This document shows, in pieces, positions 1 through 64,000 of a DNA stretch of 64,000 bases. Below the pieces are notes generated by a model. It was not told the DNA's origin. It saw only the letters and a program-made list of their open reading frames with translations, and did not search any database. The translations under genes and the position numbers were made by a program. Every line of letters starts with the position of its first letter. Within the stretch, counting starts at the first letter, position 1. The DNA comes from Gambelia wislizenii (lineage: Eukaryota; Chordata; Lepidosauria; Squamata; Crotaphytidae), in NCBI GenBank assembly GCA_030847615.1, contig JAUMIR010000002.1:193857809-193921808 (forward strand). Reading direction: 5' to 3'.

Positions 1-386
1 GATACTGGAAAGCACCTAATGGAACACACAGGAGAAAAGGGGAGATGTGTCTCCAAGTGCCAAGGAGTGGTATTTATTTCTTTATTTTGTTTATTACTTT
101 ATTTTATTTCTATATTGCTTTGGGGAAAGCCCACTCTAGGCTTTAAGCAATATACAAAATTTAAAATGAATTATGATGTTTTATGTATTATATGTATTAT
201 GTATATATAATGATATATTATATAATTATGTGTTGTCCTTTTGTTTTTTAAAATTAACATTTCTATTTGCATTAGTTTTTATGTAGCCTCTGAAGAAGGC
301 CATTGAAATTTATACACAGGGTGAAACATATTGGCCTTATTCCAAAATAAAGAAATAAAAAACATCCCTGAGCATTTGAAGACATA
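1..386. other. AT-rich DNA, no gene recognised
   Basis: No coding region is supported. The segment 280-360 ends in an A-rich stretch with AATAAAGAAATAAA after a 'ctgaagaaggcc' block, which resembles the 3' end of an old retroelement, but I cannot assign it. Confidence 0.3.
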
Positions 387-976
387 GGGCTTTATCAGAC
401 TTTAACTTTAAAACGTTCTTTTGCTGGCATTAAAAAATCCATTTTTATGCCAGCAAAAGAACGCTCCCCACCACCACCACCACACACACTTACTTCCAAT
501 CCTGGCAAAGGCAGCTCTGGCAATGAAAGAGGATGTGAACAGAGCTCAGTTCATTTCCTCCTTTGAAATACCGTGAAATATCACGAGACTTATCATGCAG
601 GAAATTAAAACAAACAAACAAAAATAACATGAAAAAATTACACCAAGCACAAAAACACACTGTAAAACTTACAAGTAACCTGGGGAGGGTTATAAAAAGT
701 CACTTACCTGGATGTTGCAATATCACCCAGAAGTATTAGCGTTGGACCAGCAACTGACAGGGTAATTATGGGAAGGAAAGGACGGGAGGTTTCACATGCT
801 GGCTATGCCGGCAAAAAACATCAGGGGGGATCAATTGATGGTTTAAGCCATCAATTAAAAAGTACAGGTTTGGGCAGGGACATAACCGCAAAAGGACGTC
901 ATCATCTCATATGCGTGCCCTTTCACAGTTATGTGGTGTCATTATGACACTGTATTTGATGTGTCAGATAAAGTCC
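387..976. mobile_element. Foldback DNA transposon, family A (TIR ..TTATCAGAC)
   Basis: The ends are inverted copies: GGGCTTTATCAGAC on the left, and a right end whose reverse complement begins GGACTTTATCTGAC. The same ends and interior blocks ('cttacctggatg', 'acctggggagggt.ataaaaagt') recur at 7287-7892 and 29540-30122. Close inside the left end is a perfect 17-bp hairpin (414-430 with 447-463). There is no coding capacity, so the copy is non-autonomous. No clear target duplication is visible for this copy. Confidence 0.6.
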
Positions 977-1156
977 AATGCTCCCTTTTTTTGCTGTAGA
1001 GGTATGACCCCATTTCTAATGCAGGAGAAGTTACCTCTGTTTTTATTTAAAGTGTTTCTTGTCTCTCCTTAACTTTCTGTTGCAAGCTCTTCCCTATATT
1101 GGATTACAACTCCCAGCCAACAAGCCAGTACCAGTGCTGGGGGGAGCGAAGAGGCT

Positions 1157-1790
1157 GACCACAAGCTGAACATGAGTCAGCAGTGTGATGTGGCAGCTAA
1201 AAAAGCCAATGTGATTCTGGGCAGCAGCAATAGGAGTATAGTGTCTAGACCAAAGGAAGTAATAGCGCCACTCTATTCTGCTTTAGTCAAACCTCACCTG
1301 GAATAATGTGTCCAGTTCTGGGCACAACAGTGCAAGAAGGATATTGACAAGCTGGAGTGTGTCCAGAAAAGGGCAACCAAAAGGTCTGGAAGCCATGCCT
1401 TATGATGAGCCGCTTAGGGAGCTGGGTATGTTTAGCCTGGGGAAGAGAAGATTAAGAGGGGACATGATAGCCATGTTTAAATATTTGAAGGGATGGCATA
1501 CTGAGGATGGAACAAGCTTGTTTTCTGTGGCTCCAGAGACTAGGACACATAGCAGTGGCTTCAAACTACAGGAAAAGAGATTCCACCTAACATTAGGAAG
1601 AACTTACTGACAGGAAGAGCTGTTTGGAAGTGGAACGTACTGCCTCTGAGTTTGGTGGAATCTCCTCATTTGGAGGTTTTTAAACAGAGGCTGGTTGGCC
1701 ATCTACCAGGAATACTTTAATTATGTATTCTGGTATGGCAGGGGGTTGGACTGGGTGGCCTTCGTAGTCCCTTCCAACTCTGTAATTCTA
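1157..1790 (+). mobile_element. CR1 LINE, 3' end (5'-truncated, decayed)
   Basis: The sequence encodes the C-terminal part of a CR1 ORF2, broken by frameshifts: motifs corresponding to DHKLNMSQQCD, KKAN and MIAMFKYLKG are present. It ends in the CR1-type untranslated tail ('tggcagggggttggactgg', 'cttccaactctgtaattcta'). Five other fragments of the same family lie in this window. The reading frame has several stops and the terminal octamer repeat is eroded, so this is a dead 5'-truncated copy. Confidence 0.88.
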
Positions 1791-2085
1791 GATGACACAG
1801 TCAGTGGGCGGGGAAGAGAAGTGACACCAGCATTAGTGACACCAGAGCAACAAGTTCTGAGGAGCTTTCCAAGCAACAGGACTGTCCATTTGCTGAGCTA
1901 CTGTGCTGATAATAAATTCTGTCTTAATCTGCACCGACAAAACCCAGCTAAGGTTTTGGCTGTGCACCAGGGCAGAGGGAACATCTCCCAAGCAGGCCAG
2001 GGTGGAGGCTGTGAGAATTTTCAAGAACTTCAGCTCAGTTCAGGGAGGGGAGCTGGTCCTGCAGAACCATTTCCACTACAGCCTA

Positions 2086-2240
2086 GTTCAGGGCTTCTTA
2101 AACATTTCCCACTCGCGAGCCTTCTTCGCAAGAGAAATTTTATGCGACCCCGGGGTATATAAAATAGGTTTTATGTATATATGCTAAATTTTTCATATGA
2201 CCCACAGTTAAAGATGACCCACAGTTAAAGAAGCTTTGGT
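2086..2240. mobile_element. hAT-type MITE fragment
   Basis: The left end 'cagggcttcttaaac' and the right end 'gttaaagaagctttgg' are imperfect inverted repeats of the hAT type. A 17-bp direct duplication of 'gacccacagttaaagat/g' lies near the right end. There is no coding sequence. Confidence 0.5.
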
Positions 2241-2403
2241 CTAGCTAGCAAAATGCAAGCCAACTTGTTACTGTATGTAACAACTGCCTCTCTTGTTAGT
2301 CTGGCACAGGCCTGGGGAAAGTGTTGCCCTCCAGATTCAATCCCTGTGAGCACTAGTGGCAGCTGGTGGCTCTGATGTCATTGGAGCAGTGAATCCACTC
2401 TGG

Positions 2404-2878
2404 GGGCTTGTCTAAATGTGGGGCAAAAACTCCAAATGGAGTTTTGCCTGCATGCCCCTACATTCTCCCTGAGGACCTGCACATTAGTATCCTCTGCAGG
2501 AATGTGGGGTACTTTGTCTTCACTGTCCCTGAGGAGTTTCAGCTGCCACCGCCACCACTGTGACCACTTTTAACGCTCCAGAGGCAGTTCCCGGCCAAAA
2601 GGAAAGATTTTCTCCCTTCCCCCAGCTTGGCAGCGCTGCTTCTGTCCACTCTCCCATCACAGGAAGAGGTGCTTGAAGAAAGTGATGGGAGAGCAGGCAG
2701 AGGCAGCACTGTGCATCTTGGTAAGATCCCCCGAAATGTTGCCAATAACTGGGCCAAGTGACGTGTGGCCAGATAGCCCCAGCTACAGGGGAAAGGCCAT
2801 GCCACATGTGGTCTGTTCACTGCAGATCTGGGGGCATGCACATGGGGATTTGGGGGTTTTGATAGTATAGACAAGCCC
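2404..2878. mobile_element. Foldback DNA transposon, family C (TIR GGGcTTGTCTA)
   Basis: The left end GGGCTTGTCTA and the right end TAGACAAGCCC are exact inverted repeats, flanked on both sides by the trinucleotide tgg (a 3-bp target duplication). The same terminal motif occurs at 32249-32847, 33364-34009 and 46156-46775. The interior differs from those copies. The flanks (about 2306-2330 and 3013-3085) look like the two ends of an older hAT MITE ('ttgccctccag', 'ctacatgttgcccac') that this element split. Confidence 0.6.
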
Positions 2879-3194
2879 TGGGTCTCAATGTGAACTTTAG
2901 AGGAGTAACCCAAGGTGCTAAACCTTCAGCACCTTGGCTACCTCCTTTAAAGCCTAGAGTCCCACTGACCTTGGAGCCACCAGCTCCCAATGGTGAGCCT
3001 TTGCCAGCATCGCCAATGGGGGAGACAGGATGGGAATTGCAGTCCAATAATATCTTGAAGGCTACATGTTGCCCACTTTTCCTCTAGCACATGGATCTGG
3101 TGGATGAAACAGATTTACCACTACTTCAGGATGTTTCCTTCTTCTTAGCTGAAATTTTACCAAGGAAAGGAATGGAAGAACAGTCCAAGTGGGC

Positions 3195-3290
3195 TACATT
3201 ACCATGTCTAGAGCCTGGGGGAAAGCTGCCTTGAATCCCATCTTGGGAGAAAGGTGGGATATAAATTCAATAAATAAATAAAATAAAGAT
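3195..3290 (+). repeat. LINE/SINE 3' tail
   Basis: The sequence 'gctgccttgaatccc..gagaaaggtgggatataaattcaataaataaataaa' is the common L2-derived tail found at the 3' end of many reptile retroposons. Only the tail is recognisable. Confidence 0.5.
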
Positions 3291-3627
3291 AAAGGTCTGT
3301 ATTTGGGTTAGAACTGCCAGAGACTCCAGAGCCTGTGCTGGCTGGGGATTTTGGGAGCTGTAGTCCAAATCAGAGACCTTCTCTGACCCCTGATTATTTC
3401 ATAGACAAGGAGATGGTCTACAGAACTCGCAGATCTGAGATGTCTCTTTGCTGTTTCTTATTTGCATTTATTTGCACTTATTTATTCCTTTTCTACATTG
3501 TCTTTCTGAGCCACATAACTCCCTTTGCCACGATCATAATACAGTTAAAAGAACAAGAATAATAAAACGCAAATCCCTAAAAGCACAGGGAAGAACAACA
3601 GAGAACAATGTTAATATACAATGTTTC

Positions 3628-3790
3628 TGTTGTTATATGCCTTCAAGATGAGTCCAATTTATGGCAAATTTTTCAGTGTTCTCTTAGCGAGATTTATTCA
3701 GAGGAGATTTGCCATTGTCTTCCTCTCCTATTAAAAGCCTGATGAAAGACAGAGACCCTCCTTGCATGCTTAAAATCCATCCACAGAGGC
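3628..3790 (-). mobile_element. CORE/MIR-type tRNA SINE, tail part
   Basis: Reading the minus strand, the 3' half of the SINE family is seen (in + orientation 'gttgtta.atgccttcaag', 'attcagaggagatttgccattg', 'cttcctct'). It matches the better preserved copies at 15613, 18960, 27611 and 62222. The tRNA-like head is missing. Confidence 0.6.
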
Positions 3791-4167
3791 CAGTAGACCC
3801 TGCCTGTCCTTGGTAGACAGAAGACAATCTGTGCTGGCTGGGAGATTCTGGGAGCTGTTGTTTCCCAGCTCTTAAGAAAAAACACCTTTCAAAGGAAGTA
3901 GCTCTGAGCTACTGACAGAAGGAATTCCAAGGGGAGGACTTACTTTTGCTTTGTGGACCAGGAGGTGAACAGTACTAAAAATGAACACTGGTAGCAATGG
4001 AATACTCTCTATGCAAGTTTACTTGGAGTGTCCTGAAGTGTTAAAGGGTCAAGGTGCAACATAAGATACCCTTCAACTGTGGCCTGGCACCCTGAAGGTC
4101 ATTTCTGTTTATGCAGGAGATACTGGCAGATGTATTCCCAGGATGGCCACTTGGAGAACACTGACAG

Positions 4168-4168
<1 letters not shown>

Positions 4169-4203
<35 letters not shown>
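4169..4203 (+). repeat. (CT)n microsatellite
   Basis: An uninterrupted CT run. It is the (AG)n tail of the minus-strand LINE that begins at 4204, so it is part of the retroposed copy rather than an independent microsatellite. Confidence 0.9.
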
Positions 4204-4205
<2 letters not shown>

Positions 4206-4944
4206 CTTTTCTTTGCAAACGATGACTGAAAACACTAATCCGAGATAAACATGTCCAGTTGCAGAAAGCACAGCAGAAGGTCTCCTTGGGTGATGATTCC
4301 GGGTTGTGATTCTTTCTGTGTTGTCATTTCTCTTCAAGACTTGTTTGGCGTGAGCTCTCAAATAAGGCTGCAGCATTTGAATAGTGTGTCTCCATGCCTC
4401 CCGATATGAGGTCAATGGTGGACCATTGTTGGTGATCAATTTGGCAGAGCCTGAGATGTTGTTTTTCAGAGCGCCCCTCTTATGCTGACCTGTGGCGAGT
4501 TCACCGTAGAGTACTATTTTTGGAAGGTGATGGTCCTCCATCCTAGAAACGTGCCCTGCCCAGCGCAGCTGTGTTCTCAGTATCATGGCCTTAATGCTGG
4601 TGATCCCTGCTTGCTCAAAGACAACAATATTTGTCACATAGTCAGTCCAGTGTATATTTAGGATTGTGCGTAGACAGTGCTGATGAAAGCGTTCGAGGAG
4701 TCATAAGTGTTGGCGATAGGTGACCCATGTTTCAGACCCGTAAAGGAGAATAGACAGTACAATGGCTCTATACCCACTGATTTTTGTGCTTTGCCTCAGG
4801 TGTTTATTACTCCAGACTCTTTTGTAAAGTCTTCCAAATGCAGTATATGCCTTTGCTAATCTGTGATCGATCTCTTTGTCAATCTTGGCATCTGAGGAGA
4901 TGATGCTTCCCAGGTAGGTGAACTGCTGAATGGACTTAAAGCAC
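4204..4944 (-). mobile_element. LINE with (AG)n tail, ORF2 C-terminus (decayed)
   Basis: The minus strand encodes the C-terminal domain of a non-LTR retrotransposon ORF2, including motifs such as YGSETW, TSIKAMILRTQLRWAGH and GELATGQHKRGA. Compared with the copy at 43717-45262, about 46 bp are deleted near the 3' end, removing most of the terminal CTTCG-TTTG-CGAAG hairpin and the CxxC part of the final zinc-finger-like motif. The frame is also broken between 4640 and 4700. It is 5'-truncated at 'gacttaaagcac'. I do not assign a clade. Confidence 0.85.
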
Positions 4945-5399
4945 TTTCCCACATGCCCTTGTGGATTTTCTGATGTGCATCTGCCTTTCAAAAATGGTCA
5001 TTCAACAAGCAGGGGAAGGTCAGTAACTGGAAATCGCTAACTGAAAAATCAGCTTGCCTTTTGAAGTCCATCCTCCTGTTATCCTCTACATTGTTTCTGC
5101 CCTCAGACACTGCCCCCCTTGTGTAGATTCTTCTCTTTCTTTTCCAATTTCCAGTCAAGCACAAGTGAATTTGTCTGCTGGTTGTGCATTGTATACTAAG
5201 TACCACCCACTGACAAGGTCTTTCAGGTCTATGAAACAATTACATACTTCCCAAGCCGGGAGTTTCCCCTTGTTTAGCACAATAGAGACTCATTTCTGCT
5301 TATGACTGTTTGAAAGGCCAAAGCTAGTCCTACCATTAGGCAGAGTTAGTACCTTAGGCAGCTGAACTGTGGCATGGTGAAAGGGTAGCAATGATTGAT
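4945..5399. other. No feature recognised
   Basis: Moderately AT-rich sequence with short chance frames only. No recognisable repeat ends or splice signals with coding character. Confidence 0.4.
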
Positions 5400-5700
5400 T
5401 GGCTGACTGATTGCATTTATTTATTTGCCTCTTGGCCCAGCAGGGCCCTTGAGGTAATGTGTAACACATATAAACATATAAAACACTAAATGTAAACCAA
5501 TTAAAGCATTTAAAATCAGAATAAAACCATTTCTTTAAAAAATAGCTTTTAAAAAGGCAGAGTAGCCATCCCTTGTTCTAAGGGTTGAAGGCCATGTGAA
5601 ATAATACAGTCTTAACTGCCTGCTGGAAGCTCAGAAGAGATAGAGCCCAATTGACTTCTCTTGGGAGAGAATTCCATGGTCAGAGAGTAAATTTAACTTA
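5400..5700 (-). mobile_element. L2-type LINE 3' end
   Basis: In + orientation it runs from 'gcatttatttatttgcc' through an A/T-rich 3' UTR to 'cctgctggaagctcagaagagatagagccc', the reverse of the L2-like 3' ends seen at 37000-37589 and 9549-10038. It is non-coding and decayed. Confidence 0.6.
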
Positions 5701-6019
5701 TTATTATAATATTTGTTTTTATTGATAGGGAAGGGAACTGGTGCTAGTGCAAATTTCTCTCTTGGGTGCCAAAGTAACTTGACCAGTTTTGAATACAGTG
5801 CACCTTGTTGAGGGGGGAGGATGTGCTGTCTGCTGTTCTGCTCAGGCAGCATACCCACACCCTCCAGCACCTCACAGTTGAAAACCAGGACACGTGTGGC
5901 CAACCAACATCAGAGTGTGGCCAAGAGGGCAAAAGTTATTAATGAGGAAGAACACACAAACTGGGAGCAGCTATGGCAGTTTGCTTTTGCCTGTGCCTGT
6001 TGGGAAGAGCAAGAATCTA

Positions 6020-6245
6020 GGGAGCCCTGGTGGCACAGTGGTTAAGTGCCAGTACTGCAAGCCACAACATTGTGAGTTCAATCCCAGAGGGCTCCAAGGT
6101 TGACTCAGCCTTCCATCCTTCTGTGGGTCGGTAAAATGAGTACCCAACTTGTTGGGGGCAATTAGCTAGTACACATTGGAAACTGCTTGGAGAGTGCTTC
6201 GGCACTGATAAGCGGTATATAAATATCAATGCTCTTGCTATTGCT
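6020..6245 (+). mobile_element. Sauria SINE (tRNA-derived)
   Basis: The head carries an A box (tggcacagtgg) and a B box (gagttcaatccc) of a tRNA-type RNA polymerase III promoter. These are followed by the central domain 'gactcagccttccatcctt..ggtcggtaaaatgagtaccca' and a BovB-like end. This order is that of the squamate Sauria SINE family. A second, more diverged copy lies at 61855. Confidence 0.85.
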
Positions 6246-6811
6246 AAGAATCTGCCCCTCCCAGATGAGTTAGCTGAGTGTATTCTGCTTTTGCATTTTG
6301 AACTCAGTTTGCAGCAACTGAAATAAGCAGAGAAAAAAGGCTGAAGTGGGAGAGGAAAGAAACAATGGGACATTTAAAAATCAGCTGGAAAAGTGGAATG
6401 GCAGGACTGTCCCTGTCAAACTGGGACAGTTGGAAGGTCTGCAAAATGTCATGGGCCAGCCTGAGGGGGCATTTAGACCACCTGTCCTTGTCCCTTCCCC
6501 CCCACCATGTGTTTAAGACCTGCCTAAGTTGTTTCCAGTAATTACTCCATCAGCTGTCAGTTACAACCCCGATCTTGAAAATGTGCCTCTGGCTTTTGCA
6601 GTCCCTAGGGGGCCTAAGGCTGCTTTCTGTGACCCACCAGAGGATCTATTTATAGGCACTAGGCAAACATTTATGGAGGAATAAAGATCAGAACATCTAA
6701 AGTATGATCCAGAATGGTGTGCAAGGAGACTGGTTGCTCCTCCTGTTTAACTGAGCACTGTCCTCCCAACATCGATGGCACATCCTTTGGGAAAGTAATA
6801 AAATAAAAATA

Positions 6812-7056
6812 CAGTAGCTTCCCCCTTATCCATGGTTTCACTTTTTGTGGTTTCAGTTACCTATGGTCAACTGCTATCCAAAAATATTACAGTAGTTCCC
6901 CCTTACCCGCAGTTTTGTTTTCTGTGGCTTCAGTTACCCACAGTCAACCCACAGTGATACCAATATTACGGTATAGGGTTTGGTACTATCTGCGGTGTCA
7001 GGCATCCACTAGGTTTCTTGGGAGTATCCCTCCCAGATAAGGGGGGACTACTATAC
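6812..7056. mobile_element. Tigger-like (pogo/Tc1-mariner) MITE
   Basis: It starts 'cagtagcttcccccttatcc' and ends 'ggggggactacta', inverted repeats of the Tigger type, next to TA on both sides. The first about 80 bp occur twice in direct order (6812 and about 6891), so the element was either partly duplicated or hit by a second copy. There is no transposase. Confidence 0.7.
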
Positions 7057-7286
7057 CTTGCTGGCCACCCAAATGTAAGCATTTATGCTTCCTTGCCACA
7101 ACGATGCATATGCTCTACATCCATAAAGGTGAACGCCAGATGTTCCTTTCTTTGAGGCTAGAATCCTCTTTCAGAAATCACTCATCCCCTTAGCCTACCT
7201 TAATCCTCCTTCTAATTTAAGATTAGAGACAATGAAAACACAGAAACACAGGGTTAATACAAAAGAGGATTAAGGGTGGAGGTATA

Positions 7287-7892
7287 GGAGATTATCAGAC
7301 AGGAATGAAAAAAGTGTTCCTGTCCCACAATCTCCACTCCTCCCCCTGTCCTGTCCCTGACCCGCCACAATCACCCTCCCCATCACACTTACCTTCTCTT
7401 CCCTGAAAAACGCATCCCAGGAGTGAATGGAGCTCTGAGGGAGCTCTCTTCACTTCCTGGATCGAAATCCCATGGATTCTCGCGAGAAGACGGGAGGTGG
7501 GAAATTCAAAAAGAAAAAGAAAAATACACAAGAAAAAGTAACAGCAAGCACAAAAACACACCTTAAAAGGTAGAAGTAACCTGGGGAGGGTCATAAAAAG
7601 TGTGTCACTTACCTGGATGTCCTGATCTCATCCAGAAGTGTTCTGGCAGGGACTTCCCATTGACACTGGGATCTCGCCAGCATAACGAGGCACCTTTTCA
7701 CTCACAGGAACATCCATGACAGAAATGGAATGGAGGATCTGTTCACAGCTTCTCTCATCAATAAAAAGCAGTGCCAGTGGAACAGCAGCAGAATGGGTGC
7801 ATAACAAGGGGGGGACGACATCTGAAAAGGAAGCTCTTTTGCAATCTCCTGACATTCATGTAACACCACTTTTAATGCGTCTGATAATCTCT
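7287..7892. mobile_element. Foldback DNA transposon, family A
   Basis: The termini GGAGATTATCAGAC and (reverse complement) AGAGATTATCAGAC are flanked by ata on both sides, a possible 3-bp target duplication. The interior matches 29540-30122 in opposite orientation ('gttcctgtcccacaat', 'cttaccttctc', 'tctcgcgagaa'). It is non-coding. Confidence 0.65.
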
Positions 7893-7903
7893 ATAAAGTT
7901 GGT

Positions 7904-8077
7904 AGAGTGAAACCTGGAGAGGGCTCCTGTGTTTTTAATGGTAGTATAGGAGAGGGTATTTCAGCAGGTGTTGCTTGTAATGTGACCTGATAACAAGCAA
8001 CACTTACTGAAATGGCTCCTTCTACATAGCCATTAAAGGTACAAGAGCCTTCTCCACTTTTCACTCTGATAATCTTA
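7904..8077. mobile_element. Hairpin MITE, family D, copy 1
   Basis: A nearly complete foldback. The left arm (agagtgaaacctgg, ggctcctgtg, ttaatgg, tttcagcaggtgttgcttgt) is mirrored on the right (acaagcaacacttactgaaa, ccattaaaggtacaagagcc, cttttcactct). The two arms meet near 7985. Two more copies follow within 500 bp. Confidence 0.7.
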
Positions 8078-8112
8078 GTAGAAGATGCTATTGTCATCTG
8101 AGGCTATGGTCG

Positions 8113-8220
8113 GCAAGTGAAATAAGTGAGGGGGCTCCTGTCCATTTAATAGTTCTGTAGAAGGGGCATTTCAGCAGGTGTTGCTTGTCACATAAGCAAC
8201 ACCTGCTGAAAATTCTTCAG
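8113..8220. mobile_element. Hairpin MITE, family D, copy 2 (truncated)
   Basis: The left arm is present from 'gtgaaataagtgagggggctcctgtcc'; the centre is 'tttcagcaggtgttgcttgt' then 'acataagcaacacctgctgaaa'. The outer part of the right arm is missing. Confidence 0.65.
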
Positions 8221-8396
8221 AGAATGGAAAAAGATGATGATGATCATGATGATGGCACGATAAAAGCCACATCTGCTACTGTTCTAAGTCCTGACTTTCT
8301 GTGGTGTTTCTCTGTGCTGCTTCCACTGTTACTGCTGAAATGAAAGACTTAAAAAATAAGTCAGGTCTGCAGAGCAAAGGATTGTCTCCCCACACC

Positions 8397-8580
8397 AGGA
8401 TTGCCAGAGTGAAAAATGGGGACATCTCCTGTACCTTTAATGGCTGTGTAAAAGATGGAATTTCAGCAGGTGTTACTTGTAACCTGGTTGTGTTACGCCA
8501 GCAACATAAGCTGAAATTCCCTCTTCTACACAGCAATTAAAGGTACAGGAGATGTCTCCAGTTTTCAGTCTGGCAACCCT
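8397..8580. mobile_element. Hairpin MITE, family D, copy 3 (best preserved)
   Basis: The ends AGGATTGCCAGA and TCTGGCAACCCT are inverted repeats, and the whole 184 bp folds back (ggacatctcctgtaccttta against taaaggtacaggagatgtc; tttcagcaggtgttac against the right arm). There is no coding capacity. The transposon superfamily is not assigned. Confidence 0.75.
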
Positions 8581-8726
8581 ACTCTGTCCCCTGATGCTGA
8601 ACACTGACTGAAAGGAAGGAAGCTGGAAGGTTGGTAAATGTCTGGGAGTCAGGAAAAGGCAAGCATCTTTCCCCCTCAGACAAGCATAGGTTCATAGTTT
8701 CATGGACTATGTGGGCCAAACCTGTC

Positions 8727-8755
8727 ACACACACACACACACACACACACACCAC
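8727..8755. repeat. (CA)n microsatellite
   Basis: About 13 uninterrupted CA units followed by a few CCA units. Confidence 0.95.
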
Positions 8756-8779
8756 CACCATCCCAGTAAACCAAGAGTG

Positions 8780-8903
8780 GGGGAACTTTTGACCCTGGTG
8801 ATGTTTAGGACTACAAGACCCCAAATCTCTTACTATTGGCTATGCCAGGTGACACTGAAGGGAGTTGTGGGCCCTTAGAAAGCCAAAGATTTTCCATCCC
8901 TGT
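8780..8903. mobile_element. hAT-type MITE
   Basis: The ends 'agagtgggggaacttttgaccct' and 'ccaaagattttccatccctg' are diverged inverted repeats of the small hAT elements that also lie at 33219 and 60115. Non-coding. Confidence 0.5.
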
Positions 8904-9424
8904 AATAAGAAAACGAAACAAACACTTCATTCAGAAGCATCATGCGCTGGAGTCCCCTAAAAGCACAGAAACACACCTAGTTCAAGAGGACATACATATT
9001 TTTAGTGCTTATATAGAAAATGGCGGGGGGGGGGGAGTAACAAGACTTGAAAACCTGCAAACCATTGAAAAGCTTATTGTGCCAAATCTAACTAATCCAA
9101 GATGAATTATGGATATTTCCCCCTTTCCCATTTTGGTTTGATTATACCCCCCTCCCCCCCAAAACAACCACCAATAACCCAAACCTGTTTCATTTATACT
9201 CCTGGCTGTGTGAGCTGAGGATCCTTTTTCAAATGTCATTTGCAGAAAAGAAGCTGGTGCTGTGTGTGACTCCTTCCCATCCCATGCAGGCATTTTCAGA
9301 AACCCTGGGCTGCCAAGGAAGACCCTAAGCTGAAACTCCTCCTCACTCCAGGTTTGTCCCATTTCCAAAAAGGGGAGAAGCTGGAAGAAGAAAGAGGCAC
9401 AGTGGCCTTTGCTGATGTGGCCTA

Positions 9425-10133
9425 GGGGCCCATTCACATTACAGAATTATAGTGCTAGGATTCCACTTTAACGTCTGTGGCTCTGTCGTATGGAATCCTG
9501 GAACTGGCAGTTGAGGCGGAGGGGAATTTAGAAGCCTCAGCCAAGACATTATCATCATCATCATCATCATCATCATCCCACCTTTCTCCCATATAGGGAC
9601 TCAAGGCAGCTAACAGAGTTTAAAACAATACATAAACATTAAAACTATAAATATAAATATGACATTTAAAAAACAGATTAAACAATTTACAGTATTAAAA
9701 CATTTAAAAATATTAAAAGGCAATAAAACTATATACACCTTAAAAACCAAATTGCACAACATGTACAAGCCCAGCCCCGCATCAAACTGTAAATGCCTGA
9801 TGGCACAAGAATGTTTATACTTGTTGCCGAAAGGATAGCGGAGACAGGGCTATCCTGGTCTCTTTAGGGACGGGGTTCTAAAGTCTGGGAGCAGCCACCA
9901 AGAAGGCCGTCTCCCTCATTCCCACCAAAAGAGCCTGAGAGGGTGGTGGGACAGAGAGAAGGACTTCTCCAGATGATCTAAGAGCTCTAATGTCTCATAA
10001 AAGGAGATATGGTCCTTCAAATAACCCGGACCCAAGCCATATACAAAGCCCAGGATTCCACAGGATGCAGCCATGGCAGTTAAAGTGGAATAAGAGCGCT
10101 ATAAATGTGTAGTGTGAAAGGGCTCCAGGGTTT
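9425..10133. mobile_element. Palindromic hAT MITE (family E), split by a LINE
   Basis: The left half (9425-9548: gggcccattcacattac, tatagtgctaggattccactttaa, tatggaatcctgg) is complementary to the right half (10039-10133: aggattccacaggatgcagcc, ttaaagtggaataagagcgctata, tgtagtgtgaaagggctcc). The two halves are separated by an L2-type LINE insert. The undivided relative at 24807-25023 shows the original arrangement. Confidence 0.75.
9549..10038 (-). mobile_element. L2-type LINE 3' end with (ATC)n tail
   Basis: In + orientation it begins with (ATC)9 and 'ccacctttctcccatatagggactcaaggcagc', the reversed 3' end of an L2-like LINE. It continues into the reversed C-terminal coding region ('gggagcagccaccaagaaggcc', 'tccttcaaataacccggacccaagcc'). 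It is inserted within the palindromic MITE at 9425-10133. Confidence 0.75.
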
Positions 10134-10852
10134 CTGATGTTGAGAAGGAGCTCGGCTGCAGTGGCTTTTGCACCACAGTGCTACCAGGGAAGCGGTCTCA
10201 AGTTCCCAAAATCCTAACAGTGCTATGAGTACCTGGGTGCTACAATTACACCCACAAGCTGTTGATGGACTGCAATTCTCAGCAACCCTAACTGGCATAG
10301 CCAAAAGAGGGGACTACTGGAAATGGAGTCTCGGAACAGTTGAAGGAACACAAGATTCCTACCCTACCATAAATCTACATTTGGCTTTCCAGACATTTTG
10401 TCTTACAAGTCCTCTCAACCCTAGCCAACATGGCCAATGAGAAAGGATTGTAGGAACAGTCACCTAAAACATCTGGAGGTTCAAAGCTTCCCCAGTGCTG
10501 CAGTGGGTTCTTCATTCTCTCCCCCACGCCCCCAGAGAGAAAAAAGACATCTCTGTGTAGAGTATATGCCACCTTACTGTTTTTGCCAGGTCAGTCTTTA
10601 GTGTTTTGAAAATATTTGGGGGATTTTTTATTTTTTTTATTTTTTTTTGAAAAACGAACCTTTATTTTTGTATCAAACAAAATGGTTTATCTATGGGACA
10701 TTTATGTAACATGTCATTCTAGCAGAAGAGATTAGAAAAATAACATTTACACAGTCTTCAGTCAGAATCATAGCAGTATCAGACTGCTCTCTACTGTTCA
10801 AAGTAAGAATACATGTAAAATGGAATGACTATGCAGCTTAACAGATATTGGG
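10134..10852. other. No feature recognised
   Basis: Contains small hAT-like scraps (10200-10300, with 'tgcaattctcagcaaccctaactggc') and a T-rich tract at 10620-10650. No coding exon is supported. Confidence 0.35.
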
Positions 10853-10979
10853 CTAAATTCAGCTATTAGTACCAACAGCAGTAGGCCCATTGAATTAATG
10901 GGACTTCCATAAATATTGACTTAAGAAGCTCCATCCATTCATTGGGTCTGCTCTAGCTGGCACTAACAGCTGAATTTAT
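10853..10979. mobile_element. Short foldback repeat
   Basis: The ends 'gctaaattcagctattagtacc' and 'ggcactaacagctgaattta' are inverted repeats enclosing 'cattgaattaatgggact'. Probably a small MITE. Confidence 0.45.
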
Positions 10980-11240
10980 GCAATTATCTTCCAGAGAATA
11001 AAATGTATAGAACATTTTACTACTTGGTAGCATTGCCAAGCCAGGAGTACTGCAAGCCCTGAAATGTCAGGGCCAAATTCTGAGACCCTTAGTGATGAGG
11101 TGGCTTGCTTCCCCCCCCCCCATGTTTATGGCTTCTTCCTGCTGAACCCTGGTGGAAACTGCAGAAATTTTGAAAGGGGGAGGGTAGGAGGTGGCCGGGC
11201 TGACTCCTCCCCAAGATTCTATAGTAGCCACATCACAATG

Positions 11241-11551
11241 GGGAGGTTATCAGATGCGGGGGGGGGGGCACCAAAAAATCACGTTTCCAACCATGCCAGA
11301 AGAATGGGAGGAGAACAGAAAGGGCAACCTTACTAGACGCTGCATCCTTCTGCCAGGGGCATAGTGTTGCCGTGGACGAGGCTTCCCTTTTTCTATTGAC
11401 GGAAACAAGCCGCCAATAAAAAAGGGACGCCTCACTGATGGCTGTGCAACACCCCTGGAATGCTGGAGGACATTGTCATCTGATAATGTCAGGGCTTTCT
11501 GTTCTTCTAGCGATCTTCTGACATGGGTTTTGCCACATCTGATAATCTCCC
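11241..11551. mobile_element. MITE with family A-like ends
   Basis: The left end GGGAGGTTATCAGATGCGG and right end CCACATCTGATAATCTCCC are 19-bp inverted repeats with few mismatches. An additional internal TCTGATAATG copy is at about 11478. The 311-bp body is unlike the larger family A copies. No target duplication is obvious. Confidence 0.6.
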
Positions 11552-11871
11552 AGACTACAGTAGTGGGGGCCAGCAGCATATTGTTAAAAAAAAAAAATCC
11601 AAGGCAGTCTCTCACCCTGCGATTCCTTCCCTTACCTGGGGGTCTGGAGAAAAGAGGTGAAGCCCTGAGACTCAGGGTCAAGCCCTGAAATCTGCAAATC
11701 CTACTACCCAGAAGCAGATAATGTGGTGAAAGGAACCTCAAAAATCTATCTAGTTTTATACAGTAGACCACAAAAGCTTATGCCAAATAAAGTGGGATAG
11801 TATTTCAGGTGATATGTGACTCTTTGTTATTTTAACTAGAGACACTCCTCCTCCTAAATCACATCTACCTA

Positions 11872-12165
11872 GAATCATAGAGCTGGAAGAGACCACAAGG
11901 GCCATCTAGTCCAACACCTGACCTGCAGGAATACACAATAAAGCACGCCTGACAGATGGCCATCCAGCTTCTGTTTAAAAACCTCTGAAGATGGAGACTC
12001 CACCACATTCCAAGGCAGCGCAGTCTACTGTTGAACAGCTTTTACCGTCAGGAAGTTCTTCCTAAAGTTTAGGTGGGATCTCTTTTCCTGTAATTTGAGT
12101 CCATTACTCCATGTCCTAGTCTCTGGAACTGCAGAAAACAAACTTGCTCCATCCTCAATATGATA
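11872..12165 (-). mobile_element. CR1 LINE 3' end
   Basis: Reversed CR1 3' end. In + orientation it starts 'gaatcatagagctggaagagaccac', continues 'tctgtttaaaaacctc' and 'aggaagttcttcctaaa', and ends near 'ctgcagaaaacaaacttgc'. Only the 3' end of ORF2 and its UTR remain. Confidence 0.88.
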
Positions 12166-12479
12166 TTTTGTTTTGCTTCACCCCCTCACTACTGTCATAA
12201 TCTTTGCTATAATACCACCATAATCATCTTTATTATAACAAATTTGTTAAATATATAAGTGGTACCATACAGAGCTGCATAGAAAACACAGATCTCAATT
12301 TGTCCCTGTTGCAAAGGAGCCTTTGATGCAAAATAGACAGTTATACAAATAGACAACGAGAAAAACAATGGAGAAAGAAAGACAAAGGTAGAGCAGGAAG
12401 AATGTGGACATATCCTGCTACATGACTGGAAACGCAGTGCAACAGAAAGTGTGATCGGCTAGAAGGGTTGTCATACATC

Positions 12480-12870
12480 AGGGCTGGAAGTCACGTGACC
12501 CTCCAGATGAACTCCCGGCAGTCCTACGTGTTGTTTAAATGGGGAAACTACTCCTCGTAGTCCCAGTGGATCCCACATCATTTTGCTGTATTTGAAAGGA
12601 GGGAAGCGGACTTCCGGTTCTGTGGGAGGAGGCGATGGTCGGCTTGCGAATGTGCTCCGCAGGCTTGACCACCGGGAGAGGCAAACTTGGTGGGTGTAAT
12701 ACCCCCCAAGACACCCCAGTCGGAGAAGACGGGGTGCTCGGGACTGGCTGTTGTCTGAAAGCATCATTTTTTTTTATTCCTCTGGAGCCCTGACGAGCTG
12801 CACTGGACAAGAAAGCGAGCACCAGACAGATCAGTAGCCGTTGCCTCTCTGCTTTGTGGCAGCTAATGAC
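12480..12870. other. GC-richer segment of unknown nature
   Basis: Noticeably more CpG-rich than its surroundings (cgcaggcttgaccaccggg, acttccggttc). No frame is convincing. It could be an old LINE 5' end or a small regulatory region; I cannot decide. Confidence 0.25.
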
Positions 12871-12902
12871 CAGAAACCAGGGCAGATCATTGGGCAGCTG
12901 GA

Positions 12903-13142
12903 TTACACAGTGCTAGGACCAGAACTGAAGTCTTCTACAGTCTCATCACTCAGAGCCCCATCCAGACCCAGCTGGTAACAAACCAGCCCTAAAGGCTTCA
13001 TGCTCTGGAGAAACCTCTTTCTCCTGAGGAGCCCTATCACCCCTGCCAGGTTCATGTTTTCTGATGATACCACTTGTATTTGCACCTTCCGGTACTGATG
13101 ATCTCTATCCCTGACTAATAGCTCAGCCTCCTCTTCATAACT
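12903..13142 (-). CDS. Possible minus-strand exon, unidentified
   Basis: On the minus strand an open frame runs without a stop from a good 3' splice-acceptor context (pyrimidine-rich tract then CACCTGCAG, exon starting at 13142) to TAA at 12905-12903, about 79 residues. The predicted peptide is of ordinary composition, starts acidic (SYEEEAELLVRD) and has a basic segment (LLRRKR). I do not recognise a family. It may be a cellular 3'-terminal coding exon, part of a pseudogene, or chance. No partner exon was found. Confidence 0.25.
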   Translation of the reverse strand, partial: SYEEEAELLVRDRDHQYRKVQIQVVSSENMNLAGVIGLLRRKRFLQSMKPLGLVCYQLGLDGALSDETVEDFSSGPSTV

Positions 13143-13296
13143 CTGCAGGTGAGGTAGAAATAAATCTACAGAGATTTATTTGAGACCTCCTCAAGGTTTT
13201 CTTTGCCTAAAGCCTGGGGTAATCTCTCGAGGAATGTGGGTGTGTGTGCCTAAGGCAGTGCTGGAGTTGGAAGGTCTCATGGAGGGTTTGGCTTGG

Positions 13297-13518
13297 GGGG
13301 CATCTACACTGCAGAAGTAATGCAGTTTGATGCCATGTTAAGTGTTGAATCTCCGTCCTATGGAATCCTGGGATTTGTAGTTTTACAATGTATTTAGCCT
13401 TCTCTGCCAAAGTGTGCTGGTACCTCACAAAACTACAAATCCCGGAATTCTGTAGAATGGAGCCATGGCAGTTAAAGTGGTGTCAGGCTGCATTACTATA
13501 TTTCTACTGCAGAGGCAC
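13297..13518. mobile_element. Palindromic hAT MITE, family E
   Basis: Arms 'catctacactgcagaagtaatgcag' and 'ctgcattactatatttctactgcag' are inverted repeats. The interior carries 'tatggaatcctgggatttgtagtttt' mirrored by 'aaaactacaaatcccggaattc'. It matches the design of 24807-25023, 36040-36252 and 58700-58892. Confidence 0.7.
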
Positions 13519-13946
13519 CCATGGACTCTTTATCAGAGACTTATTGGCCATGATCTGAGGGTGATAGAGGTAGAGGAGCAAAGGTTACAAGAAGATCCAA
13601 GGATATGATAAGGTTGTGAACTGAGCCTGGTAAAGTTACTTTTTTGGACTGCAACTTCCAAAATTCCCATCCAGCACAGCCATCAGTTGTAGTTCAAAAA
13701 AGCAAGTTTTCTAAGCTTAGGCTTGGAATAACTTCAAAAATACAAGAAGTCAGGGCCAGCCCTGCTATTAGGCAGAATAAGTAAGCCACCTCAAATTGTA
13801 GAGACTGGAGGGGGGGCAGCAAGGGCAGTTTGCTTTTCTTTCTTGAATCTAAGGGGAAGTAGTAAGTGATTTGGGTAGCAGAATGTGGGTAGAGATGAGA
13901 TATGGGAGTGGAATGAGCAGGAAGGAAAGTTAAAGGAATTGAAAAA

Positions 13947-14459
13947 GGTGTCCAGTTCTGGGCACCACAATTCAAAAAGGATATTGACAAGTTGGAGCAT
14001 GTCCAGAGAAGGGCAACTAAAATGGTGAAAGGCCTGGAAACCATGCCATATGAGGTGAGACTTAGGGAGCTGGGTATGTTTAGCCTGGAAAAAAAGATGG
14101 TTAAGAGGCAATATGATTGCCCTGTTTAAGTATTTGAAGGGGTGTCACGTTGAGGATGGAGCAGGCTTGTTTTCTGCTGCTCCAGAAACTGGAACACGGA
14201 GCAATGGATGCAAGCTCCAGGAACAGAGATTCCACCTCAACATTAGGAGGAACTTTCTGACAGTAAGAGCTATTTGGCAGTGGAACACACTCCCTCGGAG
14301 CGTGGTGGGGTCTCCTTCCTTGGAGGTCTTTAAACAGAGGCTGGATGGGCATCTGTCGGGGATGCTTTGATCAAGATTTCCTGTGTGGCAGGGGGTTGGA
14401 CTGGATGGCCCTCGTGGTCTCTTCCAACTCTACAATTCTATGATTCTATGATTCTATGA
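13947..14459 (+). mobile_element. CR1 LINE 3' end with ATTCTATG tail
   Basis: C-terminal ORF2 coding sequence ([20 protein letters not shown] and LEVFKQRLDGHL are readable) followed by the CR1 3' UTR and three copies of the terminal octamer ATTCTATG at 14439-14459. One frameshift is present near 14100. Confidence 0.92.
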
Positions 14460-14697
14460 AACATGAGATGCACAGAACATCTGCTCTGTTGCTGCCAGAT
14501 TGGAGATATGCCTCATTCTCATCACTCCAAGTGTTAATTTCAGAAGACTTGCTGACTTGTGCGGCCACTGCTGATTTGTCCTCTGGAGCTTTGGAAAACC
14601 AACAACATTGAAGATTTAATTAACAGTCTGGCTCTCTCATACACAACTCTAGAAACTAGCTTCATTCCATAAAGGTGACTAGCAGTTGGATTTCTGG

Positions 14698-15478
14698 CAT
14701 TATTATTTATTATTATTATGTTTATTTATATAGCGCCATAAGCTTTACATAGCGCTTTATAAAAAAGAAAAACAACAATCCACAATAAACATAAAAACCT
14801 GCCTACAGCACATAATCTAAAACCACAAACAACATTATAAAATTAATAAAATATTACTATAACAAGATTAAAACAATACTATAGAAGTGCAAGTTAATAC
14901 AAATAATATGGACATAAAATCAAAATGAAAGTTGGAAGGCTTCTCTAAATAGAATAGTCTAAATTAAAGTAGTCTAGAGAGGTGGTAGTCCGCAAATTCG
15001 TGGGAAGGATATTCCAAAAATAGGGGGCAGCATGGGAGAAAGGACGTATCCGAGTAGGGGCAGAGGAAATCCTTGGCTGCACCAGCAGCCCTGAATCACT
15101 AGAGCACAGGGCATGAACAGGAAAATAGGGGGGGGGAGTGCTGAAAATCGATGGGGGCCAAACCATGAAGAGCTTTGAGAGTTAATAATAATAGCTTATA
15201 ACGAATTCTAAATGAGATCGGAAGCCAGTGAAGGGACAACAACAATGGGGTGACATGATCATAATGGCGGGCAGACAAAATTATCCTAGCAGCAGAGTAT
15301 TGTACTGAAATCAAGGGGGCAAGATGGGAAAGAGGAAGCCCAGTCAGCAAAAAATCACAGTAATCTAGGTGAGAAATGACCAATGCATGAACCAAAGTCT
15401 TAGCAGCAAAAACTGAAAGAAAAGGCCTGATTCTCGCTAGATTATAAAGAAATGACATGACTTTGCCATGGAATGAAA
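14698..15478 (-). mobile_element. L2-type LINE, C-terminal ORF2 and 3' end
   Basis: The minus strand encodes ORF2 C-terminal motifs (HALVISHLDYCD, ARIILSARHYDHVTP, LLLLTLKALHGLAP), followed by a 3' UTR that ends in a (TTA)n tract at 14698-14720. The frame is open for 128 residues (15485-15099), with a frameshift after it. It is 5'-truncated. Confidence 0.82.
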
Positions 15479-15612
15479 ATTGCATTCAAATGGAAATACT
15501 TCTTCAGAAGCCCATGATTAACCTACAACCCTCACTGCTAGGAAATACGGATCGACATGAGCTCAAGTGCCCCTTAAAGTGGATAAGGCATATTCATGCA
15601 GTACAGACCTTG

Positions 15613-15835
15613 GTTGTTGATGTGTACCTTCAAGTTGTTTCTGACCCTTGGCTGCCCTAAGGCAAACCTATCATGGGGTTTTCTTGGTAAGATTTGTTCA
15701 GTGGGGGGTTGCCTTTGCCTTCCTCTGAGGCTGAGAGAGTGTGACTTGTCCAGGATCACCCAGTGGGCTTCCATGGCCGAGCAGGGATTAAAACCCTGGT
15801 CTCTAGAGTTCCAAACCTGGTCTTCACAGTGCTGT
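15613..15835 (-). mobile_element. CORE/MIR-type tRNA SINE
   Basis: Nearly complete reversed copy: tail 'gttgttgatgtgtaccttcaagttgtttctgac', body 'atcatggggttttcttgg', CORE-like 'gagagagtgtgacttgtccaggatcaccca', then the tRNA-like head with a B box read on the minus strand ('gggattaaaaccc'). Confidence 0.8.
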
Positions 15836-15849
15836 TACACAAAATGCTA

Positions 15850-16230
15850 GTTCATGCAGAAATTCCACGCGTGCTTTGGAGAATTTAAATTAGCTCAGTT
15901 GGTATGTGAGAGGCCATGTAACGGCAGGTTCTTTTCACCTATGTATACCAGTATTAACTGGAAAGACAATGAGCCAAGGAAAACAAATAACCTTGAAAGT
16001 TTTATTGAAAATGATTTAAAACTGTATTCACACCACATTAATTCATCCAGAACAGATACAAGACTATTGAGTAAAAGTAGGAAGCACCTAGATGGAGGGA
16101 AGGAGCCTTTGTTCAGCAGAGGGAGAGATTTGGAAGGGGAAAGAGAAAAAGTAGAGAAGGGGGCAAAGGAGTACCGACTGACATGGAGACAGGAGGAAAG
16201 TGGGGTCAAAGCACACTAAGATGAGATTTT
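15850..16230 (-). other. Possible 3' end of a retroposed transcript
   Basis: On the minus strand AATAAA occurs at 16006-16001. Both strands are open over about 100 residues, but neither translation is recognisable. No poly(A) tract survives. Weak candidate for a processed pseudogene or a chance signal. Confidence 0.15.
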
Positions 16231-16479
16231 GGGGTAAATTTATATGCAAAATCTCCATTGAAGGGGCAATTTAGAGAGAAAGACAATTGTTTATCCGAAG
16301 ATTCCCAATGTTACAGCAAAGGAACCCTGGATGAGTTTGCACTGTGGGAAAAGGAAAGTTTTCAAAACTGATAGATAACAGACAACTCTCTCTTTGGGAT
16401 GTAGATGAGGAGATAAGGAAAACAGGCCTCATATAACAATGAGATTTTCAGCTAACCTTTTGAAGTAGTTCAGAGGATA

Positions 16480-17088
16480 CCAATGCAATTCTAGGCTGCG
16501 TCAATAGGATTATAGTGTTAGGATTATAGATCAAGGGAAGTAATAGTGTCAATCTATTCTGTTTTGGTCAAACCTCACCTGGAATACTGTGTCCAGTTCT
16601 GGGCACCACATTCAAGAAGGATATGAACAAGCTGGAACGTGTCCAGAGGAGGGTGACCAGGATGGTGGGAGGTCTGGAAGCCATGCCCTATGAGGAGAGG
16701 TTTAGGGAGCTGGGCATGTTTAGTCTGGAGTAGAGAAGGTTGAGAGGGGACATGATAGCCATGTTTAAATATTTGAAGGGATGTCATACTGAGGATGGGG
16801 CAAGCTTGTTTTCTGCTGCTCCAGAGACTAGGACACGGAGCAATGGGTTCAAATTACAGGAAAAGAGATCCCACCTAAACATTAGGAAGAACTTCCTGAC
16901 AGTAAGAACTGTTCAGCAGTGGAATGCGCTACCTCAGAGTGTGGTGGCGTCTCCTTCTTTGGAGGTTTTTAAACAGAGGCTGGATGGCTATCTGTAGGGA
17001 ATGATCTGATTGTTTATTCCTGCATGGCAGGGGGTTGGACTGGATGGTCCTTGTTATCTCTTCCAACTCTATGATTCTATGATTCCTG
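16480..17088 (+). mobile_element. CR1 LINE 3' end
   Basis: ORF2 C-terminus with a stop at 16732 ('gagtagagaagg') and otherwise good conservation ([32 protein letters not shown]). It ends in two ATTCTATG-type repeats at 17071-17085. Confidence 0.9.
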
Positions 17089-17228
17089 GAGACTCTCAGG
17101 AAAGACATGGCATTATTATTGCAAGGTTCAAAAGAATTCTGTTTCACCTACCTCTGAGGTGTGAAATTTATTGAGGAATCTAATGTGGGCTGTCCTTTCA
17201 AGCTTGTACATGCCAGCAAGCATACAGA

Positions 17229-17440
17229 TCAGAGAATTTTGGAAGTTGAGTTGGAAGAGACCATGAGGGCCATCCAGTCCAACCCCCTGCCATGCAGGAA
17301 TACAAAATCCAGCCTCTGTTTAAAAACCTCCAAAGAAGGAGACTCCACCACACTGCAAGGCAGCATATTCCACTATCAAACAGCTCTTAACATCATGAAG
17401 TTCTTCCTAATGTTTAGGTGAAATCTCTTTTCCTGGATAC
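17229..17440 (-). mobile_element. CR1 LINE 3' end, opposite orientation
   Basis: Reversed CR1 3' UTR and last part of ORF2 ('ttggaagagaccatgagggcc', 'ctctgtttaaaaacctcc', 'aagttcttcctaatgtttagg'). It lies 140 bp from the + strand copy, so the two could pair as an inverted repeat. Confidence 0.88.
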
Positions 17441-17540
17441 AGGATGAGACCTATATTTCAGCTGTTCATGCTTGGAGACATAGAGAGAGAGAAGGATTAG
17501 GACTACCACATGAGTACTCAGACTTTACCCTGGGGGCAGT

Positions 17541-18316
17541 CCTCTCTCTCTTTCTCTCTCTCTGGCTTTTCTTCGCAAACGAAGATTCAGGAAGGACTCA
17601 TCCTGCACTTTCTGCAAGCACGCTGATGACTGAAAAGGCCAATCTGAGATAAACAAGTCCGGTTGCAGAAAACACAGCAGAAGGTCTCCTTGGGTGATGT
17701 TTCCAGGTTGTGATCCTTTCTGCGTTGTCGTTTCTCTTCAAGACTTGTTTGGCTTAAGTTCTCAAATAAGGCTGTGGCATTGTGGATAGTGCGTCTCCAT
17801 GCCTCCCGATGTGAGGCCAGGGCGGACCATTGTTGGTGATCAATTTGGCCAAGCCTCAGATGTTGTTTGAGGGAGTCCTTGTATCACTTTTTTGGAGCGC
17901 CCCTCTTACGCTGACCCGTGGCGAATTCACCGTAGAGTATTATTTTTGGGAGGCGATGGTCCTCCATCTTAGAAATATGCCCTGCCCAGCGCAGCTGTGT
18001 TCTCAGTATCATGGCCTCAATGCTGGTGATCCCTGCTTGCTCAAGGACAGCAACATTCCTCACATAGTCAGTCCAGTGTATATTTAGGAATGTGTGTATA
18101 CAGCACTGATGAAAGCGTTCGAGGAGTGGTAAGTGTTGGCGATAAGTGACCCATGTTTCAGACCTGTAAAGGAGAATAGACAGTACAATGACTCTATACA
18201 CACTGATTTTTGTGCTTCGCCTCAGGTGTTTATTACTCCAGACTCTTTTGTAAAGTCTTCCAAATGCACTATATGCCTTTGCTAATCTGTGATCGATCTC
18301 TTTGTCAATCTTGGCA
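17541..18316 (-). mobile_element. LINE with (AG)n tail, ORF2 C-terminus
   Basis: Starts on the + strand with a CT-rich tract (17541-17562), then the terminal hairpin CTTCGCAAACGAAG (17571-17584) and the reversed ORF2 C-terminus. Readable motifs are YRSETWVTYRQHLPLLERFHQ and TSIEAMILRTQLRWAGH. A frameshift and stops lie between 17880 and 17590, so it is inactive. It is 5'-truncated at 'tttgtcaatcttggca'. Confidence 0.88.
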
Positions 18317-18959
18317 GTCCTGGCTACAGTGAAATATGCAGTTGTGAGACAGTCTTATCAGACACTCAGTTATGAATTCCCCCCTTTTAAGCAGAGTACA
18401 CAGGTTGACAGCGGTTAGGGAACTCAAGCATTCACAGATAGTAAGACTAATTATCTAAATCAGGGGTAAGGTGTTTGGCATTTTCCAGTGTTTTTTGTGC
18501 TCCCAGCCACTGTGTGCTCTGCTAACCTTATTTTCTTTCCTCTGGCAATTTAATCTCCCATCAGCCCTGTGGAGGGCTTTGTATTAAATATATATCAATT
18601 AAACATGTATCAAAAGGCACAGAGTGTGAGCTCTCATTACAACTCCAACACTTAAACCACTACACCACACTGATTCTCTGCTGCAGACCTATCAACTACC
18701 AATTAGCCACATGATGCAGGTAATCAAACCTCCATGTGCAGAAATAGTAAGCTTCTGAATTTTAAATTCTGGGACTAACAAGAAAGAGGCAGCCCCTCTT
18801 TATATGGTAGGTATGCTTACGAAGTGCTGAGACTCATTTGGCTAGCTGCAGTCAGGTGCTGAATACTCAGCAAATCAAGCTAGATATTCTGAGCTAGCAT
18901 TCCTTGGCCTGCACTCCACATCATGCTTATCCTCCTATGTGCACATTTCTCCAACATGT
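18317..18959. other. No feature recognised
   Basis: A fragment at 18643-18680 ('cacttaaaccactacaccacactg') is the head of a MIR-like SINE in reverse. The remainder is unassigned. Confidence 0.35.
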
Positions 18960-19190
18960 AAGATGATACAGAGAGCCAGCATAGTGGTATGAACGTAGTA
19001 CTAAGTCTCCAGTGACCAGGGCTCAAATCCCTGTTCAACTATGGAAACCCACTGGGTGACCTTGGCCAAATCACACTCTCTCAGCCTCAGAGAAAGGCAA
19101 AGTCAATCCCCCCTGAACAAATCTTGCCAAGAAAACCCTGTGACAGGGTTGCCATAAGTTGGAGTCAAGCTGAAGGCACATAATAACATT
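18960..19190 (+). mobile_element. CORE/MIR-type tRNA SINE
   Basis: Full-length: head with B box-like 'gggctcaaatccc', CORE 'gggtgaccttggccaaatcacactctctcagcctcag', body 'aacaaatcttgccaagaaaaccctg', and tail 'gccataagttggagtcaagctgaaggcac'. Confidence 0.85.
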
Positions 19191-19379
19191 CAGAGGATAC
19201 ATGGACCTAAGTGAGTGTTTTTGTTATCTGGCTGCCCCTTTGGGGCTGTTCCCTGTGCGGTTACCACAATATGGAAAAGTTACCACTTTGATCTACTGCT
19301 CCCAGATTCTGGGAGCTGGGGTTCAAGAAAGCATTTTCCCCCAAGCACTGGCATTTACCAGTAGTGCTATACTTGTACA

Positions 19380-19765
19380 GACAAGATTGTGAAGTCCCCC
19401 CACCCTGCTTCCTCTGGCTTCTTTCACCCCATCTGTGAAACTCCTTCCCAAGAGGTCAGGCTGGCTTCATCCCTTCTCAGTTTCCAGCAGGCAGTGAAAA
19501 CTGCTATTTCGCATGTTTTTTGGCACTAAAAATTAGGGGCATCTGCTCTGGCTGTTTTCTAAATTCTTCGTCTGATTTTGCAGTTATTTGCAGAGAGAAA
19601 TTTTAATTGTTTCTTAGAGGGGTTTTTTTTTTCTTAGCAAATGTGGTGTTTTAATTGGTTTTTAGTTATTTATTTAATTTTTAAAAGTGTTTTTCCCCAT
19701 TGTGCATTGTCTTTGGGGCCCTTGTGGGTTAAGAGACAATAAATAAATACCATCACTAAATAAAA
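19380..19765 (+). mobile_element. L2-type LINE 3' end
   Basis: 'ctccttcccaagaggtcaggctggcttcatccc' followed by 'gcaggcagtgaaaactgctatttcgc' is the end of an L2-like ORF2. A T-rich 3' UTR and 'gggttaagagacaataaataaatacc' follow. Confidence 0.6.
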
Positions 19766-20494
19766 TTTATAGCATGGTTGTTGTGATTTTTCCTGGTCTT
19801 TATTTGGAGCACTTCCAGGTGAAGCCTGTATTGTATCTTCAACCTGTCTCATTCACACAATTTTATAGGATAAGGATGATAGTCCAGATTCCAAATGGTG
19901 TTGTCTTTATATTGTAAACCACATCCCAATGTTTCCTCACTGTTTCTTCCATCTTTTTTTTCCATATACCCACACATACACAAAATGGTTAAAGAAGAAT
20001 AGCTGCACAATGTCTTTTCAGCAATAACATCAGGAGCTGTCTGACTGGAAGGGTCCTTCAGCTCTTGGGCCCTTTGCAGGTTGTGCATTATGATTCACAA
20101 CTTTTGACTTCTGATTCCAAGGTAAGAGCCCTGATCTTGATGGAGAGAGGTATGCGTGTGTGCGTGTCTGGTAAACATGTTTAAATAAAATATCCTTCCT
20201 TTCTGGTCCTTAGATTACAAGGACATAGTTACAAGCCACTCCTTAGTTGTGTCCCCTAATCCCAAAACTCTCCCACATCTCTCTTATTTTAATCTAGGTG
20301 GGGTCTAAGGAGGACAGCCAACCAGTAACAACAGGAAAACAAAATCAGATATATGTGTTAGACCCACAAGCATACTGCAGTTGTTAAGGCCGCTCTAAAT
20401 GGACCATAAATTGTACAATTATGAATTTTGATGACTTAATTATCACAGGATGCGGGTTAAACATTTAAAAACTCATCTTTGGCGTGTGTATAAA

Positions 20495-21086
20495 GGAGAT
20501 TATTAGATGTGTCCAAAAAGTACCTTACCAGAACGCCAGGACAAAATTTTTGTCCCGCCAAATTGATCACCAACAATGGTCCGCCCTGGCCTCACATCGG
20601 GAGGCATGGAGACGCACTATCCACAATGCTGCAGCCTTATTTGAGAACTCACGACGAACAAGTCTTGAAGAGAAACGACAACGCAAAAAGAATCACAACC
20701 CAAAAACATCACCCAAGGAGACCTTCTGCTGTGCTTTTTGCAACCGGACTTGTTTATCTCGGATTGGCCTTTTTAGTCATCAGCGCGCTTGCAGAAAGCG
20801 CGGGATGAGTCCTTCCTGAATCTTCGTTTGCGAAGAAAAGCCAGAGAGAGAGAGAGAGAGAGAGAACGGGTTCACATATCCTCACACTCATCGCGTTCTG
20901 GCTCCTATGCTTCAGCAGTCAGTAAGGTGGCACTTTTCATTGACAGGGAGCTCCTGTCAATGAAAAGTACTGCCTTACTAACTGCTGAAGCACAGGAGCA
21001 GAACGTGAAACCAGGTCCCATTCACAGGAAGAAATGTTGTCCTGGCGTTCTGTGTAAGGTACTGTTTACTGCATCTGATAATCTCC
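20495..21086. mobile_element. Long foldback transposon with family A-like ends, interrupted by a LINE
   Basis: Ends GGAGATTATTAGATG and (reverse complement) GGAGATTATCAGATG, with aaa on both sides. Further inside, 'agtaccttac.cagaacgccaggacaa' (20519-20545) pairs with 21037-21064. A long central hairpin (about 20895-21003, e.g. cttttcattgacaggga against its mirror) is symmetric around 20950. The left arm is split by the LINE 3' end at 20558-20864. Confidence 0.7.
20558..20864 (+). mobile_element. LINE with (AG)n tail, 3' end inserted in a foldback element
   Basis: Begins in the ORF2 C-terminal coding region (DHQQWSALASHREAWRRTIHNAA; 5'-truncated) and runs to the native stop codon TGA at 20817-20819. 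It includes the CAFCNRTCLSRIGLFSHQRAC zinc-finger-like end, the terminal hairpin CTTCGTTTGCGAAG (20822-20835) and an (AG)n tail at 20842-20864. A sister frame is also open by chance. Confidence 0.88.
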
Positions 21087-21164
21087 AAAAACAAAGGGTG
21101 TAATCCACCAGGTATTTTCCTGCATACTGCTCACTGAGAGAATCCACTAGTTTAGCAGTGGGAA

Positions 21165-21262
21165 TCTTGTGGCCCTCCAGATGTTGTTGGAGTGCATTTA
21201 CTAGTATTCATCACCACTGGCTGTGTTGGCTAGAACAGATGGGATTTGCATGGCATTGTATC
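21165..21262. mobile_element. Small hAT-type MITE fragment
   Basis: 'gcagtgggaatcttgtggccctccagatgttgttgga' is the left end of the common 'ccctccagatgttgttgga' hAT element. The right end is decayed. Confidence 0.5.
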
Positions 21263-21531
21263 CCTGTAATGGTTAATTCTTTACTAGCTCTCAGAGCTGG
21301 TCCAGCTAGAGTACACTCACTGAATCAAGGATAAGTTGGTAAACCAACACTTGCTAAATGTCATTGTTTTAGTGAATCTATTCCAGTTGGGACTAACAAT
21401 TTGATTAAGGCCAGAAAACTTATTTGCCTGATTCATTTCGTTTGAGATTCTATTTTACAATTGTTCTTTTCTGCTTTTATTGTTAATCTAATGTAATTAG
21501 AGTGTGATATACTGTACAGACAAATAAAGAT

Positions 21532-21538
21532 GTAGAGA

Positions 21539-21570
<32 letters not shown>

Positions 21571-21572
21571 TA
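21532..21572. repeat. (GATA)n/(GACA)n microsatellite
   Basis: Five or so GATA units run directly into GACA units. Confidence 0.95.
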
Positions 21573-21767
21573 TTGCTGTTGTTAATTATCATCAAGTCAA
21601 CTCTGACATATGACTACCCTACGAATGAGAGACCTCCAAGTGTCCAGCCCTGTTCAGGTCTTCCAGACTCAGGGCCATGGCTTCCTTAATTGAATCAATG
21701 CATAATACAGACTTCCTCTTTTTCTGTTGTCTCCTGCTTTACTAAGCATTTTAGTTTCTTTAAAGAG

Positions 21768-22737
21768 TCATGTCATCCCAAAGGGTAGTCACCAATGGCT
21801 CCTCTTCATCCTGGAGAGAAGTGACCACTGGGGTGCCACAGGGTTCTCTCCTGGGCCCAGGGCTATTCAACATCTTTATCAATGACTTGGATGAGGGAAT
21901 AGAGGGTGTGCTCATCAATTTTGTAGATGACATCAAATTAGGAGGGGTAGCTAATACCCCAGAGGACAGGATCAGAATCCAGGGTGACCTTGACAGATTA
22001 GATAGCTGGGCCAATATTAACAAAATGAATTTCAACAGGCAGAAATGTAGGATACTACACTTGGGAAGTAAAAATGAAATGCACAGATATAGAATGGGTG
22101 ACACATGGCTTGACGGCAGTACATACGAAAAGAATCTAGGAGTCTTAGTGGACCACAAGCTGAACATGAGTCAGCAGTGTGATGCAGCAGCTAAAAAAGC
22201 CAATGCAATTCTAGGCTGCATTAATAGGAGTATAGTGTCTAGATCGAGGGAAGTAACAGTGCCACTGTATTCTGCTTTTGTCAGACCTCACCTGGAATAG
22301 AGTCCAGTTCTGGGCACCATAATTCAGGAAGGATAGTGACAAGCTGGGATGTGTCCAGAGGAGGGCAACCAGGATGGTGGGTGGTCTGGAAGCCATGCCC
22401 TATGAAGAGTGGCTTAGGGAGCTGGACATGTTTAGTCTGGAGAAGAGAAGGTTGAGAGGGCACATGATAGCCATGTTTAAATATTTGAAGGGATGTCATA
22501 CAGAGGATGGGGCAAGCTTGTTTTCTGCTGCTCCAGAGACTAGGACATGGAGCAATGGGTTCAAACTACAGGAAAAGAGAATCCACCTAAACATGAGGAA
22601 GAACATCCTGACAGTAAGAGCTGTTCGGAAGTGGAATACAATGCTCGTAGTGTGGTGGAGTCTCCTTCTTTGGAGGTTTTTAAACAGAGGCTGGATGGCC
22701 ATCTGTTGGGAATGATTTGATTGTGTATTCCACACTT
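21768..22737 (+). mobile_element. CR1 LINE, RT domain to near 3' end
   Basis: The longest CR1 copy here. It opens in the reverse transcriptase at the VPQGSLLGPGLFNIFINDLDEG motif and continues with a changed catalytic box (FVDD instead of FADD) and the connecting domain to ARPHLE-type sequence. A frameshift near 22300 separates this from the C-terminal frame ([25 protein letters not shown]). The last part of the tail is lost, so no octamer repeats remain. Confidence 0.92.
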
Positions 22738-22769
22738 GCACATCTCTGCTTTAATATTTAAAAAAATAC

Positions 22770-22925
22770 TGTGCAGTGGCAGCAGCGTTTATCACTCTAA
22801 TTTATGACTGCCATCTTGATTCACGGGCGTCTGAACTTCAAACCATGGATAGCTTCTCAGTGTATCGTTTTTGCAAAACATCATGGAGACAAAAGACTGC
22901 AGCTATAAATTGGCAATAATGCAAA
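22770..22925 (-). mobile_element. Family C foldback fragment
   Basis: 'atgactgccatcttgattcacgggcg', 'catcatggagacaaaagactgcagctataaattggcaataatgca' matches 46620-46740 of the family C copy. No ends are present. Confidence 0.45.
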
Positions 22926-23451
22926 GGAGTGAGCGTTATTTCCTCTCATGTAGATGATCTTTCATCTTTTTAGCAGTCCGTGGTATCTGTAGAACTCTCT
23001 CCACCACTACATTTCCAATTAGTTGATTCTCTTCCTCTCAGCAGCTTTCACAACCACACATAGAAATGGAAAAGATGATGTTGAGGACAACCCTGACCTT
23101 GGTATTCAGTTATATAGAGACAGATATAAAACAGATCCAATTGTGGTCATCTGGTGCATTTTAAAAGGTGAGATACAAACTGCAATTTCAGATATTCCCT
23201 GCAGATGGTGACAAAGCCCCACAGTTGGACCAAAGGAGAGAAAGAAAACTACAGTACTGTACTGGTAAATTGAAAAGTTGCAACGCTATGTTTCACCTTT
23301 TGACTCAGCTTGAAATTAATTTAGAAGAAAATATTTTTAAGCACATGCAGTTTTGCTCATGGATATTAGTTGTTTTTTTTTTTAACATTCTAGCAGTATA
23401 CAAGTTCAGGTGGGAAGAAGGAATATGGGGGAAACTATTAATAAAATAGAG

Positions 23452-23815
23452 CAGTGGCTCTTAACCTGTGGTCCGTGGATCCCCAGGGCACTGCAACGTC
23501 CTCACAGGGGGTCCACAAATGCTTGAAGGCTGCCGAGCCCACATGAGAGGAGCCAAGGCAAAGGCTGGCTGGCTTGACCTGCACATTGCTGTTCAAGCCA
23601 CTCCAACCATAAATCTGCAAGAAGCAGGAGAAAAGTCTTCCCTCCCCTCCAGTGCTTTTGAGGGAAGGGTTAATGGATGGTGTCAATATTATTATTGTTG
23701 TTGTTTTGTTGTTGTTGTTGTTAGGGTTTTAAATCTTAAGTTAAGTCTTAGGGGTCCACAGCAACAAAAAATATTTAAAGGGGGTCTCTGGTAAAGAAAA
23801 GATTAAGAGCCACTA
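23452..23815. mobile_element. Non-autonomous hAT transposon, family G
   Basis: Inverted termini CAGTGGCTCTTAACC and (reverse complement) TAGTGGCTCTTAATC, flanked by 8-bp repeats aaatagag / aaatagat (7 of 8 identical), the hAT signature. A sister copy with the same ends and interior ('gtcctcacag.gggtc', 'gccaaggcaaaggctggctgg') is at 37590-37932. Non-coding. Confidence 0.85.
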
Positions 23816-23914
23816 AAATAGATAATTTCACATTTCTCATTCACATCTCTCATATTGATATTCCCTCTCACCTAGAAACTTTTGGTAGTATATACATGGC
23901 TCCTACATCCATTG

Positions 23915-24062
23915 TTATCATCACAGCAATCCTGTGAGGTACCTTAGGCTGGAACACAGTGATTATCTCAAGGTAAACCAGTCTACTTCACAGCTAACTG
24001 GCATCTTGAACCCAAATCCCTGCTGTCCTAATCTAACACTCTAATCACTACACAACACTACA
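23915..24062 (-). mobile_element. Old MIR-like SINE
   Basis: In + orientation 'cacagcaatcctgtgaggtaccttaggctg', 'tgaacccaaatccctgctgtcctaa', 'aacactctaatcactacacaacac', i.e. the reversed CORE-type SINE head and body, strongly diverged. A similar copy is at 58348. Confidence 0.65.
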
Positions 24063-24806
24063 CATAATCATAAATATGAAAAATATATTGCTAAATTGTA
24101 TGTGAAATGTAAAAGATGGACAACTGAATAATTGTCCTAAAGTTAAGTCTCTGAATACCTAGATATATGTTTTGTGCAACCTATTTGCACCTCTTATTGA
24201 CCCAAAAGTAAATCCTACTTGAGTTCAGTGAGGTTTACTTCCAATTAAGTGAACGCTTTTATTTAAAATGAAATAAATGCAAAGATCTGTATTATTATGG
24301 GAATATTTAAACATTCAGTGTCCCTGAATCTCAGCTTGTTGTGTCATCTGGGCCAGAAACTGTGGTTTACCCCAACTGTGGTTAGTTTAAACAAACCAGT
24401 TTTGTAACTCATACATACAAAGCTTGGTTTGGAAACAGTGGGAGGCGCCAGGCAACAATCACACACAGAGAGGCTTGCAAATGAAATCAATAAAGGCTGC
24501 AATACAGTACAGTATATTCTTACCTAGAACTTGGCGGGGGAACTATTTTTCTGGACTACAACTTCTACTGGCCATGCTGGGTGGGGGATTCTGGGAATTA
24601 TAGTCAAGCCATCTGCTCTTACCTGGTAATAAGCTCCCTTGAACTGAGATCCCACTCTTGTACTAACTTCTTTTCCATCTGTGTATTTTGATATAATTTT
24701 TTCTTGATTTTTTTGAAGGAGTGTTCTACAAATCTTGAAAATCAACACTTTTGTGAGCAAAGCTTTTATACTATTATGGCCAGAGACCCATGTACATCTC
24801 AAGTAG

Positions 24807-25023
24807 GGCCCTTTCATATGCCACAATTATAGCCCTATGATCCCACTTTAACTGTCATGGCAACATCTTGTGGACATGCAGTTGAGGGAGGAATATTAGA
24901 ATTCTCAGCCAGAGAGCTTATCTAGTGTCTCTGACCAAGCTACCAATACCAGGAATCCATAGAATGCAGCCATGGCAATTAAAGTGGAATCATAGCACTA
25001 TAATTGTGAACTGTGAAAGGGCC
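24807..25023. mobile_element. Palindromic hAT MITE, family E (intact)
   Basis: Ends GGCCCTTTCA and TGAAAGGGCC with flanking octamers tcaagtag / tcaaataa (6 of 8 match). The body folds back on itself (atgatcccactttaactgtcatgg against ccatggcaattaaagtggaatcat). Confidence 0.78.
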
Positions 25024-25184
25024 TCAAATAATGAACTGATTTTTCCAATGTCATATAAGGTGGTGTGAAAGCTACCAGCACATCTCCAGAACAATCATGC
25101 TGCGATTCTGTCACAAAAGCTCTAGGTCACATAATATATCTGTGTCAGCACAGCAACTGACAATGGCTATATGATCATAAAAAA

Positions 25185-25595
25185 ATCTGTTTGGGGGGTA
25201 AAAAATATGAATAGGCTGTCGTTCGTATGCATACGAACCGCCCACACAATTTTTTACCCCCCTAAACTTCATATGACTCCCTCTTCCCCAAGCTGGCTGG
25301 AGCGAGCAAGCCAAGTGGCGGTTTAAAATCTCCCGCTGCTTTTTTTTTTTTTAAAAAAGGTTCCTGCTTTGCGGACAGTCGGTTCTCCCTATTTACAATA
25401 TAAAATAAAAATAAATAAATGTATAATTCTTGGACTTACTGGACTCTCGCTAGCTGGGAATCCAACATGGCGGCCGCTCCCAATTCCCCTCCATGCTAGC
25501 CCCGCCCCCTCTACTCTGCCAGCCAATCAGATTACACAACCTGTTCGTATGTGTGCGTACGTATTATTTAAATTGTGTAGACGGGACCTATGTCT
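25185..25595 (+). mobile_element. Family C-related foldback element, CpG-rich
   Basis: The right end 'tgtgtagacgggacc' is the family C terminus. Inside are the family's YY1-like motif CCAACATGGCGGCC (25462-25475) and CCAAT box CCAATCAG (25523-25530), 61 bp apart as in other copies. The left half is different and carries the 25193-25262 hairpin. The left boundary is uncertain. Confidence 0.55.
25193..25262. repeat. Compact two-level inverted repeat
   Basis: GGGGGGTAAAAAAT (25193-25206) is the exact reverse complement of 25249-25262 (14 bp). Between them GTTCGTATGCATACGAAC (25221-25238) is a perfect 18-bp palindrome. Confidence 0.85.
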
Positions 25596-25984
25596 GCTTC
25601 AAATAGCACTCTGCAGGGGCATGGGATAGCTGCAGAAGCCAGTTCTCCATCCATTTTGCCCTCTTGCTTACACACGCAAAGACACCATCTCCTTACTTCC
25701 CTCATTTGTGATTTGTTGGCATTCTAGTGGGGGTCATTTGTACATTACACTGTATGTGCATTAACACCTGTATGTACACATGTTCAGATGTTAGTGAGAA
25801 TCTCTGTACTGTTGCTTATTCCCGATTTGCACCTAGGTGCAAGAATCCTCTCAAATCAAGACTACAGATCAAGTGGACATTTGTACCTGCATAGAACAAA
25901 CATGTATGTCTGTGTAAACTGATGAATGTGTGTTTGGTTTATGGAAACATGTAAAGTGTAACCCATCAGATGTAAATACCCTGA

Positions 25985-26145
25985 AAGCACCAGATTTCAT
26001 CTCAGCTTGGTCAGCTCCGGTTAGTACTTGGAAGGGGGACTGCCAAGGAATAACCAGTATTTCAGAAGAAGAAACTGGCCAAACCACCTCTGTGTATCAG
26101 AGAAAACCTTATGAAATCCATGAAGTCACTATAAGTTGAAGTGCA
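25985..26145 (+). mobile_element. 5S rRNA-derived SINE
   Basis: 'agatttcatctcagcttggtcagctccggttagtacttggaaggg' follows the 5S rRNA sequence (…agcagggtc…gttagtacttggatggg…). It is followed by the SINE tail 'ctggccaaaccacctctgtgtatcagagaaaaccttatgaaatcc'. Diverged copy; others are at 39783 and 60926. Confidence 0.7.
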
Positions 26146-27610
26146 CCCTTCCCCCTCTCTCATTCATTCATTCATACACACACAGAGAGTAGCCCCCCCC
26201 TTTTTTTTACAGGCCACATGGGGCACAACAGTTTTTGTCTCTAAAGAGTTGCTATAGGAAAAGATATTTTGGGTATGCGTGCATCAATTTTTGGGAGAAC
26301 AGAAGATCTGAGAGCGGAAAGAGACTGAGAACACTGTGAGAGTATATGAATAAAAAGCATCAATTGGAGAAGACAGTGGAGGACTGCAGCCAGCATCCAT
26401 CAAGACAGTCTTAATCCAGCCAGATCTTGGAAGTCAGAGAGCCGCCTTCTACTCCAAGGCTAGTTAGTTTGCAGCAGACAAGCCTGAGACCCTAAATAGG
26501 TAACTGATTTACTGATCTCCATTCTCCTCTAAGTGTTTTTTTATTGTGTTTTGAGACTTAAATTGTATAGTTATTTGAATTGTTCCTATTGTTTTCTCCC
26601 ATTCTTTCCTGTTCTTAATAAATAAATAATTGTCAGCAAATAGTTTTTAATTTTATTTGTATTATATTCCATTTCAAAATTTCATAACAGTGTTTTTGAT
26701 GGATAGATATTATTTAATCACTCTGCACAACTGAACCATTCATATTTATAAAGGCTCCAGAAGAACATGTAACTTTTCCAGAGATAGCAGTTTCATACAA
26801 GTTCCACTGAACATTCTAGGACTTCTGTGTAGGGTAGCAATATTTTATGAATATTTTTTTTTAAAGAAATGTACATAAGGGCTCAAAATTTCTTTTTTCT
26901 TCTGTTTGTTAATCAAGAAACTTGAATACAGTGGCCCTTCCCAATCCAGTTTCAACTGCTTGTAGATTGCTATGTCCCATACCAAATATGGTGGCAATGT
27001 GCACACAGATGTACAGATGCCACCATTTAATAATATGGGGTGCAACCATCTGTGTTTTTGCCATTTGCAGGAGGTCCTGGAACTGAATCCCTGCAGGTCC
27101 AGAGGGCCCAATGTTCTTGAACAACAATGTAAACGCTGAAACCTCTGCATGAATATAATTACCTTTTATAACATGTTAGTAAGTGTATAAATGTACAGAT
27201 AAGGAATCTGGGTATGCCATATACATATTTGGTGATATGTGTGAATAATTTATACCTGTGCAGAGATCCACAATCTGTGTACAAATAGATTGCACTTGTG
27301 TTGAATGCAACCCATGTGAGTATCCCTATCATGAACAGTGAATATCTTCTCCCACGGCTACACTCTGCAGTCCCCTCATTATTTATGACTGTGATAAGAT
27401 TGATTTCATTGTTGTTTCTGACAGACTCCACTGTATTATAGTTTGTGTGCCAGTGACACTTTGTGAGTTTCCTTGATCTTTCACAGGTTTTGACTGATAA
27501 TGGCTGATGTTCAACAAAACATCAATATATTTACTATTGCTTCCTTCCCTGAACAAAAGATTATTTATGATACAGTCATATATTATATATAATATAGTAT
27601 TATATATCAT
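26146..27610. other. No feature recognised
   Basis: AT-rich DNA with short chance frames. An AATAAATAAATAATT tail at 26618-26632 suggests a retroelement end, but I cannot identify it. Confidence 0.35.
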
Positions 27611-27828
27611 GAGGGCCAGAGTAATGTAGTGGTTTGAGCAATGGAATACACCCTGGAGACAAGGGTTCAAGTCCCTACTTGGCCATGGAAACTCACTGGA
27701 TGACCTTTTACGAGTCACACACCTTCCCAAAGGCAAAGCTCCTCTGAACAAATCTTGCCAAGAAAACCCCCATGATAGGTTTGCCTTAGGGTTGCCATAA
27801 CAACTTGAAGGCAAACAGCAACAAAATT
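27611..27828 (+). mobile_element. CORE/MIR-type tRNA SINE
   Basis: Head 'gtgtagtggtttgagcaatgg' and B box 'gggttcaagtccc', CORE remnant 'ctggatgacctttacgagtcac' (one T longer in the sequence), body 'caaatcttgccaagaaaaccccca', tail 'aacttgaaggcaaacagcaacaa'. Confidence 0.85.
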
Positions 27829-27880
27829 ATATATCATATTAACACTGTTAAGTATGTAATTGTGATTTCAAACAAAACAT

Positions 27881-28565
27881 GGGCCCATTTACATGAGGGG
27901 GAAAAGTCCAAAGTACCTCATAGTATTGGCATCTTGCAGCAGCAGCAACATATCTAAACATTTTTTCTGGCCTCAGAAGGCCCCATAAGCCTCACATCGC
28001 TGACAGCAGCCACAAGTGATTTACTCACATTAGTTCTTGACTGCTGCCGTTTAAAAAAAAGTCATCCCAAGGTGCACTGGCGTGATATAGCAATTTTCTA
28101 ATTTTATAGGAAAGCGAAACAGAAAATATTCATCCTGTTTTGTCGCCTTAGCGATCGCTCACTAAGGTGAAAATCCAACATGGTGGCAGTGAGCACTTAC
28201 CCTGTTAGCAAGCCTCATCCTTGCTCTTGCCTGGACAATCAACTTTGTGCTTCCCTTTGAATTTCCTGTCATTTGATAGTCCAACTGAGCAGGAATATGC
28301 AACCCCTCACAGTTTTTGAAAAAGTATGGGAAAATCCGCGATGGCTTTTACCGCGTTGCTTTTGTTGTTTTGGTCCCCCTCCTTCTGAGTAGTATGCATT
28401 GGTACTGGATCCCATTTTAGTCATCAGTGTGCTTGCAGAAAGCGCAGGATGAGTCCTTCCTGAATCTTCGTTTGCGAAGAGAAGCCAGAGAGAGGGGATC
28501 CCATTTAGACAGGTAGGATTCCCAGTGAATTCCATGAAGTATAGTTTCACCGTTTAGACGGTTCC
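27881..28565 (+). mobile_element. Foldback DNA transposon, family C, with LINE insert
   Basis: Left end GGGCCCATTTACATGAG; right end whose reverse complement is GGAACCGTCTAAACGG. It carries the family's YY1-like motif (28175, CCAACATGGTGGCAG) and the CCAAT-box position (28235, degenerated to ACAATCAA). A 78-bp LINE tail is inserted at 28418-28495. No clear target duplication. Confidence 0.62.
28418..28495 (+). mobile_element. Very short LINE (AG)n-family insertion with 11-bp TSD
   Basis: Only the last part of ORF2, the hairpin CTTCGTTTGCGAAG (28466-28479) and a short AG tail. Both sides carry GGATCCCATTT (28407-28417 and 28496-28506), a perfect 11-bp target duplication. It is a severely 5'-truncated insertion. 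Confidence 0.85.
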
Positions 28566-29377
28566 ATAATGATAGCTGCAGATTATTTCTCAACTGCTGA
28601 AGGACAGATCTTGCAAAAAAAAAAAAAATCTTGCTTCAAAGCTGCCTTTTCTGTTTAAGAGGTGGTCTGCTTCAATCTCAAATGTTACTTCCAAACTTAC
28701 AACATAAGCCTTTGGAGCAAAAAAAGTAAGGGAAAAAAATCTTGTTATTTCAAGATTAGTTAATGTCAATTTAGATCTCTTGAATCTAGGCGTTACAAAA
28801 TCCATAGGCTGTAATAGATATGTTACGCCTGCTAAATGTGGTTAGTTTGTATGACATTTAAGGAGAGTGCTAGAATATATAAACTGGTTCAGACGCTAGC
28901 ATTAAGGATCATTTTGTAGAACTAGCAGCTTGAATTTGCTTAAAGACTTGAGTTATATGTATAAAAAGACCTTGAAATAAATCTATTCTCAATACAAAAA
29001 CAAAATCACATTGCAAAAAATCACATTCAACATTATTAATCACACCACAATCCAGTCTTGGCTATTTGAAATGTCATCACAAGGGTGTTAAATCACAGAT
29101 AAATCAGGGGCACTATGGGATGCTCAGAATTCATATAATACCTTAGGGAAGGTTTTGTTTTAAGAGATGTCAAATTATGATTTGGAAAATGACTCCACTG
29201 GATCTCAGCAGAAGATGCCACTGGCGTGCATGTGGCTACAGAGCACAGCCAGATGCTTCTCTGATCTTCTGGAGCTATAGATATAATTTTTAGGCAGGGG
29301 TTCCTTGAGACCTGAAAATGGTTTCAAGGGTTCCGCTAGGGTAAAAAGGTTGAGAAAGGCTGCTCTGCGCCGTCCAC

Positions 29378-29539
29378 CAGTTAAGGGGACTATCGTAGCA
29401 AAATCATTTAGTCCATTAAGTCATTTGACTCCCCTCTTGAAACAGCTCCATTGGCTACCTTTCTGTTTCCAGCTAGAAATCAAAGTGATGGTTTTGACTT
29501 TTAAAGCACTACATGGCTTGGGGCTATTTGAAAGACTGT
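29378..29539 (+). mobile_element. L2-type LINE fragment
   Basis: Encodes LTPLLKQLHWLPFCFQLEIKVMVLTFKALHGLG, the typical C-terminal motif of L2-like ORF2. It is cut off at 29540 by a family A transposon. Confidence 0.75.
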
Positions 29540-30122
29540 GGACTTTATCAGACTAGCCTCTAAAAATGTTCTTTTGCAGGCATAATTAAAGCCATTTTTA
29601 TGCAAGCAAAAGAATGCCCCCCCACACACTTACCTTCTCTCCTGGCAAAGGCTTCCCCGGCTGAAGCCATCAATAGATCCCCCCCCCCCAGTTCTGTTTT
29701 GGTGCCAGCATTGCCAGCATGCAAAATCTCAGGCCATTTAAATCTCGTCACTGCAACGAGAATGGCTAGTATGGTGAGAACACTTCTGGGTGAGATCAGG
29801 ACATCCAGGTAAATTTCACTCTTGTTATGACCCTCCCTGTGTTACTTGGGACTTCTAAAGTGTGTTTAGGTGCTTTGTGTAGCTTTTAATGTGTTTGATT
29901 TATTTTTATTTTTGAATTTTCCGCACTCGTGTCTTCTCGCGAGAATGGGTGGGATTTCACTCCAGGAAGCGAACGGAACTCTGTTAGAGATCTGTTTATG
30001 CCGGGGCTGCCTCAGTGACGGGAGAAGGTAAGTATGGTGGGGAGGATTATTATGCCAGGACAGGGGCAGGATTGGAAATTGTGGGACAGGAACGCTTTTT
30101 GTGTTTCTGTCTGATAATCCCC
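29540..30122. mobile_element. Foldback DNA transposon, family A
   Basis: Left end GGACTTTATCAGAC; right end reverse complement GGGGATTATCAGAC. An internal imperfect hairpin (gttcttttgcaggcat..atgcaagcaaaagaat) equals the one at 414-463. The flanks tgt / tat match at 2 of 3. Inserted in the L2 fragment on its left. Confidence 0.68.
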
Positions 30123-30312
30123 TATAACTCTGGAGATAAGGGTTTGAATCCCTGCTCAGCCATGGAAACCCACAGGGTGACCTTGGGCAAGTCAAAAGAA
30201 GGCAAGGGCAAGTCCCCTCTGAACAAATCTTGCCCCCACCCCCCCAAAAAAATCATGATAGGCTCGCCTTAGGGTTGCCATAAGTCAGAAATGACTTGAA
30301 GGCAACAACAAT
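30123..30312 (+). mobile_element. CORE/MIR-type tRNA SINE, head-truncated
   Basis: B box 'gggtttgaatccc', CORE 'cagggtgaccttgggcaagtca', body and tail 'gccataagtcagaaatgacttgaaggcaacaaca'. A run of C and A (30234-30250) interrupts the body. Confidence 0.8.
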
Positions 30313-30376
30313 TGATATGGAACAAAGGAACTAAACTGACTATAAAATTGACTATAGTATCAACCATCCCATTGAC

Positions 30377-30475
30377 TGTTGTTGTTTGTTGTGTGCCTTC
30401 AAGTTGTTTCTGACTTACTGAGACCCAGGTGAACCTATCAAACCTATCAAACCTCTACACCATGCTGGCTCTCAA
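30377..30475 (-). mobile_element. CORE/MIR-type SINE, internally deleted
   Basis: Tail 'gttgtttgttgtgtgccttcaagttgtttctgactta' then directly the head end 'ctctacaccatgctggctctc'. A 10-bp unit 'aacctatcaa' is repeated at the junction. Confidence 0.65.
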
Positions 30476-31655
30476 TATCAATTGTCAATATCATTTTAAT
30501 TAAAGGGAGTGTAAGTACAGTTAAGGTTCATTTATATACAAATATAAAATTAATCATAATTAATCAAGTATAAATGGGTGGGTTTTCTGTATTGAACTGG
30601 GTTTTTTAAAATAAATTTGCTAATATTTAATTAATTTAAAATAATTTCAGTTAGTTTTAAATCTATTTTACATTTATGCAGCTAATTTTTTTAAAAAAAT
30701 AATTTTTAAAAACCTTTTAAAAACTCTAGCCAACAGAAAAGAAAAGAAAAGAAAAAAAGACTGGCCTACAAGCACTTGGGTCAACTTGAAAAGTGGCCCT
30801 CAACTCTATGGCAGTTTTTTTTACAAGGAAGTAACAACAATACTACACTGACTACAACAGGGATGCTTTTCCCAAGTTATTTTGCCCACCCTCTCCTTTC
30901 CTACCCATTGATGATGATCCTAGAGGCCTGGCAACACCATTTACCTGGTGGCCTTGCAGCCAACTTTTATGCATATCTACTCAAAAGTCACAGGGAGTGC
31001 AATAGGGTTCACACTGTTGTGTACAAAGGATGGCTGACAGAAGTGTTATGTAAGTGTGCAAAGGACAGCTGACAAAACGCTCTATCCATCCACCAGCAGC
31101 CTAGCTATTGTTGCTTTTCCTCCTTCCTCCTCCAAGCTACTGGACACAAAAGGCTGCCAGCTGTGTATGCCTCTTTGATGGCAAGTTCCACTGATCAAAT
31201 AAAGTCCCATTAAACTTCTGGGCTGGGTGTTAGAAACCTCTTTTCCACTTACATTGGGCACTACAGAACCTGCCCTATCTCTGATTCCAAAGTGCACACC
31301 AGTTGTTAAACACAGAGCTATGGGGGAGAGAACCATTGAATTCCTTTTCATCTGGCCCTTTTTAGTGTTATGCCATGTTTAAAGAGAGAGATTGCTTTTC
31401 TTTTTGGAGACTGAGACTACAACTCCCAAAGAGGGGCCGAGCAGGGGGCGGGGTTGAACTCTGATCTCCAGAGCTGTGGCCCAACACTCAAACCACTACA
31501 GCACACTATAGTGTAGTCACTACTGCCTATTAAAGAAATATCTGTAGCTGATAGGTACGTTTGTATCCTACTCTGAATCATCACTACACACTCATCTTGC
31601 TGCAGGAATAGAGGCCCAGAGATGGAGACCTACACACTGAGGCTTTAGGTCAGAT

Positions 31656-31775
31656 CTTGAGATCCTGAGAGAGTGTGACTTGCCCAAGCCTGTTTCCATG
31701 GTTGAGCAGGGATTGGAACCCTGGTCTCCCAGACTGCCCACCCAATACTCAAAACCACTACGCCATACTGACACA
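31656..31775 (-). mobile_element. CORE/MIR-type SINE head
   Basis: In + orientation 'gagagagtgtgacttgcccaagcc', 'tttccatggttgagcagggattggaaccctggtctcc', 'aaaccactacgccatactgaca'. The tail is missing. Another head fragment is at about 31438-31508. Confidence 0.75.
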
Positions 31776-32248
31776 GGGGCTTCCACAGAAGAAAGCATTA
31801 GTAACTAATTCAAAACCAGAGCAAAGGCTTTCAGGCCACCAGTTGGCAGGCTCCTAATGCTACCAATCAAAAGCTATTGTACTATTATCCCATCTTTCCC
31901 TTCTTAATGGATTTGCCATGACAAGGGTAAAAAAAGATGGAAGAAACAGTTGGAAAACAGAAAGATTTCCAATGCAGAACACCATCATCTGGAACTCATG
32001 GAATATCCTATTAATGAGGCAGGGTGACAGCCTGGGGTGGGTGTCTTCACCTGGAACATCTCCCTCCCTGTGCCAATAGCAGGCGGGGGCAGGGAGAGCA
32101 AATCAGCAGCAGATGTGGTGGTAAAAGGTTATCATCTCCACTGCCCTACAAGCCAGCGTGCTGCACGGAGTCAAAGCCCAAGGCTGAAATTTGAGGAGAT
32201 CAAGGTTATAATCCCCACTGCACCATCTAAAACTCACTGTCTGACTGT

Positions 32249-32847
32249 GGTCCTGTCTATACGAGGGGGAAAAATACGATCTCCTCTGAAGAAACAGCAA
32301 TTTCTTCAGAGGAAATTGAAGAAGAAATTAAGACAGGTATCTCGATGGTTAATAGAGCCCTCCTAAACTTTGCATGCCCCCTAGCCAAGATGGAAGCCGC
32401 GAGTGATTTACTTGCCGTTTTAAATCTGCCACCAATTAAAAAAAAACTGTTTACCATGGTACACAGAAAGCAATACTTTGCATTTACAAAAACGTATAAA
32501 AGAAAAGTAAAAGATTGCCATTTTATCGACTTACTGACCATTTCTCATAGCTGAAAATCCAACACGGTGGCAGCAGGCCCTTTTTGCAAGACCCACCCCC
32601 CATGCTCATCTGGCCAATCAGCCTGTGCTGCCTTAGTGCAGCAACGTGAATATGACTGTCCTAACGATCGCAAATTTGCATCCCCTATGGAGCTTTTTAA
32701 AAACTCAGAGAAAAGCTCCAAAGGCTTCCCTTCAGAGCTTTATGGTGGATTTGGCTACCCCCCTTCTGAATGATGCAAATGTCCATTTGGACAGATTGCC
32801 TTCCATGTGATTGCTATTTGGATTATTTTCACTGTTTGGATGGGACC
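32249..32847 (+). mobile_element. Foldback DNA transposon, family C (3-bp TSD tgt)
   Basis: Left end GGTCCTGTCTATAC; right end reverse complement GGTCCCATCCAAACAGTG; tgt on both sides (32246-32248 and 32848-32850). It carries the YY1-like motif CCAACACGGTGGCAG (32559) and CCAATCAG (32613-32620). Internal hairpin: tcctctgaagaaa against tttcttcagagga. 599 bp, non-coding. Confidence 0.75.
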
Positions 32848-32861
32848 TGTGACCCTCGCCC

Positions 32862-33002
32862 AGTCTTTCTCTCAACCTGGCCTACCTCAGAGGGCTGCTG
32901 TGAGGATAAGGGGTACCTATGTGGGGGAACAGCCTTGTACACTGCCTTGAGCTTCTTGGAGAAAAGATGCAATATAAATGTAACTAATAAAGAAATAAAG
33001 GC
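32862..33002 (+). mobile_element. MIR-like SINE 3' half
   Basis: 'ctggcctacctcagagggctgctgtgaggataa', 'gccttgagcttcttggagaaaagatgcaatataaatg', ending in A-rich 'aataaagaaataaa'. Confidence 0.7.
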
Positions 33003-33218
33003 CTCTCACCTGCGATGTATGTTTTATCAAAGTTAATTCACACAGTAGATACAGTAATTATCTGGTTTGGACCTGAACATTAATGATTCATGGCTATTTA
33101 TTTGCACTCCTACTGACAGAACAGGAGAAGAGGTCTGAATCCCCTGACTTAGATTTAACTTTTTTTTTAACCACCCCAATCCTGAACAGATTCACTCTGA
33201 AGGACATGGACCCACTGT

Positions 33219-33348
33219 CAGGGTTGGGCAACCTATGGCTCTCCAGTGTTGTAGGGCTGCAGCTCTCTGCAGCTCCCATGGCTACGTGCCGGCCACGACT
33301 TACGGGAACTGTAGCTCCACAACATCTGGAGGGCCACCAACCCTGTCG
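33219..33348. mobile_element. hAT-type MITE
   Basis: Ends 'cagggttgggcaacctatggctctccag' and 'catctggagggccaccaaccctg' are inverted repeats. The centre is diverged. Small non-autonomous hAT common in reptiles. Confidence 0.72.
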
Positions 33349-33363
33349 TAATTAGTACTGTAA

Positions 33364-34009
33364 GGACTTGTTTAGATGAGGTAATACAATGTGGATTGAT
33401 GTGCACTAATGCCAATTCGCAGCAGCTTTCATTTGTCTCCATGGGTTTTTTTTTCAAGATTGCAGACATGCGAAGCCATACACATTTGTTGTTCAAACGG
33501 GCATGTCTGTGAATCAAGATTCACAGACGAATTAATTACTTGTGTTTTTATTGTCGGCAGTTGCTGCCACTGAACAGTATTTTTCTAAAGCAAATCCAAG
33601 GTGAGAAAGTGCAATATTCTTCTTAAAATATAAACAGGGGAAAAAAAAGAAGAAAGGCTGCTTCGTTGCCTCAGTGCATGATCTCTACAGTGAACACCCA
33701 ACATGGCAGTTTCAGGCACTTGCCTTATTAGCAAGTTCTGCCCACGGTGCATGTCCAACCAATCAGCTTTCCACTTCTACTCTTATTGGGAATGCATAAA
33801 AAAGCAAATTGGTTGTTCCAACGAGCAGGAACACGCATTTCCTTCAGAGTTGTTTTGTTTTTTAATATAAGGAAAGCTGTGAAGCCGTTTCTCTTTGGTG
33901 TTTTAACCTCCCTCCTTCCAAATATGGCAGACTGACACAGGATCCCATTTAGACAAATGATATTCTCCCGGAATTCTGTGAGGAGTATTTCTGCTGTTTA
34001 GACAACCCC
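33364..34009 (+). mobile_element. Foldback DNA transposon, family C (3-bp TSD taa)
   Basis: Left end GGACTTGTTTAGATG; right end reverse complement GGGGTTGTCTAAACAG; taa on both sides (33361-33363, 34010-34012). YY1-like CCAACATGGCAG (about 33699) and CCAATCAG (33759-33766), about 60 bp apart. Internal imperfect hairpin 'tctgtgaatc/gattcacaga'. Non-coding. Confidence 0.75.
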
Positions 34010-34206
34010 TAATTGTTCATAACAGGCCTGTCTTCCTGGAACAATATGGTTGCCTTCCAGGTATAGCCAATCACCCCAAGCAAAGGGTTGTGCGCCTAGG
34101 GTTGGGCCAGGCGGCTGTGTCTCCAAATGCCTTCCCAGGCAGCAATCAACCTTTCCACCGCCTTCTTTGGAGACCTTCCTGCTTGAAAGCAAGCAAGCTC
34201 CTGTAA

Positions 34207-34452
34207 TAATCTTAGTAGAGTCCCCTATCTGTGGGGGGATTGGTTCCCCCCCCCGTGGATACCAAAAACCACAGATAACAGCAAACAGCATTGAAAACAA
34301 TGAGTTGCTTTGGAGGACCTAGAAAAAGTCTAGTGAGGATGCCTCTATAGGCATTTTCTAGGAAGACTCTATGGTAAGTGTGCTGATTTGTGTCCTGGAT
34401 AACTGAATCAGTGGCTAATGAATCAGCAGATACGGGGGTCCTGCTGTACTGT
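34207..34452. mobile_element. Tigger-like MITE
   Basis: Left 'agtagagtcccctatctgtgggggg', right 'cagatacgggggtcctgctgta', with internal 'gtggataccaaaaaccacagata'. Same subfamily as 61034-61255 and the fragment at 45265-45323. Confidence 0.65.
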
Positions 34453-34791
34453 AATTCTTTATCTACCTTTCCTCATGTCCTGCAGTTATAAAATTGCGTT
34501 TTATATTTTGATGATGTTAAAATGTATATGTTTTGTTACAAAACCTTTAACAGAGGTGATTATAGTGTTTAGATTCAGAGGAAAAATGTATGACTGTTAG
34601 GCTAGATAGTTTTAGTTTTGTATTAATAAGAAAAGAGGGAAATAATTATTATTTTTGTGTTATTGTTATGGCCTTTTGCAGTTGGGTGTATTTTTCAGTA
34701 GAATGGTCTTATTTCAATTTTAAAAATGCCATAAAAGAATAATAATAATAATAACAGGACCAGTTTAAGGAATTTTGGGGGCCCCTGCAAT

Positions 34792-34858
34792 GAAATCATA
34801 GAACCACAGAATTGTAGAGTTGGAAGAGACTACGAAGGCCATCCAGTCCAACCCCCCA
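34792..34858 (-). mobile_element. CR1 LINE, extreme 3' end
   Basis: In + orientation 'aatcatagaaccacagaattgtagagttggaagagactac..ggccatccagtccaacccccc'. About 67 bp only. Confidence 0.85.
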
Positions 34859-35058
34859 AAATAAAACAAAATGCTTTATTTTGGGGGGGCATATATTTAT
34901 CTCAGGTCAATGTAACTGAACTCAACCTAAGTTATCCACAATGCAGGATATTCAGATTATTACTAATAATGTTTTTCCAGGAGGAGGGTTAGTACAGGGC
35001 CCCCACAATGATGGGGGCCCCTGCGGATGCGGAGCCCGCCGGTGCCTTAAACCGGCCC

Positions 35059-35100
35059 TGAATAATAATAAAATTAATAATAATAATAATAATAATAATG
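35059..35100. repeat. (AAT)n microsatellite
   Basis: AAT units interrupted once ('aaaatt'), directly beside the CpG island. A shorter AAT run lies at 34737-34755. Confidence 0.9.
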
Positions 35101-35104
35101 GCAA

Positions 35105-35925
35105 GCCTGGCTGACTTCCAGGGGCTTTCCTCCCAGTCGCCTGGTTGCATAGGCTGCTGCTAGTGCTGGAGTCTCTTAAAAGCCGGCCGGCTGACTGGCT
35201 GGGAGCCGCTCCCGAGGCGTCTTGAGCGCGAGCTAGAAGAGGAAGGCTCTCGGGCTCCCTCGCCCACGGAAGCCGCCGCCGGAGCCTCGCCCCCCTCCCT
35301 CCCTCCCGCGATTGCCCCGCCACCTGCTCGGCCCGGCCCGCCTTTCCCGTCCGCCTCCGGGAGCGACTCTCCGCCCTCGGCCGCCCTGCCCAGGTAGAGC
35401 CAGCCAGCCAGCCAGCCAGCCAGCGAGCGGGGCGGGACCGGGCGCCGGGTTCTCTCCTCCTGGCTCCCTCCGGCGTCGGCGCGCCTTCAAGGCTGCCAGT
35501 CGGGTGGGACCGCGTGGCGCGGTTGCGGGGCTCCCCTCCTTCCCTCTTCCTCCTCCTCTTCCTCGCTCCGTTTCCTCGCCTGACAGTTACTGGCTGCCGG
35601 GTTGGCGGGGTCCGAGCCCTCCTGCTTCGGCGGCTGCTGCTGCTGCTCTGGTTCGGGCTTCCACCCCACCCACGCCCTCCTCCGCATGCTCTTGCCGGCG
35701 GAGTTGTGAGCGGCGGCGGAGGATCGGAAACACACGAGGAGGAGGAGGAGGAGGAGGAGGAGGAGGAGGAGACCCTGCCCGGGGCGAGCAAAGGACGGCC
35801 TGGCCTCGCAACTAACACCCCCCCGCCTTCTCCCTCCTCCACTTCCACCCCCAGACCCCCCCAAGGACCGCCGCGCCCTCCCGGGTAAGTCTTCGGCTGA
35901 GTTCCTGTTTGTGCCACTTTTGCAT
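35105..35925 (+). promoter_or_regulatory. CpG island, probable promoter of a + strand gene
   Basis: About 800 bp with very high G+C and many CpGs, in contrast to AT-rich flanks. There are GC-box-like sequences (ggggcgggac at 35429; other GGCGG motifs), no clear TATA box, and purine/pyrimidine runs: (CCAG)n at 35400-35424 and (GGA)n at 35736-35770. Open frames on both strands are long but of low-complexity composition (Pro/Ser/Arg, Glu or Leu runs) and are a by-product of GC content. The gene is not identifiable from this window. Confidence 0.8.
35600..35884 (+). other. Probable first exon (5' UTR) ending at a splice donor
   Basis: The CpG island ends with CCGG|GTAAGT, a near-consensus 5' splice site with the exon ending at 35884. 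The start is not determinable; I give an arbitrary left boundary inside the island. No ATG-initiated frame with protein-like composition reaches the donor, so I favour a non-coding first exon. No downstream exon of this gene was recognised. Confidence 0.5.
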
Positions 35926-36039
35926 TCTTAGACTCTCCTTCTCTGGGTTTCTCTTTACTCTCTCGCTCGCTTTCTAGCCTTTCTTCTCGTTTTTATCCCC
36001 CCCCCCCCCAGCCTCTCTATCCGCACACAGTAGTTAAGA

Positions 36040-36252
36040 ATCTACACTACACCAATAATCCAGTTTGAAAAGGGATTATTTGCCAGGGCCCCTTTCTGTG
36101 GAATCCTGGGAGTTGTAGTTTGGTGAGGGACCAGCACTCTTTGACAGAGAAGGAGAAAGACCTTGTAAAACTACAAAACCCAGGAGGAAGGAGGAAGAAG
36201 CCATGGCAAATAATCCAGGTTCAAACTGGATTATTGGTGTAGTGTGGATTTG
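36040..36252. mobile_element. Palindromic MITE, family E-like
   Basis: Arms 'ctacactacaccaataatccagttt' (left) and 'aaactggattattggtgtagtg' (right) are near-perfect inverted repeats. The centre has 'gtggaatcctgggagttgtagttt' mirrored by 'aaaactacaaaacccagg'. It lies about 150 bp downstream of the predicted splice donor. Confidence 0.8.
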
Positions 36253-36309
36253 GCTCTTTCTTTCTGGCCAGTGTGCTTCCCGGTGTTTGTTTCTACATGT
36301 CCTTATTTT

Positions 36310-36525
36310 ATTTATTTATTGGATTTATATCCCGCCTTTCTCCTGAGATGGGATCCAAGGTGGCTTACAATCATTTAACAATGCAACTAAAAACATCACA
36401 AGTTACAAAAGTTTTTTTAAAGGAATTAAATTAAATTACCATTGTTAAAATAGAGTGAAAATATGTGAATTAAAAACGTAAAATCATAAAAGTGCAACAA
36501 TGAAAGCAGCACACCAGTGAAATCC
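36310..36525 (-). mobile_element. LINE 3' end
   Basis: 'ttatttattggatttatatcccgcctttctcctgagatgggatccaaggtggcttacaa' is the reversed L2-like 3' terminus, followed by A-rich 3' UTR. Confidence 0.65.
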
Positions 36526-36999
36526 TTCATCTCTTTTTTCTTCCCGGCTTTGCCTCCTTCCTCACTGCATGGTGTATCGCTTATTGCTCAGTATGTTGCA
36601 AGACTGCCCATGTGTCTCTCTCAGGTTCTACAGCTTTCTGAGTTACAATTATTACAGATGTGGTTTAAAACTTCCCATATTTCATTATTTACTCCCCACC
36701 TGCTGCTTTTCTTTATTTTTTTTGGCTTCTTCGAAACTTCAGGTTACATACTCTGCCTGGTAACTTCAATTCTCTTCTTCCGCCAGCAACTCAGTTTCAT
36801 CTAAGTGATTGATTCATGGATTTTGCCTCCAATTCTTGGTGATTCCCCCCCCCATCACTTTATAACAGCTTCCAATGGGTGGAAATAGTTTACAGTGAAA
36901 TGTACACCATGTTTACTCAGAAGTAAGCTGGCTTGTTCCCATCCTGCTTACATGTATTAGTATCTTCCCTTTCCATTAAAAAAAAAAGGAGTGCTCAGG

Positions 37000-37589
37000 G
37001 TAGTGAGTATTTATTTGTATTTATTTAAAGCATTTTTGCATCGCCTCCCAGCCCACAAGTGCTCCTGAGGCATTGAACAAATAAAAATCAATGAAAACAA
37101 TGCAAAGATAAAAATGTTCCAAACCTCCTAGAAGCAGTCTAAAAACTATCCTAGGATCCAGTTTTAAAGCAGTTAAAACAGCAATTTCAAACACTGAATG
37201 CCCTGAGGAACAGCACTGTTTTGGTGGCCTGCCGGAAGCCTAAAAGATATAGGCCCAGCTAACTTCCTTGAGTAGGGAGTTCCACAGGCAAGGTGCTGCT
37301 ACAGAGAAAGCCCTGTTGTATGTACCCACCAGCCTAACTTCATGAGGTGTTCGGACATGCAACAGGACCTCCTCTGAAGAGCTCAGATATCTGACAGGCT
37401 TATATGGGAGAAGGAGGTCTTTCAGATATCTTGGTCCCAAGTTGTTTAGGGCTTTGTAAGTCAACACCAGCACCTTAACTTGAGCTCAGAAGCAAATTGG
37501 AAGCCAGTGCAGTTCTTACAAGACCAGTGTTATATGGTCTCTAAAATGCACACCTGACACCAGTCTGGATGCTGCATTTTGCATTAGTT
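37000..37589 (-). mobile_element. L2-type LINE, C-terminal ORF2 and 3' UTR
   Basis: The minus strand gives AASRLVSGVHFRDHIT, then (after a stop) VLVLTYKALNNLGPRYLKDLLLPYKPVRYL and RAFSVAAPCLWNSL: the C-terminal signature of L2-like LINEs. Its 5' side is bounded by the hAT element at 37590. Confidence 0.85.
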
Positions 37590-37932
37590 CTGTGGTTCTT
37601 AACCTGTGGTCTGCACACCTCCAGGAGACCGCAATGTCCTCACAGAGGGTCTGCGAAGACAGTGGAGTGGCCACGTGACAGGAGCCAAGGCAAAGGCTGG
37701 CTGGCTTGGGCTGCCTATAGCCATTCAATCCGCTCCAGCCACAGACTTGCAGGAAGAAGCAGGAGAAAAGTCTTTCCCCTCCAGTGCCTCTGAGGAAAGG
37801 TTTAATGGATGGTGTAACTATATTATTATTATTATTATTATTATTTTAAATCTTGAGTTAAGTCTTGGGGGTCCCCGGGAACAAAAAATATTTATAGGGG
37901 GTCTCTGATAAAGAAAAGGTTAAGAGCCATTG
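37590..37932. mobile_element. Non-autonomous hAT transposon, family G
   Basis: Ends CTGTGGTTCTTAACC and (reverse complement) CAATGGCTCTTAACC; flanking octamers cattagtt / cactagat (6 of 8). Interior shared with 23452-23815, including a (TAT)n tract at 37826-37849. Confidence 0.82.
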
Positions 37933-39782
37933 CACTAGATAGATCATTAAAAGATAGAGCAATAAAAATGCAATTAGAATAATCACAATAATCAAACAGT
38001 TTTAAAAGACCAGGATGTAGAGCTACAAGTTCAAATCCCTGGTAAAAGTAGCAAGAGCACATGTAAGTGTATAGAGGGTTGGAGCTTTAATTGTGTTCTG
38101 ATTATTGTCTTCAGATTTGACAAGGGGTGCATTAAATGAATGAAGTACAATGTTCTGTAGGCCAGCAGTGACTGTGCAGGTTTAGATATCCTTCTTTGGT
38201 TTTCATCTTGAGCAAAAGTGTGCACTGACAGAGTAGAGGGTGGTCAGTGCCTCCATGGTGACCTTCATTCATTAAGGGCTCATGCAGGCTGGTGAGTTGC
38301 GCTACATGGGGGCTGCACCATTTAAGGTCACTTGTTGCTACCCTGTCTAAAACTGTCTCCTAACTTTTAAAAAAACCAACAAAAATGGCCCAGCTTGGTT
38401 TCTTTTGGGGTGATTTGCTTGTGACATTAGATGTGGGTGTGTCCAATCCAATACCCTTACACCCATCCCCATTTTACCTCCAGAAGTGCTGCGATGCTCA
38501 TATGATCTCCTTTCTCCCCAAGGCCTCCTTACAATTAGTGCTTTTAAAAATCCTTCTAAAACTCTATTGCTGTAAACTAATATGGTAGTCTTGCTGTGTT
38601 TCTCTTTGGCATGAGATCACCCTCGAAAATACGTTTCCTGTTTTTCCATCATTTGTGTCCTCTAATGCCTCATTTCACATAGGGAGTGTGTGTATGTTGG
38701 GAGGGGGTTATTTCAGCCCAAGGGAAAAATAGCAATACCACCACAGTGGCTTAGAGCAATGGTGCTAAAGATTTAGGGTGGTGGGGGGAGCGTTGCAGGA
38801 GGTTGACTAATTTCCCTGGAGATGTATTGGACATGGGGGAAGATGAAGCAGGGGGTGGGTTGTGAAAGCATGAAAGGTTTACAGCCCAGGTTGTGAGGTG
38901 CTACCAAAAAAACGCTAAATGAACTGGAATAAAAAGTACACATGTGAATTTGAAATCCAAAATGTACTAGGACAGGAAAAAGCTCTACATTCAGTTAAGG
39001 AGTAAAAAGTTGCCACAGCTGACTGAATTACTGGGAAAGATATTGGGGCAAGAGAAACATGGTTTGGATCTTAAACATAAAAGTGAAGCATAAACATAAC
39101 AGTGAAAAACCACAGTTATCTGGAACACATTTGGCCAGTCCAGATAAGCGTCAAGTCAAGAAACACGAAAGTATCTTGGTGCCTGAGGCAGAACAGGAAA
39201 TGACACCCCCCACCTGCCCAGTGTCAACCTATATTAATAGCCCATTTATTTTGGCACCTGAGGTAGAAAATCCCCCAAGCACCTCTCCCCATTCATAGCA
39301 AGAAAAACACAAATAGTGGAAAAACGTTGTCTTTTCATGCCCTCCCAATCTTCTGTCTGAGGTGTCTTACTTTATGTAATGGTAAGGTTGGCTTTTGTGG
39401 ATGGGAGTCTACACAAACCTAAACCGTAATACATTTGTTAGTCTTTCAGTTGCCCCAGAACTCCTTGTATTTGCAACAACAGATTGATAGGGCTACCCTT
39501 TTAGAAACAGTAACAGTCAAGAAGGCAAACTGCTTAAAAAGGTGTGTGGCAGCAGAATCACAGGCATCTTAGGGAGAAGAAATGGGGTGAAGTATCATAT
39601 GGCTGTTCCACTAGTAAACATGTATTTCATGCTGCTGTTATATAAGTTCTAGTGTTTCCACATTGTGTTTAGGATGCCATGTTAATCTCCCTTCCTCCAA
39701 AAGAGGAGAAGTAAAGTTAGGAAAAAGAGTACATGAGAGGAAAACTAAAACTAAAGAGAGAATGGAGGATAGAAGCAAGTGT
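37933..39782. other. No feature recognised
   Basis: Unassigned, probably intronic or intergenic. Short frames such as 39059-39298 have no recognisable composition or motifs. Confidence 0.35.
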
Positions 39783-39990
39783 TAGGGTGTGTGTGTGCGT
39801 GCGCCATAAACTTGTCAGTTTATGGCAATCCCATGAATTTCATATGGTTTTCTTTGGCAAAGAATACTCAGGGATGATTTGCCATTCCTTCATCTGAAAT
39901 TGAATTCCTTGATGGTCTTCCATCCAAGTATTAACCAGGGCTGACCCTGCTTATCTTTCAAGATCTGATGGCATCTGATGCCTTCAGGAG
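39783..39990 (-). mobile_element. 5S rRNA-derived SINE
   Basis: 'ttccatccaagtattaaccagggctgaccctgcttatctttcaagatctgatgg' is the reverse complement of the 5S rRNA internal promoter region. The tail 'gtttatggcaatcccatgaatttcatatggttttctttgg' precedes it in + orientation. Confidence 0.8.
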
Positions 39991-40342
39991 TAAATGCTAA
40001 ATGGATATAAGAAAGAAAAAGAGGAATATACAGCTATGAACAGTGTGGAAGGAATGCATGGGAACAGTCTTTATTAAAAAGGTAGAATACAGAATTATCT
40101 GATGAGGTAAACTTGTGATAAAGAAGTGCTTCACAGGCCAACTGATTTTCATTGTCCCATGAATGGGGATAGCAGTGGTTTCTTTTATCACAGAAGTGGA
40201 ACTTCTTGACTGCAGGAGAAGCACATTTGGTAGCCACAAAATGGGGGCACAAGGCAATAGTTTTATCTTACGTCCTTTTCATGAACTCCCCAATGGATCT
40301 GGCACGTTAATGACTGACTTCCCAGGTTGGTCTCAGTTCAAA

Positions 40343-40464
40343 GCAGCAGTTACCAAATTTGGTTGTCCTAATTCTCTGAAGCCCCAGTCAGCAGAGTCAG
40401 TGGTCAAGTATTCTGGGAATTTCAGTCCAACAAGTTCTGAGGACCAAGGTTTGGGAACTACTGA
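40343..40464. mobile_element. hAT-type MITE
   Basis: 'cagcagttaccaaatttggttgtcc' and 'gaggaccaaggtttgggaactactga' are inverted ends of a small hAT element. Centre decayed. Confidence 0.65.
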
Positions 40465-43226
40465 TTTAAAGAAGCAAATTTAATTCAAGAAAGTGATGCA
40501 TTGTCACACTAGAAGAGAGTGACAGATAACAGTTGGGGTCATAGAACTGCTTTAGTAAGGGACGAATGGGTTGCCAGGATGACAGGATTTAAAAGGATGA
40601 ACAAAATGAGAGAATTTTAACAGCAACAAATAAAGGGCTACCCCTGGGGCCCAGGCAGGAAATGGCAAACCTTAAAGAGTATCCCCAGATAACTCCTACC
40701 CCATCTGATTTTTTTTTTTTTTTTGGTTGGAGAAACAATTGCTTGTGGGCAGCAAACAAAGGGACAGACAGGAAGCCCTTGGATCCCTTTTAGCTCAAAA
40801 TCCTCTGAGGGTGGGAAATGGGGAATAACAATGTTCTGTTCTGTGCGAAAGGTTCAAGTTATGGCAGAAGTGAGACACTTTTATGGAGTGCGTTTAGACC
40901 AGGAGTGGGCCAAATGGACTCTCCAGGGTTGGACAGCAACTCGCATCAGTTATAGGTGAGGAATGCTGGGAGGGCTGCCTCAGCTGGGCAGGGGGAGGCA
41001 CACAGTCCTTGCTCCTGTCTGAATTTGTTTTTTCATACCACCTTCAGACATATATTTTGATACACCGTTCCTTTCGCTATTTGGGATGCTTTTTTTCTTT
41101 AATGCCACCCCACTTAAAATTCCAGTACACGCCTGTAATGTTGAGACATTGGCACCAAATTAAGGAAGCTCTGTTGGTGAGGTCATACCAAAGAGATTAT
41201 TAGCTGGCAACCCTCAGTTCAAATTATTTTCTGTCTAGTTACCCATGCAGTTCTCTCTCCTCTTTTAATTTCAGAAGGGGATATTGCCGGCAGCTGTGTA
41301 AGACATGCGGTGACCTTGCTGGGAGAAATTAACTTCCCCATTCCTTTTGCTGCCCAGACTTAGAGAGAGGGAAGGAGAAAAGGCTGGGGAAAGTTGTTGA
41401 GATAACATTTGCAGTTGATAGCCAATAGCTGACTCTCAGGGAGGCCTTGGCTTTCCCTTGTCCCATTTCTGCCTCAAAACGGCTTGTTGGCAAAACTAGT
41501 TGCTCACTAGTGGGGCTTGTTTCAGCAGGTGAGGTCAGTGCCTGTCAACTCCCTTCTTAGCAGCTGAAAGAGGGATTTTCCCCCTTGGTGATTTTTTATG
41601 GTATAACCACAGGACCAATAGAAGGGTTTCCAAATCTCAGGCCCAGGCCTGAGCACAAGAGCCTGGCTTCTCATCTCTAGTCTTAAGGGCAAATGGGTGC
41701 GGGAGGAATCTAAGAGCAAGAGTGCTGCCTTGAAAAGTGTGTGTATAGTATTTTTCCTTCATTTGTTAGATTTTGTGGAGTTTTTTTATCTGAATGGCAT
41801 ACCATACAGCTGTGGTTCATGCTTAATGTATCATGCTTAATGATATCAGCAGGGGCTGCTCCTTGTAACATCATCGCTGTAACATCACGAGGGTCCACTC
41901 CCTGTGATGTCTCAGGTGCTGGGATAGTCTTGACTTGGAAAGCTAAACCAATACTGACAATTCCTGAGGTCCAATTCATATGAATTGCTGTGCCAGTAGA
42001 AGAGCAATCAGAGTAGGTTACTAGAGCTGTTTTTCAGATGTTGCATGCAAATGTTACACCAGTATATGGGTGTATGGTTCTTCCCTTGTGTTTGAAAACT
42101 GTGCGTGGCCCAGGGGTTCCTATCATGACTGAACAGCCACAGTGTTCCCTTCTGATCACTTACCTGCTGGGAAAACAGTGGATTCCCACTATGCGCAGTG
42201 AAGCTTATTCCAAGGTAAATGCACATAGGAGTACAGCATGAATATAAGTAGCGCATGCTGAAGTAGTGTGTGCTGTTGCACTAATAGCCGATCTTGTCAG
42301 GTTCATCTTGACAACATTGTTCCGAAATCTTACATGGATCTGGGCAGTGATGGTATTGGATTGACTGTGTCTTACCTGTGTTTCCTTTTAAATGCTTTGT
42401 ATCCTCGGTGGAAGGATGCATTTGCACAAATCAGAATCCCTTAAATCAGGGCAGGGAATGTTAAGGCCTTTCGAATGTTGTTGAACTGCAGCTCACCATT
42501 GGATTTTCTGGCCAGGTTGTTATTTGCTGTCATCTTTGTAGTATGTGGGGAAATAATTATTGTAATGTAAAACAATCTTGTGTACCCCAATTACGTACTA
42601 AGATAAGTCTAGGAATTTTCCCTGCATGCTTCTGTTCTCCCAAACTCCGTTTCTCTTATTTCACTGGGCACTTCCAGCCAACTGGAGTGCTGGGTCATTC
42701 AACACATGACCTAATTTAAATTTTATTGCTCTTTGTGTGAGTCTCTTTGGAGTTGATTCTCCATGTGGCTGATGTCTAGCCATGATGTCTTAGCCATGCT
42801 GCTGCTATGAAGCCATGCTATGATGCTTTGCCTTTTCAAGTCACCATGCAGCCTTTACCACTAAAGGCTGGATGAGTCATTCTACCCTAAATCCTCCTAG
42901 TTAGTTAGGAACCTTTCTTTTTAAAGTTTGTTTTAGTATGTAGATTAAGATTCATATATCTTCAGTAAACTTTTGATTTGCATTTTTAAACTGACTCCTT
43001 TGTTCTTGTAATGAGTCTAATTCACTGGGTGATCAGACCACAGACCTCAGAATACACTTTTAAATGTTAATTGAGCTTGTCTGCATCCTTAAGCGTCACT
43101 CTGCATGACTTTGAAAGTGAAGTGATTTTAACTCTTTTTAAAGAAGATATTTTTATTTCTTTTTTAAAAGGGCTAGATCCCTGGAATTTTTAATACATTT
43201 TTATTTTTTAGACTCATACCTCCAAC
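40465..43226. other. No feature recognised
   Basis: Single-copy-looking sequence. Contains a T16 tract near 40710 and small hAT scraps (40905-40975, 42450-42510). A pyrimidine tract plus AG at 41266-41272 could act as a splice acceptor, but what follows has no convincing coding frame. Confidence 0.3.
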
Positions 43227-43665
43227 AATCTTGACTTTGACTTATGGTGGCCCTATGAATGAGACATCTCCAGGATCCCTAGTCATCAACTGCCTTGTTC
43301 AGATCTTGCAAACTTAGGGCCGTGGCTTCCTTGATTGAATCGATCTACCTATAGTGTGGTCTCCCTCTTTTCTTATTGCCTTCCACTTTACGAAGCATTG
43401 TCGTCTTTTCCAATGTGTACAACAAACTCAGGTTAGTCATCTTTGCTTCTAGTGAGAGTTCTGGCTAGATTTGCTCTCATTCATTTGTCTTTTAAACAGT
43501 CCACGGTAACTGTAGAGCTCTCCTCCAGCACCACATTTCAAATGAGTTTATTTTCTTCCTGTCCGCTTTCGTCATGGTCCAGCTCTCACAACCATACATA
43601 GAAATCAGAAGTACTATGGCATGGATGATTCTGACTTTGGCATTTCATGATAATATGGCTAGCGC
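43227..43665 (-). mobile_element. Unclassified repeat family F
   Basis: 'gacttatggtggccctatgaatgagac', 'ttgttcagatcttgcaaacttagggccgtggcttcctt', 'tccagcaccacatttcaaatgagtttattttcttcc', 'cagctctcacaaccatacatagaaat'. The same order of blocks is found, interrupted, at 21588-23107. Probably an internal LINE segment; strand not certain. Confidence 0.55.
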
Positions 43666-43716
43666 TGAAGGGTTTTCTAGTCTAGCATTGGGATGGTGGC
43701 ATGTTCAATCTAGTAG

Positions 43717-45262
43717 TCTCTCTGGCTTTTCTTCGCAAACGAAGATTCAAGAAGGACTCATCCCGCACTTTCTGCAAGCGCGCTGATGACTAAAAAGGCC
43801 AATCCGAGATAGACAAGTCCGGTTGCAGAAAGCACAGCAGAAGGTCTCCTTGGGTGATGTTTTTGGGTTGTGATCCTTTCTGCGTTGTTGTTTCTCTTCA
43901 AGACTAGTTCGGCGTGAGTTCTCAAATAAGGCTGCAGCATTGTGGATAGTGCGTCTCCATGCCTCCCGATGTGAGGCCAGGGCGGACCACTGTTGGTGAT
44001 CAATTTGGCCGAGCCTGGGATGTTGTTTCAGGGAGTCTTTGTATCGCTTTTTTGGAGCGCCCCTCTTACGCTGACCCGTGGCGAGTTCACCGTAGAGTAG
44101 TATTTTTGGGAGGCAATGGTCCCAAACGTGCCCTGCCCAGCGCAGCTGCGTTCTCAATATCATGGCCTCAATGCTGGTGATCCCTGCTTGCTCAAGGACA
44201 GCAACATTTGTCACATAGTCAGTCCAGTGTATATTTAGGATTGTGCGTAGACAGCGCTGATGAAAGCGCTCGAGGAGTCGTAGGTGGTGGCGATAGGTGA
44301 CCCATGTTTCAGATCCATAAAGGAGGATAGACAGTACAATGGCTCTATACACACTGATTTTTGTGCTTTGCCTCAGGTGTTTATTGCTCCAGACTCTTTT
44401 GTGAAGTCTTCCAAATGCACTATATGCCTTTGCTAATCTGTGATCGATCTCTTTGTCAATCTTGGCATCTGAGGAGATGATGCTTCCCAGGTAGGTGAAC
44501 TGCTGAACGGACTTAAGCACAGAGTTGCCGATGGCAGTGTGGGGATGATGGTGTTCGTCCTGTGGTGCAGGCTGGTAAAGAACTTCTGTTTTCTTCAGGT
44601 TGAGTTCCAGCCCAAACAGCTCTGCAGCTGTTGCAAAGTAGGATGTTAGGCGCTGCAGAGCTGCTTCTGTGTGGGCAACAAGGGCAGCATCATCAGCAAA
44701 GAGCAGCTCACGGACTAGATAGTTTAGAGTCTTAGTGTGAGCCCTCAGACTGCTTAAGTTAAACAAGCTACCATCAGTATGGTAACGTATATAGATGCCA
44801 TCGTCTTCTTCAAGCTCTGCCATAGCCCTTTGGAGCATCGTGCTAAAGAAGATTGTAAATAGAGTTGGTGCAAGAACACAACCTTGCTTCACTCAATTAG
44901 CTATTAGAAAGGGCTCTGAAAGAGCATCGCCATATCTGACTTGACCACACTGGCCCTCGTGTAGCAAGATAATCATTTTAAGTAATTTGGGGGGACATCC
45001 TAGTCTTTCCAGGATCTGCCACAGACCTTTTCTACTTACAGTGTCAAAGGCTTTGGTGAGGTCGACAAATGTTACATAGAAACCCTTGTTCTGCTCCCTA
45101 CATTTTTCTTGCAGTTGTCTAAGGGCAAATACCATGTCTGTAGTACTCCTATTGGCTCTGAAGCCACATTGGCTTTCAGGGAGAAGTTCTTCTGCAATAG
45201 CAGGAACTAATCTGTTCAGGAGTATCCTTGCAAGGATTTTTCCAGCAATAGAGAGCAGTGTT
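43717..45262 (-). mobile_element. LINE with (AG)n tail, RT domain to 3' end
   Basis: The longest copy of its family. The minus strand reads from SIAGKILARIL through the RT motifs QCGFRANRSTTDMVFAL, FVDLTKAFDTVS, KQGCVLAPTLF and the catalytic box LLFADDAALVAH, then YLGSIISSDAKIDKEIDHRLAKAYSAFGRLHKRV (split here by motif, not contiguous quotation), YGSETWVT, RTQLRWAGHV and the terminal C-X2-C…H-X4-C finger. The 3' end is the hairpin CTTCG-TTTG-CGAAG (43731-43744). It is 5'-truncated before the N-terminal endonuclease. Confidence 0.9.
43747..45135 (-). pseudogene. LINE ORF2 (reverse transcriptase) with one in-frame stop
   Basis: A single minus-strand frame carries the RT core from 45135 to the native end at 43747, broken only by TGA at 44895-44893, just before the KQGCVLAPT motif. 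It is short by a few residues around 44125 relative to the sister copies (AGHV directly followed by WDH). The catalytic FADD box is intact. It is a partial, non-functional copy lacking the endonuclease, but it decayed much less than the copies at 4204 and 17541. Confidence 0.85.
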
Positions 45263-45264
45263 AA

Positions 45265-45323
45265 ACCATGGATAACTGAATTAGTGGATAATAAATCTGT
45301 GGATACGGGGGTCCTACTGTATA
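45265..45323. mobile_element. Tigger-like MITE, right-end fragment
   Basis: 'ggataactgaattagtggataataaatctgtggatacgggggtcctactgta' matches the right end of 34207-34452. It abuts the 5' break of the LINE. Confidence 0.6.
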
Positions 45324-45494
45324 CTGCTTGAACTCTCTTTCAATGTGGAAATTAAACAAGTATACAGTATTTTACTTTGCTTGTTTTAAATAAGGAACTT
45401 CCAGTGCTCCCATAGAGAAATTGCCCATATGAGTGCAGTTTAGAACAAAAACTTCATTTTGGCAAGTATAGAAGTCTACTGAAAGAGATTTGAC

Positions 45495-45740
45495 TACAGT
45501 TGTCCCTTCATATTCGCTGGGGTTTGGTTCCAGGCCCCCCCCCGTGGATACCAAAATCCATGAATACTCAAGTCCCATTATATGAAATGGCATAGCAAAA
45601 TTGTGTCCCGTATACAAGTTGGAAAAATCAAGGTTTGCTTTTTGGATTATTTTTTTTTTTTTAAGAATACTGTATTTTCAAGCCGTGAATACTTAAATCC
45701 GCGGATACCAAATCCGTGGATATGGAGGGACAGCTGTATA
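45495..45740. mobile_element. Tigger-like MITE
   Basis: Ends 'acagttgtcccttcatattcgctgg' and 'ccgtggatatggagggacagctgta' are inverted repeats, with internal 'gtggataccaaaatccatgaatactcaagtcc'. Same type as 57735-57962. Confidence 0.78.
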
Positions 45741-46155
45741 GCCAAGAGAACTGTGGTTGTAACCAACAAAAGATAAACATCATTAGCCCTTAATCCCCAA
45801 ACAGCCACCAACAATCATAAGAAGGACCATAGATCAGTAGTGGAGTAGAATTGGGTTAAATAGTTCCCAGGTTCAAGCCCTGTCATTTCCAGGTGAGGCT
45901 GGGAAAGATTTCATTCTGAAACCCTCAATTGCTGCATCCAGTCATTATGGATAATATCAAATGAAGGGATGAAAGCTACGGCCAAAAATACTGGTGTAAA
46001 ATTGGAGGGATCCTGGCAGATACCATTACCAAGCAAAATGTGGACTTACTCTGGTTGGTTTTACCATTATGTAGATGTTGTATACAGCTTACCGTCTTAA
46101 TTTCCTGAGTAATAGTAAAACATCACTGATTTATATGCTCCCCTCCAGCATTTGA

Positions 46156-46775
46156 GGGGTTGCCTAAACAGTGAAAATGCTCCTTGCAGAATTTGTCCTA
46201 ATGGGATCCTGCACCATTTCACTGCATTTGAAATGAGGGGGGCCAAATACTCCATATATTTTGTGGGGAAAACCTTTGCAACTTTCCCCGAAGTCTTTAA
46301 AAAACAGCATGAAATGTGCATTCCTGCTCATTAGGACAAGCAATGAAAATTGATATGCTTTCCCAATATCAGCAGAAGTGGGAAAATGTTTTATTGGATG
46401 TGCATGGAGGGGCGGAGCTTGCCCACAAGGTTAGTGCCCAGAATCACCATTTGAGATTTTCGCGGTAGTGATCATGCGCTACAGTGAGAAAATAGCCTTT
46501 TTTGTGTGTGTCTTGGTTTGTTTGCTTCTTTGTTGAAGTGGAAGGTCGTACTTTCTCACCTTGGATATGTTTTTTTTTTAAACTTTTTGGTGACGACAAT
46601 TTGAGGTAAATAAAAATGTGAGTAATTCACTCACGCCTGCCATCTTGATTCGCAGGCATGCCTGTTGGAACTGCCTACGATCTTAAAAAAAAACCCCATT
46701 GAGACAATAAAAGCTGCTGCAAAATGGCATTACTGTGCACCAGTCCACATTTTATTGCTTTATATAGACAAGCCC
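46156..46775 (-). mobile_element. Foldback DNA transposon, family C
   Basis: Left GGGGTTGCCTAAACAGTG; right reverse complement GGGCTTGTCTATATA; flanks tga / tgt. Opposite orientation to the copies at 32249 and 33364. The CCAAT box is seen as ATTGG (46392) and the YY1-like site as a degenerate reversed block near 46446. A second reversed YY1-like block GCCATCTTG is at about 46639. Confidence 0.68.
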
Positions 46776-49308
46776 TGTGATAAGTAATTCCAATTTTATT
46801 TTCTTATAGTATGCGCTCTCTCTCTCTTTCTGGTTGTTCGAAATATCATTTTCCCAACAAAAATGTAAAAAGATTAAAAAAAAAAATAACAATTCCTGTA
46901 TTGAGTCCCATAACTACCATCCTGGTAAGTGATAACCTTAGGCCACTTGTTTTGAAAAGTATTAATCTACAGAAGTGATTCTGTGAATGAATTATCTTGG
47001 TTAGTTTTTTTCCAATTAAGTAGCTGACAGATTTTTATGGGCACCTCCCCGAATGTAATCTGTACTGTCAGTGAGTTGCATAATTATGATTATTCTTTGG
47101 TTTAATTGTTTCATTTAAATATCCTAAGAGACCACTTAATTGAAGTATTTCCTAGCATAGCTAATTATATGACCATTGATCTTCAATGCCCTTCTAACAT
47201 TTCTCTATTATTTCAGTACTTATGGGGGATTTGTATTTCAGTGACTTTAAACAGGGAGAAGTCTTCAAAGAGGAATCTGTGAAAGCTCATGCTAAAGTTA
47301 CAGTGCCACAGAACACCATTTCCCTCTTCCCTCACTACTTCTTTACCTTAAATATATGTTTTTAATACTCTGCTGTAATGTCTGACTTGTTAGGTACTGT
47401 ATGTTGTATGGAGATTCTGCAAAGTTCTAACATTCCAATTTTTTAAAAAAAAATTCAGTGAGAGAGCAATATGTTCAAGATTACTAAGTAAGATTTAGTC
47501 TGAGGACTGTCTCTGACATGATGGTTTTCTCATTTTGCAGAGTCTGGAAAATGAACTCATAGCAGAACACTGCTATTGTGGGTTGTGACACAGATGAAAA
47601 CTCCCTTCCTGCCATCTGGCCAGGATATTTGCTTTCGTGTTTAGTTGTTAATTTGCCTCTAGTGTGTATATGTGTGGGGTAGAATCTGGCCTAGGTGAAT
47701 AAGGCTGCATTTACTTGAGAAGTGTGAATTTACAAACCCTTGTTAGAAAGAATACTTAAGAGATTAAGCTGTGAACAGAAGCTACAATAGAAGTTTCTCC
47801 CATTTTGACCACAACAAACAAGGCCCTTTGGTGTGTGCAGTCTTTATCTCATTAATTTTAAAGCCTGTGGATTAAACAAGCTTATCCACAGTTTATATGT
47901 AGGACAAACGGTTTTCATTTGAGTCCATTTCCACTTGAAATAAACTATAATGAACAATTACTCTCTTACCTATGAATGATGCTAGATAAATCATAAGTGT
48001 TTCTGCTTCATAAGCCTCTGACCTACTTATTAGGCTGTCCTCTATTGACTTCTCAGGGTTGTGGTGGAAACTTGTTCTTGGATCTTTTAGGTATCTTATG
48101 CCATTTTCATGAAATCTCATATATTGTGAGGGTTGCATAAAAAAATATTTTAATATTATTGGGGGGGGGAAGGATTAAAAGCCACCAACCTTTTGCTGTG
48201 CTTCTTTGTAATTTGGAAGTTAAGATTTCTTATGGGAAACAGTCCAATAAAACTGCCAACATTTATAAAACAACCTTTAGCAGCATTCTTACATTTGATG
48301 AAGTGAACTCTAGTCCATGGAAGCTAACATAATAATAAATGCATTAGTATTTAATGTGCCACAACACTCTTTCTTTTTGATTCCTCAGAATGTTCTCTTT
48401 GCCTATAGCCTCTGAATTATTGGAGGTTTAGTAAACTTTTCCTGTTGCATAGCATTCACTAGGGAGAGCAATCTGTAACCCCTGTTCTCTATATAAAATT
48501 CAACTTCCCACTTTTTAGTAAAAGCAAATGAGCATGCTTGACTAGTTTTCCATCCGGTTTTATGACAGCTACAAGCGGCATTCAGAAAGAAGCCATCTGC
48601 TTAAGTACATATATTCAAAATAAGTAGAACAACAGTTAATTGATGGGTTATCTTAATCTTTTTTTAAAAAAAACATGATTGATTAAAATGCGTTAAATTT
48701 AAATGCCTGCAATTTAATTAGGCAGCAGATATTCCAATTAAAAATTATACAGTACTTATAAAAATTGCTGAGAGCAAACACCATCTTAAAATGTGCATCC
48801 CCCTTACAAAGATTACAGCATGTTCTGGATGGGGCTTCTTACAAAACCTGTACACGTCCTTGAAAAATAAAGGAGAAACCCTCCTTGCTTCAAGAAAAAA
48901 GATCTTACCGGTACCTATTTGCACATTTAATTGATGAAAACTCATATGGCTGGTTGGTTTTGCAATGTCTTTAATCAGGTTGTAGCCCTTCTAATTTACG
49001 TAACTGATAATAGTTTATAAGTGTGATTGTGTTCCTGTCTTTAAACACACTGGGAGGTAATAGATTCTTACTATTTTGATTGTTCCATGTGAGGGACTGT
49101 AGGGAAAAATTAACACTTTAAGAGTCATGAATGGAGTCTGTTAGTACATTGAATACAACAGTTTATTTAAATACTCCACCAAGAGGAGAGCCTGGATGTT
49201 CAGAGTCTACTGCCTACCTGACACTTAAACCAAGCTTGTATCAAATTCTTATGAAGCCATGTGGTGGCTGCATTTGAGCAACAATCACTAACCCTTTCCT
49301 CTTCCATG
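46776..49308. other. AT-rich DNA, no feature recognised
   Basis: Long AT-rich, repeat-poor stretch with no convincing frames. It may hold conserved non-coding sequence, but that cannot be judged from one genome. Confidence 0.35.
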
Positions 49309-49385
49309 TTGTTGTTGAATGCCTTCAAGTCATTTCTGACTTACGACGACCCTATCACAGGGTTTTCTTGGCAAGATTTGCTATA
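49309..49385 (-). mobile_element. CORE/MIR-type SINE tail
   Basis: 'gttgttgttgaatgccttcaagtcatttctgacttacgacgaccctatcacagggttttcttggcaagatttgct': the tail and end of the body, reversed. Confidence 0.75.
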
Positions 49386-49741
49386 ACACCAGGTTTTCTG
49401 GGTTCAGTTGAAAACTGAGAAGCAAAGGTTTAAGTCTTCCCCCTTTCATGGGCCAAAGGAAGTGGAAAAGATAAAGCACAACTCCACAGTGCTTGTGGCA
49501 GCAAATCGTGTGTTGAAATGAATGCTTGGAACACAGCTGGTTAGATGTCAGGTCTCTTCCTGCCTATGGTGCCTGTTCATAGCAGTCCCAGGCATGTCTG
49601 TACTTGCCCACTGGGGATGGCTTGAAGGTCAGGGAGTCCATGGTAAAGACTGGGCTTGTACCCTGGTACCTCAGATCAAAGCTCAGTTTTTAAATCTACT
49701 CACTTGCCTATAGGTAGTGTGTGTGGGGGGGGGGTTGTTTG

Positions 49742-50070
49742 TGTCAGGCTCATCCCTGAATTCTGGGCATTGGAGTGGAATTCATGGAGGCCCTGACATG
49801 TAGCTAGTATTTTCTCAGGATTTTGGAATGCCTGAGAAGTGAGCCAGGCCTCCTGGTTGGCATGGTAACGCAAGTCCTACCGGGAACTCAAGGCCACGCT
49901 CCCCAGCTACTTTTACTCCCCCGTGTCTGTTCTCACGCTTGATGCCTTATTATCTCTGGATAGTTTACATTTACTTCAGTAGCAGCTTTGCAATGGTTCC
50001 TTACACAAGCTACTCTTCCAATAAAGAGTTTTATTGAAGAACCCTGAGTTTGTGTTCTGAGTACATCACA
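49742..50070 (+). repeat. 5' LTR (U3-R-U5)
   Basis: 329 bp, TG…CA. The inferred transcript start is 49978, where the 12-mer complementary to the primer site begins; a TATA-like TTATTAT lies about 25-30 bp upstream (49947-49953). The polyadenylation signal AATAAA is at 50020-50025, followed by a GT-rich stretch at 50049-50058. Hence U3 is about 49742-49977, R about 49978-50045 and U5 the rest. The first 57 bp contain an interrupted inverted repeat (TGTCAGG with CCTGACA; TGAATTC with GAATTCA). Confidence 0.95.
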
Positions 50071-50071
50071 G

Positions 50072-50083
50072 AAAGCTGCTACT
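50072..50083 (+). other. Primer binding site, self-priming type
   Basis: AAAGCTGCTACT, one base after the LTR, is the exact reverse complement of AGTAGCAGCTTT at 49978-49989 in the LTR. In Tf1/sushi elements the 5' end of the transcript folds back on this site and primes minus-strand synthesis in place of a tRNA. The 12-bp complement is seen directly; the mechanism is inferred from the family. Confidence 0.85.
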
Positions 50084-50138
50084 CCTTACTTTTATTTTTT
50101 TTTTCCTCTGTCCTGAAACTGTGGAGCCTTTGCCTGCA

Positions 50139-51671
50139 ATGTCTGACGACGCAGAGACTGGCACACAGACGGACCAAGATCTGATTGCAGCCAGCGCCAG
50201 AGAAGCCGAGGCCTCGAAGCAGGAGGCCGGGGCAGAGGGGGGTGCTGTAGCTGCCGCAGCTGAAGGCACCAGCCGGGACCGAGACCGCCGGAGGGCTGCA
50301 GTATTTCGACCCTCCACTGAGCCCTGGGAGCTGGGGATGGAGCTGGCTCCAGGGAGGGGCAGCCTGCCAAGCTTCGGCACTCCAGTGCGAGAGGTTTTAG
50401 GCCCTGCCTGGCCATGGGCAGGGGCCGGACGCCGAGAAGACCGCCGGTCCCGGTGGGACAGACCCCAGGGTGAGGGGCCTAGAGAGCCAGAAGCGAAGTT
50501 TTCCTTGGCAGAAGTTGGAACCGAGGTTCTTCAACTGAAACAGCAAATGGGTGAGATACGGGAGGTGCTCCTAGAACTCCTGCACAGAACCCCTCCAGCT
50601 CCACCAGCACCCGGAGGGGCCCAGCCTCCCCCAGCGCCACCTGCGGCTGCCCAGGCGCCCGGGGATGGAGTCCCCGCTCAGCCCCCAGCTGTACCTGGCC
50701 TGCCGGCTCCTGGACCGGCTCCCCCGGTGGGGGCTGGCCCGGTTGAGCCGCAGGAGCGACCCCGGGGCTGGAAACACCGGCACCTGAAGGCGAAGTTCGA
50801 TGGGGATCCAGCAAAACTACCCTACTTCATGACTCAAGTGGTGAGTTACATGACCCAGTGGGAAGGGGAGTTCCAGTCTGAGGCTGAGAAAGTGCAGTAT
50901 GTGTCCAACCAACTGGAGGGAGAGGCGGCTCAGTGGTTGGTGGGTCTGTATGATATGGGAGCCCCTGAACTGGGTAATTACCAAGAGTTCCTGATGGCTC
51001 TCAGGGCCCAGTTTGACGATCCCTTAAGAGGGAAGCGGGCTCGAAGCAAGCTTAGGAGCCTGAAGCAAGGCACGATGCCCGTGGCCGAGTACGCAGCTGA
51101 GTTCCGCCGCCTAGCCAGCCAAGTACCGGAGTGGCCAGAGGAGGTCAAGGTGCAGTTTTTCCAGGAGGGCCTGAACCCTGACATTCTAGAGTGGGCCAAG
51201 TTCCAGGGAGACCCCGAAACCCTCATGGGGTGGATACGGCTGGCTGGGGAAGTGGAGTCGGTGAAGGCCAGCATTAAGATGTTGCGCCGCCAGGCTGGGA
51301 CGGAGGGGAAATCCGCTGGGGCCCCCGGGAAGAAGACCAAGACGGCACGCTCGGGGGGAGGCACCACCGGAGAGACCGAACGTGAGCGAAGGATGAGAAA
51401 GGGTCTGTGCCTGCATTGTGGGAGGAGCGGACACCGCATAGCGGAGTGCCCAGAGAGGAGCCCACGGGAGCAACCCGCCGCCGCCAAGCCAGCGCGGAGC
51501 GAGGGGAGATCCGGGTCCTCCAAGACGCCCTCCAAACCCAAGACCAGGGCGACGGCCAGGGCCCTGGCAGCGGGCCAGGCGGCAGGGGAGTCCTCAGATG
51601 ATCCCGAGGATAGTGGGTCCTACTCCTCCGACGCTGAGCCGGCGGGAAACGGGCCCAGCCCGCCCTACTGA
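50139..51671 (+). CDS. gag: Gag polyprotein (capsid and CCHC nucleocapsid)
   Basis: 510 residues from the first ATG of the frame (MSDDAETG); six further in-frame codons upstream lack an ATG. Residues 119-148 form a probable coiled coil (VLQLKQQMGEIREVLLELL), 150-205 are Pro/Ala-rich, about 217-385 match the Ty3-type capsid (FDGDP…WLVGLYD…YQEFLMALRAQFDD…EYAAEFRRLA), and 424-437 are a CX2CX4HX4C zinc knuckle (CLHCGRSGHRIAEC). The basic segment after it and an acidic Ser/Asp C-terminus (SSDDPEDSGSYSSDAEP) follow. Gag would assemble the cytoplasmic particle and bind the RNA. The layout resembles the Gag-like part of mammalian PEG10 and RTL genes, which derive from this group. No frame break is present. 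Confidence 0.95.
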   Translation: MSDDAETGTQTDQDLIAASAREAEASKQEAGAEGGAVAAAAEGTSRDRDRRRAAVFRPSTEPWELGMELAPGRGSLPSFGTPVREVLGPAWPWAGAGRREDRRSRWDRPQGEGPREPEAKFSLAEVGTEVLQLKQQMGEIREVLLELLHRTPPAPPAPGGAQPPPAPPAAAQAPGDGVPAQPPAVPGLPAPGPAPPVGAGPVEPQERPRGWKHRHLKAKFDGDPAKLPYFMTQVVSYMTQWEGEFQSEAEKVQYVSNQLEGEAAQWLVGLYDMGAPELGNYQEFLMALRAQFDDPLRGKRARSKLRSLKQGTMPVAEYAAEFRRLASQVPEWPEEVKVQFFQEGLNPDILEWAKFQGDPETLMGWIRLAGEVESVKASIKMLRRQAGTEGKSAGAPGKKTKTARSGGGTTGETERERRMRKGLCLHCGRSGHRIAECPERSPREQPAAAKPARSEGRSGSSKTPSKPKTRATARALAAGQAAGESSDDPEDSGSYSSDAEPAGNGPSPPY

Positions 51672-51703
51672 GCGCCCGAGGGCGGGCTAATCCGGAAGGG
51701 CGC
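51644..51703 (+). promoter_or_regulatory. -1 ribosomal frameshift signal (slippery site and pseudoknot)
   Basis: G GGA AAC at 51644-51650 is in phase with gag (GGA and AAC are gag codons). After a 6-nt spacer, AGCCCGCCC (51657-51665) pairs perfectly with GGGCGGGCT (51680-51688). The loop hexamer GCGCCC (51672-51677) pairs with GGGCGC (51698-51703). This is an H-type pseudoknot with loops of 6, 2 and 9 nt. The gag stop (51669-51671) sits in loop 1. The pol frame has a stop at 51635-51637, so it can only be entered between there and the gag stop, exactly where the heptamer lies. Confidence 0.92.
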
Positions 51704-54700
51704 CCGGATGCCGTGGTGAGTGGAGTGAAGGGCCCGTTCTTTATCAAAGCTCGAGTGGGGGTTGGAGGGGAGGGCCCCACCCGCAAAGTTATGTTAATGA
51801 TTGACTCTGGTTGTACCCAAGTACTTATTCATCCCTCCTTAGTCAGTGAACTAAACGTTGATACTGTTAAGCTGGACAAGCCCGTGTGGCTGTCTCAGAT
51901 GGATGGGGGGATGATGAAGGGGGGCCCCGCCCGGCGCATAACTGGTCCCATGCACATGAGGATGGGCAACCACCAGGAGGAACTGCAGTTTGTGATTGCT
52001 CCAGGATTAGTCCCTGCGGCAGTTGTGGGTCTGAACTGGCTAAAGTACCACAACCCCTCCATAGACTGGATAAAAGAAACACTGACTTTTGCAGACCCGT
52101 TGTGTATCAAGGAGCACGGGGCGGGGGGAGGATCCCCAGGGGACGGGGGCCCCCTGGTGGATAAGCCGCAGAATTACACAACTGCCTTAGTAAAAGGGGA
52201 GCTGAAAGGGTTGCCAGTGGAGTACAAGGCGTGGCAATATGTGTTTGAGGAGAAGGAATGTGACATTTTGCCACCCCACCGGCCTTTTGACTGTGCCATT
52301 GAGATACTCTCGGAGTCCAGCCTGCCCAAACCTCGCATTTATTCTATGACACCAGCTGAAATGGAGGCGCTCCGAGAGTTCATAGATAAGAACTTAGCCC
52401 GAGGGTTCATTAGGCCCTCAACCTCGCCTGTGGGGGCCCCGGTGATGTTTAGGCGCAAGGCTGATGGCGGGCTTCGTTTGATTCAGGATTACAGAGGGCT
52501 AAACGCTATTAGTGTCTCCAACCAGTACCCCCTGCCCTTGATGAAGGACATATTAGCCCATCTCTCCAAAGGGAAGATTTTCACGAAGCTGGATCTACGA
52601 GAGGCCTACTACAGAGTACGGATTCGGGAGGGGGACGAGTGGAAGACTGCATTTAATTGCCCCCTAGGGGCTTTTGAGTTCCTCGTCATGCCTTTCGGCC
52701 TCAAAGGGGCCCCTGGCATCTTTCAGAACTTGATTAATGATGTGTTACGTGAATTTTTGTACAAAGGGGTGTTGGTGTACCTTGATGATGTGTTGATTTA
52801 TTCGGAGGACTACACGTCCCATGTGAAACTGGTGAAAAAGGTGCTTACCAGGTTGGGGGAAAATCATCTGTATGCGAAAATGTCCAAGTGTGAGTTCCAC
52901 CAAAGCCGTCTAGATTATCTAGGGTACCGCATCTCAAACAAAGGGATTGAAATGGACCCAGAAAAGGTTAAGGGGGTCTTGGCATGGGAAGCCCCTAGAA
53001 CCAGGAAACAGTTGCAGAGCTTCCTGGGGTTTGCTAATTTTTATCGGTCCTTCATCCCTGACTTTGCGTCGGTAGCCCTCCCCCTGACAGATTTGTTAAA
53101 AACCAAAGAAGGGAAAACCAAAGATTCCAAGCACGGTAAAGGGAACAAACCTCCCCAAAAAATTGTGTGGTCACCACAGTGCCAACAAGCATTTGACAAA
53201 TTGAAATCCCTTTTCACTTCTGAACCTATTCTCAAACACCCCGACCCCTCCCAACCTTTCGTGGTCCAAGTGGACGCATCTGATGTGGCTATGGGTGGGG
53301 TGTTGTTGCAAAAGGGGGAGGACGGGGATTTGAGGCCATGTGCCTATTTATCCAGAAAGTTCAATGACACGGAACGAAATTGGCCAGTGTGGGAGAAAGA
53401 GGCAGGTGCTATCAAGTTGGCACTAGAGACATGGCGCCACCTACTGGAGGGCTCACCCAAACCGTTTGAAGTTTGGACTGATCATAAAAATTTGGAAGTA
53501 TTGGCTACCCCTAGGCGTTTGAGCCCCAAGCAGGTCAGGTGGGCCAGTTTCTTTTACCGATTTAATTTCACCTTGAAATTTATCCCGGGGAAAAGGAATT
53601 TTCTGGCTGACGCTTTGTCCAGGCTACCACAGCATGAGAGTAAGCGCAAGGAGGTCGTTGATACCGTTTTTTCTCCTTCCCACTTGGGACTAGCCGTCCT
53701 CACTCGGAGCAAAGCCAAAGAACAGAAATCCACTGATAGCCCTGCTCAGGTGCCGGGTCCTACTGAAAGTGGCGGTGATTCACCCTTGGCGCAGGGACCG
53801 GTGCCACAGCCCTTGAACCCCGACCCGCCTTCCCCCGATCCGGGGACCCAGGGGGTGACCCCTACGGCAGATGGCTCTGCCACGCCCACTGTTTCTCAAG
53901 GGGAGGAAGGAGGGTGGCATGCTCAATTGGCCTCGGAACTGCCCCGGGACCAGTGGTTCCTGGCTCACCCCAATGAGGTAACTGTGAAGGAGGGGGTGGC
54001 CTGGAAAGGGGATCGCCTGTATGTTCCTGAGGTCTTGAGAGCGAGTATTCTCAAACAGTGCCATGATGTCAAGAGTGTGGGACATTTTGGGTATCTCAAA
54101 ACTTTACATTTGGCCCGCAGACAATTTTGGTGGCCCCGCATGAGGAAGGAGGTGGAGGATTATGTAAAGGGGTGTACCACTTGTGCAGTGTCAAAAGGGG
54201 GGTCAGGGAAGCCCAAGGGTTTGCTCCACCCTCTACCTACCCCAAACAAGCCCTGGGAGGTCATTAGCATGGATTTTATTGTGGATTTGCCAGAGAGTAG
54301 GAAAAAGACGGTTATTTGGGTTGTGACTGATTTGTTTTCCAAGCAAGCGCATTTTGTGGCCTGTAAGAAGCTCCCCACAGCCTCCCAACTAGCCAAATTG
54401 TTCATTCAGCATATTTATCGGATTCATGGCATTCCGGCCAAGATTGTGTCGGATCGGGGGGCACAATTTACTTCGCAGTTTTGGAAGGCTTTCACAAACC
54501 TTCTAGGGGTGGAGCTTGGTCTCAGCAGCTCCCATCATCCCCAATCGGATGGACAATCGGAACGAACGAACCAGACTCTGGAACAATACCTAAGGTGCTA
54601 TGTGAATTTCCAACAATCTGATTGGGTTGATCTTCTACCTTTTGCTGAAGTGGCCTACAATAATGCCACTCACCAGAGCACTGGGCTCTCGCCGTTCAAG

Positions 54701-55324
54701 GTTGTGTCTGGGCATGATTTCGGTCCCCTCCCCTTGTTGGAGGGGTCTCCCAACTCTGACCCCGTTTCGGTCTCCCAGTGGAGTCAAAAGGTCAGGGATG
54801 CGTGGCCTCATGTAATCTCGGCCTTGGACTTTGCCAAAGCACGCTACAAACATTATGCTGATCAGAAACGGGACCCTTCCCCCAGATATGCAGTGGGAGA
54901 TATGGTTTATTTGTCCACCAAATTCCTTAAGTGTCCCCAACCCTCAAAAAAGTTGGGAGCCAAATACATCGGACCTTTTCGTGTTGTTAGGATGATAAAT
55001 CCTGTGGCTTTTGAACTGTCTTTGCCTAAGTTGTACCGTCATGTACATCCTGTGTTTCATTCCAGCCTGCTCAAGCCCGTGAGCCCTCCGGACAAACACC
55101 ACCCGGCTCCAGAACCTGCTCCTCAGCCGATCCTGGTGGATCAAGACCAACATTTTGAAATTTCTGAGATTCTGGACTCTAGACTTCACCGGGGAGGGTT
55201 ACAGTATTTGGTAAAGTGGAAACACCTGCCTTTGGGCCATGCAGAGTGGGTTGCTTCTGAGCATGTCAATGCCAAACGCTTATTGCGAAAGTTTCATGCC
55301 CGCTTTCCCGATAAGCCGGGCTGA
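51650..55324 (+). CDS. pol: Pol: protease, RT, RNase H, integrase, chromodomain
   Basis: Expressed by -1 shift; I number from the first codon after the slip (51650), 1,224 residues. Protease: D52-S-G in LMIDSGCTQ. RT about 207-450: LDLREAYY, MPFGLKGAPG, catalytic YLDD 377-380. RNase H: D542 (VDASD) to D654 (LADALSRL). A Pro/Ser-rich linker at about 680-750 precedes integrase: zinc ligands H805, H812, C842, C845; catalytic D875, D935, E971 (DD35E); GPF motif at 1108. Chromodomain about 1168-1220 (HFEISEILDSR, YLVKWKHLP, EWVASEHV) with the aromatic/tryptophan positions present, likely steering integration to marked histones. The frame is intact with all catalytic residues. No ATG is needed, and the first plausible in-frame codons are not ATG, which agrees with frameshift expression. 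Confidence 0.95.
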   Translation, partial: RAQPALLSARGRANPEGRPDAVVSGVKGPFFIKARVGVGGEGPTRKVMLMIDSGCTQVLIHPSLVSELNVDTVKLDKPVWLSQMDGGMMKGGPARRITGPMHMRMGNHQEELQFVIAPGLVPAAVVGLNWLKYHNPSIDWIKETLTFADPLCIKEHGAGGGSPGDGGPLVDKPQNYTTALVKGELKGLPVEYKAWQYVFEEKECDILPPHRPFDCAIEILSESSLPKPRIYSMTPAEMEALREFIDKNLARGFIRPSTSPVGAPVMFRRKADGGLRLIQDYRGLNAISVSNQYPLPLMKDILAHLSKGKIFTKLDLREAYYRVRIREGDEWKTAFNCPLGAFEFLVMPFGLKGAPGIFQNLINDVLREFLYKGVLVYLDDVLIYSEDYTSHVKLVKKVLTRLGENHLYAKMSKCEFHQSRLDYLGYRISNKGIEMDPEKVKGVLAWEAPRTRKQLQSFLGFANFYRSFIPDFASVALPLTDLLKTKEGKTKDSKHGKGNKPPQKIVWSPQCQQAFDKLKSLFTSEPILKHPDPSQPFVVQVDASDVAMGGVLLQKGEDGDLRPCAYLSRKFNDTERNWPVWEKEAGAIKLALETWRHLLEGSPKPFEVWTDHKNLEVLATPRRLSPKQVRWASFFYRFNFTLKFIPGKRNFLADALSRLPQHESKRKEVVDTVFSPSHLGLAVLTRSKAKEQKSTDSPAQVPGPTESGGDSPLAQGPVPQPLNPDPPSPDPGTQGVTPTADGSATPTVSQGEEGGWHAQLASELPRDQWFLAHPNEVTVKEGVAWKGDRLYVPEVLRASILKQCHDVKSVGHFGYLKTLHLARRQFWWPRMRKEVEDYVKGCTTCAVSKGGSGKPKGLLHPLPTPNKPWEVISMDFIVDLPESRKKTVIWVVTDLFSKQAHFVACKKLPTASQLAKLFIQHIYRIHGIPAKIVSDRGAQFTSQFWKAFTNLLGVELGLSSSHHPQSDGQSERTNQTLEQYLRCYVNFQQSDWVDLLPFAEVAYNNATHQSTGLSPFKVVSGHDFGPLPLLEGSPNSDPVSVSQWSQKVRDAWPHVISALDFAKARYKHYADQKRDPSPRYAVGDMVYLSTKFLKCPQPSKKLGAKYIGPFRVVRMINPVAFELSLPKLYRHVHPVFHSSLLKPVSPPDKHHPAPEPAPQPILVDQDQHFEISEILDSRLHRGGLQYLVKWKHLPLGHAEWVASEHVNAKRLLRKFHARFPDKPG

Positions 55325-55358
55325 GAAAGGGGGAGGGTTGGTCTTCAGGGGGGCAGTA
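55324..55358 (+). other. Polypurine tract region
   Basis: Two purine runs separate pol from the 3' LTR: agaaagggggaggg (from 55324) and aggggggcagta directly against the LTR (55347-55358). The second is the likely plus-strand primer because it abuts the LTR. Confidence 0.75.
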
Positions 55359-55687
55359 TGTCAGGCTCATCCCTGAATTCTGGGCATTGGAGTGGAATTC
55401 ATGGAGGCCCTGACATGTAGCTAGTATTTTCTCAGGATTTTGGAATGCCTGAGAAGTGAGCCAGGCCTCCTGGTTGGCATGGTAACGCAAGTCCTACCGG
55501 GAACTCAAGGCCACGCTCCCCAGCTACTTTTACTCCCCCGTGTCTGTTCTCACGCTTGATGCCTTATTATCTCTGGATAGTTTACATTTACTTCAGTAGC
55601 AGCTTTGCAATGGTTCCTTACACAAGCTACTCTTCCAATAAAGAGTTTTATTGAAGAACCCTGAGTTTGTGTTCTGAGTACATCACA
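55359..55687 (+). repeat. 3' LTR
   Basis: 329 bp with no difference from the 5' LTR in a direct line-by-line reading. The polyadenylation signal is at 55637-55642. Confidence 0.95.
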
Positions 55688-55692
55688 GTTTG

Positions 55693-56269
55693 TTTTTTAA
55701 ATCAAATTTATTGATTTTCCACTGAAGCTCAGTACTAAAACAAAAATTAGCCTGAAACAAATATCATACGTGCATTTGAAACTGACCAGAATGCTATGCT
55801 ATTTGTAGCTGCTGTGGTATTCTGAGTCACTATAAAAGTTGAAAAGTTCCTAGATGAACAGTTCCCATGTAAAAATTAGCACACAGTGTACACAAGGGTA
55901 GCTTTTTTTTCAAGGACTGTAGTCCCCTTGGGGTTAATCGGTCTGGAGTGCTGTGACCCCAGTGGGAAAACCCATCCCTTTTGGGGGGGGTTTCCCCCTG
56001 CTACTAACTTCTCTCACTGTTTCTGCCACTCTTTTTTCTTCCCTCCTTGCCCAGGAGGCTACTGGAGAATGGCTCAGCGGCCAGTGTTCTGCTTTTGGGG
56101 TCCTCTAAGGGCCACATTGACTGTCAAAAAAATTGTCCAGAATGTTTTTAAAATGTTAAACCTGTGCAGTGGGACTCTGCAGTTGATTTTAAGGATGACT
56201 TGAACTGGAGGCTTTCAGGGAGACAAGTCACACATTTTGAGGGGGTGTATGGAGCTAAGAAAAGGCTGC
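55693..56269. other. No feature recognised
   Basis: Unassigned. Continues the T-rich DNA into which the retrotransposon inserted. Confidence 0.3.
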
Positions 56270-56560
56270 CAGTTCATTTCTGGGCACAATTCAGAGTGCT
56301 GGTTTTGACCTATAAAGCCCTATGTGGCCTGGGTCCAGGTTATTTGAAGGACCATGTCTCCCCTTATGAGCCCATTAGAGCTCTTAGATCATCTGGGGAG
56401 GCCCTTCTCTCTGTCCCACCACCTTCTCAGGCTCATTTGGTGAGAGGGCCTTCTCGGTGGCTGCTCCCAGATTTTGGGACACCCTCCCCAAAGAGGCCAG
56501 CATAGCCCCATCTTTGATCTCCTTTGATGTTAGCCACTTTGAGTGGGATAGAAATGAATA
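56270..56560 (+). mobile_element. L2-type LINE C-terminus and 3' end
   Basis: Encodes VLVLTYKALCGLGPGYLKDH and SPYEPIRALRSSGEALLSV. The frame shifts after 'ctcggtggctgc'. It ends 'ctttgatgttagccactttgagtgggatagaaatgaataat', followed by a (TGG)n tract at 56563-56585. Confidence 0.85.
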
Positions 56561-56585
56561 ATAATGGTGGTGGTGGTGGTGGTGA

Positions 56586-57734
56586 TGGCCTGTGGGGTGT
56601 GTGTGGTGAGCTTGAGGTGATAAGAACAGCCTTGGGTTACTGCATGTGGCCCCAGGTCTACACTTTATCTACCTGTGCTTGAGCAAGAGGTATGAATGAT
56701 GATGGTTTGCACAGGGCCGTGTGAAATTAGCTGAAGAGCCATGTGCTTCCTGAGGACTGCAGGTTGCCCTCCAACCCACACATGTGTTTGGTCTGAATAT
56801 GTCTGTGCATTATGTGTGCCTGCCTCCTGGAGGTTGGATGCAAATTCCATGTAGTTTCCATCTAATGCAGCATGCTGCTTCTTGCAGGAAATAACAAAGA
56901 GTTGTGCATCTAAAACCATCCAAAAAGTAGAGCCTGCTTTTTGCAGCTGTCTAAGAAATAGTCCAAGTTCTCTGAAACTGGAACCATCTCCTAGCCTGCT
57001 GCCTGAAGGGCAACTCCTTGGAAAATTTGATAAAATGAACTTGTTAATACGCTGATGTCTTTTGCACGCAAGGAGGGAGGTGGTTGCGATGATGTGTGTA
57101 CTTATGTGTGTTTGGAAAATCATTTTCCAGGGATCCAATGGAACATGAGTTTGAAGGAAATGCTGTTGCTGTGAAGCTCTTGGGCTATGCTTGCCAGACA
57201 CCTTTTTGGTTTGAAAGGATTCTTTTCATCAGTTGGGCACTGTGTACAAGACTCTCTTTGCTATGTGTAAGAGCTGGTAATCTTATGTGGTGGGGAAAGA
57301 ACAACATGGCAAGAAAAGATTAAAAGAGCGGAATGGCTCTCACTTCCTGCCCCCTGTAATGTTGGTCCTTTCATGACATTTTAATGAGATGCCAGCCTGT
57401 TGCTTCTAGCTTCAGCTTGTATGGAAGTAAGTGATGCCTTATTGTAGAGCAAGGGTGGGGAAACTGTAGCCTGCAGTCCTCAGCCCCCTCCCATGTTTTT
57501 TAAAAAATGGGGGGTTTTTTGCCAGAAGATCTCAAAACTATTGTCAAATGTGTTAGTTTTGCCCCAACAGTACCTATATCCTCACCTACCCACCCTGATG
57601 CATCAAAAACCACCCAAAAACAAAACCAGAAAGTTAAGTCACTTCCACTCATATCAGATATGCCAGTATGGCCCTGGTGGGGGGCTTGGGGGTGGAAAAT
57701 GTCCCCCACACTCTCCAGTGTTGCCCATCCCTAG
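56586..57734. other. No gene recognised
   Basis: A hAT-like left end ('agcaagggtggggaaactgtagcctgcagtcc') is at about 57446-57480. Open frames on both strands have no recognisable motifs. Confidence 0.3.
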
Positions 57735-57962
57735 TGGTGGGCACTATACAACAAAAGGGGGAAAGGCTGTTTATCCACAGATTCAGCCTTCCACGGCTTG
57801 AAAATATTTTTCAAAAATCCAAGAAGCAAACCTTGGTTTTGCCATTTTATATAAGGAACACCATTTTACTATGCCATTGTATAATGGGACTTGAATATCC
57901 ACAGATGTTGGTGCCCATGCCGGGGGAAGAAGTATCCTGGTATCAAGGGCCCGCTGTACTCA
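57735..57962. mobile_element. Tigger-like MITE
   Basis: 'ttatccacagattcagccttccacgg', 'ttttatataaggaacaccattttactatgcc', 'gacttgaatatccacagatgttgg', ending 'gggcccgctgtact'. Reverse orientation relative to 45495-45740. Confidence 0.7.
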
Positions 57963-58347
57963 TAAAAACAACTGTTCCAAAGTGGGTCACTGTAGTGTAA
58001 CAGCACTTCTTAAACACATTTTTGGGGACACGTTATGACAATAGCAAAGTTAGTCATTTTTGGAGAAACATTTTTAGCACATGGCATATGATACTGAATA
58101 GTTCAAACTCCTTCTGACTCTGAGTGGGAGGTAGTAGTTATATTAATTTGGTAAAGAGAAACTGCATTGTGTAATTTGCAAGGCTAATAATGTCTTCAGC
58201 TTCCTGTCACACAAAGAAAGGGAGCTATTGGCCTGCTTAAAGGATCCCTCAAAGTATGTAAAGGTATTAAAAAAATCTTTATGGGGCATTTCCCTCAGGG
58301 CACCATATGTAGTTCTTCTCTCTACCCTCACCCTTCCCTCCCAATTT

Positions 58348-58494
58348 AACCCTCACAAAACCCTGCAAGGATAGGCTAAGAGAGCTTGTAACTGGTGCAA
58401 GGCAACTTTGAAGTGCATGGCTGAGTGAGGATTTGAACCCATGTCTCTCCAGCCTTTGCCCAACTCTCCTAATCTTTACACTATACTGGTTCTC
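58348..58494 (-). mobile_element. Old MIR-like SINE
   Basis: 'cctcacaaaaccctgcaaggataggctaagagag', 'ggctgagtgaggatttgaacccatgtctctcc', 'aatctttacactatactggttctc': reversed CORE-type SINE, diverged. Confidence 0.72.
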
Positions 58495-58699
58495 GGTTTC
58501 TACTCTGCCTCCCAGTAAAGAATAATAAAATCGTACAGAAGGTTATAAGCAGAATAGAAACGAGAGCCAAGTGACTGTGGTCAGTGCTGGCAATAAAACC
58601 AAATTCCTTTCCATTAAACACCAGAGGGAAGCATTTAATGGGGTCTATGCAGTTTACAGGTGACACTCAATAAATTGGGGAAAGGTGGAGAGTTCCAAA

Positions 58700-58892
58700 C
58701 ACTGTTATAGCCCTATTATTCCACTTTTTAACGGCCCTGGCTGCCTCCTGTGGAATCCTGGGGTTTTCAGTTTAGGGCAGGGCATTTAGCATCTCAGCCA
58801 GAGAGCTGTTAGGCCTCACTAAACTACAAACCCCAGAATTCCACAGGAGGCAGCCATAGCAGTTAAAGTGGAATAATAGAGCTATAACAGTG
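58700..58892. mobile_element. Palindromic hAT MITE, family E
   Basis: Arms 'cactgttatagccctattattccacttttt' and 'agtggaataatagagctataacagtg' are inverted repeats; 'tgcctcctgtggaatcctgggg' is mirrored by 'ccccagaattccacaggaggca'. Confidence 0.82.
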
Positions 58893-59061
58893 TAGTGTGA
58901 TAATGGACTAGGTATTCCATGCATGACACGTTTGGCCTCAGACATTCACATGGCTTAAAACTGGTTCCAACAGATTGCTCATTTGGGTGCTGCTAGATGC
59001 AGGCAGTGGTCTCTGGGCTGCATTCTAGTTTGGGGGATTATGGAAGGTGTAGTCCAAAATA

Positions 59062-59248
59062 CACTGGGAGACCAGGGTTCAAATTCTCACTTGGCCATGG
59101 AAACCCACAGGCAAGTCATACTCTCTCAGCCACAGAGGAAGGCAAAGGCAAACCCCCTATGAACAAATTCTGCCAGGAAAACCCCATGATAGGGTCGCCT
59201 TAGGGATGCCATAAATCTGAAACGACTTCAGGGCACACAGCAACAAGA
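59062..59248 (+). mobile_element. CORE/MIR-type tRNA SINE, head-truncated
   Basis: B box 'agggttcaaattctc', shortened CORE, body 'gaacaaattctgccaggaaaaccccatgatagggtcgcc', tail 'gaaacgacttcagggcacacagcaacaa'. Confidence 0.82.
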
Positions 59249-60114
59249 AGTCCAAAATAATTTTTCTGCCTCTGGGAAAAGAATGTGGTGGTCTATGGAA
59301 GGTACTGTGCATCCTGCCATCCTTTCAAAATTGGCCAGTTTAGTGGAATAAAAAGAAATGACAGCTTAGGGGTGTGAGGGAGAGAGTGTTCAAGTGCCCA
59401 GCTGATGGTATCCAATAACCAGCCATGGTTGTTTCTGTCCTGGTCTCTATAGTAAGAGAGACCTGAAAACGTAACTAAATGCTGCCTGGTTAGTGTGTCG
59501 CAATCCTACTTTTCTAACTGGTTTTGCAGCATTACAGCAACTCTGTCAGTGCAGTGGCAGCAGCACATGAGTTCCTCTCCCTGTAGGAAATCAGACAATG
59601 TCCTGGAAGCCTCCTCTTGTTTAGTGACAGGAAGCTGACGGCACAGACATCATTGTGTAAACTGAGTACCCTGGGAGCCGGAGTGGGGGCAGAGCCAAGA
59701 GCCTCTTGTCAGCAAGGCTCTGTGTGTTTGCCTATTAGATTCCATGTTCCATCCAAAGAGCTGTATGGATTCTCTGTGAGAGGTGTCAGTAGCTACAAGA
59801 CCTGCCTGATGGATTATGCAGGAGTTCATGGGAGATTTCCTAGGAAGAAAGAGAAATCTACACCAGAGAGTAGCATAACTGGTTCTGTGGCTGGCTTAGC
59901 CTATGCGTCAGTTTCAATGAGGGCTCTACAAATTTTCCTTCATCAAAAATTGAGGGTGGAGCAAAGGGCAGGACTCTAGTGGGTGTCCCTTATAATAGTA
60001 TACACTCCTGTGTGTACTGTGTTTTCTCTGTGAGCATTCTTTCTGTAAAGAAGCGTTTTTGATAGCATCCATCCTATTTGTATCTGCTGTGTGAGTCATA
60101 TGAGTTCCTAGAAC
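59249..60114. other. No gene recognised
   Basis: Contains a 120-residue open frame (59617-59979, +) without recognisable motifs. No repeat ends seen. Confidence 0.3.
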
Positions 60115-60235
60115 CAAGATGGGCAACTTATGGTGGCCCTCCAAATGTTTTGGATTGTAGCTCCCATCAGCTCTAGCCAGTGGTAAGGTATCATGGGCAT
60201 TGCAGTCCAACACCATCGGGAGGGAGGACCCACTC
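60115..60235. mobile_element. hAT-type MITE
   Basis: 'agatgggcaacttatggtggccctccaaatgttttgga' with 'tgtagctcccatcag' and 'gggcattgcagtccaacaccat'. Right end decayed. Confidence 0.6.
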
Positions 60236-60925
60236 TTGTCCTTCCCATAGACCTTCAAACAGTTCCCAAATTATGGTGAAGAGGTAGAGTGGGCTCCTGA
60301 ATATCGGCAAGCCTGACCCATTGAATCTGTTCAGTATTATAAATATGCATGGGTCCTTCTGTTAGGAAGCAGAAGTGTGGGAGATCGCCTTGATGTTCAT
60401 CCTTGCCAACTGCTTTTCAGCCCAGTACATTTGTAAACAGCATGTACTAATGGAAATTTCAGTTGTGGTGGCCTCCCTCTCCCGCTGCCTGAGAGCCATG
60501 CAACAGCTGTTAGACACCCACAGCTGAGTCCTCACTCAGCAAGCTTTTGCATCTGCTTTCTCACTTTCCAAAGAGTGGGTGTTGCCTGGCATTCCCCTGT
60601 CAGGTTACAAACTTCTCTTCATTGCACATTCACACAATTGTATGTCCCCTGGGCCACAATATGTCAAGGGGAATCCTGTGAACTTTATTAGTCCATAGTA
60701 GAGGGAACTGGCATGTTTACACTAGGTTTTGGAAGTACAGTATTGTCTTCCCACTGCTCCCATTTAAAACAAAGTAGTTGCAATAGAAAGATTTCTGTGT
60801 TGGTTTGATCTCTGGAAGCCACAATTCAGAATTTTCCCAAACACTGTAGGTAAAGAGGAGGGGATTTTATCAAGTTACTAAAACGAATGGGGCAGTAGAG
60901 GAGCAAAGGAGGATGTGTGTCTGTC

Positions 60926-61282
60926 CGTCCGTCCATCCTTCAAGTCAAATTATGGCAACCCCATGATTTTCATAGAGTTTTCTTAGACAAGGAATATTCA
61001 GAGGTGGTTTGGCCAGTTTCTTCCTCTGAAATACAGTACGGCCCCCATATCCGCAGGACCCATTTCCGCAGATTCACTTACACATCTGAAAAAGTATGGT
61101 CTCTCTAAGCATCTTCTAGGTCCTCCAGCACGACTCTGGAGTATGCTTGGGCCAAAAATCATTCATTTTAATAAGGTTCGCTATAATCTGTGGTTTCCAG
61201 TATCCATCCTGAGTCTGGGAACGTTTCTCCTGTGGATACGGGGGTTTTACTCCATAGCCTACAGCACCTGGTATTCGTTAGA
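60926..61282 (-). mobile_element. 5S rRNA-derived SINE, split by a Tigger-like MITE
   Basis: Tail part 60926-61033 ('caagtcaaattatggcaaccccatgattttcatagagttttcttagacaagg'). After the inserted element, 61256-61282 reads 'agcctacagcacctggtattc', the reverse complement of the 3' end of 5S rRNA. The rest of the 5S head is lost. Confidence 0.75.
61034..61255. mobile_element. Tigger-like MITE inserted at TA
   Basis: Left 'cagtacggcccccatatccgcagga', right 'ctcctgtggatacgggggttttactcca', inverted repeats, with TA at each border ('aaaTA|cagtac' and 'tcca|TAgcc'). Confidence 0.75.
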
Positions 61283-61854
61283 GGCTATACTGGTCCATAC
61301 TGAGTGGGGCAGGATGGAGGTGTTCCAGTACAAATTTTCCAAATAATAGTTTAGAATATATTTTGTGTACATTGTTCCTAATTAATGGATACTGCTGGAT
61401 TACAGGTGCTGGGATGCAAAATACAGAATCTGGCAAGAAGCTATTGTTTTTAGTTTGTTTCAAGATGTAGGTCAAATCCTTTATCTATTTCCAATTAGGG
61501 GACAGATAAACTGAGTCAGTTTGGTTTACCTATGTGTTGACTCACGATTCAACAGGTCAGTGGGTTTATCCTAGTAAGGACTAACCAACAGTGTTCCTTC
61601 CATGACTTAGTATTTAAGGCCCACTGAAAAATGGAATTTTAATGCCATACTTGGCTGATTCAGGATTTTAAAAGCAAGTAATAAGCCATTTGCCCATTTA
61701 CCTTCTCCCCTCTCCCCTGCCCTGAGAATTGATTTGAAAATCTAACCCTCATCTAAGCAGATGGGACATTTTAGTCTCCCCAAAGTCACATTTTGTTGCA
61801 GAATTCCCACAGTTAGATCTATAAGGTAAAGCATTTTATGACAACATTATCATA
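61283..61854. other. No feature recognised
   Basis: AT-rich sequence, no gene or repeat identified. Confidence 0.3.
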
Positions 61855-62115
61855 AGCCCTGGTGGCGCAGTGGTTAAATGCCAGTACTGCAAGTCACCAC
61901 GTTGCAAGTTCAGTTCCAGTGGGCTCCAAGGTTCACTCAGCCTTCCATCCTTTCGTAGGTCGGTAAAATGAGTACCCAGCTTGTGGGGGCAATTAGCTAA
62001 CACACATTGTAAACTGCTTAATGCAGTGTAGATGTGTAAATTGCTATTCCTTAAAACAATTTGTAAGCTGTTCTGATAGCCTTGTGGCTGAAGAGCAGGG
62101 GTATAAATAAATAAA
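61855..62115 (+). mobile_element. Sauria-type SINE, diverged tail
   Basis: A box tggcgcagtgg, B box 'aagttcagttcc', central domain 'actcagccttccatcctttcgtaggtcggtaaaatgagtaccca'. The end differs from the 6020 copy: 'ctgttctgatagccttgtggctgaagagc' and (AATA)n. Confidence 0.78.
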
Positions 62116-62221
62116 TAATCTGAAGAATTATGGACAATGGCCAGGAACCTATAATATCTAACTGCTCAAGGAACAGACTGTCCTGTAAATGGTTTGACTG
62201 TTTTGCTACTTGCACAGGGAA

Positions 62222-62452
62222 AGCCAGCGTGGTGTAGTGGTTTAAGCATTGGACTAGGACTTTGGAGACCAGGGGTTGAATTTCTGCTTGGCCAGGGAAA
62301 CCCTCTGGTGACCTTGGGTGAGTCACACTCTCTCAGTCTCAGAGGAAGGTAATGACAAACCATCTCTGAATAAACTTTGCCCCAGAAAGTCTTAGGAATA
62401 GTCACCGTATGTTGGAGTTGTCTTGAAGGCACATGAACAACAACAACAACAC
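62222..62452 (+). mobile_element. CORE/MIR-type tRNA SINE, full length
   Basis: Head 'agcgtggtgtagtggtttaagcattggactagg', B box 'ggggttgaatttc', CORE 'ctggtgaccttgggtgagtcacactctctcag', tail 'gttggagttgtcttgaaggcac' and (CAA)n. Confidence 0.88.
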
Positions 62453-62759
62453 ATGAAGTGCTTGCCTTACCTAGCAACTCTGCATCTTCGAAAATTTGCT
62501 TTAATTGCCAATTGTATCTTTTCGGTAAATACCAGAAGAGGTTATGTTTCTCACTCCATACTTCCATCTTGCCTTCTTGTTTTGCAATATGAAGATTCCA
62601 AACTAACACTGTATTCTCAGGAGAACTATTAGGGATTGTCCCCTTTGAAGAATATATTTCAGGGCCCTTTTCTGAACTCACCCTTTTTTAAAAAGGTACC
62701 GTAAGTGCATTTTCTTGGTAGAAATATAAAGGAAAAGTTTCCTGTCCAAATGGCTCACT

Positions 62760-62970
62760 GTCTATGCAGTCTCTTCCGCCAGGCCTATTCAGATGATTTT
62801 AAATAATGAATTTTAAATTGTGTTACTTGTTTTAAAATGTCTTGGTTTTACTTGTTCTTTTAAACCGATATATATTTTTAACTGATATGTATTTTTAACC
62901 AATATTATATTTGTATGTTAATTTGTTGTTCCCCGCCTCGATCCATAGGGAGAAATAAGGTAAGAAATAA

Positions 62971-63004
<34 letters not shown>
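62760..63004 (+). mobile_element. L2-type LINE 3' end with (TTA)n tail
   Basis: 'caggcctattcagatgattttaaataatg', T-rich UTR, 'ttccccgcctcgatccatagggagaaataaggtaagaaataaa' and (TTA)n at 62968-63004. Confidence 0.7.
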
Positions 63005-64000
63005 GAGATCTCCTCCTCCTTTCTAGTCTTCTAGCCAATCAGTGCAAAGGCACACTAATATTTATTTATTTTTGGTATGGAATGTGAATAACTTTTAAAA
63101 CCATGCCTGATTACCTGTGCAAAAGTTTATGGCTATATTACACCCAGTGACACCACTCCCCCATGTGCCTTTTGCTCTCCGAAACGTCTGGCCACAATCC
63201 TAGCCTTATGTATTTTCCAGCCTTTGAGACTGCAGCCACTGAGTAGCTGGTCAACACAGATCTTCTTACAACCTGAGTTGCCAGCTGAAATGTGAGTGTG
63301 ATATAGAGAGGGATAGCTCTGCACAACTCTTCTGAGCAAAGAACAGGACAAGATAGCCACCATGGGGTCTGTCTGTTTTTCTACTGTATTGGGGCAAGTG
63401 AAGGTGCAAGATGAAAACTCAAGTGTTTCTCCTGTCAAAAGTCTGGTGTGTCAGTACATTGATTCCCACTCCCTATAGAGAAAGAAGAGGGAAGAACATG
63501 AGTTGTGTGAGAGAAGCATAATTGTCAGACCTCAAGCATTGGCAGATGGCCCAGAAATGAGTGTGGCACTGGATAGCAGCTTTAATGGATTAGATTTCAG
63601 CTGTGGCCTCCATGGAGTTCAGGAGCAGTGTTACGGCAAAGAGGTAACTGGGATCTGACTTTGTTGTCATGAAATTTGGCTGCATATCCTCCTCCTTGTT
63701 CTTCCTCTTACTGGATGTATAGAAAAGGATTTGTCTTCTGTGAAGAGAAGTAGAAAGGGAGACTGCTAAGCCAGGGTAGTCCAGTAGCAAAAGTGCCCAA
63801 GTGTCCTGACTGAGGCCAGTTTGCATATTAGATGGGGCCATTAAAGATGTGTAGGATGGGGGTGTGGTGGCTCCATGAAAGAGTTCAGTGGGTGGTGCTA
63901 GCAGCAGCCATGTCCCTGCTGAACCTGTAATTGCTGCACTGCTGCTTTAGCTAGCTTGGCAAGTGTTGACTGAGTTGTGTGATAAGGGAAGTGTTGAAAT
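63005..64000. other. No gene recognised
   Basis: No repeat ends or convincing coding frames. A CCAATCAG box occurs at about 63036, without other family C features. Confidence 0.3.

What the first reader, a model, noticed from the sequence alone, without database searches (positions are those of the whole stretch)
51644..51703. Textbook -1 frameshift pseudoknot at the gag/pol junction, same heptamer as PEG10
G GGA AAC in gag phase, 6-nt spacer, 9-bp perfect stem 1, 6-bp perfect stem 2, loops 6/2/9 nt, with a pol-frame stop 6 nt upstream of the heptamer and the gag stop inside loop 1. The mammalian sushi-derived gene PEG10 is established to use GGGAAAC plus a pseudoknot. The signal here is what a living relative of that ancestor would have.
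Basis: partly seen in the sequence, partly recalled or inferred. Interest (0 to 1): 0.8.

Follow-up and report, generated by a model that had tools for sequence, protein, structure and literature searches.

The report
Retrotransposon gag/pol frameshift pseudoknot
A young lizard- or snake-like retrotransposon carries a well-formed RNA signal that should make ribosomes slip back one base to produce its enzymes, and fungal-like relatives carry a signal of the same layout, so the layout looks old and not specific to the mammalian gene PEG10.

Summary
Of 801 slippery heptamers in the window only this one is followed by such a pseudoknot. It sits in a complete, young Tf1/sushi-type chromovirus, 49742-55687, whose RT groups with Gekko and Pantherophis.

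New evidence: in 8 of 19 fungal-like relatives from bacterial records the -1 site ends exactly 18 nt before the gag stop, as here; 7 of those 8 have stem 1 in the same columns. With the window, 7 of 11 pairs change on both sides; without it, 3. A model trained without the window ranks this site first in 64 kb, weakly (E 0.22; missed with default filters).

The PEG10 link holds only at group level: the heptamer is not diagnostic, and PEG10's capsid domain matches fungal-like capsids (37-41 bits) better than this one (19-21). Frameshifting was not measured; host copies could not be searched.

The parts
49742..50070 (+). 5' LTR, 329 bp, TGTCAGG...CACA; identical to the 3' LTR
   Evidence: 300-nt repeat core, 100%; 329 bp identical
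49737..49741 (+). target-site duplication GTTTG, left copy
50072..50083 (+). primer-binding site AAAGCTGCTACT, complementary over 12 nt to the element's own LTR at 49978-49989: Tf1-type self-priming (inferred)
50139..51671 (+). gag ORF from the first in-frame ATG, 510 aa; capsid (Retrotrans_gag, Ty3_capsid, DUF4939) and one CCHC knuckle
51635..51637 (+). last pol-frame stop (TGA) upstream of the shift site
51644..51650 (+). slippery heptamer G_GGA_AAC
51651..51656 (+). 6-nt spacer GGGCCC
51657..51666 (+). stem 1, 5' arm (10 bp)
51667..51671 (+). loop 1, holding the gag stop TGA 51669-51671
51672..51677 (+). stem 2, 5' arm GCGCCC
51679..51688 (+). stem 1, 3' arm
51689..51697 (+). loop 3 (9 nt), whose 51690-51695 can instead pair with 51704-51709
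51698..51703 (+). stem 2, 3' arm GGGCGC
51690..51709 (+). alternative 6-bp hairpin (AUCCGG/CCGGAU) whose 8-nt loop holds the stem-2 3' arm; probably mutually exclusive with stem 2 (steric inference)
51644..55324 (+). pol frame (-1 relative to gag), no internal stop: protease with DSG, RT, RNase H, integrase H2C2 and core, Tf2-1-like SH3, chromodomain
   Evidence: the integrase core match (rve, 18.9 bits) is under Pfam's cut-off, as the piece searched cuts through it
55359..55687 (+). 3' LTR
55688..55692 (+). target-site duplication GTTTG, right copy

Best explanation
This is a programmed -1 ribosomal frameshift signal of a recently inserted, apparently intact Tf1/sushi-type chromovirus, probably in a squamate genome. 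Ribosomes translating gag reach G GGA AAC, are slowed by the downstream H-type pseudoknot, and a fraction re-pair one base back on GGG AAA and continue into pol to make Gag-Pol; the rest stop at the UGA in loop 1 and make Gag. The layout (shift site 18 nt before the gag stop, 6-nt spacer, 10-11 bp stem 1, stop codon in loop 1 directly before the stem-2 5' arm) is shared with fungal-like Tf1/sushi relatives and may be an old trait of this lineage. Shown: sequence, frames, pairing potential, element integrity, comparative pairing. Inferred: that the pseudoknot forms, that ribosomes shift, the rate, the host, and common descent of the layout. The confidence given is for the frameshift signal, not for common descent.
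For: Frames, stops and both stems. 1 of 801 heptamers in the window is followed by such a pseudoknot; shuffles reach it in 0-5 of 20,000. Element complete with identical LTRs, TSD and the expected domains. 8 of 19 relatives have GGGAAAC (L001, L005, L018) or GGAAAAC (L002, L003, L004, L006, L009) ending exactly 18 nt before the gag-frame stop, as here. Stem 1 on six aligned sequences (window plus L002, L004, L006, L009, L018): 59 of 66 cells paired, 7 of 11 pairs changed on both sides; 0 of 500 shuffles reach these or the covariation score, 4 of 500 reach the number of pair types; sliding the partner drops pairing to 17-38%. Pseudoknot energy at the 6-nt spacer against 400 shuffles each: window 0, L004 0, L009 0, L006 1, L001 4 as good. 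Stem 2: Fisher p 0.0014 over 7 loci without the window. A model trained on 5 relatives ranks 51639-51688 first in 64 kb on both strands, exact register, filters off.
Against: No translation data. The blind model hit is weak (E 0.22 over 64 kb; 0.021 over the element) and is missed with default filters. In one search L018 is matched or beaten by 36 of 400 shuffles and L002 forms no qualifying structure at exactly 6 nt (400 of 400). Relatives without the window give only 3 of 11 two-sided pairs (36 of 500 shuffles as many; pair types 415 of 500; covariation score 0 of 500). I cut the aligned pieces to one length from the shift site, and shared ancestry inflates such shuffles. Stem 2 is weak in L004 (p 0.28), L018 (0.12), L003 (0.11), L009 (0.093) and absent in L005 (0.64). 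11 of 19 loci do not show the 18-nt layout. One of six nested folds from 51657 loses stem 1.
Confidence: 0.9

Rival explanations
1. The layout was reached independently in the squamate-type and fungal-like elements: any -1 site needs a short spacer and a stem, and gag tends to end soon after it.
For: Spacing limits are general to -1 sites (recalled). The fungal-like model scores the window only 11.0 bits. Other relatives differ: L010 GGGAAAA 15 nt and L011 CCCAAAA 9 nt before the stop. No junction of an element between the two in the RT tree could be examined.
Against: Spacer, stem-1 columns, distance to the stop and the stop-then-stem-2 order all agree at once; the site ranks first in 64 kb in exact register, and pairing matters, since within the element the sequence-only model puts it third with 3.1 bits.
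Confidence: 0.4
2. The active stimulator is not the H-type pseudoknot alone: stem 2 and the 51690-51709 hairpin exclude each other, so the RNA switches between a pseudoknot and two hairpins, setting the shift rate.
For: The 6-bp hairpin closes exactly around the stem-2 3' arm; 58 of 20,000 shuffles conditional on S1 and S2 have as much. S1 plus that hairpin is -29.7 kcal/mol and its pairs have probabilities of 0.92-1.0 in the nested ensemble of 51657-51712.
Against: Found after looking, so the count is not a fair test. The hairpin is not in the best nested fold for 3' ends 51720, 51745 and 51800 (at 51760 the free fold loses stem 1 too). The relatives were not tested for a like hairpin. Exclusivity rests on a steric argument (a 1-nt linker cannot span three stacked stems), not a computation.
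Confidence: 0.2
3. Pol is expressed another way (splicing or re-initiation) and the heptamer plus stems are incidental to a GC-rich stretch.
For: 76% GC; a competing nested fold exists; an in-frame ATG lies at 51791, four codons before the protease DSG (read); no translation evidence.
Against: Chance controls and two-sided changes when the window is set beside relatives; no in-frame ATG among the pol-frame codons printed for 51638-51759.
Confidence: 0.05

Closest known systems
PEG10 (mammalian domesticated sushi-type gene) frameshift signal
   Same: G_GGA_AAC plus a downstream pseudoknot at a gag/protease junction, -1 direction (PMC4598141, PMC2800197, passages)
   Different: PEG10: 5-nt spacer, 61-nt overlap, pseudoknot placed just before the gag stop (PMC2800197, PMC12772957, passages). 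Here: 6-nt spacer, 34-nt overlap, stop inside loop 1. Capsid similarity weak. PEG10's pseudoknot sequence could not be compared: two primary papers asked for are not held.
Tf1/sushi-group chromoviruses (fungal Tf1/Tf2, vertebrate sushi-ichi; group names and traits recalled)
   Same: Domain order, Tf2-1-like SH3, chromodomain, self-priming site, RT similarity
   Different: RT about 50% identical to fish and 53-55% to frog relatives; the nearest named ones are squamate, 68-73%
Gypsy-15_Ano (Anolis by its name), the PEG10-clade proxy of PMC11011659
   Same: Metavirus compared with the PEG10 clade
   Different: Stated there to lack a frameshift (passage seen); this element has one.
SRV-1 and other pseudoknot-dependent -1 sites of retroviruses
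   Same: GGGAAAC heptamer in SRV-1 (PMC7297798, passages), downstream pseudoknot
   Different: Different element family; the stop-in-loop-1 layout was not compared with SRV-1

Membership tests
-1 programmed frameshift signal (heptamer plus pseudoknot) | X_XXY_YYZ in the phase of the upstream ORF | tested here: met
-1 programmed frameshift signal (heptamer plus pseudoknot) | possible stimulatory structure at short spacing, beyond chance | tested here: met
-1 programmed frameshift signal (heptamer plus pseudoknot) | pairing conserved by compensatory change in relatives | tested here: met
   with the window; weaker without it; only distant relatives were available
-1 programmed frameshift signal (heptamer plus pseudoknot) | measured frameshift product | not testable with these tools
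   needs a reporter or ribosome profiling
Tf1/sushi chromovirus | gag CA/CCHC, PR, RT, RNase H, IN, chromodomain between LTRs | tested here: met
   integrase core match under Pfam's cut-off because the piece cuts it
Tf1/sushi chromovirus | self-primed reverse transcription (PBS complementary to own LTR) | tested here: met
   12-nt complement; its use as primer is inferred
Tf1/sushi chromovirus | RT phylogeny with vertebrate sushi-type elements | tested here: inconclusive
   firm (100/100) clade of 5 rows with Gekko and Pantherophis; its place beside frog and fish rows is open (94/95) and no row named sushi-ichi was included
closest living kin of the PEG10 ancestor | capsid closer to PEG10 than that of other sushi-group elements | tested here: not met
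   versus 58, 59, 88, 89; only the PEG10 capsid domain of 7lga was available
closest living kin of the PEG10 ancestor | pseudoknot homologous to PEG10's | not tested
   PEG10 RNA sequence not available

The most novel reading that the evidence does not exclude
The junction layout (shift site exactly 18 nt before the gag stop, stem 1 at 6 nt, stop codon in loop 1 abutting stem 2) is one RNA element inherited by Tf1/sushi chromoviruses of fungi and vertebrates, and PEG10's frameshift signal is a domesticated descendant of it.
Probability: 0.35. Interest if true: 0.65.

Novelty: new member of a known kind. Interest (0 to 1): 0.42.

Why it matters
PMC11011659 (passage) says PEG10's metaviral ancestor almost certainly had a frameshift while the proxy chosen there lacks one. 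An intact, young reptile-type element that has one is a possible experimental stand-in at group level, and the shared layout in fungal-like relatives makes the age of the signal testable by ordinary sequence comparison.

Tried and rejected
Other copies in the host: the genome search 'own' was sent 19 times and never answered. blastn of six pieces of the element found no other copy in the window. Viral contigs gave no relative with four RT queries and no match to a 21-mer of the junction. Rfam gave nothing above a gathering score in 49000-57000. Gag searches in the protein database gave 1 hit (only the 7988 candidates sharing most words were scored) and 3 hits, none named PEG10. I first read 51690-51709 as a kissing hairpin; dropped because the 1-nt linker to stem 1 seems too short for all three stems to coexist. 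I wondered whether the MAG loci come from fish; for L001-L009 the six best of 123 fetched proteins are unnamed JGI/ENA proteins and, for each of the nine, the fungus Absidia (60-68%), and no fish, so I call them fungal-like; their host is not established. Literature listings (0 papers; 13: 30 of 33 shown; 14: 23; 46: 15 of 18; 57: 3; 86: 15 of 404) showed no title on this layout in sushi-group elements; that is a limited look, and most subscription papers are not held. One search (sample accession) gave 0 papers.

Full report
What was claimed and what is there. Read by script, its parts are present: G GGA AAC in gag phase, pol-frame stop 6 nt upstream, gag TGA at 51669-51671, 6-nt spacer, stem 1 of 10 pairs (one more than stated), stem 2 of 6 pairs. 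The loops are then 5/1/9 nt.

Chance. Of 801 slippery heptamers on both strands of the 64-kb window, one is followed at 4-10 nt by S1>=9 and S2>=6 perfect pairs: this one. Three nulls of the downstream stretch give 0, 5 and 0 of 20,000. The stretch is GC-rich (76%), so composition is a real concern; stem 2 alone reaches only p = 0.029.

The element. 49742-55687 is a complete LTR retrotransposon: 329-bp LTRs with no difference, GTTTG on both sides, a 12-nt primer site complementary to its own LTR, gag with capsid and CCHC, and pol with protease, RT, RNase H, integrase, Tf2-1-like SH3 and chromodomain (the integrase core is under Pfam's cut-off because the searched piece cuts it). Zero differences in 329 bp suggest a recent insertion. 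Among the 120 best RT hits listed of 7017 and their alignment, Gekko japonicus is 73%, Pantherophis guttatus 68%, an unnamed protein (P0003) 68% and three frogs 53-55% identical. A tree of 30 RT rows puts the window with Gekko, Pantherophis and two unnamed rows (5 rows, 100/100) on a long stem. The host is inferred, not known.

Relatives with a junction. The scan of genome contigs with an RT alignment returned 19 loci in records titled as bacteria. Against the 123 proteins fetched, the six best matches of each of L001-L009 are unnamed JGI/ENA proteins and the fungus Absidia, no fish, so I take them for fungal-like contaminants. In 8 of 19 the -1 site ends exactly 18 nt before the gag-frame stop, as in the window: GGGAAAC in L001, L005, L018; GGAAAAC in L002, L003, L004, L006, L009. 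In L005 the gag phase has a stop at about 1034, some 280 nt upstream of the site, and L003 begins at the site. L008 has a stop directly after a CGGAAAC; L010 and L011 have other sites at 15 and 9 nt; L007 and L019 show overlapping -1 frames without a canonical heptamer; L012-L017 showed no such junction.

Stem 1. I cut five of these and the window to 50 nt around the shift site; MAFFT aligned them without gaps, in the register it had given longer pieces (there it set L001 apart). On columns 19-29/40-50, 59 of 66 cells pair and 7 of 11 pairs change on both sides; 0 of 500 shuffles reach either or the covariation score, 4 of 500 the number of pair types; sliding the partner by 1-3 columns drops pairing to 17-38%. 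Without the window and with L005 added, 60 of 66 cells pair but only 3 pairs change on both sides (36 of 500 shuffles as many; covariation score 0 of 500). L001 has a 7-bp stem at the same 6-nt spacer but its 3' arm lies further out. A covariance model trained on the five relatives without the window also found L003 and L005 (E 1e-14, 1e-11) and, weakly, L001 (0.067) and L008 (0.5). In the window it missed the site with default filters; with filters off the site is the best of 64 kb on both strands, in exact register, E 0.22, and 0.021 over the element alone. The sequence-only version gives 3.1 bits, third in the element, and nothing in 64 kb with default filters. E-values from such models are rough by the tool's own statement.

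Stem 2. The stretch after the stop pairs downstream in most of these relatives, in part with matching changes (L002 AGGAACC/GGTTCCT, L006 GTAGGAGC/GCTCCTAC, L018 AGAGCT/AGCTCT; L001 GGAGUC/GACUCC). Combined shuffle p is 0.0014 for 7 loci (L002-L006, L009, L018; L001 and L008 not included) and 0.00037 with the window; single values run from 0.0055 to 0.64. In one search the joint S1+S2 score at 6 nt is matched by 0, 4, 36, 400, 0, 1 and 0 of 400 shuffles for window, L001, L018, L002, L004, L006 and L009.

Mechanism. The anatomy is that of P- and A-site slippage from GGA AAC to GGG AAA with a pseudoknot stimulus. Frameshifted ribosomes make Gag-Pol, the rest end at UGA in loop 1. This follows from established knowledge of -1 sites; it was not measured. 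A second fold exists: 51690-51695 with 51704-51709, a hairpin whose loop holds the stem-2 3' arm (58 of 20,000 conditional shuffles). It is not in the best nested fold for several 3' ends. I judge it exclusive with stem 2, from geometry only.

PEG10. [quoted passage not shown] PMC11011659 (passages) holds that PEG10's ancestor had a frameshift but that its proxy, Gypsy-15_Ano, has none. The heptamer is shared more widely (SRV-1, PMC7297798, passages; PMC5009743, passages, lists it among the most shift-prone with mammalian ribosomes). Against the solved PEG10 capsid domain 7lga, this gag scores 18.8 and 21.0 bits, a carp element 24.1, and three fungal-like elements 39.1, 37.4 and 40.7. The window element is thus not the nearest kin of PEG10 among those tested; one short domain is a thin basis for that.

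Verdict. A real and well-formed frameshift signal in a young intact element: a new member of a known kind. The part worth following is the shared layout across fungal-like and squamate-type elements. Common descent is plausible, not shown; junctions from fish, frog and other squamate elements would bear on it and were out of reach here, and the host genome search did not complete.

Noticed in passing
L001-L019 (records titled as bacteria): Cyanobacterial, proteobacterial and other species-representative genome records hold Ty3/gypsy chromovirus fragments that look eukaryotic, nine of the 19 in one Trichormus bin: probable contamination.
   Followed up: partly
L006, L009, L018 gag ORFs: Three fungal-like gag proteins match the human PEG10 capsid domain (7lga) at E 1e-8 to 1e-9, better than a carp or the squamate-type element does.
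   Followed up: partly
window 43747-44892 (-) and 21770-22300 (+): Two reverse-transcriptase ORF fragments (Pfam RVT_1), perhaps non-LTR elements; type not tested.
   Followed up: no
window 8440-8536 (-): ARAGORN calls a 97-nt tRNA-Ser (GCT) gene; gene or tRNA-derived repeat not decided.
   Followed up: no
window 34952-35917 (-): 321-aa ORF with no Pfam match at E 0.01.
   Followed up: no
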